Origin: Sandaracinobacter neustonicus
Lineage (GTDB): Bacteria > Pseudomonadota > Alphaproteobacteria > Sphingomonadales > Sphingomonadaceae
NCBI RefSeq assembly: GCF_006385875.1
Contig: NZ_VFSU01000034.1
Location: 248,001-312,000, forward strand
DNA length: 64,000 nucleotides
Direction: 5' to 3'
Shown: positions 1 to 64,000 of the stretch, one piece after another
Numbering within the stretch: position 1 is the first letter of the stretch
Layout of the letters: each line of letters starts with the position of its first letter
Notes under the pieces: generated by a model
Told to the model about the DNA's origin: nothing
Seen by the model: only the letters and a program-made list of their open reading frames with translations
The model's database searches: none
Program-made: the position numbers and the translations under genes

Positions 1-1
1 T

Positions 2-1072
2 TACCTTGCAGACACCTATGATTTCGACAAGCGCGCGGCGATGCTGAAGCGCGACGGCGGGCGCGATCCGGGCGTGTGGACTGCGCTGGCGACCGAACTG
101 GGGATTTTGGGCGCGGCGCTGCCGGAAGCCTATGGCGGCTTCGGCGGCGGGCCCATCGACACCATGGTGCTGATGGAGGAATTCGGCCGGGCGCTCTCCG
201 TGGAGCCTTATGTGCCGACCGTGGTGCTGGGCGCGGGCGCGCTGGTGGAAACCGGCGGGGCCGTGGCCGAAGCGCTGGTGCCGGGCATCATCGGCGGCGA
301 GGTGATCATCGGCGCTGGTTTCTACGAGCCGCAGGGGCGCTACAACCTCGCGGACATCAAGACGACCGCGAAGAAGGACGGCGCGGGCTGGGTGCTGAAC
401 GGGCACAAGGCCGTGGTGGTCGCCGCGCCCTTCGCCACCCATCTGCTGGTCAGCGCGCGCACCGGCGGCAGCCAGCGCGAGGCGGGCGGGGTCTCCCTGT
501 TCCTGATCGACGCCAGCACCAAGGGCCTCGTGCGGCGCGATTACCCCTGCGTGGACGGCACGCTGGCGAGCGAGCTGTATTTCGAAAACGCCAGCGTTCC
601 AGCCGACGCCCTGCTGGGCGCGGAAGGCGGCGCGCTGCCGCTGATCAACAAGCTGGCCGATCATGCCGCCGTGGCGCAATGCGCCGAAGCGACCGGCGCG
701 ATGAAGAAGCTGCACGAGCTGACGCTGGATTATGCCAAGCAGCGCAAGCAGTTCGGCAAGGCCATCGGTGATTTTCAAGTGATCCAGCACCGGCTTGTGG
801 ACATGTTTATGGAAGCCGAACAGGCGCAATCCATGACGCTGATGGGCACGCTGCGGCTGGACGACCCGAACCGCGAAAAATGGGTGAGCCAGGCCAAGGC
901 CAAGATCAACAAGGGCGCCCGCGCGCTGGGCCAATGGGCGGTGCAAACCCACGGCGGCATCGGCATCACCACCGAACTGGCAGCCGGGCACTATTTCAAG
1001 CGGCTGACCATCGTCGAAACCCAGTTCGGCGATCTGGATTACCATCTGGGGCGGCTGGAGGCGTTGATTTGA
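2..1072 (+). CDS. Acyl-CoA dehydrogenase family protein, 5-prime truncated by window edge
   Basis: FAD-dependent alpha,beta-dehydrogenation of an acyl-CoA, passing electrons to ETF. The frame is open from base 2 (YLADTYDFDKRAAM...), so the internal ATG at 41 is not the true start; about 20-25 N-terminal residues lie outside the window. The family segment KQRKQFGKAIGDFQ and the C-terminal QTHGGIGIT are clear. The C-terminus reads IVETQFGDLDYHLGRLEAL rather than the usual EGT-containing catalytic segment of short-chain enzymes, which is typical of small-subunit, pimeloyl-CoA dehydrogenase-like members that work as heterodimers. The partner large subunit would be expected upstream. Family is secure; substrate is not known. 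Confidence 0.92.
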   Translation, partial: YLADTYDFDKRAAMLKRDGGRDPGVWTALATELGILGAALPEAYGGFGGGPIDTMVLMEEFGRALSVEPYVPTVVLGAGALVETGGAVAEALVPGIIGGEVIIGAGFYEPQGRYNLADIKTTAKKDGAGWVLNGHKAVVVAAPFATHLLVSARTGGSQREAGGVSLFLIDASTKGLVRRDYPCVDGTLASELYFENASVPADALLGAEGGALPLINKLADHAAVAQCAEATGAMKKLHELTLDYAKQRKQFGKAIGDFQVIQHRLVDMFMEAEQAQSMTLMGTLRLDDPNREKWVSQAKAKINKGARALGQWAVQTHGGIGITTELAAGHYFKRLTIVETQFGDLDYHLGRLEALI

Positions 1073-1147
1073 ATCCCGACTCCTCCTCCATTCGGGGAAG
1101 GAGGGATCTCGTTGTAAACCAGTGCGTAATTGGGGAAGCGTTCCGCC

Positions 1148-1531
1148 ATGGGTATCTCAGTGAGAATGGTTGTTTTGGCGCTTGCGGCAGGATTGGTCGG
1201 CAAGTCTGCTTTTGCTCAAACGGACGGTCATATGTGCTGGATTTCCGATGTTCAGCGTGACCGGGTCGGTGTCCGGATAGAGTTTGGCGAAGGCGGCCCA
1301 ATGTTTGTGAATCGTGGCGGAGAAAACTGGTTTCCGGATCGCGAAAAAAATGGCCGGAGTTTGATCGCAAAGATCGGTGAAACGCTATACGCAAGCAACT
1401 CGCATCATGATAGTTGCAGAATTGAAGTCGTGGAGAAAGACGGTAAAATTGGCGTGGAGGCCAAAGCTTCTCTTAGTTTGCCGGGGCTTCCATCTCGCCA
1501 GGAATTCGAGTTCATTCCTGCTAATAATTAG
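1148..1531 (+). CDS. Small secreted protein of unknown function
   Basis: A 127-residue protein with an N-terminal signal peptide (MGISVRMVVLALAAGL...SAFAQ), so it is probably periplasmic or secreted. The ATG at 1148 is preferred over the in-frame TTG at 1130 because GGGGAAG lies about 10 nt upstream of the ATG and the signal peptide then starts cleanly. The mature part has two cysteines (MCWI, DSCRI) and a beta-rich look. I recognise no family. Codon use is unlike its neighbours: AGA, CTA, TTG and many A/T-ending codons, and the following spacer is AT-richer too, which suggests recent acquisition or low expression. Confidence 0.7.
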   Translation: MGISVRMVVLALAAGLVGKSAFAQTDGHMCWISDVQRDRVGVRIEFGEGGPMFVNRGGENWFPDREKNGRSLIAKIGETLYASNSHHDSCRIEVVEKDGKIGVEAKASLSLPGLPSRQEFEFIPANN

Positions 1532-1691
1532 TATTCGCCACTTGTGCAGATGTTGTTATTTTGCTGGTCGCCATTTGGCCTTTCCCTTCGGGCTATATTT
1601 GATGGCTGAGGTCGCCTGAGAACTCAGAGAGGCAGAACGGAGGGGATTGCGCACGTGAGCAGGGGGGGGCTCCCGCCCGTCCGTAAACACG

Positions 1692-1779
1692 GCGTCACTC
1701 CGTACTTGATCCGGGGTTCCGCTGTTCTTCTCTGATGTTGCGGGTGGAAGCTGGACCCCGGATCAAGTCCGGGGTGACG
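1692..1779. repeat. Inverted repeat, CCCCGGATCAAGTCCGGGG family, copy 1
   Basis: Two arms of about 31 nt, with roughly four mismatches, face each other around a loop of about 25 nt. The right arm holds GGACCCCGGATCAAGTCC (1753-1770); the left arm holds ACTTGATCCGGGGTTCC (1704-1720). A second full copy is at 58842-58929 and a half copy at 32139-32164. Similar GTCACCCCGGACTTGATCC sequences are common between genes in sphingomonads. No protein is encoded. Confidence 0.85.
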
Positions 1780-1817
1780 GTTGTGGGGGTTGGGATGTTG
1801 GTTGGATTGGCCAACCG

Positions 1818-1990
1818 GTGACACCCCCTCTCCAACTCTCCCCCTTGCAGGGGGAGAGGGCTGCGTAGCGCCGCAGGCAATCGAATCTGATTACCCGCAC
1901 CGCGCTGGAGTTGGGGCGCTGCGCTAATTTTGAGGGTGCAGGGAAATCATTTCCCTGCTGGGGGAGTTTGAGGGGGCAAAGCCCCCTCAA
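1818..1990 (-). repeat. Tandem-stem-loop 3-prime module, copy 1 (long tail type I)
   Basis: Reading on the minus strand after the SnoaL-like gene stop (2041): stem-loop a at 1990-1968 (TTGAGGGGGC, loop TTT, GCCCCCTCAA), stem-loop b at 1958-1938 (GCAGGGAAA-TGA-TTTCCCTGC), then CACCCTCAAAATT and a tail with a third hairpin (CTCTCCCCC/GGGGGAGAG, about 1833-1860). Module orientation matches the gene it follows; distance from stop 50 nt. Likely a transcript-end or stability element; function is inferred. Confidence 0.75.
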
Positions 1991-2040
1991 CAGCAACGTC
2001 CGGGTGACCGCCTCCCCTCAATGTGCGGGCAGCCGTCCCC

Positions 2041-2901
2041 TCAGCGTGGCGGGCAGACCTGCTCGATCGACGACACATGGTTCAGCGCGATCACCCAGCG
2101 GCCGTTGCGTTTGCGCATCAGCCTTGTGTTGATGCCGGTTTGCGGGTTGCCGGGGCGGTTCAGTTGGTAGTTGCTGATCAGCTGGGCGGCGTCTGGGGCG
2201 AGCAGTTCGATTTTGATGTTGCTGAAGGTCAGAACGCCGCGGGTGTCGGCGGAGGTGCCATAGTCGCGGATGTAATGGTCCAGCGTGCCTTGCCAATCTT
2301 TTTGGAACTGGCCGCGGGAGACGAAGATGACGTCCGGGTTGGCGAACCCGGCCATGTAGCCGTTGAAGTCGCCCCGGTTCCATGCGGCTTCCATGTCGCG
2401 GATTACCTGTGTGATTGCGGCTTTTTCGGCGTCTGCGTTGCTGTCGCGCGGGTCCGGGGTTTCGGCCTGCACATGGTTCAGGGTGATCACCCAGCGGCCG
2501 TCGCGCTTGCGGACGACGCCGGAGAACAGGCCGCCGTCTGTGCGGCCGTCGTCCCATTTCAGATCGAAGCGGGCGATCAGTTGCGCGGCTTCGGGGGAGA
2601 GCATCTGGATGTCGAATTGGGAAAAGATGAGGTGGCCGCGTTTGGCCGGGTCTCCGCCATAATATTTCAGATAATGCTGCAGCGTGGCGTCCCAGCCGGG
2701 CTGGCGTTTTCCGCGCGAGATATAGGCGATGTCCGGGTTGGCGAAGCCCGCCATATAGCCGCGGAAATCGCCCTTGTTCCACGCCTCCGCCATGCCGTTC
2801 AGCATGGCGGAGATGGCGGCGATTTCGTCGCCGCCGGCGCGGGCGGCCAGAGGCAGCGCGGCGAGCGGCAGCGCCAATAGCGTGCGGCGGTCAGCCGGCA
2901 T
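2041..2901 (-). CDS. Secreted protein with two tandem SnoaL/DUF4440-like domains
   Basis: A 286-residue protein with a signal peptide (MPADRRTLLALPLAALPLAARA) and two NTF2-like domains of the DUF4440/SnoaL type, about residues 25-145 and 158-280. The halves share the motif GDFxGYMAGFANPD and are offset by 133 residues, so they arose by internal duplication. The family is a cone-shaped small-ligand or enzyme fold with no single reaction. Start is the ATG at 2901 just ahead of the signal peptide; longer upstream frames are antisense noise. It overlaps the 3-prime end of the DUF885 gene by 11 nt, so the two are probably co-transcribed and co-exported. Specific function unknown. Confidence 0.85.
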   Translation of the reverse strand: MPADRRTLLALPLAALPLAARAGGDEIAAISAMLNGMAEAWNKGDFRGYMAGFANPDIAYISRGKRQPGWDATLQHYLKYYGGDPAKRGHLIFSQFDIQMLSPEAAQLIARFDLKWDDGRTDGGLFSGVVRKRDGRWVITLNHVQAETPDPRDSNADAEKAAITQVIRDMEAAWNRGDFNGYMAGFANPDVIFVSRGQFQKDWQGTLDHYIRDYGTSADTRGVLTFSNIKIELLAPDAAQLISNYQLNRPGNPQTGINTRLMRKRNGRWVIALNHVSSIEQVCPPR

Positions 2902-4717
2902 CGGCGGCCTTCGCGGGTTTCGCCTTTTCGGCGGCGATCCATGCGCGGACTTCGGATTCCAGCACCGGCAGCGGCACCGCGCCGAGGCCGAGGATGGTGT
3001 CGTGGAAGCCGCGCTGGTCGAACTTCTGGCCGAGTTCGGCCTCCGCCTCTTTGCGCAGGTTGCGGATGGTGATTTCACCCAGCTTATAGGCCAGCGCCTG
3101 CCCCGGCCAGCTGATGTAGCGGTCGACCTCGTTGGTGATTTCGAGGTCTGACAGGGCGACATGATCCTTGAAATAGGCCAGCGCCTTGTCGCGGCTCCAG
3201 CCATATTCGTGCATGCCGGTGTCGATCACGAGGCGGACGGCGCGCCACATTTCGTAGGTCTGGCGGCCGAATTCTTCATAGGGCGTTTCATAAATGCCCA
3301 TCTGCTGGCCCAGCCATTCGGTGTAGAGGCCCCAGCCTTCGCCATAGCCGGAGAAATAGAGATCCTTGCGGAAATCGGGCCGGGCTTCGCCTTCGCGCGC
3401 AAGGGCGGCCTGGAAGCTGTGGCCCGGCGTGCATTCGTGCACGGCGAGCGCGGGCAGGGTGTAGAGTGGGCGCTGATCCAGCCGGTAGGTGTTGAACAGG
3501 CAGTTATCCAGCCCGCCGCGCCCGCTGGTGTAGATGGGGGCGATGTCGGCCGGCACGGCGACGATGCCGTGGCGATAGCGGGGCAGCTTGCCGATGGTTT
3601 CATTCAGCCGCCCGTTCGCCTTCATCACCGTGTAAGAGGCGGCTGCCAGCAGTTCCTTCGGCGTTTTCGCATAGAATTGCGGATCGGTGCGCATGAAGGT
3701 GAAGAATTCCGGCAGCGTGCCCTTGAAGCCGGAGGCTTTCATCGTGGCTTCCATATCGGCCTTGATGCGCGCGACTTCCTTCAGGCCGATCTCGTGGATC
3801 TGCTTCGCGGTGAGATCGGTGGTGGTATATTCCCTGATCTGCGAGGCGTAGAAGGCGCGGCCGTTGGGCATGTCCGACGCGCCGATGGTGGGCCGGGCGC
3901 GCACCATATAATCCTCGCGGATGAACTTCAGCAGCTTGGTGTAGGCGGGCACGGCTGCGCTATTGATGGCGGCGAGCGCGTCTGCGCGCAGTTGCGCCTG
4001 TGTTTCCGCCGGGATGCTGTCGGGCATCTTCACGAAGGGGGCGTAGAGCGCGTTCGCGTCCCCGGCGGCGGTGTAGGGGACGATGGTTTCGTCGCGGCCG
4101 ACCAGCGTCATCTTCGGGTTGGAGAAGCCGCGCGCGAGGCCCGCCTTCATGTTCACCGTCTGCTCGTCGAAATAGCGCGGGATGTCGCGGATGCGGTCGA
4201 TATAGTTGCGATATTGTTCTTCGCTGGAGAAGCGGGTGCCCGCGTAGGGGGCGAGCGTCCAGAAGAATGTGTCTGTGTTGAAAGGGATTTCATAGAGCTT
4301 CCAGCGAACCTCGTTCGACTGGTTTTCGATCATGGTGCGGAACACCTGCGCGTTGATCTGCTCGGCGTGGGAGAGTTGATCGAAGGGGATCGCATCCAGC
4401 TGCTTCAGCACATTGTCCCAATAGGCGAGGCGGGCGGCCTGCGATTTCGCGTCAACGCGGGGCAGCCGATCGCCGCCATTGCCACGGCCGGGGCCGCGCT
4501 CCTGTTCCTTCAGCCGCCACTGATATTCGGCATCGTAGAGCGCCTTCAGCCGGGCGTCTGCGGAGGAGGGGGCTGCTGCTGTAGCAGTCTGCGCGGCGGC
4601 GGGCAGCAGCGGCGTGCCCAGCAGCGCCAGCGCGGTTGCCAGCGCAAACCGGGTGCGCAAGGATGCCGACGACCGAGTCAGCGACTGTTCAACCGCGATG
4701 CCCAATATTGCCTCCAT
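2891..4717 (-). CDS. DUF885 family protein, putative secreted metallopeptidase
   Basis: DUF885 proteins are large, mostly helical, exported proteins with a thermolysin-like zinc motif. Here HECTPGH lies at about residue 427, followed by GEGWGLYTEWLG, both family hallmarks. A signal peptide (LRTRFALATALALLGTPLL then AAAQ) targets it to the periplasm. The start is uncertain. ATG at 4717 gives 608 residues but overlaps the divergent gene's start codon by 2 nt; TTG at 4660 gives a 589-residue protein with a textbook signal peptide and leaves about 55 bp for promoters. Neither has a strong ribosome site. Forms a two-gene unit with the SnoaL-like gene. Substrate unknown. Confidence 0.88.
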   Translation of the reverse strand: MEAILGIAVEQSLTRSSASLRTRFALATALALLGTPLLPAAAQTATAAAPSSADARLKALYDAEYQWRLKEQERGPGRGNGGDRLPRVDAKSQAARLAYWDNVLKQLDAIPFDQLSHAEQINAQVFRTMIENQSNEVRWKLYEIPFNTDTFFWTLAPYAGTRFSSEEQYRNYIDRIRDIPRYFDEQTVNMKAGLARGFSNPKMTLVGRDETIVPYTAAGDANALYAPFVKMPDSIPAETQAQLRADALAAINSAAVPAYTKLLKFIREDYMVRARPTIGASDMPNGRAFYASQIREYTTTDLTAKQIHEIGLKEVARIKADMEATMKASGFKGTLPEFFTFMRTDPQFYAKTPKELLAAASYTVMKANGRLNETIGKLPRYRHGIVAVPADIAPIYTSGRGGLDNCLFNTYRLDQRPLYTLPALAVHECTPGHSFQAALAREGEARPDFRKDLYFSGYGEGWGLYTEWLGQQMGIYETPYEEFGRQTYEMWRAVRLVIDTGMHEYGWSRDKALAYFKDHVALSDLEITNEVDRYISWPGQALAYKLGEITIRNLRKEAEAELGQKFDQRGFHDTILGLGAVPLPVLESEVRAWIAAEKAKPAKAADAG

Positions 4718-5648
4718 GAAATCTCTGCTTGTTGCGACCGGATTGGGGCTTTCGCTTGCCGCCTGCAGCACGACAGGCTGGTCGGAAGCCCCGCCAGAAT
4801 CCTCAATGTACGACGGTGCCACTTATCAGGGGCAGCCGCCGGTAGACTGGTGGGGCCGGAACCCGGCCTCCGTCAACGTCTTCTTTGCACCGCTGTCAGA
4901 CTATGGAACATGGGGGCAGCATCCCCGCTATGGCCGGGTGTTCTTTCCCGCCGTTGGGGCGGGCTGGCAGCCCTATCGCGACGGTTATTGGCGACAGGAC
5001 GGCCGCTATGGCCGGATGTGGATGTCGCAAGAGCCGTGGGGTTGGGCGACCTATCATTATGGCCGCTGGGGGCGGGACAGCCGACTCGGCTGGTTCTGGG
5101 TGCCGGATACCCAGTTCGGCCCCGGCTGGGTCGATTGGCGCGGCGGCGGCGGCTATGCCAGCTGGTCTCCGTTGCCGCCCTATGGCTGGAGCCGCTGGGG
5201 CTATGGCTGGGGCAATGACTGGTGGGTGACGGCGCCGGGAGCGTGGCTGTATCGGCCGGGGATGCATCATTATGTTCGGCCCGGCAGGCCCGGTTACGGA
5301 CAGCCCGGTTATGGGCAACCCGGAAGGCCGGATGACGGGCCGGGGCGTCCGCGCCCGGGTGGTGGTGATCAAGTGGATGGCGAAACGCCGCGTCCGCCGG
5401 TGCCGCCCAATGCGCATCCGCGATCCAACCCGGATGCGGTGCGGGGCAATCCCGGCCGCCATCCGCGCAGTTCGGGCGAGCAACCGCAGGCTGTGCAGTC
5501 GCGCCCGCAACAGCAATCGCAATCCCGGCCGCAACAGGTGCAGCCGAGCCAGCAGCAGGCGCAGCCGCGTCAGCAGGCGTCGCAGCCCCGCGCGCCCTCC
5601 AGCCCGCCGCGTGGCCGCGACGTTCAGCCGCGCACAGCCGACAACTGA
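4716..5648 (+). CDS. DUF6600-type lipoprotein with Pro/Gln/Arg-rich tail
   Basis: A 310-residue protein starting at ATG 4716 with a lipoprotein signal (MKSLLVATGLGLSLAAC, lipobox LAAC). Residues about 45-185 carry repeated Trp/Tyr/Gly blocks (YGTWGQHPRYGRVFFP, GWQPYRDGYW, EPWGWATYHYGRW, GWFWVPDTQFGPGWVDWR) matching the DUF6600 pattern. The last 110 residues are low complexity, rich in Pro, Gln, Arg and Gly, and probably unstructured. DUF6600 proteins often accompany FecR or envelope proteins, but no FecR is nearby. Divergent from the DUF885 gene. Probable outer-membrane or periplasmic surface protein; role unknown. Confidence 0.8.
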   Translation: MKSLLVATGLGLSLAACSTTGWSEAPPESSMYDGATYQGQPPVDWWGRNPASVNVFFAPLSDYGTWGQHPRYGRVFFPAVGAGWQPYRDGYWRQDGRYGRMWMSQEPWGWATYHYGRWGRDSRLGWFWVPDTQFGPGWVDWRGGGGYASWSPLPPYGWSRWGYGWGNDWWVTAPGAWLYRPGMHHYVRPGRPGYGQPGYGQPGRPDDGPGRPRPGGGDQVDGETPRPPVPPNAHPRSNPDAVRGNPGRHPRSSGEQPQAVQSRPQQQSQSRPQQVQPSQQQAQPRQQASQPRAPSSPPRGRDVQPRTADN

Positions 5649-5720
5649 CGCTTTCGCGCATTTTCCGGGTTGCAAGCCCCTTGTGCGGCGCACAAGATGT
5701 GCGTGTTGCAAGGGGATCAT

Positions 5721-7223
5721 GTGACGTTACGCGCTTTTGATGAGACTTATGGTTTTGGCCCCTATCCTTCCGGGGACGGTGCCGGGCCTTTGTTCGGGGA
5801 TGGTGGCCATGGCCCCGAAGTGCGGGCGGCTTATGCCGATGTGGATCGCTGGCTGCGCGCCTCTCCGCCGGAGTTGCTGGAAACGCGGCGGCGGCAGGCC
5901 GAGCTGTTCTTCCGCCGCATCGGTATCACCTTCGCCGTGTACGGAGACCCGGACGCCAGCGAGCGGCTGATCCCGTTCGATATCGTGCCGCGGGTGATTT
6001 CCGGCGGCGAATGGGGGCGGCTGGAAGAAGGGCTGAAGCAGCGCGTGCAGGCGCTGAACATGTTCCTCGCCGATGTCTATGGCCCGCGCGAATGCCTGAA
6101 GGCCGGAATCGTGCCGGAAGAGCTGGTGCTGCTGAACCCGCAATATTGCCTGCCGCAAGTGGGCCGCCGCCCGGCGAAGGATGTGTGGGTGCAGATCGCC
6201 GGGATCGATCTTGTGCGCACCGGGCCGGACGAATTCTTCGTGCTGGAGGATAATGCGCGGACGCCGTCCGGCGTGTCTTACATGCTGGAAAACCGCGAAG
6301 TGATGCTGCGGCTGGTGCCGGAGCTGATCCATTCGGTTTCGATGTCGGGCGGGTTGCGGCCGGTGGAGACTTACCCGGAAACGCTGCTGGAAACGCTGAC
6401 CTCGGTTGCGCCCAACAATTGCAGCAGCGAACCCTGCCTCGCGCTGCTGACGCCGGGCATCCACAACAGCGCTTATTATGAGCACAGCTTCCTCGCCGAC
6501 AAGCTGGGGGTGGAGCTGGTGGAAGGCTCTGACCTGTTCGTGCATTCGGACGTGCTCTACATGCGCACCACCGAGGGGCCGAAGCGGGTGGACGTGCTGT
6601 ATCGGCGGGTGGACGATGACTATATTGATCCGCTGCAGTTCCGGCCGGACAGCGTGCTGGGCGTGCCGGGGCTGGTGAAGGCGGTGCATGCGGGCAACCT
6701 CACGCTGGCCAACGCGCTGGGCACCGGCATTTCCGACGACAAGGCGATCTACAGCTATATGCCGGACATCGTGCGCTTCTTCACCGGGCGTGATCCCATC
6801 CTGCATAATGTGCCGACATGGCGCTGCCGGGAGCCGGATGCGTTGAGCTATGTGCTGGACAATATCGCCGAGCTGGTGGTGAAGGAAACCGATGGCTCCG
6901 GCGGTTACGGGATGCTGGTGGGGCCGCACGCCACCGCCGCGCAGCGCGAGGCGTTCGCCGCCAAGGTGAAGGCCAATCCGCAGCATTATATCGCCCAGCC
7001 GACGCTGGCGCTTTCCACCTGCCCCACGCTGACGGCGTCTGGCGTGGCCCCGCGCCATGTGGATTTGCGGCCCTTCGTGCTGACGGGGGCGAACGGCAGC
7101 CAGATCGTGCCCGGTGGGCTGACGCGGGTGGCGTTGAAGGAAGGCTCTCTGGTGGTGAACTCCAGCCAGGGCGGCGGCACCAAGGACACATGGGTGGTCG
7201 ATATTCCGGAAGGGGACGCCTGA
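5721..7223 (+). CDS. Circularly permuted ATP-grasp protein (COG2308 type) of the Anbu operon
   Basis: A 500-residue protein of the DUF404/DUF407 circularly permuted ATP-grasp family, predicted to form a peptide-like (carboxylate-amine) bond using ATP. Family-like stretches visible include FFRRIGITFAVYGD, LIPFDIVPRVI, FVLEDNARTPSGVSYMLENR and ETDGSGGYGMLVGPHA. The start is GTG 5721, placed 5 nt after AAGGGG, not the longer frame upstream. Its stop (TGA, 7221-7223) shares a base with the ATG of the alpha-E gene. The order ATP-grasp, alpha-E, transglutaminase, Anbu is a known conserved neighbourhood. The product of the ligase is unknown. Confidence 0.93.
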   Translation: MTLRAFDETYGFGPYPSGDGAGPLFGDGGHGPEVRAAYADVDRWLRASPPELLETRRRQAELFFRRIGITFAVYGDPDASERLIPFDIVPRVISGGEWGRLEEGLKQRVQALNMFLADVYGPRECLKAGIVPEELVLLNPQYCLPQVGRRPAKDVWVQIAGIDLVRTGPDEFFVLEDNARTPSGVSYMLENREVMLRLVPELIHSVSMSGGLRPVETYPETLLETLTSVAPNNCSSEPCLALLTPGIHNSAYYEHSFLADKLGVELVEGSDLFVHSDVLYMRTTEGPKRVDVLYRRVDDDYIDPLQFRPDSVLGVPGLVKAVHAGNLTLANALGTGISDDKAIYSYMPDIVRFFTGRDPILHNVPTWRCREPDALSYVLDNIAELVVKETDGSGGYGMLVGPHATAAQREAFAAKVKANPQHYIAQPTLALSTCPTLTASGVAPRHVDLRPFVLTGANGSQIVPGGLTRVALKEGSLVVNSSQGGGTKDTWVVDIPEGDA

Positions 7224-8164
7224 TGCTTTCCCGTTCCGCATCGAACCTTTACTGGATGGGGCGCTATCTGGAGCGCGCCGATTTCCTCTGCCGGCTGATC
7301 GACGCGACGGTGCGGCTGGCGTCTCTGCCCGCCTCCCACGGCGGGGCAGGGCCTGCGTGGGAAAGCGCGATCAAGTCGGCTGCCGTGGCGGACGCCTTCG
7401 AGGCCAAGGGCCTGCCGGTGGACGAAGCCAATGTGGGGCATTTCCTCACGCTGGACCCGGACAATGACAGTAGCATCCGCCGCTGCCTTGAAGCCGCGCG
7501 CAGCAACGGCCGGGCGGTGCGCACCTCGCTCACGCTGGAGACGTGGGAGGCGGTGAACGACGCATGGCACGAAGTGCAGCGCTTTGGCAGCGGCGTGCCG
7601 GACAGTTCCACGCTGGTGCGGCTGGTGGACAGCATCAAGAATTCGCTGCTGATGTTCGATGGCGCGGCGCACCGCACACAGCTCAGGGAATCCACCTATT
7701 GGTTCCTGCGGCTGGGCACCACGGTGGAGCGGGCGGACAACACCGCCCGGCTGCTGGACGTGAAATACCATCTGCTGCTGCCGCGCGAGGAGCCGGTGGG
7801 TGGCAGCCTCGATTATTTCCAGTGGACGACCTTGCTGCGCACGGTCTCTGCACTGACAGCCTATCGCTGGGTGTATCGCGAGAGCGTGAAGCCATGGCTG
7901 GTGGCGGACCTGCTGGTGTTCAACCGGGCGATGCCGCGTTCGCTGATCGCCTGCCTTGAAGATGCGGTGTGGTTGCTGGATCAGCTGGCGGCGACACGCG
8001 GGCGGCGGGGGCCAGCGAACAGGATCGCCTCGGCCTCTCTGCGCGCGCTGGCGGGCACCGATATCGAGCGGCTGTTCCAATCCGGCCTGCACGAATTCCT
8101 TGAGGAGTTCATCGGCGAGAACAACCGGCTGGGCAACGCCATCGCCGAACAATATCTGTTCTGA
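7223..8164 (+). CDS. Alpha-E domain protein (DUF403, COG2307)
   Basis: A 313-residue, all-helical protein beginning MLSRSASNLYWMGRYLERAD, the diagnostic N-terminus of the alpha-E family. Later segments such as YWFLRLGTTVERADNTARLLDVKYH repeat the same helical pattern. It nearly always accompanies the circularly permuted ATP-grasp protein and is thought to be its partner; no catalytic activity is established. It is translationally coupled on both sides: the start overlaps the ATP-grasp stop by one base, and its own stop TGA (8162-8164) overlaps the next ATG by one base. Cytoplasmic, no signal or membrane segment. Confidence 0.93.
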   Translation: MLSRSASNLYWMGRYLERADFLCRLIDATVRLASLPASHGGAGPAWESAIKSAAVADAFEAKGLPVDEANVGHFLTLDPDNDSSIRRCLEAARSNGRAVRTSLTLETWEAVNDAWHEVQRFGSGVPDSSTLVRLVDSIKNSLLMFDGAAHRTQLRESTYWFLRLGTTVERADNTARLLDVKYHLLLPREEPVGGSLDYFQWTTLLRTVSALTAYRWVYRESVKPWLVADLLVFNRAMPRSLIACLEDAVWLLDQLAATRGRRGPANRIASASLRALAGTDIERLFQSGLHEFLEEFIGENNRLGNAIAEQYLF

Positions 8165-9006
8165 TGCAGATCCTTGTCGATCATATCACGCGCTATAGCT
8201 ACTCCGAACCGGCGGTGGGGGTGGTGCAGCTGTTGAAGCTGACGCCGCGCAACAGCGAGTGCCAGCAGGTGGTGAGCTGGCGGATCGATGTGGACGCCGA
8301 CGGCAGCCTTGTTCCCGGCACCGATGCCTATGGGAATTTCGTGCACACTTTCTATGCAGACCGGCCGGTGGAGAGCCTGACGCTGCATGTGACGGGGCAT
8401 GTGATCACCACGGATCAATCCGGCGTGCTGCTGGGGCTGGACGAGCCGCTGCCGCCGCTGCTGTATCGTCGGCCCACGCCGCTGACGGCGATCACCGCGC
8501 CGATTGCGCATTTCGCGGAAGGCTTCCGCCGCGACGAGCCGCTGGCGACGCTGCACGCGCTGATGCTGGGCGTGCATGAGCGGATCGAGTTCGCCACCGG
8601 CGTGACGGAGCCGCAGACCGACGCCGATGCCGTGCTGCAAATGGGGCGCGGCGTGTGCCAGGATCTGTCGCAGCTGTTCATCGCTTCTGCCCGGCATCTG
8701 GGGATTCCGGCACGTTATGTGTCTGGCCATTATGCCGCACCCGATCACCCGGAGCAGGAGGCCGCGCACGGCTGGGCGGAAGGCCATGTGGAGGGGCTGG
8801 GCTGGGTGAGCTTCGATCCCACCCATTGCGTATCCGGCACGCCGGGGCATGTGCGGGTGGCGGTGGGGCTGGATTCCTGCGAGGCCGCGCCCGTTCGCGG
8901 ATCGCGGCGCGGCGGCGGAATCGAATCGCTTGCGGTGGGCGTGCATGGGCGGCAAGCGGGAGCCGAGCGGAAGAAGCAGTCGGCCTTCGGCCAGACACAG
9001 GCCTGA
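8164..9006 (+). CDS. Transglutaminase-like cysteine protease family protein
   Basis: A 280-residue protein with the bacterial transglutaminase-like N-terminal domain (about 1-90, starting MQILVDHITRYSYSEPAVGV) and a papain-like transglutaminase core. The triad is visible: Cys165 in GVCQDLSQ, His202 in AAHGWAE and Asp218 in SFDPTH. No signal peptide, so it acts in the cytoplasm, probably cleaving or transferring an amide bond on a product of the ATP-grasp ligase. It overlaps the upstream gene by one base and is followed by Anbu after 32 nt. The basic, low-complexity tail after about residue 235 may not be structured. Confidence 0.92.
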   Translation: MQILVDHITRYSYSEPAVGVVQLLKLTPRNSECQQVVSWRIDVDADGSLVPGTDAYGNFVHTFYADRPVESLTLHVTGHVITTDQSGVLLGLDEPLPPLLYRRPTPLTAITAPIAHFAEGFRRDEPLATLHALMLGVHERIEFATGVTEPQTDADAVLQMGRGVCQDLSQLFIASARHLGIPARYVSGHYAAPDHPEQEAAHGWAEGHVEGLGWVSFDPTHCVSGTPGHVRVAVGLDSCEAAPVRGSRRGGGIESLAVGVHGRQAGAERKKQSAFGQTQA

Positions 9007-9038
9007 AGGCCACCGCTCGATAAGGGGTTCGGGTTCAG

Positions 9039-9815
9039 ATGACTTATTGTGTCGGCCTGCTGGTGAAGGAAGGGCTGGTGATGATGGCCGATACCCGCAC
9101 CAATGCGGGGATCGACAATATCTCCACCTACCGCAAGCTCCGCGTGTTCGGGGAAGACGGCAAGCGCATCATCTCCATCGCCTCGGCAGGCTCGCTCAGC
9201 ACCACGCAGGCGCTGGTGAACCGGCTGCACGAGGGCGTGAAGATGCCCGGCAACGACGAGCCGGAGTTTCTGGAAACGGCCCCCACCATGTTCCGCGTGG
9301 CGCAGATCGTGGGCGAGGCGATGGTGGGCGCGAAGAAGGATATCGAGGCGGTGGTGCAGCAGCAGGAGGGCGTCGAGATCGGCGTGACCTTGCTGGTGGG
9401 CGGCTCCATCGACGGGCGGGCACCGCGGCTGTTCCTGATCTATGGCGAGGGCAATTTCATCGAATGCGGGCTGGACACGCCCTATTTTCAGGTGGGCGAG
9501 CTGAAATATGGCAAGCCGGTTCTGGACCGGATGCTGGATTATCGCACCCCCCTGCGCAAGGCGATCAAGATCGCGCTGGTCAGCATGAATTCCACCATGC
9601 GTTCCAATCTGGGGGTGGGGCTGCCCATCGACATGCTGGTGGTGCGGCCGGGCCATTCCACCGCCGCCGTGACGCGGATCGAAGAGAATGACCCCTATTA
9701 CCATGATCTGGGGGCCAGCTGGGCGGCGGCGCTGAAAGATGCGCTGAACAATATTCCGGACCCTGCCTATCCGCTGCCGGGGGAAGATAGCGGCCCTGTG
9801 GCCGCGAAGTCTTAG
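9039..9815 (+). CDS. Anbu, proteasome-type Ntn-hydrolase (COG3484)
   Basis: A 258-residue ancestral beta-subunit (Anbu) homologue of HslV and the 20S proteasome. After Met removal the N-terminal nucleophile is Thr1 (MTYCVGLLVKEG). Asp17 (MMADTRTN) and a lysine at mature position 32 (TYRKLR) complete the proteasome-type active site by direct count. Residues downstream (GVTLLVGGSIDGRAPRLFLI) match the family. No HslU or other AAA partner gene is adjacent, in line with other Anbu loci. It closes the ATP-grasp / alpha-E / transglutaminase operon. Its substrates are not established in the family. A short palindrome (TTAGGGTC/GACCCTAA, 9812-9829) sits over the stop codon. Confidence 0.94.
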   Translation: MTYCVGLLVKEGLVMMADTRTNAGIDNISTYRKLRVFGEDGKRIISIASAGSLSTTQALVNRLHEGVKMPGNDEPEFLETAPTMFRVAQIVGEAMVGAKKDIEAVVQQQEGVEIGVTLLVGGSIDGRAPRLFLIYGEGNFIECGLDTPYFQVGELKYGKPVLDRMLDYRTPLRKAIKIALVSMNSTMRSNLGVGLPIDMLVVRPGHSTAAVTRIEENDPYYHDLGASWAAALKDALNNIPDPAYPLPGEDSGPVAAKS

Positions 9816-9880
9816 GGTCCTGACCCTAATTTGGCGATTGCCTCCCATCGCTTGCCTGTCCTCCTTCCCGTTCCTCTCCT

Positions 9881-9982
9881 CCCGCTCAGGCTGAGCTTGT
9901 CGAAGCCCCGGACGTAAAAGCGCAATGGCTGAGCCCGTGGTGGGCATGCTCCATGGGCTTCGACAAGCTCAGCCTGAGCGGG
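9881..9982 (-). repeat. Long palindrome family A, copy 1
   Basis: Perfect 28-bp arms, CCCGCTCAGGCTGAGCTTGT... at 9881-9908 and its complement at 9955-9982, enclose a 46-nt loop. The element extends beyond the arms: the left flank (about 9840-9880) matches the right flanks of copies 2 and 4, and the right flank (GATGGCGTTGCAAAAAGTAT, about 10013-10035) matches their left flanks. This copy therefore lies reversed relative to copies 2 and 4. With its flanks it accounts for most of the 350-bp gap 9816-10165. Confidence 0.9.
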
Positions 9983-10113
9983 TGGAGGGAGGCGACGGTA
10001 AAGGCTGAAAGGCCGATGGCGTTGCAAAAAGTATAATCGCCCATAGTTTTCACCGGACTGGCGCATTTGTGATGATTTCGCTGCACTGTGCTTTGCGAAT
10101 TCCTTGCCCTGAT

Positions 10114-10133
10114 GTTAACCTCTTATGGTTAAC
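10114..10133. promoter_or_regulatory. Perfect 20-bp inverted repeat before a TonB receptor, candidate operator
   Basis: GTTAACC, six bases, GGTTAAC lies 33 nt before the start codon of the TonB-dependent receptor. Symmetry and position suit a repressor site overlapping the promoter or leader. The spacing between the TTAA halves (10 nt) does not fit the 7-nt spacing of a CtrA box. The regulator is unknown. Confidence 0.4.
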
Positions 10134-10165
10134 GACGAAAACACCTGATCAGGTTGGGGGCAACC

Positions 10166-13100
10166 ATGCGCATGTTTCGGCCGTCTGCAGCATTTCTGAG
10201 CGTTTCCATTTTCGCCATTTCCGCACCGGCGCTGGCGCAGGAGCAGGTCGCGGCGGACAGCGCCGATACGGCGGATATCGAGACCATCGTGGTGACGGGA
10301 ACGCGGCTGGCGCGCGACCCGAACTCGATCGCGCCGCTGCCCGTGAGCACCATTGGCGCAGACGAACTGCGGCTGGCGGGGAACAGCGACACCACTGCGA
10401 CGCTCAGGCAGATTCCGGCGCTGCTGTCCTCCGGATCGGTGGCGGATTCGATCGATCGCGGCAGCGGTGGCGTGGGGCAGGCGACGCTGGACCTGCGCCA
10501 GCTGGGGGCCGAACGCACGCTGGTGCTGGTGGATGGCCGCCGCCATGTCTCGGGCGTGCCCGGCGCACAGATCGTGGACGTGTCCACCATCCCCTCTGCG
10601 TTGATCGAGCGGGTGGACGTGCTGACCGGCGGGGCCTCCGCCGTTTACGGCGCGGACGCCGTGACCGGCGTGGTGAACTATGTGCTGAAGCGGGATTTCG
10701 AAGGGCTGGAGCTGGACGCGCAGACCGGAATTTCCACCTATGGCGACGGCGCGCAATATCGGATCAGCGGCAGCTGGGGGAAGAATTTCGCCGACGGGCG
10801 CGGCAACATCACGATTTCGGCGGGCTATACCAAGGAAAGCGAGGTGTTGCTGGGGGATCGCTCGTTCACCGCGAACAATGGCCGCTCGAACAGCAACACC
10901 ACCTATGCCAACCCGCTGAAGCGATTTCAGAAAGGCGAGATCGACGCGGCGACCATGCCGAACTTCGCCGCCTTCTATACGCTGGACAATGGCTATTACC
11001 CCTATGGCTTCCGTATCCCGACGGCCGCGGAAGCGGCGGAGCAGTTCCCCGGCGGGCTGACCGCGGCTGAGCGGGCGCTGGTGGAGCGGGCGGCGGCGGC
11101 CCCCACCTTCGCCATCGCCCCCGATCCGCGCTTTGCCATCTCGTCTGGCGAAGGGCTGCTGTGGCGCGCCGACTTCGGCTATTTCAACACCGATCTGAAC
11201 GGCAATGGCAGGCCGGACTGCGAAGACAGCTATATTGGCTCGTTCGCGTTCGGCTTCGGCGGTGCCTGCTATGTGACGACGCCGGGTGGCGGGGTGAAGG
11301 TGTTTCAGGATGGCACCATCGCCACAGGCTCCAACCAGTTCGGCGGCGATGGCGCGGTGGAGCGCACCAACCAATCCTCGCTCACGCCGGGATCGCAGCG
11401 CCTGTTCGTGAACATGAAGGGGCAGTTCGAAGTCTCCACCGCGTTCGAGCTGTTCTGGGACGCGAAATATGCCCGCAACGAGGGGAAATCCCGCAGCAAC
11501 TACAACAGCTTCTATGACAGCCTGCTGATCACGCCGGACAATCCCTATATCCCGGCCGCGCTTCAGGGCGAGGCGGACGAGGCTGGCGGCCTGCTGGTGA
11601 GCCGGGATTTTCTGGACCTGGGGCCGGGCATCACCACAGCGAAGCGCGACACCTACCGGATCGTCGGCGGCGCACGCGGCGAGATCGCGCCGGGTCTGAA
11701 ATATGATTTCGGCTTGAACTGGGGACGGACGGATTCCGCCGTCACTTACTCCAACTCGGTGCTGGTGGACCGGCTGTTCGCCGCTCTGGACGCGGTGAAG
11801 CTGCCGGACGGGCGGATCATCTGCCGCTCCGACATTGATCCGACCATCGACCCGAACAAGGGCTCGCTCTATTTTCCGGTGATCGAGAACGGCTTTTTCA
11901 CCTTCTCCCCCGGAGACGGCAAGTGCAAGCCCGCCAACATCATGGCTGGCAGCGCCTCCATCAGCCAGGAGGCGGTGAACTTCATCACCACGCCCACCAC
12001 CGACAGATATCGGATGGAGCAGATGGTGGCGACGCTGGCCTTCACCGGCGATACCGCCAGCTTCTTCGAACTGCCCGGCGGCGGCGTGCTCTATGCCTTC
12101 GGCGCGGAGTATCGCAAGGAGATCAGCCGCACCCGCTTCGATCCGCTGACGCTGGGTTACCTGCCCGCCGGGGCCGCTGCCGGGCCGGAAGGGACGTTCA
12201 TCGGCGACATTTCCGGCAACCAGAGCCTTGTGTTCGACGCACAGAGCCGCTTCTTCAATGCGGGCGGATCGTTCGACGTGAAGGAAGTGTTCGGCGAAAT
12301 CTCCCTGCCGATCCTGAAGGAGCGGCGCTTTTTCGAGGAGCTGACGCTCGGCGCGGCCGGGCGCTATGCCGATTATTCCACCGTGGGCGGGCAGTTCACC
12401 TGGAATTTGAACGGAACATGGGCACCGGTCCGCGACCTGCGCTTCCGCGCCTCTTATGCGAAGGCGATCCGCGCTCCGAACATTTCCGAACTGTTCGATC
12501 CGCAGCAGGGCGCGACCTTCCGGCCTTCGGACCCGTGCGACGCCACGGTGATCGCCGATCTGGTGGCGGGCGGGGCGGCCAATGCGCAGAACCGGGTGGC
12601 CAATTGCCGCTCTGCGCTGTCTGCACTGGGGGTGTCCGATCCGGACGGGTTTCTGGACCCGCTCTCTGCCCGGTTCAACGGAACCACCGGTGGCAACCCC
12701 GATCTGAAGGCGGAAAAGGCGACCACATGGACGGTGGGCGGGGTGATCCAGCCGCGCTTCCTGCCGGGGCTGACCATTTCCGCCGACTATTATTCGATCG
12801 AAATTCGCGATGCGATCGCGGCCGTCAGCGCGCAGGATATCGTGAACAGCTGCTATGATCTGGAGACCTATCCGAACCAGTTCTGCGAGCTGTTCAGCCG
12901 CAACGGAGACGCGAATTCTTCGACGTTCGGCGGGCTGAACTTCCTGCGGCAGACGCAGATCAACTTCGGGCGGCTGGAAACCTCCGGGGTGGATTTCAAC
13001 CTCGCCTATCGCTTCGGCTTTGGCGATCATGATGTCCGCCTGCAACTGGCGGGCAACTGGACGGAGAAGCTGGACCGTTACTTTGACCCTGTGAACAGCA

Positions 13101-13453
13101 GCCTTGTGAACCCCGGCCTGAGGGAATTGGGCGCGCCGGAATGGTCCGGCGTTGGCTCCCTCACTTGGGCGTGGAAGGCTGTCTCGCTCACATGGCGCAG
13201 CCAGTATATCGGCGAGCAGGCGGTCTCCAGCGCGGTGCAGATCGAGCGGGTGGATATCGAGTTCGGCAAGGACGGAATGGCACCCGATTACTGGGTGCAT
13301 GATCTGGCCTTCAACTTCGACGTGACGCACCAGTTCAGCATGTATGGCGGGGTGAACAATTTGACGAACGCAAAGCCGTTCCGGGCCAGCCTTGCCTATC
13401 CCGTAAGCGGGGTGGGGCGCTTCTTCTTCCTGGGGGCGCGGGCGAAGTTCTGA
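10166..13453 (+). CDS. TonB-dependent receptor
   Basis: A 1095-residue outer-membrane beta-barrel that imports a ligand using TonB-ExbBD energy. It has a signal peptide (MRMFRPSAAFLSVSIFAISAPALAQ), the plug-domain segment ETIVVTGTRLARDPN, the plug motif VDVLTGGASAVYGADAVTGVVNY, and ends in a phenylalanine (FFFLGARAKF), the barrel-assembly signature. The start is ATG 10166, 5 nt after GGGGG; an in-frame TTG at 10154 is less likely. Length is typical of sphingomonad receptors with long extracellular loops. A perfect inverted repeat lies upstream. No transporter or sigma/anti-sigma pair is adjacent, so the ligand cannot be assigned. Confidence 0.95.
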   Translation: MRMFRPSAAFLSVSIFAISAPALAQEQVAADSADTADIETIVVTGTRLARDPNSIAPLPVSTIGADELRLAGNSDTTATLRQIPALLSSGSVADSIDRGSGGVGQATLDLRQLGAERTLVLVDGRRHVSGVPGAQIVDVSTIPSALIERVDVLTGGASAVYGADAVTGVVNYVLKRDFEGLELDAQTGISTYGDGAQYRISGSWGKNFADGRGNITISAGYTKESEVLLGDRSFTANNGRSNSNTTYANPLKRFQKGEIDAATMPNFAAFYTLDNGYYPYGFRIPTAAEAAEQFPGGLTAAERALVERAAAAPTFAIAPDPRFAISSGEGLLWRADFGYFNTDLNGNGRPDCEDSYIGSFAFGFGGACYVTTPGGGVKVFQDGTIATGSNQFGGDGAVERTNQSSLTPGSQRLFVNMKGQFEVSTAFELFWDAKYARNEGKSRSNYNSFYDSLLITPDNPYIPAALQGEADEAGGLLVSRDFLDLGPGITTAKRDTYRIVGGARGEIAPGLKYDFGLNWGRTDSAVTYSNSVLVDRLFAALDAVKLPDGRIICRSDIDPTIDPNKGSLYFPVIENGFFTFSPGDGKCKPANIMAGSASISQEAVNFITTPTTDRYRMEQMVATLAFTGDTASFFELPGGGVLYAFGAEYRKEISRTRFDPLTLGYLPAGAAAGPEGTFIGDISGNQSLVFDAQSRFFNAGGSFDVKEVFGEISLPILKERRFFEELTLGAAGRYADYSTVGGQFTWNLNGTWAPVRDLRFRASYAKAIRAPNISELFDPQQGATFRPSDPCDATVIADLVAGGAANAQNRVANCRSALSALGVSDPDGFLDPLSARFNGTTGGNPDLKAEKATTWTVGGVIQPRFLPGLTISADYYSIEIRDAIAAVSAQDIVNSCYDLETYPNQFCELFSRNGDANSSTFGGLNFLRQTQINFGRLETSGVDFNLAYRFGFGDHDVRLQLAGNWTEKLDRYFDPVNSSLVNPGLRELGAPEWSGVGSLTWAWKAVSLTWRSQYIGEQAVSSAVQIERVDIEFGKDGMAPDYWVHDLAFNFDVTHQFSMYGGVNNLTNAKPFRASLAYPVSGVGRFFFLGARAKF

Positions 13454-13484
13454 TCTGCTATAAGGACTGTGGGAGGAACCGATC

Positions 13485-13928
13485 ATGACTGATACGCTGC
13501 CTGTGGGCCGTGCGCCGATGCATCTGTGGATCGTGGGCGGGCTGGGCCTGTTGTGGAACGGCTTTGGGGCGTTCGACTATGTGATGTCGAAGCTGCGCGG
13601 GGCCGATTACTTCCGGGAGATGGGGATGACGGAGGCGCAGATCGCTTATGCGCAAAGCTATCCGATGTGGATGAACATCGTCTGGGCGGTGGGCGTGTGG
13701 GGCGGGCTGCTGGGGACGGTGCTGCTGCTGTTACGGCGGCGGGCGGCGGCCCCGGTGTTCGCGCTTTCGCTGGCGGCGTTCCTGCTGAGCCTTGTCTATA
13801 CCTATCTGCTGTCCAACGGCCGCGGGGTGATGGGCGAGGGGGCTTATATGCAGCTGGTGGTGCTGGCGGGCTGCCTGTTCTTCGTATGGTATTCACGGGC
13901 CATGGCAAGAAAGGGCGTGTTGAGATAG
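13485..13928 (+). CDS. Small four-helix membrane protein of unknown function
   Basis: A 147-residue inner-membrane protein with four predicted transmembrane helices (about residues 12-32, 62-80, 85-107, 118-135). The start ATG 13485 follows GGGAGG with good spacing, 31 nt after the TonB receptor, so it may be co-transcribed with it. Homologues are common in sphingomonads and are sometimes labelled sugar transporters, but nothing in the sequence supports transport. Function unknown. Confidence 0.75.
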   Translation: MTDTLPVGRAPMHLWIVGGLGLLWNGFGAFDYVMSKLRGADYFREMGMTEAQIAYAQSYPMWMNIVWAVGVWGGLLGTVLLLLRRRAAAPVFALSLAAFLLSLVYTYLLSNGRGVMGEGAYMQLVVLAGCLFFVWYSRAMARKGVLR

Positions 13929-13994
13929 CGGTTTGGCGGCCTGCATTTTGGCTGGGTTTGTGTAGAGTATTTCATATCGTCTCCCCGGATTTCT

Positions 13995-14396
13995 TCATTG
14001 CGGGAACAGTTCAATATGGGTTTCGGCGGTCCGTCCATAATAGACGACCCGGCGGCCGGGGAAGGAGACCAGATAGCCCGCGCAGCCCGCCGCCTTCGCC
14101 TTTTCGCAGAAGACGGCATAGCTGTAGTCGGGAGCATTGGCCTGCGCCCAGCGCACCAGTGCCGCGACACCATCGCTATCGAATGCCGCCGCGACCGGAC
14201 CGGCGGAAAGAGGCATGACAAGTTCAACATGGTCGCCATCCGGCAGATAATAGACTTGAGTGTTACAGCGATAATCGACCGCATATCCCTCAAATCCGGC
14301 CTCCACGAGCTTGCAGACGATCTCGGGGAAGCTCAAATCACCATCATGGGCGGCGTCGAGGCAGATTCTGGCAATGGCAATCCGTTCCGCGTCCAT
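13995..14396 (-). CDS. DUF1398 family protein
   Basis: A 133-residue soluble protein matching DUF1398 (YbcV-like): it opens MDAERIAIARICLDAA, then has SFPEIVCKLVEAGFEGY and the family core YYLPDGDHVEL. No signal peptide or membrane segment. Members occur widely as single genes and their biochemical role is unknown. It lies 41 nt downstream of the MarR regulator on the same strand, so it is plausibly part of the same transcript and a candidate target of that regulator. Base composition around 13930-14960 is a little lower in GC than the flanks. Confidence 0.82.
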   Translation of the reverse strand: MDAERIAIARICLDAAHDGDLSFPEIVCKLVEAGFEGYAVDYRCNTQVYYLPDGDHVELVMPLSAGPVAAAFDSDGVAALVRWAQANAPDYSYAVFCEKAKAAGCAGYLVSFPGRRVVYYGRTAETHIELFPQ

Positions 14397-14437
14397 GCGC
14401 AGTTCCTTTCTTCGGGGATGATCGGGATTGAATAGGG

Positions 14438-14890
14438 TCAGTCGACGGGCATGGCAGACAGCCCATGCTTGTTGATCAGTGCATATAACAAGACACGCAG
14501 GCTTTGATGCGCTTCACCGCTCAGCACGGCGAAGAAGGCGGCGTCATTTTCGTCTGCCAGCCGGGCAAGCACCGGAACTTTCTCCGCGCCGGCCGTCGAC
14601 AACGACAGGCTATGCCCGCGCTTATCATCGGGATTGCCATTGCGTTTGATCAATCCCTTTTCGAGCAACCGCGCTGCCAGCTTGCTGATCGCGCCCTTTG
14701 TCATGCCCATTCGATCGGCCAGCGCTGAAGGCGCTATGGCGTCGCTTCCATAGAGCGAGCGGAGCATGACCCATTCCGAGACGGTCACATCCTCACTTGC
14801 GACCTTGCGCGCAAATTCCTGCGAGACCGCGTTCGACACCATCCGCAACAGATAGCCTGTATGGGCATTGAGGTCGGAGACACCGGCCAT
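14438..14890 (-). CDS. MarR family transcriptional regulator
   Basis: A 150-residue winged-helix dimeric repressor. The DNA-binding region (about 45-95) reads VSEWVMLRSLYGSDAIAPSA, then ALADRMGMTKGAISKLAARL, then the wing NPDDKRGHSLSLSTAG, all typical of MarR. ATG 14890 is preferred over GTG 14896 because GAGG sits 5 nt before the ATG. The upstream region holds an imperfect symmetry (GTTGA at 14921, TCAAC at 14940) that could be its own operator, which would fit MarR autoregulation. It precedes DUF1398 on the same strand. Ligand unknown. Confidence 0.9.
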   Translation of the reverse strand: MAGVSDLNAHTGYLLRMVSNAVSQEFARKVASEDVTVSEWVMLRSLYGSDAIAPSALADRMGMTKGAISKLAARLLEKGLIKRNGNPDDKRGHSLSLSTAGAEKVPVLARLADENDAAFFAVLSGEAHQSLRVLLYALINKHGLSAMPVD

Positions 14891-15016
14891 AGCCACCTCG
14901 ATTCATTGATCAGGGAATTAGTTGAGAGAAGTTTCCTAGTCAACATGTGCGCGCTCGTGTGAATGGAAGGCAGGCAATAGGGCCTGGACTCATAAGTCCC
15001 GGCCTTGTGCGAAGCG

Positions 15017-15113
15017 TATAGCCCCCACCCCAACCCCTCCCCTGCAGGGGAGGGGCTTCATATGTTGGGGGTGCAGGGGAATCATTCCCCTGCCCGCCGG
15101 AGGCCCTCTGTCT
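15017..15113 (-). repeat. Tandem-stem-loop 3-prime module, copy 2 (tail type II, stem-loop a degenerate)
   Basis: Downstream of the mtgA stop (15122) on the minus strand. Stem-loop b is at 15093-15073 (GCAGGGGAA-TGA-TTCCCCTGC, 29 nt from the stop), followed by CACCCCCAACATATG and a type II tail (AGCCCCTCCCCTGCAGGGG then GGGGTTGGGGTGGGGGCTAT). The expected stem-loop a next to the stop is degenerate. Confidence 0.65.
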
Positions 15114-15121
15114 TCAGGCCC

Positions 15122-15799
15122 TTACTTCCACACGCAGGCGTCCAGCCCCTCGTTGGCGACGACGCGGGTGCGGCCGGCTATTCGGTTGGCGTAGCGTTTT
15201 GTGTAGCGGCCCGGCGAAGCTGCGTCTCGTTTGATGGGTTGGGGGAGGATGGCGGCGAGGCGGGCGGCTTCGGTGCGGGTGAGTTTGCTGGCGGGCTTGT
15301 TGAAATAGTGGATGGAGGCGGCTTGCACGCCGAACACGCCCCGGCCGAATTCGGCGATGTTGAGATAGACTTCCATAATGCGGGGTTTGCCCCAGATGAA
15401 TTCGATGAGGACGGTGAACCAGGCCTCCAGCCCTTTGCGGACCCATGTTCGGCCGGACCAGAGGAAGGCGTTTTTCGCGGTTTGCTGGCTGATGGTGGAG
15501 CCGCCGCGCAGTTTCTTGCCTTGTTCGTTCGCCTGCATCGCCTTTTCGATGGCTTGCACATCGAAGCCGTTGTGTTCGCAGAAGCGGGCGTCTTCGGCGG
15601 CGATGACGGCGCGGGGGATGTGGCGCGACATCTCGTTCAGGCCGACCCATTCGCGGTAGACCTTCACATCGTTGAAATGATCGCGGATCATCAGGCTGGT
15701 GGTGGGCGGGTCGATCCAGCGATAGGCGGTGACCCAGACGAGGCTGAACAGGATCAGCCCGGCCAGCAGTTTCAGGGTGAACTTCAGGATGCTGAGCAC
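15122..15799 (-). CDS. mtgA: Monofunctional biosynthetic peptidoglycan transglycosylase
   Basis: Polymerises lipid II into glycan strands in the inner membrane, periplasmic side. The 225-residue protein has one N-terminal membrane anchor (LLAGLILFSLVWVTAYRW) and the GT51 motifs: EDARFCEHNGFD with the catalytic glutamate, RGGSTISQQTAKN, and KPRIMEVYLNIAEFG. Length suits a monofunctional enzyme with no transpeptidase domain. The start is GTG 15799, preceded by AGGAGG with a 4-nt gap; it overlaps the upstream amidohydrolase gene by 16 nt, suggesting translational coupling in the three-gene unit 17297-15122. Confidence 0.95.
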   Translation of the reverse strand: MLSILKFTLKLLAGLILFSLVWVTAYRWIDPPTTSLMIRDHFNDVKVYREWVGLNEMSRHIPRAVIAAEDARFCEHNGFDVQAIEKAMQANEQGKKLRGGSTISQQTAKNAFLWSGRTWVRKGLEAWFTVLIEFIWGKPRIMEVYLNIAEFGRGVFGVQAASIHYFNKPASKLTRTEAARLAAILPQPIKRDAASPGRYTKRYANRIAGRTRVVANEGLDACVWK

Positions 15800-16515
15800 A
15801 GGCCCTCCTGCGTGGCGCGGATGGTGCGGGCGACGATGGCGGACCAGCGGGCGACGCCGGGGGCATTGGCGATCAGATCCTGCCGGATTTCGAAGCCGAG
15901 ATAGGGCAGGCCGATGGCTTCGGCGTGGCGGTCCATCGTGTAGTTCAGGATCTGCCCGGAATAGGGTTCGTTGGCACCGATGGGGCCGCCGAGATCGGGT
16001 TCGGCTTCCAGCGCGGCGAGGGCATATTCGGTGGCGCGGTAATCCTGATTCCACAGAATGGCGATGGGCCAAGGGCGCGGGGCGGGGGCCGAGGCGAGCG
16101 CGGGGGTGAAGCTGTGGATGGACACGAGCAGTTGCGGCGGGCGCAGCTGAATCTGCCGGGCGAGGCCATCGTGGAAGGCGTGGTGCAGCGCTAGGCGGGC
16201 GGCGGTGTCCGTGGCGGAGAGGTTGGCGTTGCCGGAGATGGGGATGCCGTCGCTGTGTTGTGGGATGGCCTGTTCCGGCGGGCGGTTGCAATCGACCACG
16301 AGGCGGGAGACCGAGGCGAGCCATGCGCGGCAGGCGAGCGTGGCGGCGACCGTGCGGGAGACGGCTTCGGCACCGATATCCCATGCGACATGCTGGCTGA
16401 GCGCTTCTGCCGGAACGCCGAGATCGAGGCCGGCGGGGACGGCGTTGGAGGCGTGATCGCAGACGAGGAGGATTCGCGGATCGTCTCCGTCGATGAGGCG
16501 GGGGGTGCTGCTCAT
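15784..16515 (-). CDS. N-formylglutamate amidohydrolase family protein
   Basis: A 243-residue Zn-dependent amidohydrolase-like protein of the HutG/FGase family. Conserved segments seen are LLVCDHASNAVP near residue 17, HVAWDIGAEAVSR, and DCNRPP; LVSIHSFTP supplies another metal-ligand histidine. The family hydrolyses N-formyl-L-glutamate in histidine breakdown, but no hut genes are nearby, so the actual substrate may differ. The start ATG overlaps the stop of the enoyl-CoA hydratase gene (ATGA), and its own stop lies inside mtgA, so all three genes are one transcript. Confidence 0.88.
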   Translation of the reverse strand: MSSTPRLIDGDDPRILLVCDHASNAVPAGLDLGVPAEALSQHVAWDIGAEAVSRTVAATLACRAWLASVSRLVVDCNRPPEQAIPQHSDGIPISGNANLSATDTAARLALHHAFHDGLARQIQLRPPQLLVSIHSFTPALASAPAPRPWPIAILWNQDYRATEYALAALEAEPDLGGPIGANEPYSGQILNYTMDRHAEAIGLPYLGFEIRQDLIANAPGVARWSAIVARTIRATQEGLCSAS

Positions 16516-17297
16516 CGGGCGAAATCGGGTTTGCGGCGGGCGAGGAAGGCGGAAACGCCTTCGGCGAAATCGGGGCCGGTGAAGGCCTGATCGAACAGGG
16601 CAGTGCTGGCGGCGTCGTCGTCCGCGGTGCCTTCGAGGATGCGCTGCACGGTGGCGCGGGTGGCCTTTTGCGTGAAGGGGGAGACGGCGATCATCTCTGC
16701 GGCCAGCGCTTCGGCGGCGGATTCGACGTTTTCCGCCAGTTCCTCGACGAGGCCGATCCGCTGCGCTTCTTCAGCGGAGATGAGGCGGCCGGTGTAGAGC
16801 AGGCGCTTGGCCTGACCGGGGCCGACGAGATCGACCAGCAGGCGGGTATCGTGCAGGGGGTAGACGAGGCCGAGCTTCGCAGGCGTGATGCCGAAGCGGG
16901 CGCGCGGCGAGGCGATGCGGATATCGGCCGCCAGCGCGAGGCCGCAGCCGCCGCCGACGCTGTCTCCATCCACCAGCGCGATGACGGGGAGCGGCGCGCG
17001 GGCGAGCGCGAGCTGGGTGGCGCGGATGGCGGCCTGATTGCGGGCGCGCCATTCAGGCGAGGCGGTTTCGCGGGCGAACTCGCCGATATCCGCGCCGGCG
17101 CAGAAGATGCCCGGCGTGGCCGAGCCGAGCAGGATGAGGCGGACGCCCGGCGTGGCGACGGCCTGCTCGACGAGGCGGGGGAGGCTTTCCCACATCGCCT
17201 GATCCATGGCGTTGCGCTTGTCTGGCCGATTCAGCCGGAGGCGGGCGACGGGGCCTTCGATGGTGAGGCTGATGTGGGGGGAGAGCGGATGTGCCAT
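16512..17297 (-). CDS. Enoyl-CoA hydratase/isomerase family protein
   Basis: A 261-residue crotonase-fold enzyme that acts on acyl-CoA thioesters, probably hydrating trans-2-enoyl-CoA. Key stretches are RLNRPDKRNAMD, the oxyanion-hole segment IFCAGADIGEF, and VDGDSVGGGCGLALAADIRI. The usual first catalytic glutamate region reads FGITPAKLGLVYP, with Pro-Ala where many hydratases have a Glu, so hydratase activity is uncertain and an isomerase or other crotonase reaction is possible. First gene of the unit with the amidohydrolase and mtgA (ATGA overlap). Confidence 0.9.
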   Translation of the reverse strand: MAHPLSPHISLTIEGPVARLRLNRPDKRNAMDQAMWESLPRLVEQAVATPGVRLILLGSATPGIFCAGADIGEFARETASPEWRARNQAAIRATQLALARAPLPVIALVDGDSVGGGCGLALAADIRIASPRARFGITPAKLGLVYPLHDTRLLVDLVGPGQAKRLLYTGRLISAEEAQRIGLVEELAENVESAAEALAAEMIAVSPFTQKATRATVQRILEGTADDDAASTALFDQAFTGPDFAEGVSAFLARRKPDFAR

Positions 17298-17363
17298 GCC
17301 GGGCCTGTTGTGGCAGCAGGCGGGGGCGGCCTCAAGAGGGAGAGGCGCGGGCCGGATACAGGA

Positions 17364-17397
17364 AAGGCGGCGAGTCCGTTGTCGGAATCGCCGCCTT
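17364..17397 (-). terminator. Hairpin terminator of the small secreted protein gene
   Basis: A 15-bp stem with one mismatch, AAGGCGGCGAGTCCG (17364-17378) against CGGAATCGCCGCCTT (17383-17397), with a TTGT loop, 57 nt past the stop of the minus-strand gene. A second GC hairpin (GGGCCGC/GCGGCCC) lies between it and the stop. The T-tract is short (TTTCC), so termination is probable rather than certain. Confidence 0.55.
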
Positions 17398-17453
17398 CTG
17401 GATGACGGGCCGCAGGGAGGGGGGGGAGGGAGCGGCCCGCCTTTGGGAGCTTG

Positions 17454-17759
17454 TTATTGAACGGTCGCGTTCGCCTGGTTCGTCATCACCACGGCCAGTT
17501 CGGTGCCCAGCGACTTGGCGGCCAGGTTGAACTTCTTCGCGGCTTCCGAACGGTTGCGGGCGTCGCACAGGGCTTCACCCAGAGCGATGTTGCGTTCCGC
17601 CTTGCGGGCGGCTTCCGGTTGAGCCGAAGCGGCGAGCGTGCGCAGCTTCACCGGGGCGACCGCGCAGGTGTCTGCATCGCTGGCGAGAACCGGAGCGGCC
17701 AGAACAGAGAGGCTGGCGGCGGAAATTGCGGCGGCGACGGTCAGCTTGATGGCACGCAT
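17454..17759 (-). CDS. Small secreted helical protein of unknown function
   Basis: A 101-residue protein: signal peptide (MRAIKLTVAAAISAASLSVLAAPVLAS) followed by a 75-residue Ala-rich helical domain with two cysteines (DTCAV, ALCDAR) that could form a disulfide. The start ATG 17759 has GGAAGGA 7 nt upstream. I recognise no family. It has its own promoter region with three CACTCARTT sites (17859-17922), a TTGACG/TAATCC promoter, and a downstream hairpin, so it is a separately regulated single-gene unit, probably periplasmic. Confidence 0.72.
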   Translation of the reverse strand: MRAIKLTVAAAISAASLSVLAAPVLASDADTCAVAPVKLRTLAASAQPEAARKAERNIALGEALCDARNRSEAAKKFNLAAKSLGTELAVVMTNQANATVQ

Positions 17760-18141
17760 GGCTTCATCCTTCCACAGCTTGCGGCAGGGAGCGGCGTTTT
17801 GCGCTTCTGCCGGTGCCCTCTTGTCCCGACCCGGCTTGTCCGGGCTTGAACCGAGCGGCACTCAATTCGATGAAGCGAGGATTAAAGTTTCACTCAGTTC
17901 GCGTCAATATGGAAATTGAGTGACACGCAGTTTTTTGCAGCATTTTTTGTTGCACTGCAACATCACATGGGCGATGAAAGGTTAATATTCCAGCAAATCA
18001 AATGCTTTACATGGGCCTATCATTTTTGCCATGCAGCGAGAAAGGCGCTGTTATGCAGTTTGCGTATGGCTGATCTCGCCCCAGAAAGACCGGTGCGGAC
18101 CGCTTATGTGGCGCTATGTGAGCGCGACTCGAAAGCGGCTG
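17760..18141. other. Long regulatory spacer upstream of the small secreted protein
   Basis: About 380 bp with no supported gene. The half near the secreted gene holds the promoter and three repeated sites described separately. The remaining part (about 17930-18060) is AT-richer, with T-tracts and TTGCACTGCAA, and then runs into the 3-prime end of the YbjN gene. I see no further structure. Confidence 0.6.
17859..17922 (-). promoter_or_regulatory. Promoter with three CACTCARTT sites
   Basis: On the minus strand TTGACG (17907-17902), 17 nt, then TAATCC (17884-17879) resembles a housekeeping promoter about 120 nt before the small secreted gene. Around it are CACTCAATTCG (17859-17869), CACTCAGTTCG (17891-17901), 32 bp or three helical turns apart, and an inverted AATTGAGTG (17914-17922). 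The central site abuts the -35 box. This looks like a multi-site operator for one regulator. Function inferred from sequence layout only. Confidence 0.5.
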
Positions 18142-18666
18142 TCAGGCTTCGCCTTCGGTCTCCACCATGGCGGCGGCGAGCGCTTCGCGCGGGCCTTTTC
18201 CGCCCCACAGCACGAACTGGAACACCGGATAATAGCGTTCGCATTCGTCGATCGCGGCATCCACCAGCGCGTGCGCCTGCGGCATGCTGAGCGCGGCGTC
18301 GTCCGGGCCGTCCAGCAGCACGGCGTGGCGGAACAGCAGCGCGCCATCGGCCGACCATTGTTCGAAATGGCCGATCCACAGCTGCTCGTTCACCAGCGCC
18401 AGCGTTTCGAACAGGTTGGCGCGGGTTTCCGCATCGGTGCGCGACGCGCCCGCGTTGATTCCGGTGAGCGCGATGAACTGAAGCACCCGGTCTTCCTCGC
18501 GCCAGAGCGCGCGGAGTTCATAATCCGACCAGCTGCCCTTCACGGTGGTGACGATCTCTTCGTCTCCGTCGCGTTCGAAGGCCCAATTGTGGCTGGAGAA
18601 ATAATGTTCCAGCGTGTCGATGGGGGGCTGCGGATCGGCTCCCATGTCGAATTGCAGGCTGGTCAT
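18142..18666 (-). CDS. YbjN domain-containing protein
   Basis: A 174-residue cytoplasmic protein of the YbjN family (tetrapartite-chaperone/type III chaperone-like fold), often called a putative sensory regulator. Seen features: PIDTLEHYFSSHNWAFERDGDEEIV at the N-terminus, a beta-strand-rich middle, and the helical QAHALVDAAIDECERYYPVFQFVLWGG near the end, a family hallmark. ATG 18666 has GAGGATCACAGC upstream, giving a clear start; the longer open frame upstream is not coding. It stands alone on the minus strand. No DNA-binding domain is visible. Confidence 0.88.
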   Translation of the reverse strand: MTSLQFDMGADPQPPIDTLEHYFSSHNWAFERDGDEEIVTTVKGSWSDYELRALWREEDRVLQFIALTGINAGASRTDAETRANLFETLALVNEQLWIGHFEQWSADGALLFRHAVLLDGPDDAALSMPQAHALVDAAIDECERYYPVFQFVLWGGKGPREALAAAMVETEGEA

Positions 18667-18823
18667 GCTGTGATCCTCGATTGTTCCGGCCCTAGCAGTA
18701 GAGCCGCCCCCGCTTCCGCAGCACCAGATATTGCGCCATGGCCGCAGCTTGGCAAGCGCCGCCGTTCGCCGGCGCGGCAAATGATGTGGATAGCTTGGGT
18801 GCGCGTGGCGCAGGCGGGCTGTT

Positions 18824-19126
18824 TCAGCTGATGTCGATCTTCTGCGCCTTGGCGCGCGGGGTGCGGGCTGGCTGGGCGGCCGTGGGGGTGCTGGTGCGCA
18901 GCGATTCGATCTCGGCCTTCAGCGCCTCGATCTCTGCGCGGGCTTCGGAGGCCAGCGTTTTCACCGCTTCGAATTCCTCGCGGCTGACCATGTCCATGCC
19001 GCCCATCATCTCGCGGAACTTTTCGCGCATGCGGGTTTCGGCTTCGCGGCCCGCACCCGCCATGGTGCCTGCCATCGACGACATCATCCGGGACAAATCC
19101 TCGAAGAAGGGGTTCTGGTTCTGCAT
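18824..19126 (-). CDS. ubiK: Ubiquinone biosynthesis accessory factor UbiK-like (BMFP)
   Basis: A 100-residue protein with an N-terminal amphipathic helix (NPFFEDLSRMMSSMAGTM), then MREKFREMMGGMDMVSREEFE, and a coiled coil (VKTLASEARAEIEALKAEIESL), the layout of BMFP/YqiC proteins. UbiK helps the aerobic ubiquinone hydroxylation complex at the membrane. The tail is Pro/Ala-rich and ends in basic residues. ATG 19126 is the only sensible start; the upstream open frame runs into palindrome A copy 2. Only the domain pattern supports the name, no ubi gene is adjacent. Confidence 0.82.
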   Translation of the reverse strand: MQNQNPFFEDLSRMMSSMAGTMAGAGREAETRMREKFREMMGGMDMVSREEFEAVKTLASEARAEIEALKAEIESLRTSTPTAAQPARTPRAKAQKIDIS

Positions 19127-19446
19127 GTCGTCGTCTCCGGCCGCCGGGCGGGGCGGCAAATCTGCCTGTTGGATAGGCCGCCTACATAGGGGCTTGCGGC
19201 GGCCTGCGCCAGTATCGGCCTGTTCCGGACGATCATACTCTTTGCAAACACGTCGGCTTTTCGGCCTTTGCCGCCAGCCCCTCGCTCCGCTCAGGCTGAG
19301 CTTGTCGAAGCCCATGGAGCATGCCCAACCCGACTCAGCCGCTGTGCTTTCGCGTCCGGGGCTTCGACAAGCTCATCTGAGCGGGGGAGAGAGGCAATTG
19401 GACAGAGGACAGGCGGCGATGCCGGTTCGCAAGGGAGCCAAACGGC
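19127..19446. other. Gene-free spacer carrying palindrome A copy 2
   Basis: The 320 bp between ubiK start and the RND permease stop is almost fully taken up by the extended palindrome A element: flank with CATACTCTTTGCAAACACGT (about 19235-19254), arms at 19287-19384, then GGACAGAGGACAGGCGGCG (about 19398-19416). No gene seen. Confidence 0.7.
19287..19384 (+). repeat. Long palindrome family A, copy 2
   Basis: Left arm 19287-19313 (CCGCTCAGGCTGAGCTTGTC...), right arm 19359-19384 with AGCCTGAG reduced to ATCTGAG, so this copy has decayed slightly. The loop reads ATGGAGCATGCCC... through TGTGCTTTCGCGT, the same direction as copies 3 and 4. Conserved flanks extend to about 19235 and 19420. Confidence 0.88.
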
Positions 19447-22400
19447 CTATTCCGCCGGTTGCGCGCCGCCTGCCTTCAGGCCTTTTTCCAGTTCGCGGGT
19501 GATGAATTCGGGCGACTTGGTGCGCCGTGCCAGCGCCGCGTAGAACACCGGGATCACGAACAGGGTGAGCAGGGTGGCGAGGCTGACGCCCCAGACGATG
19601 ACCACGCCGATGGCCTGCCGCGAGCCTGCGCCTGCGCCGCGCGCGATCATGAGCGGCACGGCCCCGGCGACGGTGGCGATGCTCGTCATCAGCACGGGGC
19701 GCAGCCGTCGTTCGGCGGCTTCCAGGATGGCGGCGCGGAATTCCGCGCCATCATCCCGCAGCTGGTTGGCGAACTCGACGATGAGGATGCCGTTCTTGGC
19801 GGCCAGCCCCACCAGCATGACGATGCCCACCTGCGAATAGAGGTTCAGCGTGCCGCCCATGATCCACAGCCCGAACAGGCCGCCGCCCACCGCGAGCGGG
19901 ACCGTCAGGATGATGACGCCGGGGTGAATCCAGCTTTCGAACTGCGCCGCCAGCACAAGGAACACCAGCACGATGGTCAGCGCCAGCACCACCCACAGCG
20001 AGGACCCTGTCTGCCGAAGCTGCTGGCTTTCCGCCTTGAAGCCGACGGCGGTGACGGCGGGCTGTTGCAGCGCCACCGCTTCCAGATAATCCAGCGCTTC
20101 GCCCAGCGTGGTGCCGGGGCCGACATTGCCCTGAATGGTGATGGCGCGCTGCTTGTTGAAGCGGCCGAGCTCGCCCGCCTGCGCGGCTTCGCGCAGCTTC
20201 ACCACGTTGGAGAGCGGGATGAGATCGCGCGTGGTGGTGGAGCGGACATAGATGTTGGCGAGATTGTCGGGCGTGGCGCGGTCTGCGTCTTCGGCTTGCA
20301 GCACCACATAATATTCTTCGCCGCGATCGATGAAGGTGGTGACGCGGCGGCTGCCCATCATCGTTTCCAGCGTGGCACCGATATCGGCGATCTGCACGCC
20401 CAGATCACCTGCGCGCGTGGTGTCGATGTCGACGATCAGCTGCGGCCGGGTTTCCTTGTAATCGCTGTCCAGATCGACGATTCCGGGGTTGCCTTCGGCG
20501 GCCTTGAAGATGGCGTCGCGCGCTTTCGCCAGTTCCTCGAAGCTGTTGCCCGCGATCACCAGTTGCAGCGGCCGGCCGCGGCCGCGGCTGAGCGTGTTGC
20601 CGGACGACGCGTTGCCGCGAATGCGCGGATCGGCTGCGAACATCTTCTGGAATTCATCCATCACGCTTTGCGTGGTAACCTCGCGATCCTCCCAGGGCAC
20701 GAGGAACACTGTCATCCCGCCCGAGGCGAAATCTTCCGTGGCCCCGAAGCCGCCCGGCGCACGCACGATCACCCGGCGGATTGGCTGGCCATCGCCCACC
20801 TTGGGCAGGACCTTGTCCTGAAGATCGACCATATAGGATTTCATGCGCTCATAGCCGGTGCCTTCGGCGGCCTGCACATTGGCGAAGAAATAGCCGACAT
20901 CCTCGTTCGGGGCGAGTTCGGACTTCAGCGTGGAGCCGAGGAACAGGCAGAGCGCGACGAAGCCGAAGGCGACGCCGCCCACCAGAAACGGGCGATCCAG
21001 CACCTTGTCCAGCACGCCCATATAACGGCGCTGCACCCGATCGAACTGGCGATCGAACCATTGGGTGAAGCGGTTGTGCCCGGTTTCCCGCCGCAGCATC
21101 TTCGAGCAGAGCATGGGCGTGAGCGAGAGGGCGACGAAGCCGGAAAAGGCCATGGCCCCGATCATCGCGCCCGCCAGTTCGCGGAACAGCAGGCCGGTGT
21201 TCCCGGCGATGAAATAGAGCGGGACGAACACCGCGCAGACGACGACCGTGGTGGCGACCACGGCAAAGCCCACCTGCCGCGCGCCCTGATAGGCCGCGAC
21301 CAGCGGCGGCTCGCCCCGTTCGATGCGGTAATAGATGTTTTCCAGCACCACGATCGCATCATCCACCACAAGGCCGATGGCGAGCACGAAGGCGAGCAGC
21401 GTGAGCAGGTTCAGCGAATAGCCCAGCACATAGAGCACGGCGAAGGTGGCGATGAGGCAGATGGGCACGGTGAGCGCGGGGATCAGCGTGGCGCGGAACG
21501 AGCCGAGGAAGATGAAGATGACGGCGACGACGAGGATCGCGGCTTCGGCCAGAGTTTGCCAGACATTGTTGATGGCGCGTTCGATGAACAGCGAACTGTC
21601 GAAGCTGACGGCGAGTTCCATGCCGGCTGGCAGGATCGTCTTCACCTTTTCGATTTCGGCCTTCACATCATCCGCCACCTGCAGCGTGTTCGCGCCGGAT
21701 TGGCGGACGATGCCCAGCCCCACAGCCTGTTTGCCGTTGGAGCGGAAGAAATTGTAGCGATTCTCCGGCTCCAGCGCGACGCGGGCGACATCGCCCAGCC
21801 GCACCAGATAGCCATCCGGCCCGCGCCCGACGATGAGGTTGGCGAACTCGGCCGGGGAGGTGAACTGACGGGTGATCCTGACCGTGAGGTTGGAGGCATT
21901 GCCTTCGATGCGGCCGGCGGGAAGCTCCACATTCTGGCGGCGCAGCGCGGCCTCGACATCGGAGGTGGTGAGGCCATAGGCGACGAGTTGCGAGCGCGAC
22001 AGCCAGACGCGCATGGCCTGCCGCGCCTCCCCGCCGATCTGCACCCGGCTGACGCCGTTCACAGAGGCGAAGCGATCCACCAGAACGCGGTCGGCGTAGT
22101 CCGTCAGCTGCATCTGCGTCCAGTCCGGCTGGATCACGTTCAGCCAGAGCACGGGCTGGGCGTCCACATCCACCTTGCTGATCTGCGGCGGGTCTGCGGC
22201 TTCGGGCAGCTGGTTCAGCACGCCGGCCACGCGATCACGCACATCGTTTGCGGCGGCGTCGATATCGCGGGAGGCGGAGAATTCGATGGTGATGTCAGAC
22301 CGGCCATCGCGTGAGCGGCTGGAGACGGTGTCGATGCCTTCGATGCCCGAGATCCGGTCTTCGATCACCTGAGTGATCTGGTTTTCCACCACCTGCGCGT

Positions 22401-22563
22401 TCGCGCCGCGATAGGTGGTATCGATGGAAACGACGGGGGGTTCGATGGCGGGCAGATCGCGCACGGGCAGGCGCAGGAACGAAACCGCCCCCACCAGCAC
22501 CAGCAGCAACGACATCACCGCCGCGAACACCGGGCGGCGGACGGAGATGTCGGACAGGATCAT
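19447..22563 (-). CDS. RND efflux transporter permease (HAE1-type)
   Basis: A 1038-residue inner-membrane proton-drug antiporter of the AcrB/MexB superfamily. It begins MILSDISVRRPVFAAVMSLLLV (TM1), has a large periplasmic loop, and carries the TM4 acidic residues in FVLAIGLVVDDAIVVLENIYY that make up the proton relay. Length and two-fold internal repeat (loops after TM1 and TM7) are normal. The start overlaps the adaptor gene stop by 4 nt (ATGA), so both are one operon. No TolC-type outer-membrane channel lies in the window; the pump presumably uses one encoded elsewhere. Substrates unknown. Confidence 0.95.
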   Translation of the reverse strand: MILSDISVRRPVFAAVMSLLLVLVGAVSFLRLPVRDLPAIEPPVVSIDTTYRGANAQVVENQITQVIEDRISGIEGIDTVSSRSRDGRSDITIEFSASRDIDAAANDVRDRVAGVLNQLPEAADPPQISKVDVDAQPVLWLNVIQPDWTQMQLTDYADRVLVDRFASVNGVSRVQIGGEARQAMRVWLSRSQLVAYGLTTSDVEAALRRQNVELPAGRIEGNASNLTVRITRQFTSPAEFANLIVGRGPDGYLVRLGDVARVALEPENRYNFFRSNGKQAVGLGIVRQSGANTLQVADDVKAEIEKVKTILPAGMELAVSFDSSLFIERAINNVWQTLAEAAILVVAVIFIFLGSFRATLIPALTVPICLIATFAVLYVLGYSLNLLTLLAFVLAIGLVVDDAIVVLENIYYRIERGEPPLVAAYQGARQVGFAVVATTVVVCAVFVPLYFIAGNTGLLFRELAGAMIGAMAFSGFVALSLTPMLCSKMLRRETGHNRFTQWFDRQFDRVQRRYMGVLDKVLDRPFLVGGVAFGFVALCLFLGSTLKSELAPNEDVGYFFANVQAAEGTGYERMKSYMVDLQDKVLPKVGDGQPIRRVIVRAPGGFGATEDFASGGMTVFLVPWEDREVTTQSVMDEFQKMFAADPRIRGNASSGNTLSRGRGRPLQLVIAGNSFEELAKARDAIFKAAEGNPGIVDLDSDYKETRPQLIVDIDTTRAGDLGVQIADIGATLETMMGSRRVTTFIDRGEEYYVVLQAEDADRATPDNLANIYVRSTTTRDLIPLSNVVKLREAAQAGELGRFNKQRAITIQGNVGPGTTLGEALDYLEAVALQQPAVTAVGFKAESQQLRQTGSSLWVVLALTIVLVFLVLAAQFESWIHPGVIILTVPLAVGGGLFGLWIMGGTLNLYSQVGIVMLVGLAAKNGILIVEFANQLRDDGAEFRAAILEAAERRLRPVLMTSIATVAGAVPLMIARGAGAGSRQAIGVVIVWGVSLATLLTLFVIPVFYAALARRTKSPEFITRELEKGLKAGGAQPAE

Positions 22564-23702
22564 GGCGCGGGGGTTTCCTGTGCGGCGGGCCTGGCGGCTT
22601 CAGCCGTGCGCTCCACGGGCTTCACCGGGCCGGGGCCACGAATCTTCACCGTGCCTTCTGCCACCACCCGGTCTCCGGCTTTCAGGCCTTCCACCACTTC
22701 CACCCGGCCGTCGCGGCGGGCTGCCGCCTTCACGGGCACGCGCGCGGCGCTGTTTTCCGCATCGACGCGCCAGACATAGGCACCGCTGCCTTCGCCAATG
22801 ATGGCGAGTTCGGGCACTGTCAGCGAATTGCGCGGGGCGGATTTGATCTCCACCGTCATCAGCATGCCGGGGCGCAGGCGCAGATCCGGGTTGGGCAGCA
22901 CGGCGCGCGCGGTGGCGGCGCGGGTGACGGGATCCACCACCGGATCGATGGAGGCGATGCGGCCGCGGAAGTCCTCGCCGGGGAAGGCGGCGGCGCGGGC
23001 GGAAATCTCCAGCCCCGGCTTCAGCGCGGTCAGATAGGTTTCCGGCACGGTGAAATCGAGCTTGATGCGGCTGTGATCGACGATGGTGGCAATGGTGGTG
23101 CCCGCGTTCACGACAGTGCCCGGCGAAATGCGGCGGAGTGAGAGATAGCCGGGGAAGGGTGCGCGGATCACCCGATCGGCGATCTGCGAACTGGCCTGCG
23201 CCGATTGCGCGCGGGCGACGTCCACGGCGGCCTGTTGTTCATCGATACGGGCCTTGGTGGCGAAGCCCTGGCCTTGCAGTTGCTTCAGCCGGGCGAGTTG
23301 CAATTCCGCCTCGCGCTGGCGGGCCTGGCTTTCCTTCAGATTGGCACCCTGTTCCGAGCGGACCAGTTCCGCAATCACCGCGCCGCGCGGCACGAACTGG
23401 CCGTCTGCGAAGTTCAGCCGTTCGATCCGTTCGGTGACGGTGGAGTTGAGATCGGCCTGTTCATTAGCGCGCGCGGTGCCGACGGCCTCGATGGAATCGA
23501 CCATGGGCGTGAACGCGACGGTTTCGACGATGACGGCGGGCGGCCCGCCGGGGCCTTTGGACGCACCGCCCTTATCGCCCTTTTCCGCCTGTGCGCCGGT
23601 TTTTCCGCCGCCGGTTTTGCCACTGATCGAGTCGACGAGCGAGCAGCCGGCCAGCGCGAGGGCGGCGGCGGGCAGCAGCATGAACGAGACTTTGCGGATC
23701 AA
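22560..23702 (-). CDS. RND efflux periplasmic adaptor (membrane fusion protein), lipoprotein
   Basis: A 380-residue adaptor linking the RND permease to an outer-membrane channel. A lipobox (ALAGC) follows a short hydrophobic stretch, so it is lipid-anchored. Domains in order: Gly/Lys-rich linker, beta-barrel/lipoyl strands (GTARANEQADLNSTVTERI), a helical hairpin (QARQREAELQLARLKQL... to IDEQQAAVDVARAQSAQ), lipoyl return (VIRAPFPGYLSLRRISPGTV) and a beta-barrel. TTG 23702 is chosen because AGGAG lies about 9 nt upstream and it supplies the basic IRK n-region; ATG 23681 has no ribosome site. Confidence 0.92.
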   Translation of the reverse strand: MIRKVSFMLLPAAALALAGCSLVDSISGKTGGGKTGAQAEKGDKGGASKGPGGPPAVIVETVAFTPMVDSIEAVGTARANEQADLNSTVTERIERLNFADGQFVPRGAVIAELVRSEQGANLKESQARQREAELQLARLKQLQGQGFATKARIDEQQAAVDVARAQSAQASSQIADRVIRAPFPGYLSLRRISPGTVVNAGTTIATIVDHSRIKLDFTVPETYLTALKPGLEISARAAAFPGEDFRGRIASIDPVVDPVTRAATARAVLPNPDLRLRPGMLMTVEIKSAPRNSLTVPELAIIGEGSGAYVWRVDAENSAARVPVKAAARRDGRVEVVEGLKAGDRVVAEGTVKIRGPGPVKPVERTAEAARPAAQETPAP

Positions 23703-23967
23703 GGCGCGCGGCTCCTGGTGATGAAAGCGATTCTGTCCTGATAAGACCAAATCGCGACGGGAGATGGATGCTGGATGAACGCGTTGCAACTTATTATGCA
23801 GCGGGCGGAAAGAATTTCGCAAACCATGTGGAGGTGCCGGAAAATTTGCGGCAAAGCGGCGACGCAGGGCCGGACCTTTGACCGCCGGGGTCGCATCCTT
23901 TATTTCAGCGCCCATATAGGCTGCGGTTGCGGGGCCGTGAAGGCTTGCTTGAGGAACGACGGGTTTC

Positions 23968-24339
23968 ATGAAGATGGACTGGCTGAGCGGCCCGCCGGGG
24001 GCGGAGGATGGCGGCAATGACGAGGGCGGGGGCTATGGGGGCGGCACCGGCACCGGTGTCGTCACGCGCACCCGCACGGAGACGCAGAAGCCGTCTTTGT
24101 ACAAGGTTCTGATGCTGAACGACGATTACACGCCCATGGAATTCGTGGTGCATGTGCTGCAACGCTTTTTCAAGATGAGCATCGAGGATGCGACGCGGGT
24201 GATGCTGCATGTGCATCAGCGTGGCGTGGGGATCTGCGGCATCTTCACCTATGAAGTGGCCGAGACGAAGGTGACGCAGGTGATGGATTTCGCCAAGCAG
24301 CATCAGCATCCGCTGCAATGCACGCTGGAAAAGGCCTGA
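23968..24339 (+). CDS. clpS: ATP-dependent Clp protease adaptor ClpS
   Basis: A 123-residue N-end-rule adaptor that delivers proteins with bulky N-terminal residues to ClpA/ClpP. The core [21 protein letters not shown] holds the substrate-pocket residues (NDDYT, then M in TPMEF), and later [20 protein letters not shown] matches the ClpA-contact face. The N-terminal 35 residues are a Gly-rich flexible extension. No clpA is adjacent in this window. It diverges from the RND operon across 265 bp and ends inside a strong terminator whose loop contains its stop codon. Confidence 0.96.
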
Positions 24340-24368
24340 AGCCTTTTCCAGCGTGCATTGCGGTTTTT
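24315..24368 (+). terminator. Intrinsic terminator overlapping the end of clpS
   Basis: A perfect 21-bp stem, GCAATGCACGCTGGAAAAGG... (24315-24335) with its complement at 24341-24361, a 5-nt loop CTGAA, then GGTTTTTTG. The clpS stop codon TGA (24337-24339) is in the loop and the last seven codons form the 5-prime arm. Ribosomes finishing clpS would cover the stem, so termination may be linked to translation. Confidence 0.9.
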
Positions 24369-24765
24369 TGTTTTGCCCCTGCGGGCGCCGCCCATCCGGG
24401 CGGCTTGCTTCCTCGCATTAGCTCGGGCGGCCGGTCGGCGTTCAGCCAGAGGCTGACCTTCGGTTCGCGGCGCTGCGCGCCGGGGTGGATCAACCCCGCC
24501 TCCGAGTGGTCAGCCCCGGCGCGCAGCGCCGCAAGGCCGACCGGCCGCCGCGCCTAATGGCGCGAAAGCCAAACGGAGCGGATGCGGAGCGCCCGGCGTC
24601 TGAGGGGCTAAAACAAAAACCCCATGCTTGCCAAAGCATGCGAAAATCTATAACGCCCCGCGCTTCAATCGCGAGATCACATGCCGACCTGCCCGGCGAA
24701 CATGGGCTGCCGTGGCTGGTCTTGAACTCGCCCCAATCCCTGCGAAGGGAACGAAAGGAGCCGAA
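24340..24765. other. Spacer between clpS and rpmI
   Basis: It holds the clpS terminator arm, a GC hairpin-rich stretch (24381-24405), the 144-bp palindrome (24416-24559) and then about 200 bp leading to rpmI, with the rpmI/rplT promoter presumably in 24600-24740. GAAAGGAG (24754-24761) is the rpmI ribosome site. No gene seen. Confidence 0.6.
24416..24559. repeat. 144-bp imperfect palindrome upstream of rpmI
   Basis: Nested perfect arms: CATTAG (24416-24421) with CTAATG (24554-24559); GGCGGCCGGTCGGC (24426-24439) with 24536-24549; GCGGCGCTGCGCGCCGGGG (24467-24485) with 24514-24532. The left half has an extra 19-nt insert with its own hairpin, TCAGCCAGAGGCTGA (24441-24455), and GGCTGACC (24451-24458) can also pair with GGTCAGCC (24508-24515), giving two competing folds. 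It could be an RNA structure or an inverted pair of repeats. No protein encoded. Confidence 0.75.
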
Positions 24766-24969
24766 ATGCCCAAGCTGAAGACCAAGAGCGGTGTGAAGAA
24801 GCGCTTCAAATTCACCGCGACCGGCAAGATCAAGCATGGTGTGGCCGGCAAGCGCCACCGCCTGATCAGCCACAACGGGAAATATATTCGCCAGAACCGT
24901 GGCACCAGCGTGCTGTCCGAAGCCGATACGGCTCGGGTGGTCGCTTGGGCCCCCTATGGCCTGAAGTAA
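24766..24969 (+). CDS. rpmI: Large ribosomal subunit protein bL35
   Basis: A 67-residue, very basic ribosomal protein. [21 protein letters not shown] and the [15 protein letters not shown] segment are diagnostic for bL35. The ATG follows GAAAGGAG, an ideal ribosome site. It is followed 14 nt later by rplT, the standard pair. The infC gene that usually precedes it in many bacteria is absent here; instead clpS and a large palindrome lie upstream, so regulation cannot rely on an infC leader. Confidence 0.98.
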
Positions 24970-24983
24970 GGAGCGCATCAGCT

Positions 24984-25343
24984 ATGGCACGTGTGAAGAG
25001 GGGCGTTACCGCCCGTGCGCGTCACAAGCGCGTTCTTGAACAGGCGAAGGGCTATTATGGCCGCCGCAAGAACACCATCCGCATTGCGCGTCAGGCCGTC
25101 GAAAAGGCCGGCCAATACGCCTATCGCGACCGCAAGGTTAAGAAGCGGAGCTTCCGCGCCCTGTGGATTCAACGCATCAACGCCGCCACCCGCGAACAGG
25201 GTGTGACCTATTCGGCGTTCATGCACGCGCTGTCGAATTCCGGCCTTCAGCTTGATCGCAAGGTGCTTGCCGATCTCGCCATGAACGAGCCCGCGGCGTT
25301 CAAGGCCGTGTTTGATCAGGTGATGGCGGGCGCCACGGCCTGA
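24984..25343 (+). CDS. rplT: Large ribosomal subunit protein bL20
   Basis: A 119-residue bL20 protein, needed early in 50S assembly. The N-terminal arm [20 protein letters not shown] and the core [21 protein letters not shown] are unmistakable. AAGGAG precedes the start. Together with rpmI it forms a two-gene unit closed by a strong terminator (25372-25409), so pheST is transcribed separately or by read-through. In many bacteria bL20 represses its own operon by binding an RNA fold; whether the upstream palindrome plays that part here is not known. Confidence 0.98.
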
Positions 25344-25370
25344 TCTCGCGACCTTTGCGAGTATCGCATT

Positions 25371-25413
25371 GAAGGGGCGCGGGAAGGCTTTGGCCTTCCC
25401 GCGCCCCTTTTGT
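25371..25413 (+). terminator. Intrinsic terminator of rpmI-rplT
   Basis: A perfect 17-bp stem, AAGGGGCGCGGGAAGGC (25372-25388) and GCCTTCCCGCGCCCCTT (25393-25409), loop TTTG, followed by TTGTTT. Located 29 nt after the rplT stop and 71 nt before pheS. Confidence 0.9.
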
Positions 25414-25483
25414 TTGGGCCCTTTTGTTTTCCTGCGCGGGCGGCTAACCCGCCCGCCGACTTCCAAGAATATAGGAACAACCG

Positions 25484-26557
25484 TTGAGCACCGACGCGCT
25501 GCAGAGCGAACTTCTCGCCCGGATCTACGCTGCCGACACGCTGGACGCGCTGGAAGCCGTGCGCCTGGCCGCGCTGGGCAAGGCGGGGCAGATCACCCAG
25601 CTGATGAAAAGCCTTGGCGGATTGCAGCCGGAGGAGCGACTGGCGGTTGCGCCCGCCTATCAGGCGCTGCGCGAAACGGTTTCGGCTGCGCTGGAGGCGC
25701 GAAAGGCCGATCTGGGCAGGGCGGCGCTGACGGCGCGGCTGGAGGCCGAGCGGATCGACATGTCGTTGCCGCCCGCGCCGCCTCTGGCGGGCAGCGTGCA
25801 TCCGATTTCGCAGGTGATGGACGAGCTTTCGGAGATTTTCGCGGACCTTGGCTTCGCGGTGGCCGAAGGGCCGGAGATCGAGAGCGACTGGCACAATTTC
25901 ACCGCGCTGAACATTCCGCCCGAGCATCCGGCGCGGGCGATGCACGATACCTTCTATGCGACGCCCGCCGAGGGTGGTGAGAGGATGGTGCTGCGCACCC
26001 ACACCTCCCCGGTGCAGATCCGCACGATGATGGCTGAAAAGCCGCCCATTCGCATCATCGCGCCGGGGCGTGTCTATCGGTCTGATTCGGATGCCACCCA
26101 CACGCCGATGTTCCATCAGGTGGAGGGGCTGGTGATCGACCGGGGCATTCACCTTGGCCATCTGAAATGGACGCTGGAGACCTTCGTGAAGGCCTTCTTC
26201 GAAGTGGATGATGTGACGCTCAGGCTCCGGCCCAGTTACTTCCCCTTCACCGAGCCGGGTGTTGAGGTGGACGTGGGTTGTTCGTGGGAGAATGGCACGC
26301 TGAAGATCGGCGGCACGTCTTCGTGGATGGAAATTCTCGGGGCCGGGATGGTGCATCGCCGTGTGCTGGAAAATTGCGGGCTGGACCCGGCCGAATGGCA
26401 GGGTTTCGCCTTTGGCTGCGGCATCGATCGCCTCGCCATGCTGAAATATGGGATGACGGATTTGCGCGCCTTTTTCGATGCGGATTTGCGCTGGCTGAAG
26501 CATTTCGGCTTTGCCTCTCTGGACGTGCCGACCCTGTCTGCGGGAGTGGGCGCATGA
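25484..26557 (+). CDS. pheS: Phenylalanine--tRNA ligase alpha subunit
   Basis: The 357-residue catalytic subunit of the alpha2beta2 enzyme. It has the N-terminal coiled-coil arm (1-85), motif 2 ([40 protein letters not shown]) and motif 3 ([14 protein letters not shown]). Starts with TTG at 25484 after AGGAACAACC; no nearby ATG would preserve the N-terminus. The stop overlaps the pheT start (ATGA at 26554-26557), so both subunits are made in balance. Confidence 0.98.
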
Positions 26558-28914
26558 AGTTCCCGTTGAGCTGGCTGAAGCGCTATCTGGAAACGAGCGC
26601 GACCGCCGATGAACTGGCGGTGGCGATGACGCGGGTGGGGCTGGAGGTGGAAGATGTTTCCAACCCGGCCGACGCGCTGAAGCCGTTCGTAATCGCGAAG
26701 GTGCTGACGGCCGAACGGCATCCGCAGGCGGACAAGTTGCAAGTGTTGAGTGTGGACACCGGCACGGGCGCGGGCCTTCAGGTGGTGTGCGGTGCGCCCA
26801 ATGCGCGGGCCGGGCTGCTGGGGGTGTTCGGGCCTCCCGGCGCACATGTGCCGGGGCTGGACGTGGTGCTGAAGGTGGCGGCCATTCGTGGCGTCGAATC
26901 CAACGGCATGATGTGTTCCACTCGCGAGCTGCTGCTGGGCGAGGACCATGACGGCATCATCGAGCTGCCTGCGGATGCGCCGGTGGGCACCTCTTATGCG
27001 CAATGGGCCGGGTTGGACGATCCCGTGTTCGATGTGGCGATCACGCCGAACCGGCAGGATTGCATGGGGGTGTATGGCATCGCCCGCGATCTGGCGGCTG
27101 CCGGGCTGGGGGCGTTGAAGCCGTTGACCGCGCCTGACCTCGCCGAGAGCGGGCCGGTGGCGGTGGCGGTGCGCACCGACGATCCCGAGGGCTGCCCGGC
27201 CTTTTATGCGCGATCCGTGTCCCGCGTGGTGAACGGCCCTTCGCCCGCATGGTTGCAGGATCTGCTGACCAAGGCGGGGCTGCGGCCGATTTCGGCGCTG
27301 GTGGATGTGACCAATTATTTCACCATCGGCCATGGACGGCCGCTGCATGTCTATGATGTGGCGAAGCTGCAAGGCGGGCTGGTGGCGCGGCGGGCGCGGG
27401 ACGGCGAGGAATTGTTGGCGCTGAACGGCAAAAGCTATGCGCTGACCGGAGATATGACGGTGATCGCCGATGATGCTCATGTGCATGACATTGGCGGCAT
27501 CATGGGCGGGATGGAGTCGGGCGTGTCCGAGGGCACGACGGACGTGCTGATCGAGGCGGCCTATTTCGATCCGGCGCGGATCGGCCATACCGGCCGGGCG
27601 CTGGGGCTGACGTCTGACGCACGGGCGCGGTTCGAGCGCGGGGTGGACCCGGCGTTCGTGGAACCGGGCCTTGATCTGGCAGCTGCGATGGTGCTGGCGC
27701 TGTGTGGGGGGACGGTTTCCGAAATCGCGCGCGCCGGGGACGCGCCGGTCGTGGCCAAAACGGTGCGCTTCGATCCGGCGCTGACGCAGGCGCTGGGCGG
27801 GCTGGATGTGGCGGCTGACGAGCAGAAGGCGATTCTGGAACGGCTGGGCTTTGGTGTGTCCGGCGATGCGCCGTGGGATGTGGCGGTGCCCAGCTGGCGG
27901 CGCGATGTGGATGGCGCGGCCGATCTGGTGGAAGAAGTCGTGCGGTTGCACGGGCTGGACAAGGTGCAGTCCGTGGCGCTGCCGCGCGCGGAAGGCGTAG
28001 CCACCCCCACCGCGACGCCGGGGCAGAAGTTGGAGCGGCGGCTGAAACGGCTGATGGCCGGGCGCGGGCTGGACGAGGCGATCACGTGGAGCTTCATCGC
28101 CGAGGCCGAGGCTGCGAAATTCGGCGGCTTCCACTGGCGGCTGGACAATCCGCTGTCGGCCGAACTCGCGGTGATGCGGGCTTCCTTGTTGCCGGGGCTG
28201 GTGGCGGCTGCCGAGCGCAACATGGCGCGCGGGGCCGATGGTGTGCGCTTCTTCCAATATGGCCGCCGTTATCTGAGCGACGGCGAGAAGCCGACGCTGG
28301 CGCTGCTGCTGGCGGGCGAGGCGGTGCCGCGCGGCTGGCAGACGGGCAAGGCGCGCGCCTTCGATGCGTTCGACGTGAAGGCTGAAGTGCTGGCGGTGTT
28401 GGCAGCGGCCGGTGCGCCGGTGGAGCGGTTGCAGACGGTGCAGCCCGCCAGCGCGCATTATCACCCCGGCCGCTCTGCGAAGCTGGTGCTGGGCAAGGCC
28501 GTGCTGGCCGAGTTCGGCGAACTGCACCCGCATGTGCTGGGCGATCTGCCCGGTGCGGCTGCAGCCGAAGTCTATCTGGATGCCGTGCCGGAGCGGCGGG
28601 CGAAGCGGGCGCGGCCTGCCTTCAGCCCGCCGGCGCTTCAGCCGGTGACGCGGGACTTCGCCTTCCTGTTGCCAGAAACGGCGCAGGCCGATGCGCTGCT
28701 GCGCGCGGTGAAGGGGGCGGATAAGGCGCTGATCGTGGACGCGCGGTTGTTCGATCGGTTCGCGGGGGCGGGCGTGCCGGACGGGCAGGTGAGCCTTGCG
28801 GTGACGGTGACGTTGCAGCCGGTGGAAAAGACGCTGACGGATGCGGAGATTGAGGGGGTTGGCAAGGCTGTTGTGGCTGCTGCTGCGAAGGTTGGGGGGG
28901 TGTTGCGGAGTTAG
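26554..28914 (+). CDS. pheT: Phenylalanine--tRNA ligase beta subunit
   Basis: A 786-residue subunit. Order of domains: N-terminal [13 protein letters not shown], tRNA-binding OB fold ([20 protein letters not shown]... CGAPNARAG), B3/B4 editing domain (about 200-390), B5 domain, catalytic-like core, and the C-terminal anticodon-binding FDX domain ([16 protein letters not shown]... to the end). Length and domain order are normal. The start overlaps pheS by 4 nt. A bidirectional terminator (29015-29050) lies between it and the convergent OmpA-type gene. Confidence 0.98.
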
Positions 28915-29014
28915 CCGCAGCCGGCTGGGCCGGCCGGCGGCTCAGCCGCCGAGTCCGGCTGTGGGATGAAGAAAAGGAAAAAAGAGCCGGGCAGAGCCGG
29001 GCCGTCGGACACGT

Positions 29015-29050
29015 AAAAAAGGGGCGGGGGAGAGACCCCGCCCCTTTTTC
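29015..29050. terminator. Bidirectional terminator between pheT and the OmpA lipoprotein gene
   Basis: AAAAAGGGGCGGGG (29016-29029), a short purine loop, then CCCCGCCCCTTTTT (29036-29049). The A-run on one side and T-run on the other allow it to stop transcription from both convergent genes. Confidence 0.88.
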
Positions 29051-29126
29051 GTGCCGGCCGGGCGCTTCGGCGAGTCTGCAGGCCTTCGCCGGATTGCCTT
29101 GCAATCCGGCTCCAGGCTGCAGCCGC

Positions 29127-29819
29127 CTATCGCGCCTGTTGCATCTGTTCTTGGCTCACCGGCACAATCCGGATTTCAACCCGGCGGTTCTGCGCCCGGC
29201 CTTCCGGGGTGTCGTTCGAAGCCACCGGCTGGGTGAAGCCGAAGCCGCGCGGCTGCATGCGGGCGCGGGAAACGCCGAAGCTTTCGAGGCTGCCGACCAC
29301 TGCTTCGGCCCGTTGTTCCGAAAGCCGCTGGTTGGCCGCCGCCGAGCCGACGTTATCGGTATGGCCGAACACGCCGATCACGGTGGACGGGTAGGCGTTC
29401 AGCACCTTCGCCACTTCCTGCAGCTGGCCGCGCATTTCCGGGCGGACGACATAGGAGTTGAAATCGAAGGTGATGGTATCCGGGAACACCAGCTTGATCT
29501 CGTCGCCCTCGCGTTCCACCTGAATTTCGGTGCCCGCCGTTGCCTGCCGCAGTTCGCGTTCCTGCTTGTCCATATAGGAACCGACGCCGCCGCCCGCGAT
29601 GGAGCCGACGCCCGCGCCGATCAGCGCGCCGGTGTTGCCGCCGATCAGCCCGCCCAGCAGCGCCCCGCCGAGGCCGCCGACGAGCGCGCCCTTGCCGCCC
29701 CGGTTCAGCGTCTGCTGCCCGGTGACCGGATCCGTGGAACATCCCGAGACCAGAAGCAGCGCGGCCATCGCCCCGCCGATCATCAGTTGCGACTTCTGCC
29801 TGCGCGCCGAAATGGCCAT
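29127..29819 (-). CDS. OmpA-family lipoprotein with glycine-zipper segment
   Basis: A 230-residue lipoprotein: signal with lipobox VSGC, a Gly-zipper stretch (GKGALVGGLGGALLGGLIGG and GAGVGSIAGGGVGSYM, about 40-85), then the OmpA/Pal peptidoglycan-binding domain (about 110-215) with GVFGHTDNVGSAAANQRLSEQRA and the conserved Arg-rich end GRAQNRRVEIRI. It probably tethers the outer membrane to peptidoglycan. Not the Tol-Pal pal itself: no tolB next to it and the Gly zipper is of the YMGG/YiaD type. Ends in a terminator shared with pheT. Confidence 0.92.
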   Translation of the reverse strand: MAISARRQKSQLMIGGAMAALLLVSGCSTDPVTGQQTLNRGGKGALVGGLGGALLGGLIGGNTGALIGAGVGSIAGGGVGSYMDKQERELRQATAGTEIQVEREGDEIKLVFPDTITFDFNSYVVRPEMRGQLQEVAKVLNAYPSTVIGVFGHTDNVGSAAANQRLSEQRAEAVVGSLESFGVSRARMQPRGFGFTQPVASNDTPEGRAQNRRVEIRIVPVSQEQMQQAR

Positions 29820-30037
29820 ATGCCGTCCTCCTGTGGTCTGTGTTCTGTTGCCGGTTCAGGTCGTCCGCCTGCGAAAGCAGCCGCCGCCTTGACCGTGGCT
29901 GAACCTGAATAGACCGGCAAAGTTCCGCTGACTATCCAGAAGTGAACAGTCGGCTACGGCGGCAACTTCTGCGCATGGTTGAGAAAATCCGCGCATGCTT
30001 GAGAAAATCGGCCGCAGGCGGCATAACGGCGGCAATC

Positions 30038-31336
30038 ATGGACTTTCCCTGGACCGATGTCGCGATCATCCTTGCGCTGATCGCCCTGAATGGCTTCTTT
30101 GCCGGTGCTGAACTGGCAATCGTCTCCGCCCGCAAGCCCCGCCTCGCCGTGATGGAGCGCGCGAATGTGCGCGGTGCTGCCACGGCGCTGAAATTGCAGG
30201 AAAATCCTGGCCGATTCCTGTCCGCCGTGCAGATCGGCATCACGCTGGTGGGCGTGGCCAACGGGGCCTATTCCGGGGCGAGCCTTGCCGGGCCTGCGGC
30301 CGCATGGCTGGAATCGCTGGGGGTTCCGCCGCGCTTTTCCGACAATGCCGGGTTCGCGCTGGTGATCGTTGTCGTCACCTATCTCTCGCTCATCGTGGGG
30401 GAACTGGTGCCCAAGCAGCTGGCGCTGCGCGCGCCGGAGCGCTTCGCGGCGATGGTGGCCCCGATCATGACGATGATGACGCGGCTGACCAGCCCGTTCG
30501 TGACTCTGCTGGACGCCTCCACCGGCCTGATCTTCCGGCTTCTGCGCATCGACCGCGAGGGCGACAATGGCGTGACAGAGGAAGAGCTGCGCCATGTGGT
30601 GCAGGAAGCCGAGGTGGCGGGCGTGATCGAAGGCAAGGAACGCGAGCTGATTTCCGGTATCATGCGCCTTGCCGACCGCCCCGTGCGCGGTGTGATGACG
30701 CCTCGCCCGGAAGTTGACTGGCTGGATTTGAACGCGCCCGAAGCCGATGTGCGCGCGCGGCTGATCGCCACCCCGCACAGCCGGGTTCTGGTGGGCGACG
30801 GCTCCATCGACCGCATCGTCGGCGTGGTGCAGGCGCGTGACGCGCTGGCCGCCCTGCTGGACGGCAAGCCGCTGGGGCTGGCGGGCCTTGTGCGCAAGGC
30901 CCCGGTGGTGCCCGATGTCGCCGAAGCGACCGCCGCGCTGGCGGCGTTGCGTGACGCCGACGTGCCCATGGCCGTGGTGATCGACGAATATGGCCATTTC
31001 GAAGGGGTGGTGACGCCCGCCGATTTGCTGGCGGCCATTGCGGGCGAATTCCGATCCGACATGGACGACGAAACCGACCCGGCGCTGGTGCAGCGCGAGG
31101 ACGGCAGCTGGCTGGTCTCGGGTAGCCTCGCCGCCGACGAACTGGCCGAGCGGCTGGACTTCCGGCTGGAGGAGGAACGCGATTACCAGACCGTCGCCGG
31201 GCTGGTGCTGGCGGAAATGCGCCACATCCCGACAACCGGCGAAGCGGTGGAAAGCCATGGCTGGCGCTTTGAAGTCGTCGACATGGACGGGCGGAAGATC
31301 GACAAGCTGTTCGTATCCCGCGTGAGTGCACATTAA
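30038..31336 (+). CDS. Hemolysin-family (CNNM/CorC-type) membrane protein
   Basis: A 432-residue inner-membrane protein with three parts: an N-terminal DUF21/CNNM membrane domain (about 1-190; first helix VAIILALIALNGFFAGAELAI), a CBS pair (about 205-330, starting RPVRGVMTPRPEVDWLD) and a C-terminal CorC/HlyC domain (about 345-430). Family members are linked to Mg2+/Co2+ export. ATG 30038 gives the usual N-terminus; the upstream extension has no ribosome site or homology. Followed by a small membrane protein 24 nt later, likely the same transcript. Confidence 0.92.
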   Translation: MDFPWTDVAIILALIALNGFFAGAELAIVSARKPRLAVMERANVRGAATALKLQENPGRFLSAVQIGITLVGVANGAYSGASLAGPAAAWLESLGVPPRFSDNAGFALVIVVVTYLSLIVGELVPKQLALRAPERFAAMVAPIMTMMTRLTSPFVTLLDASTGLIFRLLRIDREGDNGVTEEELRHVVQEAEVAGVIEGKERELISGIMRLADRPVRGVMTPRPEVDWLDLNAPEADVRARLIATPHSRVLVGDGSIDRIVGVVQARDALAALLDGKPLGLAGLVRKAPVVPDVAEATAALAALRDADVPMAVVIDEYGHFEGVVTPADLLAAIAGEFRSDMDDETDPALVQREDGSWLVSGSLAADELAERLDFRLEEERDYQTVAGLVLAEMRHIPTTGEAVESHGWRFEVVDMDGRKIDKLFVSRVSAH

Positions 31337-31360
31337 AGCCGGACGGTAGGAGAGGTTGCG

Positions 31361-31747
31361 ATGAAGGGACTTGTCTGGGGGCTGTTCGGGGTTCTCGCCG
31401 CGTTGTGGACGCTGTTCGCATGGTTGCTGCACGCGCTGGCCGGGGCAGGCGGCGCCGTGGTGACGAACGTGACCCGCTGGCTGCAGATCGACCTTGCCAC
31501 CACCCAGTGGCTGGCCGACGGCATGGCACTGGCCGGCGGCATGGCGCAGGTGCTGGTGATCATCGTCTGGCTGATGGGCATGGGCCTGATCCTGATGTTC
31601 GCCTGGATGGGCAGCCAGGCCGTGAACAACGCCCGCGTGCTGGGCGAGGAACTGCAACGCGACCCCGCCGTGCGCGGCGGCGGCGAGGTGCTGGACGGCG
31701 AAGTGATCGAGGAACGGGTGCAGCCGGTGCGGGGGTTGGAGCGGTAG
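31361..31747 (+). CDS. Small membrane protein of unknown function
   Basis: A 128-residue protein with two transmembrane helices (about residues 3-30 and 60-85) and an acidic cytoplasmic tail (GEELQRDPAVRGGGEVLDGEVIEER). A strong ribosome site (TAGGAGAGG) precedes ATG 31361, and it follows the CorC-type gene closely, so it may assist that protein. It is followed after 32 nt by tandem-stem-loop module copy 3. I recognise no family. Confidence 0.72.
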   Translation: MKGLVWGLFGVLAALWTLFAWLLHALAGAGGAVVTNVTRWLQIDLATTQWLADGMALAGGMAQVLVIIVWLMGMGLILMFAWMGSQAVNNARVLGEELQRDPAVRGGGEVLDGEVIEERVQPVRGLER

Positions 31748-31779
31748 GGTTGGGCTGGCGGGCGGTTTGCCTCCGGCGG

Positions 31780-31950
31780 CCGGGCTCTGCCCGGACCCGG
31801 CAGGGAAATGATTTCCCTGCACCCTCAATATTTGCGTTGCGCTGAAATTCCAGCGTCGTGGACATGATCAGCTTCAATTGCCTGCGGCGCTACGCGGCTC
31901 TCTCTCCCCGTTGGGGAGAGAGGTGGAGAGAGGGGCGCAACGTTGGGCCT
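31780..31950 (+). repeat. Tandem-stem-loop 3-prime module, copy 3 (tail type I)
   Basis: Stem-loop a at 31780-31794 (CCGGGC-TCT-GCCCGG), stem-loop b at 31800-31820 (GCAGGGAAA-TGA-TTTCCCTGC), then CACCCTCAATATTTG and the type I tail with GATTGCCTGCGGCGCTACG-like sequence and a third hairpin. 32 nt after the stop of the small membrane protein gene, same direction. Confidence 0.8.
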
Positions 31951-31979
31951 GACCCACCAACCTCCCCGCCCCCTCCCAG

Positions 31980-32080
31980 CCGCTCAGGCTGAGCTTGTCG
32001 AAGCCCCATAGAGCATGCCCGCCACCGGCTCGGTCATTGTGCTGTTACGTTAGGGGCTTCGACAAGCTCAGCCTGAGCGG
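31980..32080 (+). repeat. Long palindrome family A, copy 3 (core inverted relative to flank)
   Basis: Perfect 28-bp arms at 31980-32007 and 32053-32080. The loop (GAGCATGCCC ... TTGTGCTGTTACGT) has the direction of copies 2 and 4, but the right flank (TTTGCACAGGATATAATCGCC, about 32106-32126) matches the right flank of copy 1, the reversed copy. The loop has therefore flipped with respect to this flank. Confidence 0.88.
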
Positions 32081-32138
32081 AAGAGGGGCGGCCAAGCGAC
32101 GTCGGTTTGCACAGGATATAATCGCCAAAGAAAAGCGG

Positions 32139-32164
32139 GGCCCCGGATCAAGTCCGGGGCGACG
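32139..32164. repeat. Half copy of the CCCCGGATCAAGTCCGGGG family
   Basis: Only the arm with CCCCGGATCAAGTCCGGGG (32141-32159) and CGACG after it is present; the mate arm seen at 1692 and 58842 is missing. It lies between palindrome A copy 3 and module copy 4. Confidence 0.75.
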
Positions 32165-32221
32165 AGTGGAGAGGTGGGTGGGATACTGCCCAAAGCGCCG
32201 CAGGCACTAAACTCCAACCTC

Positions 32222-32344
32222 GCGCCAAGCCGATAGCCCCCACCCCAACCCCTCCCCTAAAGGAGGAGGGGCTAAGGAAAACTAAGGGGGTGCAGGGGAA
32301 TCATTCCCCTGCCGGGGGAGTTTGAGGGGGCAGAGCCTCCTCAA
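32222..32344 (-). repeat. Tandem-stem-loop 3-prime module, copy 4 (tail type II)
   Basis: On the minus strand, 50 nt after the phosphotransferase stop: stem-loop a at 32344-32322 (TTGAGGAGGC-TCT-GCCCCCTCAA, one mismatch), stem-loop b at 32312-32292 (GCAGGGGAA-TGA-TTCCCCTGC), CACCCCCTTAGTTTTCC, then a type II tail (CCCCTCCTCC..., GGGGTTGGGGTGGGGGCTAT, CGGCTTGGCGCGAGG). Confidence 0.78.
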
Positions 32345-32393
32345 CTCTGACCTCTGAGCAGAGAAGCCGCTCCGGCTTTCGCTGGCGCGCGCG

Positions 32394-33476
32394 TCAGCCC
32401 TTCGCGCCCGCCTTCTGCGCCTGTTCCCATGCCAGTTTGGCCAGCGGCTCCACCGTGGCGGACATCGCCTTGGCGTGGGCGCTGGCGGCGGTTCCGCGCA
32501 CCACGCGGCCGCGGATGCCGTGGACGATCGCGGCGAGGCGGAACATGTTGTAGGCGACGTAGAAGTCCATGTTGGCGTTGACCATCGCCACGTCATGCCC
32601 GGTACGGCGGCAGTACATCTCCACATACTCCTGTTCGGTGGGGATGTTCATCTCGGCGAGGTTCACGTCTGTCAGGCCGACGGTGCCGGTGGGGGGCATG
32701 CGGTACATCATCAGATGGTAGGAAAAGTCCGCTAGCGGGTGGCCGAGCGTGCTGAGTTCCCAATCGAGCACGGCGAGCACTTTCGGCTCCGTCGGGTGGA
32801 AGATCATATTGTCGCAGCGGTAATCGCCATGGACGATGGCCACTTCATCCCCGGGGGGGATGTTGGCGGGGAGCCATTCGACGAGCTTGTCCATTTCCGG
32901 CACCCGGCCTGCGGCTTCGTCATCCAGATATTGCTGTGACCAGCGGCCGATCTGGCGGGCGAAATAATTGCCGGGTTTGCCGAAATCGCCGAGGCCCGCG
33001 GCGACCGGATCGATCGTGTGCAGATGGGCGATGGTTTCGTTCATCGCTTCGAAATAGCGGCGGCGGTCTGCGGTGGGGACGTCGGGGAAGGTGCCGTCCC
33101 AGATGACGCGGCCTTCCACGCAATCCATCACATAGAACCATGTGCCGATCACCGATTCGTCGGTGCACAGGCCGAAGGTTTCGGCGACGGGGAAGCCCTG
33201 TGCGAACAGGGCGGTGATCACCTTATATTCGCGATCCACCGCATGGGCGGATTTCAGCAGGGTGCCGGGCGGCTTGCGGCGCAGCACATAGGCACGTTTG
33301 GGGGTGATCAGCTTGTAGGTGGGGTTGGACTGGCCGCCCTTGAACTGGCGGACTTCCAGCGGCCCGGCGTAATCGCGCACATTGGCCTGCATCCAAGCGT
33401 CGAGCGCGGCTTCATCGAAGCGATGGGCCTCGCGCACCTCTGCGGTGCCCGAAAATTGTTCCTGCCGGCTGGCCAT
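32394..33476 (-). CDS. Phosphotransferase-family (aminoglycoside-kinase fold) protein, ACAD10/11-N-terminal-like
   Basis: A 360-residue kinase-fold protein. It shows FKGGQSNPTYKLITPKRAYVLRRKP (nucleotide-binding lysine in YVLRRKP), the Brenner-type motif VHGDYRCDNMIFHP with catalytic Asp, and VLDWELSTLGHPLADF with the metal-binding Asp. In acyl-CoA dehydrogenase ACAD10/11 a domain like this phosphorylates 4-hydroxy-acyl-CoAs before elimination; bacteria often encode it separately beside acyl-CoA dehydrogenases. That role is inferred; antibiotic modification is unlikely. ATG 33476 has AAGGATCACAGG upstream. Next to purD, 35 nt apart. Confidence 0.9.
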   Translation of the reverse strand: MASRQEQFSGTAEVREAHRFDEAALDAWMQANVRDYAGPLEVRQFKGGQSNPTYKLITPKRAYVLRRKPPGTLLKSAHAVDREYKVITALFAQGFPVAETFGLCTDESVIGTWFYVMDCVEGRVIWDGTFPDVPTADRRRYFEAMNETIAHLHTIDPVAAGLGDFGKPGNYFARQIGRWSQQYLDDEAAGRVPEMDKLVEWLPANIPPGDEVAIVHGDYRCDNMIFHPTEPKVLAVLDWELSTLGHPLADFSYHLMMYRMPPTGTVGLTDVNLAEMNIPTEQEYVEMYCRRTGHDVAMVNANMDFYVAYNMFRLAAIVHGIRGRVVRGTAASAHAKAMSATVEPLAKLAWEQAQKAGAKG

Positions 33477-33511
33477 CCTGTGATCCTTCCTTGTGGCGGC
33501 TGATAGGGACG

Positions 33512-34804
33512 TCAGCCGTCTGCCCGTTCGCGGGCGATTTCGCGCCAGCCGATATCGCGGCGGAAGAAGCCATCGGCAAAGCTGATCTTTTCGACGGCAG
33601 CGTAAGCCGTGGCGACGGCCTGTGCGACGGTAGGGCCGCTGGCGGTGACGCCCAGCACCCGGCCGCCGCTGCTGATCAACTGGCCTTGGGCATCCAGCGC
33701 GGTGCCGGCGTGCAGCACGCGCGCGCCTGTGGCTTCGGCGGCTTCGAGGTTGCCGATAGGGCCGCCCTTGGCCGGAGTGCCGGGATAGCCTTTGGCGGCC
33801 ACCACGATCACGGCGGCGGCGGCGGGCTTCCAGCGGGCGGTGTGCCCTGCGAGTTCGCCGTTGGCGGCGGCCAGCAGCAGGTCCGCGAGGTCGCTGTCCA
33901 GCAGCGCCATCAGCACCTGGCATTCGGGATCGCCGAAGCGGACATTATATTCGATGAGGCTGGGGCCGCTGTCCGTGAGCATCAGCCCGGCGAACAGCAC
34001 GCCGGTGAAGGGGGTGCCGCGCGCAGCCATGGTGGCGAGCGTCGGCTCGATGATCTCGGCCATGGTGCGGGCCTGAAGCTCGGCTGTGAAGACACGCGCC
34101 GGGGCATAGGCCCCCATGCCGCCGGTGTTGGGGCCGGTGTCTCCGTCACCCACGCGCTTGTGATCCTGTGCGGCGAGCAGGGGCAGGGCGGTTGTGCCAT
34201 CGGCGAGGACGAAGAAGCTGACTTCTTCGCCGACGAGGCATTGTTCGATCACCACTTCCGCACCGGGTGAAACAAAGAGATCGCGCAGCGCGGATTCGGC
34301 TTCGGCGTGGGTGGCGGCGACGGTGACGCCCTTGCCGGCCGCCAGCCCATCGGCCTTCACCACCACGGGCAGCGGGTGTGCGGCGGCATAGGCCAGCGCC
34401 GGTTCCAGCGCGTCGAAGCGGCGATAGCGGGCGGTGGGAATCTGCGCGTCGTCACACAATTGCTTGGTGAAGGCCTTGGAGGCTTCGAGGCGGGCGGCAT
34501 CTGCACTGGGGCCGAACACCGGGATCTGCGCGGCGCGCAGGGCATCCGCCACGCCAGCGGCCAGTGGTGCCTCCGGGCCGATCACGACGAGGCCGATCCG
34601 TTCAGCCCGTGCAAAGGCGGTGACGGCGGCGGGATCGAGGATGTCCAGCGCCGGGAGAGGGGTGGCGACGCCTGCCATGCCGGGGTTGCCGGGGGCCACG
34701 AACAGGCGGGCGCAGAGCGGCGAGGCGGCGAGCTTCAGGGCGAGGGCATGTTCGCGGCCGCCGCTGCCGAGGAGAAGGATGGGGAAGGCTGTTGAGATGG
34801 ACAT
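33512..34804 (-). CDS. purD: Phosphoribosylamine--glycine ligase
   Basis: Second step of purine synthesis: ligates glycine to phosphoribosylamine using ATP. The 430-residue protein has the N-terminal ILLLGSGGREHALALKLA, the ATP-grasp core (VVVKADGLAAGKGVTVA), the active-site signature QDHKRVGDGDTGPNTGGMGAY and IEYNVRFGDPECQV. Length is standard. Starts at ATG 34804. It is monocistronic or linked to the phosphotransferase gene downstream, as 35 nt separate them; no other pur gene is present. Confidence 0.98.
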   Translation of the reverse strand: MSISTAFPILLLGSGGREHALALKLAASPLCARLFVAPGNPGMAGVATPLPALDILDPAAVTAFARAERIGLVVIGPEAPLAAGVADALRAAQIPVFGPSADAARLEASKAFTKQLCDDAQIPTARYRRFDALEPALAYAAAHPLPVVVKADGLAAGKGVTVAATHAEAESALRDLFVSPGAEVVIEQCLVGEEVSFFVLADGTTALPLLAAQDHKRVGDGDTGPNTGGMGAYAPARVFTAELQARTMAEIIEPTLATMAARGTPFTGVLFAGLMLTDSGPSLIEYNVRFGDPECQVLMALLDSDLADLLLAAANGELAGHTARWKPAAAAVIVVAAKGYPGTPAKGGPIGNLEAAEATGARVLHAGTALDAQGQLISSGGRVLGVTASGPTVAQAVATAYAAVEKISFADGFFRRDIGWREIARERADG

Positions 34805-34849
34805 GGCGGGCGGCTTAGGCGTTGCAGGCGCGCGATGGAAGCGGCGCGT

Positions 34850-35272
34850 TCAATCGGCGGCGATGCGCAGTTCGCTGATGCGGCACACGTCCACGCCCAT
34901 GCGGATCAGCGGCTCGCCGCTGGCGAACTGGAAGCGCATGTCGAACAGGCAGGCGGATGAGCCGTCATCGAAATTGACCATGGCCGACTGGCCCGGCGCG
35001 ATGGCGGCCTTGCCGAGCCAATCGTGGCGGCCGAAATAGCGCGCCCCCTTGCGGGTGGCCTTGATGCGCCAGATCGGGCGATCGGTTTCATTGATGACGG
35101 AGACGGCGCGGTTGCGGCCATCGTTGCTGGCGCCGGGGCCGCCTTGGGATGCGGGGATGACCTCTGCCGTGGCGGCGCGGTTGCGGCCACCCGGCATCAG
35201 GGCGAGCGCCGCGCCCGCCAGCGCGAGAAGGGTCGCCACGATCAGGCTTGTGGTGACGGTGCTGCGCGACAT
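34850..35272 (-). CDS. Membrane-anchored or secreted protein of unknown function
   Basis: A 140-residue protein with one N-terminal hydrophobic helix (VTTSLIVATLLALAGAALAL) acting as signal or anchor, a linker, and a beta-rich domain (VSVINETDRPIWRIKATRKG ... FDMRFQFASGEPLIRMGVDVCRISEL) with two cysteines (SACLFD, DVCRIS) likely to pair. The start is ATG 35272 (MSRSTVTTS). It diverges from xseA and lies 45 nt before purD on the same strand. No recognised family. Confidence 0.7.
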   Translation of the reverse strand: MSRSTVTTSLIVATLLALAGAALALMPGGRNRAATAEVIPASQGGPGASNDGRNRAVSVINETDRPIWRIKATRKGARYFGRHDWLGKAAIAPGQSAMVNFDDGSSACLFDMRFQFASGEPLIRMGVDVCRISELRIAAD

Positions 35273-35355
35273 GCTTCGGGTTTCCGGCCCCTGTAAGTTC
35301 AGGCCATGGCCTAGCAAAACGCGCGGCGGGTTTGAAGTGGCGCGCTTGCGGGTTT

Positions 35356-36798
35356 ATGTCGGGCCGCATGGCATCGGCAGCCCCAAACATTCCCGAATTC
35401 TCCGTGTCTGAACTGGCGCACAGCGTGCGGCGCACGCTGGAGGACCGGTTCGGGCTGGTGCGCGTGCGCGGCGAACTTTCGGGCTTCAAGGTCTATGGAT
35501 CGGGCCATGCCTATTTCGACCTGAAAGATGCCGACGCCGTGCTGGCGGGGGTGATGTGGAAGGGCAATTATCAGCGGCTGGGCTTTCGCGGGGAAGACGG
35601 GCTGGAGGTGATCGCGACGGGGAAATTGTCCACCTATGGCAAATCCTCGCGCTATCAGCTGATCGTCGAGCGGATGGAGGTGGCGGGCGTCGGCGCGCTG
35701 CTGAAGCAGATCGAGGAGCGGCGGCGGCGGCTGGAGGCCGAGGGGCTGTTCGATCGCGCCGCCAAGCCGCCACGGCCGTTCCTGCCCGCGCATATCGGCG
35801 TGGTGACGTCTCCGCAGGGGGCGGTGATCCGGGATATATTGCATCGCCTGCATGACCGCTTCCCGCGCCGGGTGACTTTGTGGCCGGTGCCGGTGCAGGG
35901 CGATGGCGCGGCGGCGCGGATCGCGGCGGCGATCCGGGGGTTCAACGCCATGCCGCAGGGGCAGCGGCCGGATCTGCTGATCGTGGCGCGCGGGGGTGGC
36001 TCCATCGAGGATCTGATGGCCTTCAACGAGGAGGCGGTGGTGCGGGCGGCGGCGGCCAGCGCGATTCCGCTGATTTCGGCGGTGGGCCATGAAACGGACA
36101 CCACGCTGATCGATTACGCCTCTGCGTTGCGCGCGCCGACGCCGACGGCGGCAGCGGAACTGGCGGTGCCGGTGCGGGCGGATTTGCTCGAGACGCTGGC
36201 CGATCTGGGGCTAAGGGCGCAGCGGGCGGAGCGGCGGGCGCGGCTGTTGCGGGCCGAGCGGCTGGGCGCGCTGGCGGCGCGGCTGCCGCGCCCGGCGGCG
36301 ATCGCCGGGATGGCGCGGCAGCGGCTGGATGACGCAGGCGAGCGGTTGCCGCGCGCGTTGAAGGGGCGGGTGCGGTTGCTGCGCACGCGATTCGAAGCGG
36401 TGGGCGGGCGGCTTTCCGTGCGGCTACTAACACAGGAGGCCGCGCGCGAGCGGGCGCGGCTGGAGTCGCCCCGGGTGACGCCGAACCCGGCGCTGCTGAG
36501 GGCACGGCTGGCGGCGGCGCGGGCGGCGCTGGCCTCTGGTTTCCGGCTGGCGGAGAGCCTGTCTCCACAGGCGGTGCTGGCGCGGGGCTTTACGATGGTG
36601 CGGTTGCCGGATGGCTCGCTGGCGCGCAATGCTGCGGTTGCGGCGGGCGCGGCCGAGCTTCGTATCCTGTTTGCAGACGGAGATGTGGCCGCGCGTCCAC
36701 TGTCTGGCCCGGACGCAGGGCCGGCGGTGAAACCGAGGCCTGCCACCCCGCGAGCATCCGGTGGGACGCCCGGCGACTCTCAGGGTGATCTGTTTTGA
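35356..36798 (+). CDS. xseA: Exodeoxyribonuclease VII large subunit
   Basis: The 480-residue large subunit of the single-strand DNA exonuclease. An N-terminal OB fold (about 15-115: FSVSELAHSVRRTLEDRFGLVRVRGELSG... YGSGHAYFDLKD), the catalytic domain (about 125-330: IGVVTSPQGAVIRDILHRL, LLIVARGGGSIEDLMAFNEEAV, HETDTTLIDYASALRAPTPTAAAE) and an Arg/Ala-rich helical C-terminus. ATG 35356 or 35368 are both possible starts, changing four residues. No xseB in the window. Divergent from the unknown secreted protein gene. Confidence 0.96.
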   Translation: MSGRMASAAPNIPEFSVSELAHSVRRTLEDRFGLVRVRGELSGFKVYGSGHAYFDLKDADAVLAGVMWKGNYQRLGFRGEDGLEVIATGKLSTYGKSSRYQLIVERMEVAGVGALLKQIEERRRRLEAEGLFDRAAKPPRPFLPAHIGVVTSPQGAVIRDILHRLHDRFPRRVTLWPVPVQGDGAAARIAAAIRGFNAMPQGQRPDLLIVARGGGSIEDLMAFNEEAVVRAAAASAIPLISAVGHETDTTLIDYASALRAPTPTAAAELAVPVRADLLETLADLGLRAQRAERRARLLRAERLGALAARLPRPAAIAGMARQRLDDAGERLPRALKGRVRLLRTRFEAVGGRLSVRLLTQEAARERARLESPRVTPNPALLRARLAAARAALASGFRLAESLSPQAVLARGFTMVRLPDGSLARNAAVAAGAAELRILFADGDVAARPLSGPDAGPAVKPRPATPRASGGTPGDSQGDLF

Positions 36799-36824
36799 AT
36801 TCCGAATTCTGAAGGATGACGCAC

Positions 36825-37043
36825 ATGTTGAACTTCTCTGCCGGACGGCCCGCGAAAATTCGTTATCTTTCAGGGAGTTTCAAGATCATCTCTGACGGAG
36901 ACCATGTGCTGTGCGCGGTTTCCGGGCAGAAGATCCCGCTGTCTCAACTGCGCTATTGGAGCCATGTTCTGCAGGAGGCCTATGCCTCTGCCGAGCTGGC
37001 GGCGGTGCGCTATGCCGAAGCGCGGGAAAAGGGGCTGATCTGA
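36825..37043 (+). CDS. DUF2093 family protein
   Basis: A 72-residue soluble protein: KIRYLSGSFKIISDGDHVLCAVSGQKIPLSQLRYWSHVLQEAYASAE matches DUF2093, a small family confined mainly to Alphaproteobacteria with no known role. GAAGGA lies 8 nt before the ATG at 36825; an in-frame ATG at 36816 overlaps that ribosome site and is less likely. It follows xseA by 26 nt on the same strand, so co-transcription is probable. Confidence 0.85.
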   Translation: MLNFSAGRPAKIRYLSGSFKIISDGDHVLCAVSGQKIPLSQLRYWSHVLQEAYASAELAAVRYAEAREKGLI

Positions 37044-37338
37044 GCGATAGGCCCTGTGTAGGCGGGGATTCGCCGCCGCATTTCGCCACTGTGGCGCTTT
37101 GGCAACAGGCGCGCGCAACTATCGGGCGAACCCTCTATGCTGCTTTACAGCATGATGGCTTTTTGGTGAAACCTCCGATCAAGCCAAAAGGCCGACGGTC
37201 GGATTCCACATTCTTTTAGGGTTTGTCCCCTGAAGCGCGTGTGAACGATCCGGAACAAAGCAAGGCGTTTCCAGGTGGAGGGATAACCGGCGTTTGCGCC
37301 GAGCCGCCTGGAATGCTTCAAAGGAAGGACTGACATAC

Positions 37339-40300
37339 GTGACCCAAATTCTCTGGCACAAGCGCGCCGCCCTTAAGGGCTCGGTCGCTTCGGCTGCTGT
37401 CGGCATCGCGATGCTCGCTGGCCCGGCAGCTTTTGCACAGTCCACTGCGGCGGCCGAAACGGCCGACACCGAAACCATCGTGGTGACGGGTTCGCTCATC
37501 AAGAACCCGAACCTCGATCGCGCCACCCCGGTGACCGTGACGTCGGCTGACGAAATCAACCTGAAGCAGGTGACGAACGCCGAGCAGGTTCTGCGCGACA
37601 TCCCCGGCATCGTTCCGTCCATCGGTTCGGCCGTGAACAATGGCAACGGCGGTGCGTCGTTCGTCAACCTGCGCGGCCTGGGTTCCAACCGGAACATCGT
37701 TCTGCTCGACGGTCAGCGCCTGGTGCCGGCCGAACTGAATGGCCGTTTCGACCTTAACAACATCCCGCTGGCTCTCATCGAGCGCGTGGACGTGCTGACG
37801 GGTGGCGCTTCGACCACCTACGGTGCCGACGCCGTTTCGGGCGTGGTGAACTTCATCACCCGCCGCGACTTCACCGGCGTGGAGCTGAATGCCAACTACG
37901 GCCTGACGCAAAAGGGCGACGGCCAGACGCTGAACCTCGACCTCACCACGGGCGCCAGCTTCGACGATGGCCGCGGCAACGTGACCCTGAGCGTCGGCTA
38001 TCAGGAATCCGATCAGGTTCTGCAGGCCGACCGCGACTTCTCGCGTTATTCCTATGACAGCTTCTTCGGGTCTGCCGGTGGTTCGGGCACGTCCAACCCG
38101 TCGCGTTGGTCCAACATCAACCCGACCGCCGGGAACCTGATCCAGAACCCGCTTGAAGGCGCTCAGATCTGCAACGTTCCGAGCGACCCGAACCTTCCGG
38201 TGATCCCGGGCGCGCCGAACTGCGTCAACCCGCAGGGTGGTCAGCGTCAAATCACTGCCGACGGCACGGCGTTCCGCCCGGGCACGGCCTATGATGCGTT
38301 CAACTTCAACCCGTACAACGTGTTCCAGACGCCGTTCAAGCGCTTCAACATCTATGCGGCCGGCCGCTATGAAGTGAACGAGAATCTGGAATTCTACACC
38401 CGTGCGATCTTCTCGAAGAACAAGGTGCAGACAATCATCGCCCCGTCGGGTGCGTTCGGTTTGTCCGTCGTCGTCCCGCTGAATAACCCGTTCCTGACGA
38501 CCGCTCAGCGCAACGCTTTCTGTAACGTCGATATCAATTCTGGTGTTGGTTACACCCCGCGCTTTACGGCCGCCGAGTGTGCAGCGGCTGCCAATCCGAA
38601 CCTGAAGCCGGGCGATGCAGACTATCGCAGCGTGAGTGCGGTGGTTTCGCGTCGGAACGTTGAAGGTGGTCCGCGGATTTCCACCTATGACACGACCTTC
38701 TTCGACTATCAGGCGGGTCTGCGTGGTGCGATCACCAGCACGATCGATTATGATGTGTCGGGCAGCTACGGCGAATCCGACAACGTTTCCACGGCCGATG
38801 GCTACTGGCTGAACTCGCGCGTTCGCCAGTCGATGCTTGCGAACGCCGCGGGCTGCTTCGACACGTCGAACGGCTGCGTTCCGCTGAACCTGTTCGGCGC
38901 GACCGGTTCCATCACCCCGGCGATGAATGACTTCCTGAACGAAGCGTCCACCACCAGCAACCGCTTCACCCTGGCGCAAGCCAAGGGTAGCATCTCGGGT
39001 GACTTCGGCGTCGGCAGCCCGCTCGCGTCCGACGCGCTCGCCTTTGCGGTCGGCGCTGAATGGCGCAGCTACTCGGCCACCCAAAAGTCCGACCTGCTGT
39101 CGCAATCGGGCGATCTGGGTGGTGCCGGTGGTGCGGCTCCGAACATTTCGGGCGGCTTCAACGTCTATGAACTGTTCGGTGAAGTCATTGCGCCGCTGGT
39201 GCAGGACAAGCCGTTCATGGAAGACCTCACCTTCGAAGGTGGTGTGCGCTATTCCAGCTACACGGTGGATGCGCCGACGAACCCGACGTTCGACACCTGG
39301 ACCTGGAAGGTGGGCGGCAGCTGGTCTCCGGGCTTCGGCCTGAAGGTCCGCGGTAACTACGCCAAGGCCATGCGTGCCCCGAACATCGCCGAGCTGTTCT
39401 CGCCGGTGAACACGGGCCTGACGAACCTGTCCGACGATCCGTGCGCCAGCCTGAAGGACAATGGCGACTCGCTGGGCCGTCCGACCCCGACGGGTGAATT
39501 GCTGGCGATCTGCCTTGCGCAAGGTGCTCCCACCACTTCGATCGGTGCCATCTCGGTTCCGACTGCTGGTCAGGCCAACGCGACCTTTGCCGGCAACGCA
39601 GCTCTGAAGCCGGAAAAGTCGACCTCCTGGACGCTGGGCGCAGTGTTCGTGCCGCAGTTCGCGCCGGGCCTCAGCCTGACCGTGGATTACTATAATATCG
39701 TAGTGACCGACGCGATCACCTTCCCGACGCCGAACGACGCGATCGAAGCCTGCTTCGGCACGGGTTCGACCCCGGCAGCTGGTGCTCACCTCACCGAGGC
39801 CTGCACCAGCATCCGCCGTTCGGACGCCACCGGTTCGCTCTCGGGTGACTCGGCTGAGGTTGGGGGCCTGTTCCTGCCCTATTCGAACCTCGGCCGTCTT
39901 GAGACGGACGGTGTCGACTTCACGCTGAACTATGGCACCGATTTCGGTGCCGTGGGCTGGAAGATCGCGCTGACCGGCAACTGGACGGGCAAGTCCGTCT
40001 TCCAGGCAACGCCGACATCGTCGTCTATCGATTGCGTGGGCAAGTTCGGCACGAGCTGCGGTTCGATCCAGCCGGATTGGTCCTGGTCGGTGCGGAACAC
40101 CTTCACGATCAGCGACTTCGACATCTCGTTCCTGTGGCGTCACCTGTCGAGCGTGACCTACGAAGGTGCAGGCGACGTGAACACGGAAGCCTATTCTGGC
40201 ACGCTGACCGGCGGCAACCTTGCTGGGCAGGAAGTGGACTTCAACCACATCCCGGCCTACAACATCTTCGACCTGTCGGCGCGGTTCCAGGCGAGCGAGA

Positions 40301-40461
40301 CCTTCACGTTCACCTTCGCGATCTCCAACCTCTTCGACAAGCAGCCGAAGGTGGTCGGGAACTCGATCGGTTCCACCTCGTTCAACAGCGGCAACGTCTA
40401 TCCGTCGACCTACGACGCTCTGGGCCGTCGCTTCAACGTGGGCGCCCGCATCCGCTTCTAA
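37339..40461 (+). CDS. TonB-dependent receptor, probably highly expressed
   Basis: A 1040-residue outer-membrane importer: signal peptide (VTQILWHKRAALKGSVASAA... PAAFAQ), plug motif ETIVVTGSLIKNPN, plug core VDVLTGGASTTYGADAVSGVVNF and a C-terminal VGARIRF. The start is GTG 37339 with AAGGAAGGA upstream. Codon use differs from the first receptor: many GGT, GTT, CGT and TCG codons, the pattern of highly expressed genes. It has its own terminator. The neighbours, a sulfotransferase-like protein and a TPR/hydroxylase protein, commonly sit near such receptors in sphingomonads, but the ligand is unknown. Confidence 0.95.
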   Translation: MTQILWHKRAALKGSVASAAVGIAMLAGPAAFAQSTAAAETADTETIVVTGSLIKNPNLDRATPVTVTSADEINLKQVTNAEQVLRDIPGIVPSIGSAVNNGNGGASFVNLRGLGSNRNIVLLDGQRLVPAELNGRFDLNNIPLALIERVDVLTGGASTTYGADAVSGVVNFITRRDFTGVELNANYGLTQKGDGQTLNLDLTTGASFDDGRGNVTLSVGYQESDQVLQADRDFSRYSYDSFFGSAGGSGTSNPSRWSNINPTAGNLIQNPLEGAQICNVPSDPNLPVIPGAPNCVNPQGGQRQITADGTAFRPGTAYDAFNFNPYNVFQTPFKRFNIYAAGRYEVNENLEFYTRAIFSKNKVQTIIAPSGAFGLSVVVPLNNPFLTTAQRNAFCNVDINSGVGYTPRFTAAECAAAANPNLKPGDADYRSVSAVVSRRNVEGGPRISTYDTTFFDYQAGLRGAITSTIDYDVSGSYGESDNVSTADGYWLNSRVRQSMLANAAGCFDTSNGCVPLNLFGATGSITPAMNDFLNEASTTSNRFTLAQAKGSISGDFGVGSPLASDALAFAVGAEWRSYSATQKSDLLSQSGDLGGAGGAAPNISGGFNVYELFGEVIAPLVQDKPFMEDLTFEGGVRYSSYTVDAPTNPTFDTWTWKVGGSWSPGFGLKVRGNYAKAMRAPNIAELFSPVNTGLTNLSDDPCASLKDNGDSLGRPTPTGELLAICLAQGAPTTSIGAISVPTAGQANATFAGNAALKPEKSTSWTLGAVFVPQFAPGLSLTVDYYNIVVTDAITFPTPNDAIEACFGTGSTPAAGAHLTEACTSIRRSDATGSLSGDSAEVGGLFLPYSNLGRLETDGVDFTLNYGTDFGAVGWKIALTGNWTGKSVFQATPTSSSIDCVGKFGTSCGSIQPDWSWSVRNTFTISDFDISFLWRHLSSVTYEGAGDVNTEAYSGTLTGGNLAGQEVDFNHIPAYNIFDLSARFQASETFTFTFAISNLFDKQPKVVGNSIGSTSFNSGNVYPSTYDALGRRFNVGARIRF

Positions 40462-40776
40462 GCGGCTCGGACACCGAAGACACAGCGAGGGGCGGTCCGA
40501 AAGGACCGCCCCTTTCTGCATTCGGAGCTTTACGCGGCTGCGTAAGGTAACCGCTGTGGCCGGGGTAATGTGGAACCCACCGGGCGAAATGATCTTCGAT
40601 CAATAGGATCCAACCGGATTCTGCAGCAGTTCAGGCGGGATTTCGATCAGGGATCGGCGGAGCGGCTTTTTTAACCAGCCGGACCTGCCGGGATCGCTGT
40701 GTCAGGGGCTTCTCCGGACGGAGCAAGCGTGACCGGTGGGCGCGGCAGGGCCTTCCGACGCCGACCTCTTGAGCGT
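40462..40776. other. Spacer after the second TonB receptor
   Basis: Contains the receptor terminator (40488-40513). The remaining 260 bp, up to the convergent sulfotransferase-like gene, holds no gene, no repeat family seen elsewhere in the window, and no hairpin that I can support for the minus-strand gene. Confidence 0.6.
40488..40513 (+). terminator. Intrinsic terminator of the second TonB receptor
   Basis: AGGGGCGGTCC (40488-40498), loop GAAA, GGACCGCCCCT (40503-40513), followed by TTCTGC; 27 nt after the stop. A tetraloop with an 11-bp perfect stem fits the high expression of the gene. Confidence 0.85.
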
Positions 40777-41799
40777 TCAGCCGAGCAGGGGGGCGGGGAG
40801 TTCCAGCGCGATTGCATGTGTGCGGGCGAGTTCAGCGGCCCAGATGCCAACCTTTTGCACTTCGTCGGCATGGGTTTTCAGGCCGAGTTCGCGGTCTGCG
40901 CGGCGATCGTCTGCGGTGAAGCTGCCGCCCGTCTTGCTGTTGCGGGTAAAGGCGGGGCCGCCGACGATCTCGTCGATCTGCGCGGCAGACAGCGCCAGTG
41001 TGAAATGGGCGGCCAACGCGGCCAGCGCATCGGCCGGGCGGGCCATCAACTGTTCGCTGTCGAGCGTGCGGATGCGATCACCGAACTGGCCGGCCAGTGC
41101 GGCGAACTGGCGTTGTTGCCCCAGCCAGCAGAGCGCGGCGATCTGGATATCGGTGAGCTTCAGCAGCTCGTCGCCCTGCAAGCCGAACTCCAGCAGCCCT
41201 TCGCGCCGCAGTTTCACGAACAGGTCGCGCACCCACAGACGCCCCCACAATCCTTTGCGAGCTATGGAGCCAAGGAAATCCTCCAGCGGCGCGTGCAGCA
41301 GCAGCGCCCGCGTCTCCGGACGCATACCCAGCATTGCCGGCGCGAGCGGATTGACGAGGTTGGACGGCTTGATCACAACGGCTTCGCCCGGTTGCCACGG
41401 CCGCGCCAGCAGGTTCAGCCCCTGATCCAGCACCATGGCGACCCGCGCACCCTCGACAGGGCCGCGATGTCGCCAGCCGACGATGTCATTTAGCAGCACA
41501 GGTTCGCTGAGCCCCATGGCAACACCCTCGCGATCCAGCGCGCGCACCAGCAAGGTGGAGCAGCAGAAGGCGGAATGGAAGATATAGCGCAGCGGGGCGG
41601 GTGGTATGGCGGCAGCAAGTGCAGCGGCTCGGCCCAGTACGAACGGCGATTTCGCGGCGGGCAGATTTTCGTCTGTCAGGAAGGGGATGGCGCGATGTTG
41701 TTCGCGGGGAACGCGCACGAACTGGAAGCGATCGCCGACAGCATCATAGCGGTGGGCGAGCCATTCGGGATTTCGCGACGGATTGTCTGCTTCGGCCAT
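40777..41799 (-). CDS. Sulfotransferase-like protein of unknown function
   Basis: A 340-residue cytoplasmic protein. The segment LRYIFHSAFCCSTLLVRALD resembles the PAPS-binding loop of sulfotransferases (strand, then SxxxxSTLL before a helix), and LNLLARPWQPGEAVVIKPSN plus FGDRIRTLDSEQLMARP fit later parts of that fold. The usual arginine/glycine of the loop is replaced by FCC, so activity may differ. ATG 41799 is the likely start. It diverges from the TPR/hydroxylase gene across 106 bp and converges on the TonB receptor. Could be a nucleotide-binding protein other than a sulfotransferase. Confidence 0.65.
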   Translation of the reverse strand: MAEADNPSRNPEWLAHRYDAVGDRFQFVRVPREQHRAIPFLTDENLPAAKSPFVLGRAAALAAAIPPAPLRYIFHSAFCCSTLLVRALDREGVAMGLSEPVLLNDIVGWRHRGPVEGARVAMVLDQGLNLLARPWQPGEAVVIKPSNLVNPLAPAMLGMRPETRALLLHAPLEDFLGSIARKGLWGRLWVRDLFVKLRREGLLEFGLQGDELLKLTDIQIAALCWLGQQRQFAALAGQFGDRIRTLDSEQLMARPADALAALAAHFTLALSAAQIDEIVGGPAFTRNSKTGGSFTADDRRADRELGLKTHADEVQKVGIWAAELARTHAIALELPAPLLG

Positions 41800-41905
41800 A
41801 CCGGGCTGATGGCATGGTGCGACGGATGAGCGCAATCGCCCTTCTTGTGCCGCCCATGGGCGGGGCCTAGGACAATCGTTCAATCTGGCCGCAGGATGAT
41901 GTGGG

Positions 41906-43201
41906 ATGGCGTCGAACGCGAGAAACCTGGACCAGCTGTTGCGCGGCGCGATGGCGGCGCGACAGGCGGGGGATCGAGCGCAGGAACTGGCGTTGCTGAC
42001 GGAGGCCATGCGGTTGGACGGGGCGCATCCGGTGGTGTGCAACGCGCGCGGGCTGCGGGCGTTGGCCGACGGCGAGTTCGATCTGGCCGCGCAATTGTTC
42101 GAACATGCGCTCACGGCGGACCCGGGGCAGCAGCCGTTGCTGATGAATCTGGCCGCCGCCCGGCATGGGCAAGGCGATAAGACGGGCGAACTGGAGGCCC
42201 TGAAGGCAGCGATCGCGGTGGATCAGCGGCACCTGATGGCGCAAATCCGGCTGGCCGACTGGTATGAGAATGATGGCAATCTGCCCGCCGCTGCCGAGCA
42301 TTGGCACAATGTGCTGGCGATGGCGCCCATGGCAGACGATCTGCCCGAACCGCTGATCGCGCGGATCGAGGCCGGGCGGCGCTTTGTTCAGGCGCAGAAT
42401 GCCGATTTCGCGGAGAAGCTGGAGGCGGGGCTGGCGCAGGCGCGGGCCGGGGTGGATAAGACCAGCAGCAGGCGGTTCGGGGCCTGTGTGGATGCGATGC
42501 TGGGGCGGCGGCGCATCTTTGCGAACGAATGTTCAGGGCTGCACTATCCCTTTCTGCCTGCAGATGAATTTTTCGAGCGACGGCTGTTTCCATGGATGGC
42601 CGAACTGGAATCCCGCACCGATGTGATCCGCGCGGAGTTCCGCGCGCTGGCGGCCGGAATGTCCGACGCGATCCGGCCTTATGTGCGGCAGGAGGCGGGA
42701 ACGCCTGCGAACAAGTGGAGCCCGCTGGACAATCGGCTGGACTGGGGGGCGTGTTTCCTGTGGGAGTATGGCGCGCCCAATCAGCCGGTTCTGGATGCCT
42801 GCCCGGAAACGGCGCGGGCGTTGGCGGCGTTGCCGCGCAATCATATTCCGGGCCGGGCACCAAGCGCCTTCTTCTCTCTGCTGAAGCCGCGAACGCGAAT
42901 TCCGCCGCACACCGGAGTGACAAACACGCGCGCCATCATTCACCTGCCGCTGATCGTGCCGGGTGATTGCGGTTTCCGGGTGGGCGGCGAAACACGGCAG
43001 TGGCGCGAAGGAGAGGCCTTCGCGTTCGACGACACCATCGAACACGAAGCGTGGAACGACGGCGATGAGTTGCGCGTGGTGCTGATCTTCGACGTGTGGA
43101 ACCCGCATCTGAGCGAGGAGGAGCAAAAGCTGCTGGTGCAGTTCTTCGCGGCTGCGGATGCGGGCGGGCACAATCCGGCTGGCATGTCGCGCGGAGGCTG
43201 A
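41906..43201 (+). CDS. TPR protein with aspartyl/asparaginyl beta-hydroxylase domain
   Basis: A 431-residue protein. Residues 1-150 form TPR-like helical repeats (ALLTEAMRLDGAHPVVCNAR, AAQLFEHALTADPGQQPLLM, ALKAAIAVDQRHLMAQIRLA); residues about 215-415 are an Asp/Asn beta-hydroxylase, an Fe(II)/2-oxoglutarate dioxygenase. Metal histidines are in IPPHTGVTNTRAIIHLPL and FDDTIEHEAWNDGDELRVVL, the latter with the 2-oxoglutarate arginine (ELR). It would hydroxylate Asp or Asn in a peptide or protein bound by the TPRs. Divergent from the sulfotransferase-like gene and followed by two small secreted proteins. Confidence 0.9.
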   Translation: MASNARNLDQLLRGAMAARQAGDRAQELALLTEAMRLDGAHPVVCNARGLRALADGEFDLAAQLFEHALTADPGQQPLLMNLAAARHGQGDKTGELEALKAAIAVDQRHLMAQIRLADWYENDGNLPAAAEHWHNVLAMAPMADDLPEPLIARIEAGRRFVQAQNADFAEKLEAGLAQARAGVDKTSSRRFGACVDAMLGRRRIFANECSGLHYPFLPADEFFERRLFPWMAELESRTDVIRAEFRALAAGMSDAIRPYVRQEAGTPANKWSPLDNRLDWGACFLWEYGAPNQPVLDACPETARALAALPRNHIPGRAPSAFFSLLKPRTRIPPHTGVTNTRAIIHLPLIVPGDCGFRVGGETRQWREGEAFAFDDTIEHEAWNDGDELRVVLIFDVWNPHLSEEEQKLLVQFFAAADAGGHNPAGMSRGG

Positions 43202-43249
43202 TAGACACGGAGGCCCCCTTTTGGCGGGGCTTGTTGTGTGGAGATGTTG

Positions 43250-43546
43250 ATGCGTGCGCTGATTATCCTGTCTCTGTTGCCCCTGCTGGCGTTGCCTGCG
43301 CTTCCGGCCGCCGCCCAGAAGGCGGATCAGGCTGTGGACAATGGCGATCTGGATCCACGGCATCCCGATTTCGTGCGCTGCCGGAAAATGCCGGTGCCCG
43401 GCTCAACATTCCAGAAGAAGCGCATCTGCAAATCCAACCGGGACTGGCAGCGGGACCTTGAAGAGGCGCGCGGCCAGACCGACGACATGGCGACACAGGC
43501 GCGCAACAGCCGCAAGGATTGTTATGGCAGCGGCATTTATTGTTGA
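43250..43546 (+). CDS. Small secreted Cys-containing protein, paralogue 1
   Basis: A 98-residue protein: signal peptide (MRALIILSLLPLLALPALPAAAQ) and a mature part with LDPRHPDFVRCRKMPVPGSTFQKKRICKSNRDW, a helical Asp/Glu-Arg stretch and a C-terminal CYGSGIYC. Four cysteines could give two disulfides. It shares the pattern LDPxxPxxVRCRKxxVxGS and RICxxNxxW with the next gene. ATG 43250 follows GGAG; an upstream in-frame GTG and ATG are less likely. Function unknown; not seen by me in a named family. Confidence 0.75.
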   Translation: MRALIILSLLPLLALPALPAAAQKADQAVDNGDLDPRHPDFVRCRKMPVPGSTFQKKRICKSNRDWQRDLEEARGQTDDMATQARNSRKDCYGSGIYC

Positions 43547-43699
43547 TCGCGCCGACGGGCTTTGGCTGCGGCTGAACGCAAATGGCATTGCGGCGAGTCG
43601 CTAAATCGGCGAGACTCTGTTAGCATGTGCAACATGTGGCCATGGACTCGGTGTGTTCGGCGCACCGTCCGTGTTGCCGATCCTGTTCTGGAGGTTTGA

Positions 43700-43981
43700 A
43701 TGCGGACTGTTCTGACTGCCGCCGTGCTGTTGGCCGCCGGCGTTGCCTTTGCCCCCGTCGCGCCGCTGCACGCGGCGCCCTCGACGGAAACCGGCGCGGA
43801 AAAGCTGGATCCGAAGGATCCCAACTATGTTCGTTGCCGCAAGATTCAGGTGACGGGTTCGCTGGTGAAGAAAGAGCGTATTTGCCGGACCAACGCCGAA
43901 TGGGCGCGCGCCAGCGAAGATGCGCAGAAGAACGCCGGTGATCTGATCGGGCGGAATCGCACCGGGACCAACGGGCAGTAA
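43700..43981 (+). CDS. Small secreted Cys-containing protein, paralogue 2
   Basis: A 93-residue protein: signal peptide (MRTVLTAAVLLAAGVAFAP... LHA) and a mature core LDPKDPNYVRCRKIQVTGS and KKERICRTNAEWARASEDAQ. It has the first two cysteines of paralogue 1 but not the C-terminal CYGSGIYC pair. GGAGG sits before ATG 43700. The two genes are 153 bp apart in the same direction, an old tandem duplication with divergence. Periplasmic by signal peptide; function unknown. Confidence 0.75.
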   Translation: MRTVLTAAVLLAAGVAFAPVAPLHAAPSTETGAEKLDPKDPNYVRCRKIQVTGSLVKKERICRTNAEWARASEDAQKNAGDLIGRNRTGTNGQ

Positions 43982-44029
43982 GCCCGGGTGAGGGTTGTAG
44001 GGGTGGGGATGTTGGCGGGTTTGACCCGG

Positions 44030-44198
44030 CGTTGACACCCCCCTCTCCATCTCTCCCCCTTGCAGGGGGAGAGCGCCTCGTAGCGCCGCAGGCAATCGAA
44101 TCTCGTTACGTCCACGACGTGGGAGTTGCAGCGCTCCGCCAATTTTGAGGGTGCAGGGAAATCACTTCCCTGCCGGGTTCCAAGGGCAGAGCCCTTGG
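44030..44198 (-). repeat. Tandem-stem-loop 3-prime module, copy 5 (tail type I)
   Basis: Follows the clpB stop (44263) by 65 nt on the minus strand: stem-loop a at 44198-44180 (CCAAGGGC-TCT-GCCCTTGG), stem-loop b at 44173-44153 (GCAGGGAAG-TGA-TTTCCCTGC, one stem mismatch), CACCCTCAAAATTGGCG, then the type I tail with the third hairpin (CTCTCCCCC/GGGGGAGAG, about 44052-44075). Confidence 0.78.
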
Positions 44199-44262
44199 TT
44201 CTTTCTTTTTACTGGCAACGCAACAGGGCGCAGAGCCCAAGGCCCCGCGCCCCGCGTGGGGT

Positions 44263-46863
44263 TCAGGCGGCTGCCTGAACCCCGGCTTCGGTGGAGACAG
44301 CCAGTTGTAGCTGGCCGTCTCCGTCTGTCACGGTGACGGTTGCGCCATCCGGCACGTCGCCTGCCAGCAGCAGTTCGGCCAGCGGGTCGACCAGATGCTT
44401 CTGGATCGCCCGTTTCAGCGGCCGGGCACCATAGACCGGGTCATAGCCGACGCGGGCCAGCCAGCTTTGCGCGCCTTCGCTGAGGACGAGGGAAATCTTC
44501 CTGTCTTTCAGCAGCTTGCGCACATGGTTCAGCTGAATGTCCACGATCGCGCCCATATGTTGCAGGGCGAGGCGGTGGAACAGGATGATTTCATCCAGCC
44601 GGTTCAGGAACTCGGGGCGGAAATGCCCGCGCACCACGTCCATCACTTGCGCCTCCGCCTGTTTCACATCCGCGCCATCGGGCAGGGCGGCGATGAACTG
44701 GCTGCCGAGGTTCGAGGTGAGGATGATCAGCGTGTTGGAGAAATCGACGGTGCGGCCCTGACCATCCGTCAGGCGGCCGTCATCCAGCACTTGCAGCAGG
44801 ATGTTGAAGACATCGCTGTGCGCTTTCTCCACCTCGTCGAACAGCACCACCTGATAGGGGCGGCGGCGGACGGCTTCGGTGAGGACACCGCCTTCGTCAT
44901 AGCCGACATAGCCCGGAGGCGCGCCGATCAGGCGGGCGACCGAGTGTTTTTCCATGAATTCGGACATGTCGATGCGGACCATCGCATCGGATGAATCGAA
45001 CAGGAAATCGGCCAGCGCCTTGGTGAGTTCCGTCTTACCGACGCCCGTCGGCCCCAGGAACAGGAAGCTGCCGAGCGGCCGGTTGGGATCCTGCAACCCG
45101 GCGCGGGCGCGGCGGACGGCCTTGGAAACCGCCTTCACCGCATCATCCTGCCCGATCACCCGCTTGCCGAGTTCGGCTTCCATGTTCAGCAGCTTCTCGC
45201 GCTCGCCCTCCATCATTCGCGTGACGGGGATGCCCGTCCAGCGGGAGACGACGGCGGCGATGTCCTCGCTCGTCACTTCCTCACGCACCATGGCGGATTC
45301 GGAGGCCTTTTCGGCGTCCGCCAGCTTCGCTTCCAGATCGGGGATCACGCCATAGGTCAGCTCTCCGGCGCGGGCGAAATTGCCCTGCCGCTGCGCCTGC
45401 TCCACTTCGAAACGGGCCTGATCCAGCGCCTCCTTGATCTTGGTGGCGTTGGAGAGCTTCTCCTTCTCGCCCTCCCAGCGGGCGGTGAGGTTGCCGGCTT
45501 CCAGTTCAAGGTCCGCCAGTTCGGCTTCCAGCGTGGCGAGGCGGCCGCGCGAGGCGTCGTCCTTCTCTTTCGTCAGCGCTTCACGCTCGATTTTCAGCTG
45601 GATGATGCGGCGATCCAGCGCCTCGATTTCCTCGGGCTTGGATTCCACCTCCATGCGCAGCCGCGAGGCGGCCTCGTCCATCAGGTCGATGGCCTTATCG
45701 GGCAGGAAGCGATCGGAAATATAGCGATTGGAGAGCGTCGCGGCGGAAACCAGCGCGCTGTCGGTGATGCGAACCCCATGATGGAGCTCATATTTTTCCT
45801 TCAGGCCGCGCAGGATGGAGATGGTATCTTCCACCGTCGGCTCGCCCACGAACACGGGCTGGAAGCGGCGCTCAAGTGCCGCGTCCTTCTCCACATGCTT
45901 GCGATATTCATCCAGCGTGGTCGCGCCGATCACATGCACTTCGCCCCGGCTGAGCGCGGGCTTCAGCAGGTTGGAGGCGTCCATCGAGCCTTCGGATTTG
46001 CCCGCGCCCACCAGCGTGTGCATCTCGTCGATGAACAGGATCACCTGCCCCTCGGCGGCCTTCACTTCGTCGATCACGGCCTTCAGCCGCTCTTCGAACT
46101 CGCCGCGATATTTCGCGCCCGCGATCAGCGCGCCCATGTCCAGCGCGAACAGTGTCTTGTCTTTCAGGCCATCCGGCACGTCGCCCTTGGCGATGCGCAG
46201 GGCGAGGCCTTCGGCGATGGCGGTTTTGCCGACGCCGGGTTCGCCGATCAGCACGGGGTTGTTCTTGGAGCGGCGCGCCAGCACCTGAATCGTGCGGCGG
46301 ATTTCCTCGTCGCGGCCGATCACCGGGTCCAGCTTGCCGTCGCGCGCGACCTGCGTGAGATCGCGGCCATATTTCTTCAGCGCGTCATAGCTTTCCTCCG
46401 CCGACGCGGAGTGCGCAGCGCGGCCCTTGCGCAGCTGCTCGATGGCGGCGTTCAGGCCCTGCGCCGTCACGCCCGCCTCTTTCAGCGCCTTGCCCGCCTC
46501 TGTGTCGGGCGCGAGCGCCAGCGCCAGCAGCAGCCGTTCCACGGTGACGAAGCTGTCGCCCGCCTTGCTGGCGATCTGCTCGGCCTGATCCAGCAGGCGC
46601 GCGACATCCTGATCCCATTGCATCTGCGCCCCGCTGCCGGACACCTTCGGCAGCTTCGAAACCGCCGTGTCCACCGCGACGCGGGCGCGCTTCGCGTCTC
46701 CGCCAGCGGCCTGAATCAGCCCGGTCGCCATGCCCTGATCATCATCCAGCAGGGCCTTCAGCAAATGCCCCGTGGTCACGCGCTGATGCTGTTCGCGCAG
46801 CGCGATGGTCTGGGCCGCTTGCAGGAAACCCTTGGCCCGGTCGGTGAATTTCTCGATGTTCAT
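44263..46863 (-). CDS. clpB: ATP-dependent disaggregase ClpB
   Basis: An 866-residue Hsp100 chaperone that rescues aggregated proteins with DnaK. Order: N-domain (1-150, [27 protein letters not shown]), AAA-1 with Walker [14 protein letters not shown] and Walker [16 protein letters not shown], the coiled-coil middle domain (about 405-525), AAA-2 with [12 protein letters not shown] and [11 protein letters not shown], and the C-terminal domain. The middle domain separates it from ClpA. ATG 46863 gives the usual N-terminus. Divergent from the nitronate monooxygenase gene; an inverted repeat lies in the gap. Confidence 0.98.
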
Positions 46864-46897
46864 GCCCGCTGGAAACTCCTTTTCCCGACCAATGTAG

Positions 46898-46936
46898 TGT
46901 TGTATTTTTGCCACACAACAGGTCTGCCACAAGAAT
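46898..46936. promoter_or_regulatory. Inverted repeat and candidate promoters between clpB and the monooxygenase gene
   Basis: TGTTGT (46898-46903) and ACAACA (46915-46920) flank 11 nt and would suit a dimeric regulator. On the plus strand TTGCCA (46908-46913), 17 nt, AAGAAT (46931-46936) looks like a promoter for the monooxygenase gene; on the minus strand TTGTGG, 17 nt, AAAAAT overlaps it toward clpB. The overlap would tie the two promoters together. I saw no clear sigma-32 site. Low certainty. Confidence 0.35.
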
Positions 46937-47003
46937 CGACAGCTGGTTTCCCCCGCCGCGCGATGCTTGGCTGCCGCCCAGCATAAAAATGGGGAGTGAG
47001 GCG

Positions 47004-47930
47004 ATGAAGGGCAACCGTCTGTGCGCGATGCTGGGCATCGATCGGCCGATCATTCAGGCACCGATGGGGTGGATCGCGCGGAGCCAGCTGGCCTCTGCCG
47101 TGTCCAACGCGGGCGGGCTGGGGATCATCGAGACCAGTTCCGGCGAGCTGGACGCCATCCGCGGCGAAATCGCCAAAATGCGGCAGCTGACGGACAAGCC
47201 CTTCGGCGTGAATGTGGCGCAGGCATTTGTGCGCGACCCGGATATCGTGAAATTCATCATCGGCGAAGGCGTGCGCTTCGTGACCACCTCCGCCGGGGAC
47301 CCAAACCGCTTCTGCGGCGAGCTGAAGGCCGCCGGGCTGACGGTGTTCCATGTGGTGCCCAACCTCGCAGGCGCGCTGAAGGCGCTGGAGGCAGGCGTGG
47401 ACGGGCTGGTGGTGGAAGGCGGCGAGGGCGGCGGCTTCAAGAACGGCCGCGATGTCTCATCCTTCGTGCTGCTGCCGCTGGTGCGCAGCATCACGGATAA
47501 GCCCATCGTCGCGGCAGGCGGAATGTTGTGCGGGCGGACAATGGCCGCCGCCTTCGCACTGGGTGCGGACGCGATCCAGCTGGGCACCCGCATGGTGAGC
47601 GCCGAGGAAAGCCCCGTGCACGCGAACTGGAAAAACGCCATCGTTGCCGCGCGCGAGACAGACACGGTGTTCCTGAACCGCCACGGCCGCGGCCCGGCGC
47701 TGCGTGCCCTGCGCACGGAAAAAACCACTCGGCTGGAGCTGGAACCCGGGGGCAATATCATGGCCGAATTCGGCCACGCGCTGGACCTCTATTTTGGCGG
47801 GGATATGGAGGCCTCCATCGCACTGTCCGGGCAAGTGGCCGGGCGGATCGACAGCGTGCGGCCGGTGAAGGCGATTCTGGACGAGATCATGGCGGAGTAT
47901 GCGGAGGTGGTGGCCGGGTTGCCTCGGTAG
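47004..47930 (+). CDS. Nitronate monooxygenase family protein (308 residues)
   Basis: An FMN-dependent TIM-barrel oxygenase that oxidises alkyl nitronates. Seen: [30 protein letters not shown] at the N-terminus, [11 protein letters not shown], and the FMN-phosphate segment [30 protein letters not shown]. Length is typical. The start is ATG 47004, preceded by GGGGAG; upstream ATGs lack ribosome sites. A second, longer family member is at 57194. Followed after 25 nt by module copy 6. Substrate in this organism unknown; members also act as enoyl reductase-like enzymes. Confidence 0.9.
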
Positions 47931-47954
47931 GTTGGGGGTGTTTGCCTCCGGCGG

Positions 47955-48125
47955 CCAAGGGCTTCGCCCTTGGAACCCAGCAGGGAAATGATTTCCCTGC
48001 ACCCCCAACATTGGCCTCGCGCTCCAACTCCAACGTCGTGGACGTGATCAGATTTGATTGCCTGCGGCGCTACGGAACTCTCTCCCCCTGTAAGGGGGAG
48101 AGTTGGAGAGGGGGTGTCAACGCTG
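47955..48125 (+). repeat. Tandem-stem-loop 3-prime module, copy 6 (tail type I)
   Basis: Stem-loop a at 47955-47973 (CCAAGGGC-TTC-GCCCTTGG), stem-loop b at 47980-48000 (GCAGGGAAA-TGA-TTTCCCTGC), CACCCCCAACATTGG, then the type I tail with a third hairpin (CTCTCCCCC/GGGGGAGAG, about 48078-48102). 25 nt after the nitronate monooxygenase stop, same direction. Confidence 0.8.
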
Positions 48126-48199
48126 GGCCTGATCCGCAACCGTCGAACAAGCGCGGCGGGAAGCGCCGCAGGCACTAATCTCTAACCTCGCGCCAAGCC

Positions 48200-48302
48200 G
48201 AGAACCCCCACCCCAACCCCTCCCCTGACAGGGGAGGGGCTAAAACGTCGGGGATGCGAGCGGCGTCACGCCCCTGCCGGGGTGAAGGGGCAGAGCCCCT
48301 TC
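48200..48302 (-). repeat. Tandem-stem-loop 3-prime module, copy 7 (tail type II)
   Basis: Nine nt after the stop of the minus-strand membrane protein gene: stem-loop a at 48302-48284 (GAAGGGGC-TCT-GCCCCTTC), a shortened stem-loop b at 48272-48262 (GGCG-TGA-CGCC), then CCCCGACGTTTTAGCCCC and the type II tail. Confidence 0.72.
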
Positions 48303-48310
48303 GAAAACCT

Positions 48311-48754
48311 CTACGCCGTCCGCTTCCGATCCAGCCACGCGAACACCAGCCCGCCCACCAGCCCGCCCAGGCTCATCACCAGAAACCCGGCCGGGGTGCG
48401 GGCGCCTGCCAGTGGGGAGAAGCCGAACGACAGGCGCATGGCGGCGAGTGCGAGGGCGATCGCGGCCCAGCCTGCCAGCGGGTAGGCGAAGGGGGCGAGC
48501 CAGCCTGCGCGCGGGCGCAGCCATCCGGCGATCAGGAAGGCGATCAGCAGCGAGCCGAGCACCACCGGGCCGAGCGTGGGGATGAGGCCGACGAAATCGC
48601 GCAGCATCGCGCCGAGGCGGATGTGGATCGGCAGGTTCGTGCCCAGATCCGCCAGCGCGGCCTGCACGAACAGGCTGTGGCCAAGGCTGACGAGTGCGGT
48701 TGTGACCAGCGCGGAGATCAGAAAGGCGAGAAGCCGCCGCCACCATGTTTTCAT
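48311..48754 (-). CDS. Small membrane protein of unknown function
   Basis: A 147-residue inner-membrane protein with four hydrophobic helices (about residues 8-30, 55-75, 85-105, 120-138) and a basic N-terminus (MKTWWRRLLAFLISALVTTALV). No charged or catalytic motif stands out and I do not recognise the family. It diverges from the PQQ-type dehydrogenase gene across 95 bp and is followed after 9 nt by module copy 7. Confidence 0.7.
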   Translation of the reverse strand: MKTWWRRLLAFLISALVTTALVSLGHSLFVQAALADLGTNLPIHIRLGAMLRDFVGLIPTLGPVVLGSLLIAFLIAGWLRPRAGWLAPFAYPLAGWAAIALALAAMRLSFGFSPLAGARTPAGFLVMSLGGLVGGLVFAWLDRKRTA

Positions 48755-48849
48755 GCGCCCAGCTTTCCGATCAGATCGTGCATATGCTTGTTCCCTCGCC
48801 CGGATTGCGGCAAGTCTAGCGGAGAAATCGGCGGGACGGGAGAGTGGAT

Positions 48850-49941
48850 ATGCATGTGCTGAAGGCTCTGTCCGTGGCGTTGGCCATGCTGGTTGCCGGG
48901 CCGGTGGCGGCCGCCGTGGAGCCGCGCGTGGAACTGGTGGCGACGGGGCTGAATCACCCGTGGAGCATCGCTTTCCTGCCGGGCGGCGGCGTGCTGGTGA
49001 CGGAGCGCAACGGCGGGCTGCACCGGCTGGAGGGCCTGCGCATGAGCCGGGTGAGCGGTGTGCCGCCCGTGTTCAACGACGGGCAGGGCGGGCTGTTCGA
49101 CGTGGTGGCCGATCCGGGCTTTCAGCAAAATGGCATCATCTACCTGAGCTATGCCCATGGCACGCGATCCGCCAATGGCACGCGAATCGCGCGGGCGAAG
49201 CTGGTGGGCAATAGCCTGCTGGAGGTGACGCCGATCTACACCGCGACTCCGCTGAAACGCGGCAATGTGCATTTCGGCGGGCGGATGGCCTTTCTGCCGG
49301 ACGGGACTTTGGCCTTCACCACCGGCGACGGCTTCGATTTCCGCGAGCAGGCGCAGCGGCTGGACAGCCCGCTGGGCAAGGTGATGCGCATCACGACGGA
49401 CGGGAAAGTGCCGCAGGACAACCCCTTCCTCACCGATTCGGCGGCTCTGGGCACTATTTACAGCCGGGGCCATCGCAACCCGCAGGGGCTGGCGTTCGAT
49501 CCGGTTCGCGGCCTGTTGTTCGAGCATGAGCATGGCCCGCGCGGCGGTGACGAGGTGAATGTGATCCGGCCGGGCAAGAATTACGGCTGGCCTGTCGCCA
49601 CCATGGGGCTGGATTATTCCGGCGCGACCGTTTCGCCCTATCGCCGCTATCCGGGGATGGAGGACGGACTGGTGGTGTGGGTGCCGTCCATCGCGCCGTC
49701 AGGGCTGGCAGTCTATCGCGGGGCGATGTTCCCGGAATGGAACGGCGATCTGCTGGTGGGGGCGCTGGTGGACAAGGAGGTTCGGCGCGTGCGGCTTTCG
49801 CCCGAGGGCAAGGTGCTGGGGCAGGAAAGCCTGTTCCGTTCCATCGGCGAGCGGATTCGCGATGTGCGGGTGGCACCCGACGGGGCGATCTGGGTGACCA
49901 CCGACGACGACAAGGGCAAGGTGCTGCGCATCAGCCGCTAA
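48850..49941 (+). CDS. PQQ-dependent aldose sugar dehydrogenase family protein (soluble GDH type)
   Basis: A 363-residue periplasmic six-bladed beta-propeller oxidoreductase of the soluble glucose dehydrogenase/YliI family that uses PQQ and calcium to oxidise aldoses. After a signal peptide (VLKALSVALAMLVAGPVAAA) come GLNHPWSIAFLPGGGVLVTER, FDVVADPGFQQNGIIYLSYA, the catalytic-region YSRGHRNPQGLAFDP and EHEHGPRGGDEVNVIRPGKNYGWP, which includes calcium/PQQ ligands. ATG 48850 is preferred; GTG 48844 two codons upstream is possible. No PQQ biosynthesis genes in the window. Confidence 0.92.
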   Translation: MHVLKALSVALAMLVAGPVAAAVEPRVELVATGLNHPWSIAFLPGGGVLVTERNGGLHRLEGLRMSRVSGVPPVFNDGQGGLFDVVADPGFQQNGIIYLSYAHGTRSANGTRIARAKLVGNSLLEVTPIYTATPLKRGNVHFGGRMAFLPDGTLAFTTGDGFDFREQAQRLDSPLGKVMRITTDGKVPQDNPFLTDSAALGTIYSRGHRNPQGLAFDPVRGLLFEHEHGPRGGDEVNVIRPGKNYGWPVATMGLDYSGATVSPYRRYPGMEDGLVVWVPSIAPSGLAVYRGAMFPEWNGDLLVGALVDKEVRRVRLSPEGKVLGQESLFRSIGERIRDVRVAPDGAIWVTTDDDKGKVLRISR

Positions 49942-49951
49942 AACGCGGCCG

Positions 49952-50665
49952 TCAGGCGGGCGGGTTGTTCGCCTTCCAGTCCGCCGTGACGGCTTGCAGA
50001 AACTCGGCGCCCGGCGTGCTGGCGACCAGCATTTTCAGGAAATGCCGGATCGCGGCCAGCCGCCTTTCGCGGTTGGCGGCAATGCTGTCCTGCTGAAGCA
50101 CCCCTTCCAGCAGATAATGCACGATGTCGCGCGAGAGCTGGAAATCCTCCGGATCGTAGCTGCCTTCGGGTAGCACCCGTTCGGCGGCGGCGCGGCGGCT
50201 TTCATCGAACGCGACCAGCACCGGGCTGGTGATCGACCGCAGTTCCGAGTCTGTCCGGGCGGCGGCGACCAGTTCGGTGAAGGCGGCGAAATCCGGGCCT
50301 TGCAATTGGTTCCACAGCGTATCCACCAGCGCGGCGCGGACCGCCTGCCCCTTGTAGCCCGGCTCGATACTGATGTCTGCCAGCGCGGCTTCGAAGACTT
50401 CGATCCGCTGCCGGGCCAGATGGTGGACGGTGGCCTTCACCAGTTCCAGCCGCGATCCGAAATGATAGAGCATCGCCGGGCGGGTGAGCCCGGCCCGCTC
50501 CGCCACCGCCAGAGTGGAAAAGCGCGAATAGCCCTGCGTGGCCAGGATATCCCGTGCGGCGTCCAATATCCGTCGGCGCGTGCTTCTGCTTTTGGCCAGC
50601 TCGTTGCCGGTCAACGCGGTTGGATCGGGGACGGATTCCAGAAAATTTTTCGGTTCGTTACGCAA
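49952..50665 (-). CDS. TetR/AcrR family transcriptional regulator
   Basis: A 237-residue repressor. N-terminal helix-turn-helix about 30-75: STRRRILDAARDILATQGY, then FSTLAVAERAGLTRPAMLYHFGSRLELV, the classic TetR pattern. The C-terminal ligand domain is helical (YYLLEGVLQQDS-like segments). Start is TTG 50665 with GGGGGG upstream. It lies 25 nt after the isoaspartyl peptidase gene on the same strand, so it is probably the last gene of a unit with that gene and the acyl-CoA dehydrogenase and may regulate them. The ligand could be an acyl-CoA. Confidence 0.9.
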   Translation of the reverse strand: MRNEPKNFLESVPDPTALTGNELAKSRSTRRRILDAARDILATQGYSRFSTLAVAERAGLTRPAMLYHFGSRLELVKATVHHLARQRIEVFEAALADISIEPGYKGQAVRAALVDTLWNQLQGPDFAAFTELVAAARTDSELRSITSPVLVAFDESRRAAAERVLPEGSYDPEDFQLSRDIVHYLLEGVLQQDSIAANRERRLAAIRHFLKMLVASTPGAEFLQAVTADWKANNPPA

Positions 50666-50690
50666 TACAGCCCCCCAAGCAGAAGGAAAT

Positions 50691-51575
50691 TCAATCTATA
50701 GCGACCATCCGCCTAATATGCGAGCCGTATGCGGCGCGCTTCAAGCCAGATGAATTCCATGCGAATATTTCCGATCCGGTGTGATCGAGCGCGATCAGGC
50801 CGCCATTTCCGCCGAAGGATTTTACGCGCTGCAGCATGGTTTCTGCGGCTGTTCCAAGCTGGATGTCGCCATAGCGAAGTTGCGCCGCCACATCGCCTGC
50901 ACCGCCCGCGCGGATGAAATGTTCCCCAACGCCGGTGCAGCTGATGGCGCACAGATCATCCGCCCATGTGCCCGCGCCGGGCAGCGGCGTATCCCCCACC
51001 CGGCCGGGGCGCTTGCCATAGATGCCGCCGGTGGAGGTGGCGGCGGCAAGGCGGCCTTCGCGATCCAGCGCCACCGCGCCCACCGTGCCATGGCCCAACG
51101 CATCCGCCGGAACATCCAGATCTTCAGGCTCCACGCCGATCGCCAGCCGGAAGTAATCCCGGTCGTTGCCGATTGCGGGCAGGCCGATATCGCGGGCGAA
51201 GGCGGTGGCCCCGGCGCCCGCCAGCAGCACATGCGGGGTGCGTTCCATCACCGCGCGGGCAGCGTGGATGGGGCTACGCACATCCTGAATGGCAGCGACG
51301 GCCCCTGCGCGGCGGCTGGGGCCGTCCATGATGCTGGCGTCGAACTCCACCTCTCCGGCGCGGTTCGGCGGGGAGCCACGACCTGCGGTGTAAAGGCCGG
51401 AAGCCTCCAGTTCGGCGACGGCCCATTCCACCGTATCCAGCGCGGACGCGCCTTCAGCCAGCCGGGCTTCGGCTGCGGAGACCAGTTCGCCGAGATGCGC
51501 CTCAACGGGGCGGTAGTCGCGACCGGGGGTTACCCCGGCCCCCCCATGCAGCGCGATGGCCCAGCGGGATGTCAT
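50691..51575 (-). CDS. iaaA: Isoaspartyl peptidase / type III L-asparaginase
   Basis: A 294-residue Ntn-hydrolase that cleaves isoaspartyl dipeptides and asparagine after self-cleavage into alpha and beta subunits. The N-terminal WAIALHGGAGV, the segment GSPPNRAGEVEFDASIMDG, and the cleavage site HGTVGAVALDREG with the nucleophile threonine are all present, followed by STGGIYGKRPGRVGDTPLPGAGTWAD. Length is typical for a plant-type enzyme. It follows the acyl-CoA dehydrogenase gene by 39 nt on the same strand. The symbol follows the E. coli homologue. Confidence 0.93.
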   Translation of the reverse strand: MTSRWAIALHGGAGVTPGRDYRPVEAHLGELVSAAEARLAEGASALDTVEWAVAELEASGLYTAGRGSPPNRAGEVEFDASIMDGPSRRAGAVAAIQDVRSPIHAARAVMERTPHVLLAGAGATAFARDIGLPAIGNDRDYFRLAIGVEPEDLDVPADALGHGTVGAVALDREGRLAAATSTGGIYGKRPGRVGDTPLPGAGTWADDLCAISCTGVGEHFIRAGGAGDVAAQLRYGDIQLGTAAETMLQRVKSFGGNGGLIALDHTGSEIFAWNSSGLKRAAYGSHIRRMVAID

Positions 51576-51614
51576 GGCACAGGGCTAGCGCCAACGGCCG
51601 TGCCTGCGCAAGGC

Positions 51615-52763
51615 TCAGTTGGCAGCTTTTAGCAGCTCCCGTGCCGTAATCATGCGCATGACTTCATTCGTGCCTTCCAGAATGCGGTGCACACGCAGAT
51701 CCCGCCACAATTTTTCGATTGGATAATCCATCAGATAGCCATAGCCGCCATGCAGTTGCAGCGCGCGGTCCACCACGGCGGAGCCGGTATCGGTGGCGAA
51801 GCGCTTGGCCATGGCGGCGAACTTCGTCTTGTCCGGCGCGCCCGCCGTCACCTTGGCGGCAGCGAGGTAGAGCAGCGCCCGGGCGGCCTGCAATTCCGTT
51901 TCCATATCGGCCAGCGTGAACTGGGTGGCCTGAAAATCGGCGATGGCCTTGCCGAACTGGCGGCGATCCCGAACATAGGTCAGCGTTTCGTCGATGGCGC
52001 GCTGCGCCCCGCCCAGCGAGCAGGCCCCGATGTTCAGCCGCCCGCCATCCAGCCCCGCCATGGCGATGCGGAAGCCTTGCCCTTCTTCGCCGATCAGGTT
52101 TTCCGCGGGCACGCGCACGCCGTCGAAATGCACCTGCGCGGTGGGTTGGCTGCGCCAGCCGAGCTTGCGCTCGTTCGCGCCGAAGGAGACGCCGGGCATG
52201 TCCTTCTCGATGGCGAGGCAGGAGATGCCGCCCGCGCCGTCGCCGCCGGTGCGGACCATGGTGACATACAGGTCGTTCGCGCCGCCGCCTGAGATGAAGG
52301 CCTTGGAGCCGGTGACGATATAATCGCCGCCATCCTTCACGGCGCTGGTTTTCAGCGCCGCCGCGTCAGAGCCCGCCCCGGGTTCGGTCAGGCAATAGCT
52401 GGCGATGATATCCATCGGGATCAGGCTGGGCAGATATTTCTGCCGCACCGTTTCACTGCCGAAGCTGTCGATCATCCAGCTGGCCATGTTGTGGATGGAG
52501 ATGAAGGCCGAGGTGGAGGGGCAGCCATAGGCCATCGCCTCCATGATGAGCGCCGATTCGAGGCGGCCGAGGCCGATGCCGCCCGACTCTTCGCGCACAT
52601 AGATGGCGCCGAAGCCGAGCTCTGCCGCCTTGCGAATCGTTTCGCGCGGGAAGTGATGCTCCTCATCCCAGCGCGCGGCATGCGGGGTGATTTCGGCGGC
52701 CGTGAAGCGGCGCGCGGTGTCCTGGATGAAGATCTGGTCTTCCGTGAGATCAAACTGGGTCAT
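51615..52763 (-). CDS. Acyl-CoA dehydrogenase, isobutyryl-CoA dehydrogenase-like
   Basis: A 382-residue flavoenzyme. It has [19 protein letters not shown], the flavin-binding [63 protein letters not shown] and the catalytic segment [11 protein letters not shown] with the active-site glutamate. The overall sequence resembles ACAD8-type isobutyryl-CoA dehydrogenases of valine breakdown, a reasonable but not proven substrate. First gene of a probable unit with iaaA and the TetR gene. Electron acceptor would be the EtfAB encoded at 59-61 kb. Confidence 0.93.
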
Positions 52764-52833
52764 ATGGCTGCCTTAGACATATTTGCGCCGCCGATGCACC
52801 CACAGCAGTCACAGGTTTCGGGCGCGTGCGGCG

Positions 52834-52862
52834 TTGACCTTGGCGGTCGTCTTCGCTATGGC
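52834..52862 (+). promoter_or_regulatory. Candidate promoter of rpmH
   Basis: TTGACC (52834-52839), a 17-nt spacer, TATGGC (52857-52862), 64 nt before rpmH. Both boxes fit the housekeeping consensus at the ideal distance and lie in the only gap before the rpmH block. The gene cluster downstream is tightly packed, so this promoter could drive several genes. Confidence 0.6.
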
Positions 52863-52925
52863 GCGCGCTCTTGTCGGCGGTTTTCCGCTGGCTGCATGCT
52901 ATTCCGTTCTTTTAAGGCTGATCCG

Positions 52926-53060
52926 ATGAAGCGCACCTACCAACCTTCCAAGCTCGTCCGTGCGCGCCGCCACGGCTTCCGCGCCCGCATGTCGACTGTT
53001 GGTGGTCGCAAGGTGCTGGCCCGCCGTCGTTCGCGCGGCCGCAAGGTTCTCTCGGCCTGA
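52926..53060 (+). CDS. rpmH: Large ribosomal subunit protein bL34
   Basis: A 44-residue protein, [20 protein letters not shown] then [20 protein letters not shown]; bL34 beyond doubt. AAGGCTGATCCG precedes the start with a weak ribosome site. It is followed by rnpA after 33 nt, as in most bacteria. dnaA, its classical partner near the replication origin, is not upstream; the preceding gene is an acyl-CoA dehydrogenase in the opposite direction. Confidence 0.98.
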
Positions 53061-53093
53061 GCCGAGTTGCCCGGCTTCTGCCGGACATCTTTC

Positions 53094-53492
53094 ATGACGG
53101 ATGATCGACACGCGGCTGGGCTGACCCCGGCCGCGTTTCCTTTTGCCCCAATCTCCATCGCCCGAATCAAGGTGCGGCGGGATTTTCTGGCCGCCAATTC
53201 CGGCATTCGCGTGCCGATGCCGCCCTTCATCCTGCTGGTGAAGCCCACCGCGCTGGGCGTGCCGCGCGCCGGGTTTACGGTGACGAAGCGCATCGGCAAT
53301 GCGGTTGCCCGCAACCGGGCGAAGCGGCGGTTGCGCGAAGTGGCACGGCTGGCGATGCCGGGGCTGGCGGTTCCGTCTGCCGATCATATCTTCATCGCGC
53401 GGCCGCAGGAGGCCGAGCTTCCGTTCGAGGAGTTGCTGGCGATGACGGTGAAGGCGCTGGAAAAGGCGCAGAAGAAGGTGGCGGCGGCATGA
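53094..53492 (+). CDS. rnpA: Ribonuclease P protein component
   Basis: Protein cofactor of RNase P, which trims tRNA 5-prime ends. The 132-residue protein contains [38 protein letters not shown] (the RNR signature) and [11 protein letters not shown]. About 20 residues before the usual family start are extra ([20 protein letters not shown]); no start codon nearer the core is evident, so this may be a real extension. Start ATG 53094. The last codons overlap yidD (ATGA 53489-53492). Confidence 0.96.
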
Positions 53493-53767
53493 AGCTGGCC
53501 GAACTGCCCGCCCGCGCCATCGCCGGGCTGATCCGGCTGTATCAGCTCACGCTCTCCCCCTTGCTGGGGCCGAGCTGCCGATTTTCGCCCAGCTGTTCCC
53601 ATTACGGGATCGAGGCCCTAAAGCGGCACGGGCTGCTGGCCGGATTGTGGCTGACAGTCCACCGGATCGGCCGTTGCCACCCCTGGGGCGGATCGGGCCA
53701 CGATCCGGTTCCAGACCAGTTCCATTTGTTCCGCCGGGCACAGCGCCCGGCCATCCGGGAAGAGTGA
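53489..53767 (+). CDS. yidD: Membrane protein insertion efficiency factor YidD
   Basis: A 92-residue membrane-associated protein: [18 protein letters not shown], then [19 protein letters not shown] with the conserved cysteines, and [18 protein letters not shown] with the third cysteine. It sits between rnpA and yidC in the usual order and helps YidC insert proteins. It overlaps rnpA by 4 nt and precedes yidC by 10 nt. Confidence 0.97.
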
Positions 53768-53777
53768 GCCTGAGCCA

Positions 53778-55481
53778 GTGACCCAGGAAAACCGCAACCT
53801 GATCCTTGCCGTCGTGCTGTCGGCACTGGTGCTGTTCGGCTGGACGTTCGCGTCTGAACGGCTGTTTCCCGCGCCCAAGACGCCGCCCGCCGCAACGGCG
53901 ACGGCTGCGGCGGGCGGCGGGCCGGTGCTGCCCGGCGCTGCCGCCAATGTGCCGGTGGTGGCCCCTTCGGCCGACACGCTGGCGGCGGTGGGCGCACGGG
54001 TGCGGATCGAAACGCCGCGGCTGGAAGGCTCCATCAACCTCACGGGCGCGCGCTTCGACGATCTGGTGCTGAAAGACCATCTCGTCAGCCTGCCGCCTTC
54101 CAAGCCGATCCGGCTGTTCTCACCTTCGGGTTCGAAAGACGCCTATTTCGCCGGTTACGGCTGGGTGGGGCCGGGCGCGCCGCCTGCGGACGCTGAGTGG
54201 ACGGCGAATGCCGCCACGCTTTCTGTGGGCAAGCCCGTGACGCTCAGCTGGCGCAGCCCGCAAGGGCTGATCTTCCAGCAGATCGTTTCCGTTGACGCGA
54301 ATTTCCTGTTCACCGTTGAGCAGCGGGTGGCGAACGCCTCTGCCGCGCCGGTTTCGCTGCGCGCCTTTGGCTATGTGAACCGCACGGGGCGCGGGCCGGA
54401 CAAGAATGGCATCAACCTGCATGTCGGCCCCATCGCTGTGCTGGACGGCAAGCTGCTGGAAGGCGACATCGATTACGACAAGCTGCGCGACAAGGGCCCG
54501 CAGACAATCAATTCCAAGGGCGGCTGGCTGGGCATCACCGACAAGCATTGGCTGGCGGCGCTGATCCCGGATCAGCAGGCGGCGATCGAAGCGCGCTTCA
54601 CCGCCGCCGACGCCGAGCGTTATCAGGTGGACTGGCTGAAAGCCCCCGCCACCGTGAACACAGGCGAAGCCGCCATCACCACCAGCCACCTGTTCGCGGG
54701 TGCGAAAGAAGTGCGGCTGTTGAATCAGGTGCGCGACGAACTGGGCGTGCCGCTGTTCGACCGGGCGCTGGCCTGGGGCTGGTTCTGGTTCATCGCCCAG
54801 CCGATCTTCGGGCTGCTGGCGTGGCTCTATGGGCATCTGGGCAATTATGCGCTGGCCATCGTGGGGCTGACGCTGATCGTGCGCGCCGTGCTGTTCCCCA
54901 TTGCCAACAAACAATATGCCAGCATGGCCAAGATGCGCATCTTCGCGCCGAAGATGAAGGAAATTCAGGAAAAATATAAGGACGACAAGCAGAAGCAGCA
55001 ATTCGAGCTGATGGAGCTGTACAAGAAGGAAAAGATCAACCCGCTGGCGGGCTGCCTGCCCATTCTGCTGCAGATTCCGATCTTCTATGCCTTGTATAAA
55101 ACCCTGCTGATCACGGTGGAAATGCGCCACCAGCCCGCATTCCTGTGGATCAAGGATCTGGCCGCGCCCGATCCGTTGACGCCGCTGAACCTGTTCGGGC
55201 TGCTGCCGTTCGATCTGCCGCCCTTCCTGCATCTGGGCATCCTGCCGATCATCCTGGGCGTGACGATGTGGGCGCAGTTCAAGCTGAACCCGCAGCCGAT
55301 GGACGAGATTCAGGCCAAGGTGTTCGCCTTCATGCCGTGGATCTTCATGTTCATGATGGCCCCGTTCGCGGCGGGCCTTCAGATCTACTGGATCGTGAAC
55401 AACCTTGTTTCCATCCTGCAGCAGTGGATTCTGCTGAAGAAATATCCGGCCCCCGCGCCGGCCCCGGCGGCGACCAAATGA
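53778..55481 (+). CDS. yidC: Membrane protein insertase YidC
   Basis: A 567-residue inner-membrane insertase that works alone or with SecYEG. Order: N-terminal anchor ([21 protein letters not shown]), Pro/Ala-rich linker, large periplasmic domain (about 60-330), then the 60-kDa/Oxa1 core: [30 protein letters not shown] with the hydrophilic-groove arginine in [16 protein letters not shown], and the C-terminal helices to [20 protein letters not shown]. Starts at GTG 53778. The stop overlaps engB by 4 nt. Confidence 0.97.
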
Positions 55482-56122
55482 CGGACGCCGAACAGGCCGA
55501 CCTGATGGAGGAAGCCCGGCGGCTGTTCGCCGGGCCGGTGGAATTCCAGCTGTCTGCGCCGAAGCTGCAGTTCCTGCCGGATGCAGACCTGCCGGAGATC
55601 GCCTTCGCCGGGCGCTCCAACGTGGGAAAATCCAGCCTGATGAACGCTTTAACGGGGCGCAACGGGCTGGCGCGCACCTCTAACACGCCCGGCCGCACGC
55701 AGGAACTGAACCTGTTTCTGGTGGGTGATCCGCCGGTGCTTCGGCTGGTGGACATGCCCGGTTATGGTTATGCCGAAGCGCCGAAAGACATGGTGCGGCA
55801 ATGGGCGCATCTGGTGAATGATTATCTGCGTGGCCGCCCCACGCTGAAGCGGGTGCTGGTGCTGGTGGACAGCCGCCACGGGCTGAAGCCGGTGGACCGG
55901 GAGATCATGGCGCTTCTGGACAAGGCGGCCGTCAGCTACCAGATCGTGCTGACCAAGGCGGACAAGATCAAGCCGACGGCGCTCGCGGTGGTTTCGGCGC
56001 AGGTGGCGGAGGAGGCGCGCAAGCACCCCGCCGCCCACCCGCTGCTGATCCCCACCAGCAGCGAGACGAAAGACGGAATTGCCGACCTGCGCGCAGCCGT
56101 GGTGGCCGCCGCCTTTGCCTGA
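55478..56122 (+). CDS. engB: Ribosome biogenesis GTP-binding protein EngB (YihA/YsxC)
   Basis: A 214-residue GTPase used in 50S assembly. G1 is [18 protein letters not shown]2 around [10 protein letters not shown]3 [13 protein letters not shown]4 VLTKADKIK and G5 [12 protein letters not shown]. Length and order are typical. It overlaps yidC by 4 nt (ATGA), closing the rpmH-rnpA-yidD-yidC-engB block. In many alphaproteobacteria argB follows; here a methyltransferase gene follows after 14 nt. Confidence 0.97.
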
Positions 56123-56136
56123 AAGGAAGCCGGGGA

Positions 56137-57135
56137 ATGCAGCCTGATCTGCCGCCTGAAGCCCGTGTTCTGGGATTGGCCGGGGACTATTTCATCAGCC
56201 GCGCGCTGCATGTGGCGGCCGAACTGGGGCTGGCAGATGCCATTGCCGATCAGCCGTTGAGCGCCACGGCCATCGCCGCGACGGTGGGGGCGGATGCCGG
56301 TGCCGTGGAGCGCATCCTGCGTGCGCTGGAAACGCGCGGGATCTTCACCCGCACGCCCGAAGGCTGGGCGCACAGCCCCGCGTCTGACCGGCTGCGCCGC
56401 GCGCACCCGCAGACGCTGGCGGATTTCGTGGGCATGCTGGGCAGCGAGGCGAACTGGTTGTCTGCCGGTGCGATGGCCGATGGCGCGCGCCATGGGCATT
56501 GCCCGGCGGAACAACTGTTTGAAGGCGGGCTGTGGGGGCATTTCCGCCGCAACCCGGCGGAAAGCGCGCAGTTCGATGCAGCGATGCTGGCGAAATCCCA
56601 TGCGGAGATCGCGGGCGTGACTCCGGTGCTCGATCTGGAAGGTGTATCCCTGCTGGCGGATGTGGGCGGGGGGCGCGGGCATTTTCTCTGCGCGCTGCTG
56701 GATCGTCACCCCGCCCTGCAGGGGCTGCTGCTGGATCAGCCGCAAGTGGTGGCGGGCGCGCTGCCGCATCCCCGCATGCAGACGGCGGGGCTGGATTTCT
56801 TCGCGGACGATCTGCCGGTGGCAGACGCCTATCTGCTGGCCAATGTGATCCATGATTGGGACAAGCCGCGCGCACTGGCCATCCTGCGGGCCGTGCGGGC
56901 GGCGGCACCCGCCCATGCGCGGCTGCTGCTGGTGGAGATGGTGTTGCCGCCCGTGCCGGTGCCGCACCCCGGATTCTCGCTGGACATGGTGATGCTGGCG
57001 ACGACCGGCGGCGAAGAGCGCGACGCGGCGGGCTATGCCGCGTTGCTGGCGGAAGCGGGCTGGGCCATGCAGGGGGTGACGCCCACGCAATCGCCGGTTT
57101 CGATTGTGACGGCAGGCCTGATGGCCGCGAAATAA
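56137..57135 (+). CDS. SAM-dependent O-methyltransferase-like protein
   Basis: A 332-residue class I methyltransferase with the plant-type/hydroxyneurosporene layout: an N-terminal dimerisation, winged-helix region (about 1-100: FISRALHVAAELGLADAIAD, AIAATVGADAGAVERILRALETRGIF) and a C-terminal Rossmann domain with motif I LLADVGGGRGHFL, then ANVIHDWDKPRALAIL (conserved His-Asp-Trp) and LLLVEMVLPP. Probably methylates a small hydroxylated compound. It follows engB by only 14 nt and could share its transcript. Substrate unknown; no carotenoid or polyketide genes nearby. Confidence 0.9.
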   Translation: MQPDLPPEARVLGLAGDYFISRALHVAAELGLADAIADQPLSATAIAATVGADAGAVERILRALETRGIFTRTPEGWAHSPASDRLRRAHPQTLADFVGMLGSEANWLSAGAMADGARHGHCPAEQLFEGGLWGHFRRNPAESAQFDAAMLAKSHAEIAGVTPVLDLEGVSLLADVGGGRGHFLCALLDRHPALQGLLLDQPQVVAGALPHPRMQTAGLDFFADDLPVADAYLLANVIHDWDKPRALAILRAVRAAAPAHARLLLVEMVLPPVPVPHPGFSLDMVMLATTGGEERDAAGYAALLAEAGWAMQGVTPTQSPVSIVTAGLMAAK

Positions 57136-57193
57136 GGCGCGGCTGGTTGCTGAATTGCTGTTAAAAGGCCGAAAGCCTTAAGGGGAGATTGAA

Positions 57194-58609
57194 TTGAAGG
57201 CTCTGAGTGCATTCACCGTTGGCGGGCAGACGTTCCTGCCGCTTGTGGAAGGCGGCAAGGGTGTGTCCGCCACGAACCATGCCTCGGCCGGGGCGTGGGC
57301 GAAGGCGGGCGGGATCGGCACCGTTTCCGGCGTGAACGCCGACAGCACGGACGAGAATGGCGACATCATCCCGCAAATCTATCACAGCCGCACCCGCGAG
57401 GGGCGGCATGAAGAGCTGGTCGCCTATGGCATCAGCGGCGCGGTGGAGCAGGTGCGCCGCGCCTTCGATATCGCGGGCGACGAAATCCGGGCCGGTCGCG
57501 GCGCGCTGAACATCAACGTGCTGTGGGAAATGGGCGGCGCGCAGCGGATATTGGAGGGCGTGCTGAGCCAGACCAAGGGCATGCTGCACGGCGTGACCTG
57601 CGGCGCGGGCATGCCCTATAAGCTGTCTGAAATCGCCGCACGGCATCAGGTTTATTATTACCCGATCATCTCCTCCGGCCGGGCGTTCCGGGCGTTGTGG
57701 AAGCGGGCCTATTCCAAGGCCAGCGAATGGCTGGGCGCGGTGGTGTATGAAGACCCATGGCTGGCGGGCGGACACAATGGCTTGTCCAACGCGGAAGACC
57801 CAAGGCAGCCGCAAGACCCTTACCCCCGCGTGAAGGAACTGCGCGAAGTGATGCGCGAAGGTGGCATCCCCGACAGCGTGCCGATCGTGATGGCAGGCGG
57901 CGTCTGGTATCTGCGCGACTGGGCGGACTGGATCGACAACCCGGAATTGGGCGCGATCAGCTTCCAGTTCGGCACCCGCCCGCTGCTGACGAAGGAAAGC
58001 CCCATCCCCGAAGGCTGGAAGGCGCGCCTGCCGACGCTGGAGGAAGGGGATATCCTGCTGCACAAATTCTCCCCCACCGGCTTTTATTCCAGCGCGGTGC
58101 GGAACACGTTCCTGCGCAACCTTGAAGGGCGATCACAACGGCAGATCGCCTTCAGCACCGAGGCAGCCGGGGATCATCAATACACGCTGGACGTCGGCGT
58201 GGGCCGCAAGACCTATTATGTGACGCGGGACGATCTGAACCACGCGCGCGAATGGAACGGCGCGGGCTATGATACCGCGCTGAAAACGCCGGACAATACT
58301 TTGGTGTTCGTCAGCGCGGCGGAATCGAAGGTGATCCGCAAGGATCAGGCCGATTGCATGGGCTGCCTGTCCCACTGCTCGTTCAGTGCGTGGAAGGATC
58401 ATGACGATCACACCACCGGCTACCTCGCCGATCCGCGCAGCTTCTGCATCCAGAAAACCCTGCAGGATATCGCCCACGGCGCAGACCCGGAGAACGAGCT
58501 GATGTTCGCCGGCCACGCAGCGTTCAACTTCAAGACCGACCCCTTCTATTCAAACGGCTTCGTGCCGACGGTGAAGCAGCTGGTGGATCGGATCCAGACG
58601 GGGGATTGA
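57194..58609 (+). CDS. Nitronate monooxygenase-family protein with C-terminal Cys-rich segment (471 residues)
   Basis: An FMN-type TIM barrel related to nitronate monooxygenases (LPLVEGGKGVSATNHASAG near the start; VMAGGVWYLRDWADW and FGTRPLLTKE near the flavin site) but about 150 residues longer than usual. The added C-terminal half ends in DCMGCLSHCSFSAWKDHDDHTTGYLADPRSFC, with a CxxCxxxC cluster and a fourth cysteine that could bind iron-sulfur or zinc. Start TTG 57194, with AGGGGAG upstream; no ATG is suitable. Followed after 32 nt by module copy 8. Activity unknown. Confidence 0.85.
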   Translation: MKALSAFTVGGQTFLPLVEGGKGVSATNHASAGAWAKAGGIGTVSGVNADSTDENGDIIPQIYHSRTREGRHEELVAYGISGAVEQVRRAFDIAGDEIRAGRGALNINVLWEMGGAQRILEGVLSQTKGMLHGVTCGAGMPYKLSEIAARHQVYYYPIISSGRAFRALWKRAYSKASEWLGAVVYEDPWLAGGHNGLSNAEDPRQPQDPYPRVKELREVMREGGIPDSVPIVMAGGVWYLRDWADWIDNPELGAISFQFGTRPLLTKESPIPEGWKARLPTLEEGDILLHKFSPTGFYSSAVRNTFLRNLEGRSQRQIAFSTEAAGDHQYTLDVGVGRKTYYVTRDDLNHAREWNGAGYDTALKTPDNTLVFVSAAESKVIRKDQADCMGCLSHCSFSAWKDHDDHTTGYLADPRSFCIQKTLQDIAHGADPENELMFAGHAAFNFKTDPFYSNGFVPTVKQLVDRIQTGD

Positions 58610-58640
58610 CGCGGGGGCGCTGGGGGTTCGCCTCCGGCGG

Positions 58641-58815
58641 GGAGGGCTCTGCCCTCCACCCGGCAGGGACATGATGTCCCTGCACCCTCAAAGTTGGCGT
58701 TGTGCCTGAACTCAAGCGCCGTGCGGATGATCGGATTCGATTGCCTGCGGCGCAACCCAGCCCTCTCCCCCCGCTGGGGGGAGAGTTGGAGAGGGGGGAG
58801 CAACGCCGGGCCAAA
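58641..58815 (+). repeat. Tandem-stem-loop 3-prime module, copy 8 (tail type I)
   Basis: Stem-loop a at 58641-58657 (GGAGGGC-TCT-GCCCTCC), stem-loop b at 58663-58683 (GCAGGGACA-TGA-TGTCCCTGC; a compensated C-G pair replaces A-T of other copies), CACCCTCAAAGTTGG, then the type I tail with the third hairpin. 32 nt after the stop of the Cys-rich monooxygenase, same direction. Confidence 0.8.
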
Positions 58816-58841
58816 CCCATCACCCTCCCCACACCCACAAC

Positions 58842-58929
58842 CGTCACCCCGGACTTGATCCGGGGGCCAGCTGTTATTCGGCAACGTGGGAACAGAAAAG
58901 CTGGACCCCGGATCAAGTCCGGGCTGACG
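58842..58929. repeat. Inverted repeat, CCCCGGATCAAGTCCGGGG family, copy 2
   Basis: Arms of 31 nt at 58842-58872 (contains CACCCCGGACTTGATCC) and 58899-58929 (contains CCCCGGATCAAGTCCGGG) with very few mismatches and a 26-nt loop. Same arm order as copy 1. Confidence 0.87.
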
Positions 58930-59085
58930 CCGCGTTTGCGGATGCCGTGAGACCAGCGATCCACCGCCCGCGCCTCTCATCGATGACAGCCTGCCGCAAC
59001 GGAAGGGCGCACTGCGCGTTGACTCGTGCCGCAGCCTTCCCCATGGGTTCCGCGCAAATTCATGTGACCGGGGAGCGATCTGCCC

Positions 59086-59835
59086 ATGAAAATTCTCGTG
59101 CCCGTAAAGCGGGTGGTTGATGCCAATGTGAAGGTGCGGGTGAAGCCCGACCAATCCGGCGTCGAACTTGCCAATGTGAAGATGAGCATGAACCCCTTCG
59201 ACGAGATTTCCGTCGAGGAAGCGGTTCGGCTGAAGGAAAAGGGTGTGGCGACGGAAGTCGTCGTCGTGTCCGTCGGCCCGGCGCAGGCGCAGGAAACGCT
59301 GCGCACGGCGCTGGCGATGGGCGCGGACCGCGGCATTCTCGTGACGACCGACGGCCCGACGGAAAGCCTCGCGGTTGCGAAGCTGCTGGCCAAGATCGTG
59401 GCCGAGGAAGCGCCCGGCCTGGTGATCCTTGGCAAGCAGGCGATCGACGACGACGCCAACCAGACCGGGCAGATGCTGGCCGCGCTGCTGGGCTGGGGGC
59501 AGGGCACCTTCGCCTCCAAGGTGGAGCCGACTGCCGACACCGTGTCTGTCACGCGCGAAATCGACGGCGGGCTTGAAACCGTCGAGCTGAAGCTGCCGGC
59601 CGTGGTGACAACCGACCTTCGCCTGAACGAGCCGCGCTATGCCAGCCTGCCGAACATCATGAAGGCCAAGGCGAAGCCGATCGCGAACAAGACGCCCGCC
59701 GATTATGGCGTGGACGTGACGCCGCGCCTGACGACGCTGAAAGTGACCGAGCCGCCCAAGCGCAGCGCGGGCATCAAGGTGAAGACTGTCGACGAACTGA
59801 TCGAGAAGCTGAAGAATTCGGGAGTGATCGCATGA
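59086..59835 (+). CDS. etfB: Electron transfer flavoprotein beta subunit
   Basis: A 249-residue subunit that, with EtfA, carries electrons from acyl-CoA dehydrogenases to ETF-ubiquinone oxidoreductase. It starts [20 protein letters not shown], has [20 protein letters not shown], and the AMP/recognition-loop region [22 protein letters not shown] that docks to dehydrogenases. Length is standard. Its stop overlaps the etfA start by 4 nt (59832-59835). GGGGAG lies upstream. It serves the acyl-CoA dehydrogenases at both ends of the window. Confidence 0.97.
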
Positions 59836-60776
59836 GCGTTCTGGTTCTTGCCGAACATGACAATGCGTCTTTGAAGGACGCGACGCTGAACGCGGTGACG
59901 GCTGCCAAGGCGCTGGCCGGGTTCGCCGGTGGCGACGTGCATGTGCTGGTGGCGGGCAAGGGCGCGCAAGCCGCTGCCGATGCCGCCGCGAAGATCGACG
60001 GCGTGGCCAAGGTGTTGCTGGCCGACGATGCCGCCTATGGTGACGCGCTGGCCGAGAATGTCGCGCCGCTAATCGCCGGGCTGCTGGCCGGTTATGATGC
60101 GCTGGTGGCCCCGGCCACGTCGCGGGGCAAGAACATCGCCCCGCGCGTGGCGGCGCTGGCCGATGTGGCGCAGATTTCCGAAATCCTGTCTGTCGAAGCG
60201 GCCGACACCTTCACCCGGCCGATCTATGCCGGGAACGCCATCGCGACCGTGAAATCGGCCGATGCGAAGAAGGTGATCACGGTTCGCGGCACCGCCTTCC
60301 CCAAGGCGGCCGCCACCGGCGGTTCGGCGGCTGTCGAAGCGGTTTCGGGCAGCGGCGACGCCGGGCTGTCCAGCTTCAAGGGTGCGGAACTGACGGTTTC
60401 CGCGCGGCCGGAACTGACGGGCGCGAAGATCATCGTCTCCGGTGGCCGGGCGCTGGGGTCTGGCGAAGCCTTCACCCAATATATCGACCCGCTGGCCGAC
60501 AAGCTGGGTGCAGCCGTTGGCGCGTCACGCGCGGCGGTGGATGCCGGTTATGTGCCGAACGACTATCAGGTGGGGCAGACGGGCAAGATCGTCGCGCCGG
60601 AACTTTATGTCGCCATCGGCATTTCGGGGGCGATCCAGCATCTGGCGGGCATGAAGGATTCCAAGGTGATCGTGGCGATCAACAAGGATGAAGAAGCCCC
60701 CATCTTCCAGGTGGCGGATTACGGCCTTGTGGGCGATCTGTTCACGCTGGTGCCGGAGCTGACTTCGAAGCTCTGA
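59832..60776 (+). CDS. etfA: Electron transfer flavoprotein alpha subunit
   Basis: A 314-residue FAD-binding subunit. Domain I covers about 1-190 and domain II (FAD) holds [44 protein letters not shown] and [23 protein letters not shown], the ETF-alpha signature. Coupled to etfB by overlap. A strong terminator follows after 30 nt, and that hairpin runs to the start of the next gene. Confidence 0.97.
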
Positions 60777-60806
60777 GCCTCTCGACGGCGCTGTGCCAAG
60801 GCAATA

Positions 60807-60837
60807 GGCTCCCCCGGAACTATCCGGGGGAGCCTTT
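60807..60837 (+). terminator. Terminator of etfBA that contains the next gene's ribosome site
   Basis: GGCTCCCCCGG (60807-60817), loop AACTAT, CCGGGGGAGCC (60824-60834), then TTT. The 3-prime arm contains GGGGGAG, which is the only purine-rich sequence in front of the ATG at 60840 (8-nt spacing). The element thus can end etfBA transcripts and, in read-through RNA, hide the next gene's ribosome site. Confidence 0.8.
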
Positions 60838-60839
60838 GC

Positions 60840-61859
60840 ATGTCTGGAACGGTGCTTGTGACGGGGGCGTCCGGCTATATCGCCGGGTTCACCATCCGGC
60901 AGTTGCTGGCGGAGGGCTGGCAGGTTCGCGGCAGCATCCGCAACCTTGCCCGCGCGGACGAGGTGCGCGCGACGCTGGGGGTTTCGGCGGCGGAGTTGCC
61001 GCTGGTTGCAGTGGATCTGCTGTCGGATTCGGGCTGGGCGGAGGCTGCCGCCGGTTGCACGCACCTGCTGCACATCGCCTCCCCGGTGCTGGCGGGCGTG
61101 CCGACGCATGAGGATGATCTGATCCGGCCCGCGCGCGAGGGGGCTTTGCGGGCGCTGGCGGCGGCGAAAGCGGCGGGCGTCGGCCGGGTGGTGCTGACGA
61201 GCAGCGTGGCGGCCATCACCTATGGCCATGGCAAGACGGACAAACTCTATACCGAGGCGGACTGGACCGACCTCGCCTCGCCCACCACCGGGGCCTATGC
61301 GAAATCCAAGACCATCGCCGAACGCGCCGCGCGGGACTGGATGGCGGCGAACGGCGCGGGGATGGAGTTTGCCACCATCAACCCCGGCATGGTGCTGGGG
61401 CCGGTGCTTGGCCCCGATTTCTCCGCCTCTCTGGAAGTGGTGAAGCGGCTGATCGACGGCTCCATGCCCGGCCTGCCGCATGTGGGCTTTTCCATCGTCG
61501 ACGTGCGCGAGGTGGCGGATGCGCATGTGAAGGCGCTGACGGTGCCGGGGATCGACGGCGAGCGCTTCATCGTCGCCGGCGACGAATTCCTGTGGTTGGA
61601 CGAGATCGCCGCCCTGCTGAAAGCGCGGCTGGGGCCGCGCGCGGCCAAGGTGCCCAGCCGCCGTCTGCCCGATTTCGTCGTGCGGCTGGCCAGCCTGTTC
61701 AGCCCGCCGCTGCGCTTCGTGGCATCGGAACTGGGACGCCGTCGGGCGCTGAGTTCGGCCCATGCCAAGGCGCGGCTGGGCATCCGGTTCCGCGCGTCGG
61801 CAGACAGCCTTGCTGATGCCGCGAATAGCCTGATTGACGCAGGGATTGTGAAGGTGTGA
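60840..61859 (+). CDS. NAD-dependent epimerase/dihydroflavonol reductase-type protein
   Basis: A 339-residue extended short-chain dehydrogenase: Rossmann TVLVTGASGYIAGF right at the N-terminus, LTSSVAAITYGH with the active-site serine, and YAKSK (YxxxK) in TGAYAKSKTIAERAAR. Similar proteins reduce ketones or aldehydes on small molecules. The start must be ATG 60840, since the first Rossmann strand begins at residue 4, so there is no room for a separate ribosome site other than the terminator arm. Substrate unknown. Confidence 0.9.
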   Translation: MSGTVLVTGASGYIAGFTIRQLLAEGWQVRGSIRNLARADEVRATLGVSAAELPLVAVDLLSDSGWAEAAAGCTHLLHIASPVLAGVPTHEDDLIRPAREGALRALAAAKAAGVGRVVLTSSVAAITYGHGKTDKLYTEADWTDLASPTTGAYAKSKTIAERAARDWMAANGAGMEFATINPGMVLGPVLGPDFSASLEVVKRLIDGSMPGLPHVGFSIVDVREVADAHVKALTVPGIDGERFIVAGDEFLWLDEIAALLKARLGPRAAKVPSRRLPDFVVRLASLFSPPLRFVASELGRRRALSSAHAKARLGIRFRASADSLADAANSLIDAGIVKV

Positions 61860-61904
61860 CTCCGGCGCTAACCCCGCCCTGACAGCAGCGAAAAGGATGG
61901 GCGA

Positions 61905-62765
61905 ATGAAGGTTGGCGTGATCGGCGCAGGCATCATGGGATCGGGCATCGCGCAGGTGGCCGCCGCCGCAGGCCATGGCGTGACGCTGTCTGACATTGCG
62001 CTGGACCGCGCCGAAAAGGGCAAGGCGGGAATCGCCAGGCAGTTGGACCGGCTGGTGGCCAAGGGCACGCTGGACGCCGCCGCCGCAGAGGCCACGCTCG
62101 CCCGCATCACGCCTGCCGGGGACAGCGCCGCTTTGTCCGACGCGGATTTCGTGATCGAGGCCGCGACCGAGGGCGAGGAGCTGAAAAAGAAGATCTTCGC
62201 CGGGCTGAAACTGGCCCCGCACGCCGTGCTGGCCAGCAACACCTCCTCCATCTCCATCACCATGCTGGGCACCGCGACGGACCGGCCGGACCGCTTTCTG
62301 GGCCTGCACTTCTTCAACCCGGTGCCGGTGATGAAGCTGGTGGAAATCATCCCCGGCCTCGCCACCTCGGCCGAAACCCGCGCCATCGCCCGTGATTTCA
62401 TCGCCACGCTGGGCAAGACCCCGATTGTTTCCGAAGACAGCCCCAGCTTCATCGTCAACCGGGTGCTGTGCCCCATGCTGAACGAGGCGATCTTCGCGCT
62501 GGGCGAAGGTGTGGGCAGCGTGGAAGACATCGACACCGGGCTGAAGCTGGGCGCGAACCACCCCATGGGGCCGCTGACGCTGGCGGATTTCGTGGGCCTC
62601 GATACACTGCTCGCCATCATGCATGTGATGCAGAAAGCCACCGGAGACCCGAAATACCGCCCCGCGCCGCTGCTGACCAAATATGTGGAAGCCGGTTGGT
62701 ATGGCCGCAAATCCGGCCGGGGATTCTATGATTATTCCGGCGAAAAACCCGTTCCCACGCGCTGA
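61905..62765 (+). CDS. 3-hydroxybutyryl/3-hydroxyacyl-CoA dehydrogenase
   Basis: A 286-residue NAD(P)-dependent oxidoreductase converting 3-hydroxyacyl-CoA to 3-ketoacyl-CoA (or the reverse). N-terminal [21 protein letters not shown], then [33 protein letters not shown] with the catalytic histidine, and the C-terminal domain with [17 protein letters not shown]. The 286-residue, single-function form resembles the PaaH/HbdA type. It follows the epimerase gene by 45 nt and matches the nearby etfBA in acyl-CoA metabolism. Confidence 0.94.
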
Positions 62766-62792
62766 TCCCGTTGCCCCCAAAGGAGGTTCCTG

Positions 62793-63191
62793 ATGTTGAA
62801 GGCAGCCCTTCCGATTTCCGCCCTGCTCTTGCTGGCTGGTTGCGCCAGCAACAATGACAGCCCCGCCAACCGCACCGTCTGGGTGGAGGACGGACCGCCG
62901 GTGAACTGCATCAACCGCAATCAGGTGCGCAGCTTCCGCGTGATCGATGACCGCACCATCGATTTCGAACGCAACCGCAATCAGGCCTGGCGCAACAACC
63001 TGCCCATGCGCTGCAGCGGCCTGACTTTCGGACAAGCGATCCAGATCAACAGCCGCACCAGCCAGATCTGCAGCTTCGACAGCATCACCCCCCGATCCAT
63101 GGGCAGCGGCCCCAACGCCATGCGCTGCCAACTGGGCCAGTTCCAGCCGATGAAGCGCGTGCCCGTGCCGGAAACCAAGCCGGCGGGGTGA
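62793..63191 (+). CDS. DUF6491-like lipoprotein
   Basis: A 132-residue lipoprotein: signal and lipobox (MLKAALPISALLLLAGC). The mature part has NCINRNQVRSFRVIDDRTIDF, WRNNLPMRCSGLTFGQ and QICSFDSI, the Cys pattern of DUF6491 proteins, with probable disulfides. AAAGGAGG lies before the ATG. It lies 27 nt after the hydroxyacyl-CoA dehydrogenase, so could be co-transcribed. Function unknown; periplasmic side of a membrane. Confidence 0.75.
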   Translation: MLKAALPISALLLLAGCASNNDSPANRTVWVEDGPPVNCINRNQVRSFRVIDDRTIDFERNRNQAWRNNLPMRCSGLTFGQAIQINSRTSQICSFDSITPRSMGSGPNAMRCQLGQFQPMKRVPVPETKPAG

Positions 63192-63200
63192 CGTTGAGGG

Positions 63201-63268
63201 CAGGGGGCTTTGCCCCCTGTACCCCCAGCAGGAGGGTGACCCTCCTGCACCTCCGAAGTTTTTGAAAA
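63201..63268 (+). repeat. Tandem-stem-loop 3-prime module, copy 9 (short type III)
   Basis: Stem-loop a at 63201-63219 (CAGGGGGC-TTT-GCCCCCTG), stem-loop b at 63228-63248 (GCAGGAGGG-TGA-CCCTCCTGC), then CACCTCCGAAGTTTTTG. Ten nt after the lipoprotein stop, same direction. The T-run after stem-loop b gives a terminator-like end. Confidence 0.8.
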
Positions 63269-63317
63269 AGAATAATATTCTTTGCAGAGCCGTTGGCCTG
63301 CACCGCCGCTCATCTCC

Positions 63318-63416
63318 CCCGCTCAGGCTGAGCTTGTCGAAGCCCGTGGAGAATGCACTCTGGCTCGGCCGTTGTGCTTTCACGTTCGGGGCTTCGACAA
63401 GCTCAGCCTGAGCGGG
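63318..63416 (+). repeat. Long palindrome family A, copy 4
   Basis: 28-bp arms at 63318-63345 and 63389-63416, both with CGCTCAGGCTGAGCTTGTCG or its complement. The loop starts GTGGAGAATGCACTC and ends TTGTGCTTTCACGT. Left flank with AATATTCTTTGCAGAGCCGT (63273-63292) and right flank with AGACAGGCAAGCGCTGG (63439-63455) match copy 2, and copy 1 in reverse. Confidence 0.9.
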
Positions 63417-63480
63417 CGGAGAGGCGGCAGGATAGAAGACAGGCAAGCGCTGGCTAAAGCCAACATCTGCCGGGAGGCCT

Positions 63481-63545
63481 TTTAAAAAACTTCGGGGGTC
63501 AAGGGGCGTCACGCCCCTTGCGGGGTGCAGGGGCAGAGCCCCTGC
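63481..63545 (-). repeat. Tandem-stem-loop 3-prime module, copy 10 (short type III)
   Basis: Nine nt after the rbfA stop on the minus strand: stem-loop a at 63545-63527 (GCAGGGGC-TCT-GCCCCTGC), stem-loop b at 63520-63500 (CAAGGGGCG-TGA-CGCCCCTTG), then ACCCCCGAAGTTTTTTAAA. The CCGAAGTTTTT end is shared with copy 9. Confidence 0.8.
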
Positions 63546-63553
63546 CTCCACCG

Positions 63554-63982
63554 TCACTCGTCGTCGAGGATTCGCGGCGGGGCGCGGTCTTCGAGGTCGC
63601 GGGCGACTTTGGGGGTGCGCAGCAGGGCGTCGATGCGGGCGGCTTCGGCGTAGCTGTCGTCCACTTTGAAGTGGATGTCGGCGGCATATTTGGTGTTCAC
63701 GCGGCGGGCCAGTTCGCCTTTCAGCTGGCGGGCGTGGCTGTTGAGCGCGCGCAGAACCGCTTCCTGATCGGCGGGTGTTGCGCCCACGGGCATGATGAAG
63801 GCGGTGGCGTGGCGCAGATCGGGGGAGACGCGCACTTCGGAGACGGAGACGATGTGCTTATCCAGCACATCGTCCCGTATGTCTCCGCGCGCCAGTACGT
63901 CGGCCAGCACGTGGCGCATGGCCTCGCCCACCTTCAGGGTGCGGACGGAGCGGCCGTCCGCCGAGGAGTGTCCGCGTTTCAC
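63554..63982 (-). CDS. rbfA: Ribosome-binding factor A
   Basis: A 142-residue KH-like protein that matures the 30S subunit. RTLKVGEAMRHVLADVLARG, VSVSEVRVSPDLRHATAFIMP and LARRVNTKYAADIHFKVDDS match RbfA. The start is GTG 63982. A TGA in the minus-strand frame just before it (63981-63979), preceded by ERLRQL, is probably the end of an upstream gene cut by the window edge; infB would be expected there but this short end is not diagnostic. Followed by module copy 10, so truB, the common next gene, is not adjacent here. Confidence 0.96.
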   Translation of the reverse strand: MKRGHSSADGRSVRTLKVGEAMRHVLADVLARGDIRDDVLDKHIVSVSEVRVSPDLRHATAFIMPVGATPADQEAVLRALNSHARQLKGELARRVNTKYAADIHFKVDDSYAEAARIDALLRTPKVARDLEDRAPPRILDDE

Positions 63983-64000
63983 AGCTGGCGCAGACGCTCT

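Follow-up and report, generated by a model that had tools for sequence, protein, structure and literature searches.

A sphingomonad gene group that joins a TonB-dependent receptor to a sulfotransferase-fold protein, an AspH-domain protein and small exported hairpin proteins may form one uptake system

A TonB-dependent receptor (TBDR), a sulfotransferase-like (ST-like) protein, a TPR-AspH protein and small exported proteins are grouped beyond chance, by both co-occurrence and co-localization. The receptor, enzymes and small proteins travel together in many sphingomonads and therefore probably belong to one uptake system. The fuller reading that we tentatively favor, short of calling it probable, is that the locus encodes a single system for TonB-dependent uptake, including tailoring enzymes and periplasmic accessories of its own, in which the enzymes would hydroxylate, and perhaps sulfate, a peptide before export and a loop of the small proteins would tune coupling. 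The features of the locus, numbered within the window (the whole 64,000-nucleotide stretch of Sandaracinobacter neustonicus DNA that was analyzed), are as follows.

37339..40461, + strand: TBDR, 1040 aa read from GTG 37339; Plug and barrel
37477..37503, + strand: receptor TonB-box-proximal segment IVVTGSLIK, resembled by the S2 loop (sequence; loop-profile scan)
38803..38805, + strand: receptor Tyr489 (GYWLNSR), found together with ST and AspH (receptor comparison and tree test)
40489..40515, + strand: likely terminator after the receptor gene; perfect 10-bp stem, GAAA loop and short T run, read directly
40777..41799, - strand: ST-like gene, sulfotransferase-fold protein of 340 aa; ATG at 41799
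41800..41905, no strand: divergent intergenic gap between the ST-like and AspH genes, 106 bp (ORF coordinates and sequence)
41906..43201, + strand: TPR and Asp/Asn beta-hydroxylase (AspH) domain protein, 431 aa (PF05118; PDB AspH match)
43250..43546, + strand: S1, small exported hairpin protein (sequence, alignment)
43700..43981, + strand: S2, small exported hairpin protein, 93 aa (AlphaFold2 model, alignment)
43850..43870, + strand: S2 loop VTGSLVK (alignment, AlphaFold2 model, loop-profile scan)

All five ORFs described in the initial annotation (receptor, ST-like, TPR-AspH and two small proteins) were found at the locus. The ST-like gene is indeed convergent with the receptor gene by coordinates and strands, and the claimed 106-bp divergent gap is exact, running from the ST-like ATG at 41799 to the AspH ATG at 41906. 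No sigma-70-like site was found in the region of this gap, with 1.1 expected by chance. The stem at 40489..40515 does not appear in the computed site listing because its T count falls below the threshold used there. ATG 43250 is preferable to 43238 as the start of S1. The two small proteins share the RCRK...RIC motifs and, judged by eye, a signal-peptide-like start, as expected of the exported paralogues that they had been taken to be.

Co-localization was evaluated at 65 ST-like loci flanked on each side by at least 6 kb. A TBDR was present in 60 of the 65, convergent with ST in 60/60, and was missing within 6 kb from the other five; TPR-AspH was present in 58/65 and a small protein in 60/65, and all three partners occurred together in 50/65. 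clpB lay within 9 kb of 44/65 loci and xseA of 35/65. All three partners were nevertheless kept in 15/21 loci without clpB within 9 kb and in 13/18 loci without both clpB and xseA, and gene order within the group varied while its membership stayed constant. Mirror-tree partial correlations after clpB were r 0.66–0.89 (38–49 rows, no significance test), the best correlated pair being AspH and small-protein distances (partial r 0.89). The earlier suggestion of one possible system, against which an absence of co-occurrence would have counted, thus survived the comparison: it is supported by the 50/65 loci, by the clpB-less loci and by co-variation beyond clpB.

At the genome level, among 147 relatives with the window's own genome excluded, ST occurred with TBDR in 17/20 (Fisher p 3e-11) and with AspH in 15/20 (Fisher p 6e-12), both values being uncorrected for ancestry. 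Presence was defined as at least 44% identity for ST and at least 44% over about 380 residues or more for AspH, which excludes diverged or partial matches such as the ST of G010, G011, G042, G052 and G067 and the AspH of G012, G025 and G027. Scoring was limited to five candidates per genome at most, so that receptors went undetected in at least G026 and G027. From 378 confirmed matches the best 80 were taken as the named loci, and the search that chose them accounts for the ST-richness of clade A in the receptor tree. Small proteins occur without a recognized TBDR, ST or AspH in many loci, and the parts are found in several partial combinations. Among the 21 clpB-less loci the recurring neighbors include a 172-aa exported protein in 12/21 and others in 5–10; the clustering behind these counts is rough, finding receptors in 7/21 and AspH in 12/21, undercounts that arise because ORFs overlap.

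The label 'sulfotransferase-like' proved right at the level of fold. The ST-like protein of the window has no Pfam match, Sulfotransfer_3 included, and a Sulfotransfer_3 match was obtained for 1 of 51 homologues (E 0.0037). Its AlphaFold2 model is confident (pLDDT 92.1, pTM 0.91) and predicts a sulfotransferase fold. Ranked by Z in VIA-align, human TPST2/TPST1 come out on top (Z 15.3, rmsd 3.6–3.7, 228–230 aligned); ranked by E in Foldseek, first place goes to a sulfotransferase domain of the curacin pathway (2.5e-5), with TPST rows from 8.7e-5. The 50 VIA-align matches listed are sulfotransferases, and the 50 Foldseek matches listed consist of sulfotransferases and of retinol dehydratase, which is PAP-bound and shares the fold. 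A search of the PDB with the ST sequence profile found no sulfotransferase, and hhalign of the family to six PF13469-type proteins gave a probability of 40% and E 0.0003; the alignment starts near residue 119 and thus takes in the K144 region but not the P-loop.

Residues H75, S76, C79, S81, T82, E99, K144 and S178 are invariant in 51 ST-like rows. The P-loop Arg is missing, with AFCCST/AYCCST where PF13469 proteins have PRSGTT; this match was made by eye, independently of hhalign, from the equal distance between the last Thr and the Glu (17 residues). By the residue expectations in excerpts of PMC6637879, the positive charge of the 5'-PSB loop is lacking, and invariant His75 lies nearby. The 3'-PB motif Ser corresponds to S178 (51/51 rows; place in the motif matched by eye), and the catalytic base Glu/His to E99 (51/51), spaced as the Glu of PF13469 proteins (by eye); the residue at the 3'-PB Arg position is variable. 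An APS kinase in the genome would make a supply of PAPS possible. We regard the protein as a putative sulfotransferase.

The AspH domain is clear (PF05118, 146 bits against a cut-off of 22.6). The initial annotation also gave this protein TPRs, which designed TPR proteins of the PDB bear out by matching it strongly, whereas its Pfam TPR matches all fall below their cut-offs (best TPR_2, 24.8 against 27). PDB matches to protein AspH scored about 91–97 bits over 135–137 residues, and the HTG...EHE...R pattern aligned to PDB AspH. H335, H380 and R390 are invariant in 20/20 rows; we take the histidines to be the two Fe-binding residues and R390 to be the 2OG-binding Arg, and the alignment indicates that AspH retains its catalytic residues. 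The best AspH-type NCBIfam matches listed, OlsC (91 bits) and LpxO (52 bits), are far from their cut-offs of 450 and 500. The remaining Pfam matches are TPR and a weak cupin, and the NCBIfam listing holds AspH-type and TPR matches; none of the matches listed identifies the protein as a CciO/PiuC ortholog. No signal peptide is evident by eye in the ST-like protein or AspH, and both should therefore be cytoplasmic. The genome also encodes an AspH paralogue (L033); among the seven ORFs scanned around it were a Zn peptidase, a sugar dehydrogenase and AAA proteins, and no receptor or ST was recognized.

The receptor exceeds the Pfam cut-offs for Plug (PF07715, 85.7 bits) and barrel (PF00593, 130 bits); no NCBIfam cut-off was reached among the 25 of 29 matches listed. 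Its sequence was compared for candidate modification residues. No D/N column passed 85% versus 40% between AspH+ (74) and AspH- (31) rows. When the 73 rows that have both enzymes were set against the 13 that have neither, N361 (96 vs 23%), D928 (97 vs 31%) and column 762 (86 vs 23%) passed the threshold, as several non-D/N columns also separated the two sets, and Thr/Ser at 695 split ST+ (100%) from ST- (14%) rows. Tyr489 was present in 72/73 rows with both enzymes and 0/13 with neither. Among these positions the tree test covered Tyr489. In the tree results as listed, Tyr489 changed only twice, and of six independent pairs differing in ST one was informative; Tyr489 was dropped as a modification site on these grounds. 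Its tracking of ST and AspH so far appears to be explained by lineage and is no proof of modification. An R-type receptor clade with ST has F or W at position 489, and clade B receptors, again as listed, have ST in 8/21 rows and AspH in 0/21. No acceptor residue in the receptor was established, given the AspH+/AspH- comparison and the lineage pattern of Tyr489. The features that track the enzymes (GYWLNSR, SGDLGGAGG) lie in segments that resemble outer loops in our reading of the topology.

The small exported proteins form a new family that has no Pfam or NCBIfam model. It is present in 183/298 genomes of the window's family, far more widely than the ST and AspH enzymes. The AlphaFold2 model of S2 predicts a strand (44–50), a loop (51–57), a second strand (58–64) and a helix (65–88), with C46 and C62 facing each other by strand register, and no known fold matched it in Foldseek with E < 0.001. 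In S1 the loop has diverged to VPGSTFQ, and an additional C-terminal Cys pair is present. The hairpin loop VTGS[L/R]xK resembles the TonB-box segment IVVTGS[L/R]IK of the receptors.

This resemblance was probed with loop profiles, whose TBDR medians were taken over the 108, 109 and 106 of 126 receptors in which the best site was the N-terminal segment. With a profile from 40 loops of loci without a recognized TBDR (one of them, L371, from another family), 0/2129 non-TBDR ORFs reached the TBDR median (109/126 receptors); with a profile of 17 loops from outside the family, 7/2129 did so. Receptor N-termini made up 95 of the top 100, which count as one hit because these receptors are one homologous family. 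Among 20 column-permuted control profiles, 15 gave a top 100 free of receptor N-termini and the other five had 1, 3, 3, 29 and 75 of them there, perhaps because the T-G-S order can partly survive permutation. The match of the L/R loop residue to the receptor residue was dropped as evidence, since L-type small proteins also accompany R-type receptors; the tree results listed hold 3 and 2 changes for these residues, too few to test. The open-licence PMC literature yielded no description of a VTGSR motif with TonB or of TonB-box-mimic regulation of transport.

LDPxxP-like sites occur in 23/85 small proteins with AspH in the locus and in 27/121 without. D/N lies between the two Cys in 17/85, and any Tyr is found in 30/85, so that there is no conserved acceptor Tyr. 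The proposal that the LDPxxP Asp is hydroxylated by AspH was rejected, as the motif is hardly commoner with the enzyme and the family is wider than the enzymes.

Under the one-system reading, AspH and the ST-like protein would hydroxylate and perhaps sulfate a peptide substrate in the cytoplasm before its export, most simply the receptor itself. The small proteins would act in the periplasm, where the disulfide-held VTGS[L/R]xK loop may bind the partner of the receptor N-terminus, TonB or plug, and so tune energy coupling. Points counted against this reading are that no acceptor residue has been established, that the P-loop Arg is missing, that the parts are separable and that the L/R match is imperfect. 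A related and more doubtful proposal is that the small proteins are TonB-box mimics whose hairpin loop competes with, primes or gates TonB-receptor coupling, with ST and AspH as an accompanying module for protein modification that belongs to one receptor clade.

A rather unlikely but serious alternative is that AspH and the ST-like protein act on the ligand itself, a siderophore or peptide brought in by the receptor. Processing of imported ligand has reportedly been suggested for PiuC/YbiX, encoded beside PiuA/Fiu. The outer-loop-like position of the enzyme-tracking receptor features (by our topology) is consistent with this, as is the failure to establish an acceptor residue in the receptor or small proteins, and the recurring neighbors of the clpB-less loci, with the 172-aa exported protein at 12/21, leave room for a processing gene. 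CciT strictly needs CciO, a cytoplasmic dioxygenase, for its function, and among the ideas offered there is that the substrate is transformed (excerpts of PMC12004947). However, the folds nearest to the ST-like protein by Z are protein-tyrosine sulfotransferases and AspH carries TPRs, a combination that suggests protein substrates. The same two features speak against an improbable variant in which the enzymes modify an outer-membrane lipid that the receptor needs. LpxO hydroxylates lipid A and OlsC hydroxylates ornithine lipid, and these are the best AspH-type NCBIfam matches, distant from their cut-offs as noted; the PDB matches favor protein AspH.

Modification of the small proteins, as first proposed, with hydroxylation at the LDPxxP Asp and perhaps sulfation, is very improbable: they adjoin AspH and ST, look exported and co-vary best with AspH, but the site counts above and the many loci that hold the family without enzymes argue otherwise. 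That the genes are neighbors by descent only, in a stable place between xseA-DUF2093 and clpB without common function, is quite unlikely. The frequent proximity of clpB and xseA and the partial combinations fit such a history, whereas retention of all three partners in most clpB-less loci, variable order with stable membership and co-variation exceeding that of clpB do not.

Human AspH has TPR-like repeats ahead of its AspH domain and an EGF-like substrate loop. The window protein shares the repeats and the aligned HTG/EHE/R residues, but it is bacterial, has no evident signal or anchor, and no counterpart of the EGF-like loop was found at the locus. By analogy, the locus is best read as comparable to CciT-CciO/PiuA-PiuC, with a receptor and cytoplasmic tailoring enzymes, plus TonB-box-like periplasmic accessories. 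Caulobacter CciT is a TonB receptor co-conserved with CciO, a cytoplasmic Fe(II)/2OG dioxygenase-family protein needed for receptor function (excerpts of PMC12004947). As in that pair, PiuA-PiuC and Fiu-YbiX, a TBDR lies beside a 2OG oxygenase that appears cytoplasmic by eye; unlike CciO, the oxygenase is a TPR-AspH (PF05118), and an ST-fold protein and small hairpin proteins are added. In Xanthomonas RaxX-RaxST, a tyrosylprotein sulfotransferase gene lies beside a small secreted peptide, and RaxST was modeled on TPST2 (excerpts of PMC6637879). Here too TPST2 is among the nearest folds and small exported proteins are encoded alongside, but the P-loop Arg and a conserved Tyr (any Tyr, 30/85) are lacking, and no type I exporter was seen among seven proteins scanned at the locus. 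Pontixanthobacter-type genomes list lasso-peptide genes with sulfotransferases and aspartyl beta-hydroxylase (Table 2, part of PMC10040529), the same two enzyme types, with neighborhood there judged from near-consecutive cluster numbers alone; no lasso gene was seen at the present locus. No description of the present gene set was found in the open-licence PMC literature.

Mutations in receptor homologues are linked to cefiderocol resistance, and receptor-oxygenase pairs such as CciT-CciO support iron uptake (excerpts of PMC12004947). A TonB-box mimic, if true, would be a way of regulating TonB-dependent transport new to the literature searched (open-licence PMC). In this locus the receptor-oxygenase theme is extended by a second type of enzyme, whose fold is like that of protein sulfotransferases, and by another, third component with a TonB-coupling-like loop.

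The gene group lies between xseA-DUF2093 and clpB (xseA and clpB named from their reading frames) in the window, C34:248001-312000 of the 3.65-Mb genome, and is arranged as follows.

37339-40461, +: TonB-dependent receptor
40489-40515: perfect 10-bp stem with GAAA loop and short T run at the end of the receptor gene (read directly from the sequence; absent from the computed site list)
40777-41799, -: sulfotransferase-like (ST-like) gene, convergent with the receptor
106-bp divergent gap between the ST-like and AspH genes
41906-43201, +: TPR-Asp/Asn beta-hydroxylase (TPR-AspH) gene
43250-43546: S1, small exported paralogue
43700-43981: S2, small exported paralogue

Because the receptor gene is followed by the 10-bp stem, GAAA loop and T run, it is probably its own transcription unit; AspH, S1, and S2 could form one operon. 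A search of this region for sigma-70-like promoters gave no hit, against a chance expectation of 1.1.

The neighborhood of ST-like genes was evaluated in the best 80 of 378 loci from an ST-alignment scan of named genomes; these 80 span Sphingobium, Sphingomonas, Novosphingobium, Sandaracinobacteroides, Polymorphobacter, and others, including Sphingorhabdus, Kordiimonas, and Pseudokordiimonas. In the 65 of these 80 with 6 kb available on both sides, a receptor was present within 6 kb of ST in 60, AspH in 58, and a small protein in 60. All three partners were present in 50 of the 65, bearing out the grouping that the initial annotation had offered as one possible system. The receptor was convergent with ST in 60/60 loci, and the nearest AspH was divergent from it in 51/58. 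All three partners were kept in 15/21 ST loci lacking clpB within 9 kb and in 13/18 lacking both clpB and xseA; the association is therefore independent of the clpB site. Protein distances also co-vary beyond clpB (partial r 0.66-0.89, descriptive, over 38-49 rows that necessarily come from loci having clpB). A 172-residue protein with a signal-peptide-like start and Cys recurs in 12/21 ST loci without clpB (L181, 3671-4189; L184, L191, L192, L195, L197, L198, L202, L203, L206, L222, and L226; L numbers denote fetched loci of relatives).

At the thresholds used, the number of genomes with a match, out of 148 (own genome included), was 38 for ST-like, 44 for S2, 63 for AspH, and 32 for the receptor. 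When pairs were counted with the own genome omitted and close homologues kept, the 20 genomes with ST contained the receptor in 17 cases, AspH in 15, and the small protein in 15 (Fisher p 3e-11, 6e-12, and 6e-6, respectively, uncorrected for shared ancestry). We conclude that the locus is real and conserved.

Partial forms also occur. AspH is missing from 7 and a receptor within 6 kb from 5 of the same 65 loci (from the best 80 of 378), the former including Kordiimonas marina L156. Receptor and small protein are found without recognized enzymes in, for example, L131-L135, L309, and L316, and a second clade of the receptor tree has ST in 8/21 rows and AspH in 0/21. L148, in a genome of another family (f2), carries two tandem diverged ST-like genes (7399-9606), with no receptor recognized in the stretch.

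The window ST-like protein has no Pfam match, and its AlphaFold2 model is confident (pLDDT 92.1, pTM 0.91). The best solved structures by VIA-align were human tyrosylprotein sulfotransferases (TPSTs) 2 and 1 (Z 15.3), followed by the curacin-pathway sulfotransferase domain (Z 13.5); Foldseek E values ranked the curacin domain first (2.5e-5), with TPST rows from 8.7e-5. The three sulfotransferase essentials as given in passages of PMC6637879 served as a yardstick. All 51/51 homologues retain E99, the base Glu, and S178, the 3'-PB Ser; K144-P145, also invariant, aligns with the K-x-P motif of PF13469-type proteins at low probability (40%), but the 5'-PSB Arg is absent, AFCCST standing in place of PRSGTT when matched by eye. 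We therefore describe the modeled protein as sulfotransferase-fold and do not call it a sulfotransferase. The genome also encodes an APS kinase.

AspH matches PF05118 (146 bits) and solved AspH structures (about 91-97 bits over 135-137 residues), and its H335, H380, and R390 are invariant in 20 rows. The genome also encodes another TPR-AspH, diverged from the first (38% identity; L033 7629-8807, G000:C30), which lies close to genes for Zn peptidase and glucose/sorbosone dehydrogenase. In L178, L185, L191, L195, L197, L202, L203, L213, L222, and L226, the AspH gene is accompanied on the opposite strand by a further, more divergent one (about 200 bits).

Small proteins were found in 183/298 genomes of the window's family, in 11/289 genomes of the wider class, three of which (own, G019, and G159) belong to the window's family, and in 10/82 genomes of one other family, all from one genus. 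They are widespread, often as tandem copies (window 43250-43981; L131-L147, L298-L377), and often no receptor was recognized in the fetched stretch; L305 has, besides its main receptor, one of a different type (330 bits) near 8914, 348 bp from the small protein. Scanning 39 members detected no Pfam or NCBIfam family, only single-member matches with E above 0.03. In 47 rows taken from ST loci, two Cys, a Gly, a Ser, and a Trp never vary, and a loop Leu hardly does; among 39 rows drawn more widely, Gly, the two Cys, and Trp remain invariant and Ser nearly so, while the Leu position is not conserved. The S2 model (mean pLDDT 79, with the blocks of residues 31-90 at 81-97) shows a hairpin of strands 44-50 and 58-64 joined by the loop VTGSLVK (51-57) and followed by a helix, with Cys46 and Cys62 predicted by strand register to face each other.

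The S2 loop resembles the TonB-box-proximal receptor segment IVVTGSLIK. When a profile built solely from small-protein loops was scanned on 2255 ORFs of ≥200 residues from the fetched loci, receptor N-termini ranked first and made up 95 of the top 100; 15 of 20 column-permuted control profiles placed none there, and the remaining five placed 1, 3, 3, 29, and 75. With 40 loops from loci without a recognized receptor (39 from the family, one from another and included by mistake), the N-terminal segment was the best site in 109/126 receptors (median 19.0), and 0/2129 other ORFs reached the receptor median, as compared with 7/2129 for a profile of 17 loops from outside the family. The likeness is well supported as a single resemblance, not many, because receptors are over-represented in the fetched loci and all belong to one family. 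The L/R residue of the loop does not always agree with its receptor counterpart, and few changes fall on the tree. The segment adjoining the TonB box of such receptors contacts TonB.

The Asp of LDPxxP in the small proteins, initially proposed as a hydroxylation target, gained no support: the motif is hardly commoner in small proteins with AspH (23/85) than without (27/121). No receptor D/N column passed the threshold for separating AspH-positive from AspH-negative rows. In raw column comparisons, N361, D928, and other receptor columns separate both-enzyme from neither-enzyme loci, T695 separates loci with and without ST, and Tyr489 follows both enzymes (72/73 with both versus 0/13 with neither) but has only two changes on the tree.

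No description of this gene set was found in the literature searched, including passages of PMC10040529, the one paper found to carry all three gene names. For Pontixanthobacter-type genomes, Table 2 of that paper lists lasso-peptide genes at near-consecutive numbers (clusters 1738-1748) with an aspartyl beta-hydroxylase and two sulfotransferase clusters, which may be a precedent for an ST/AspH pair tailoring a ribosomal peptide. CciT-CciO, according to PMC12004947, is a precedent for a receptor dependent on a cytoplasmic oxygenase. The main rival explanation is that the enzymes process the ligand. We favor cytoplasmic tailoring of a peptide, for which the receptor itself would be the simplest candidate, with the periplasmic hairpin proteins engaging the TonB-coupling machinery.
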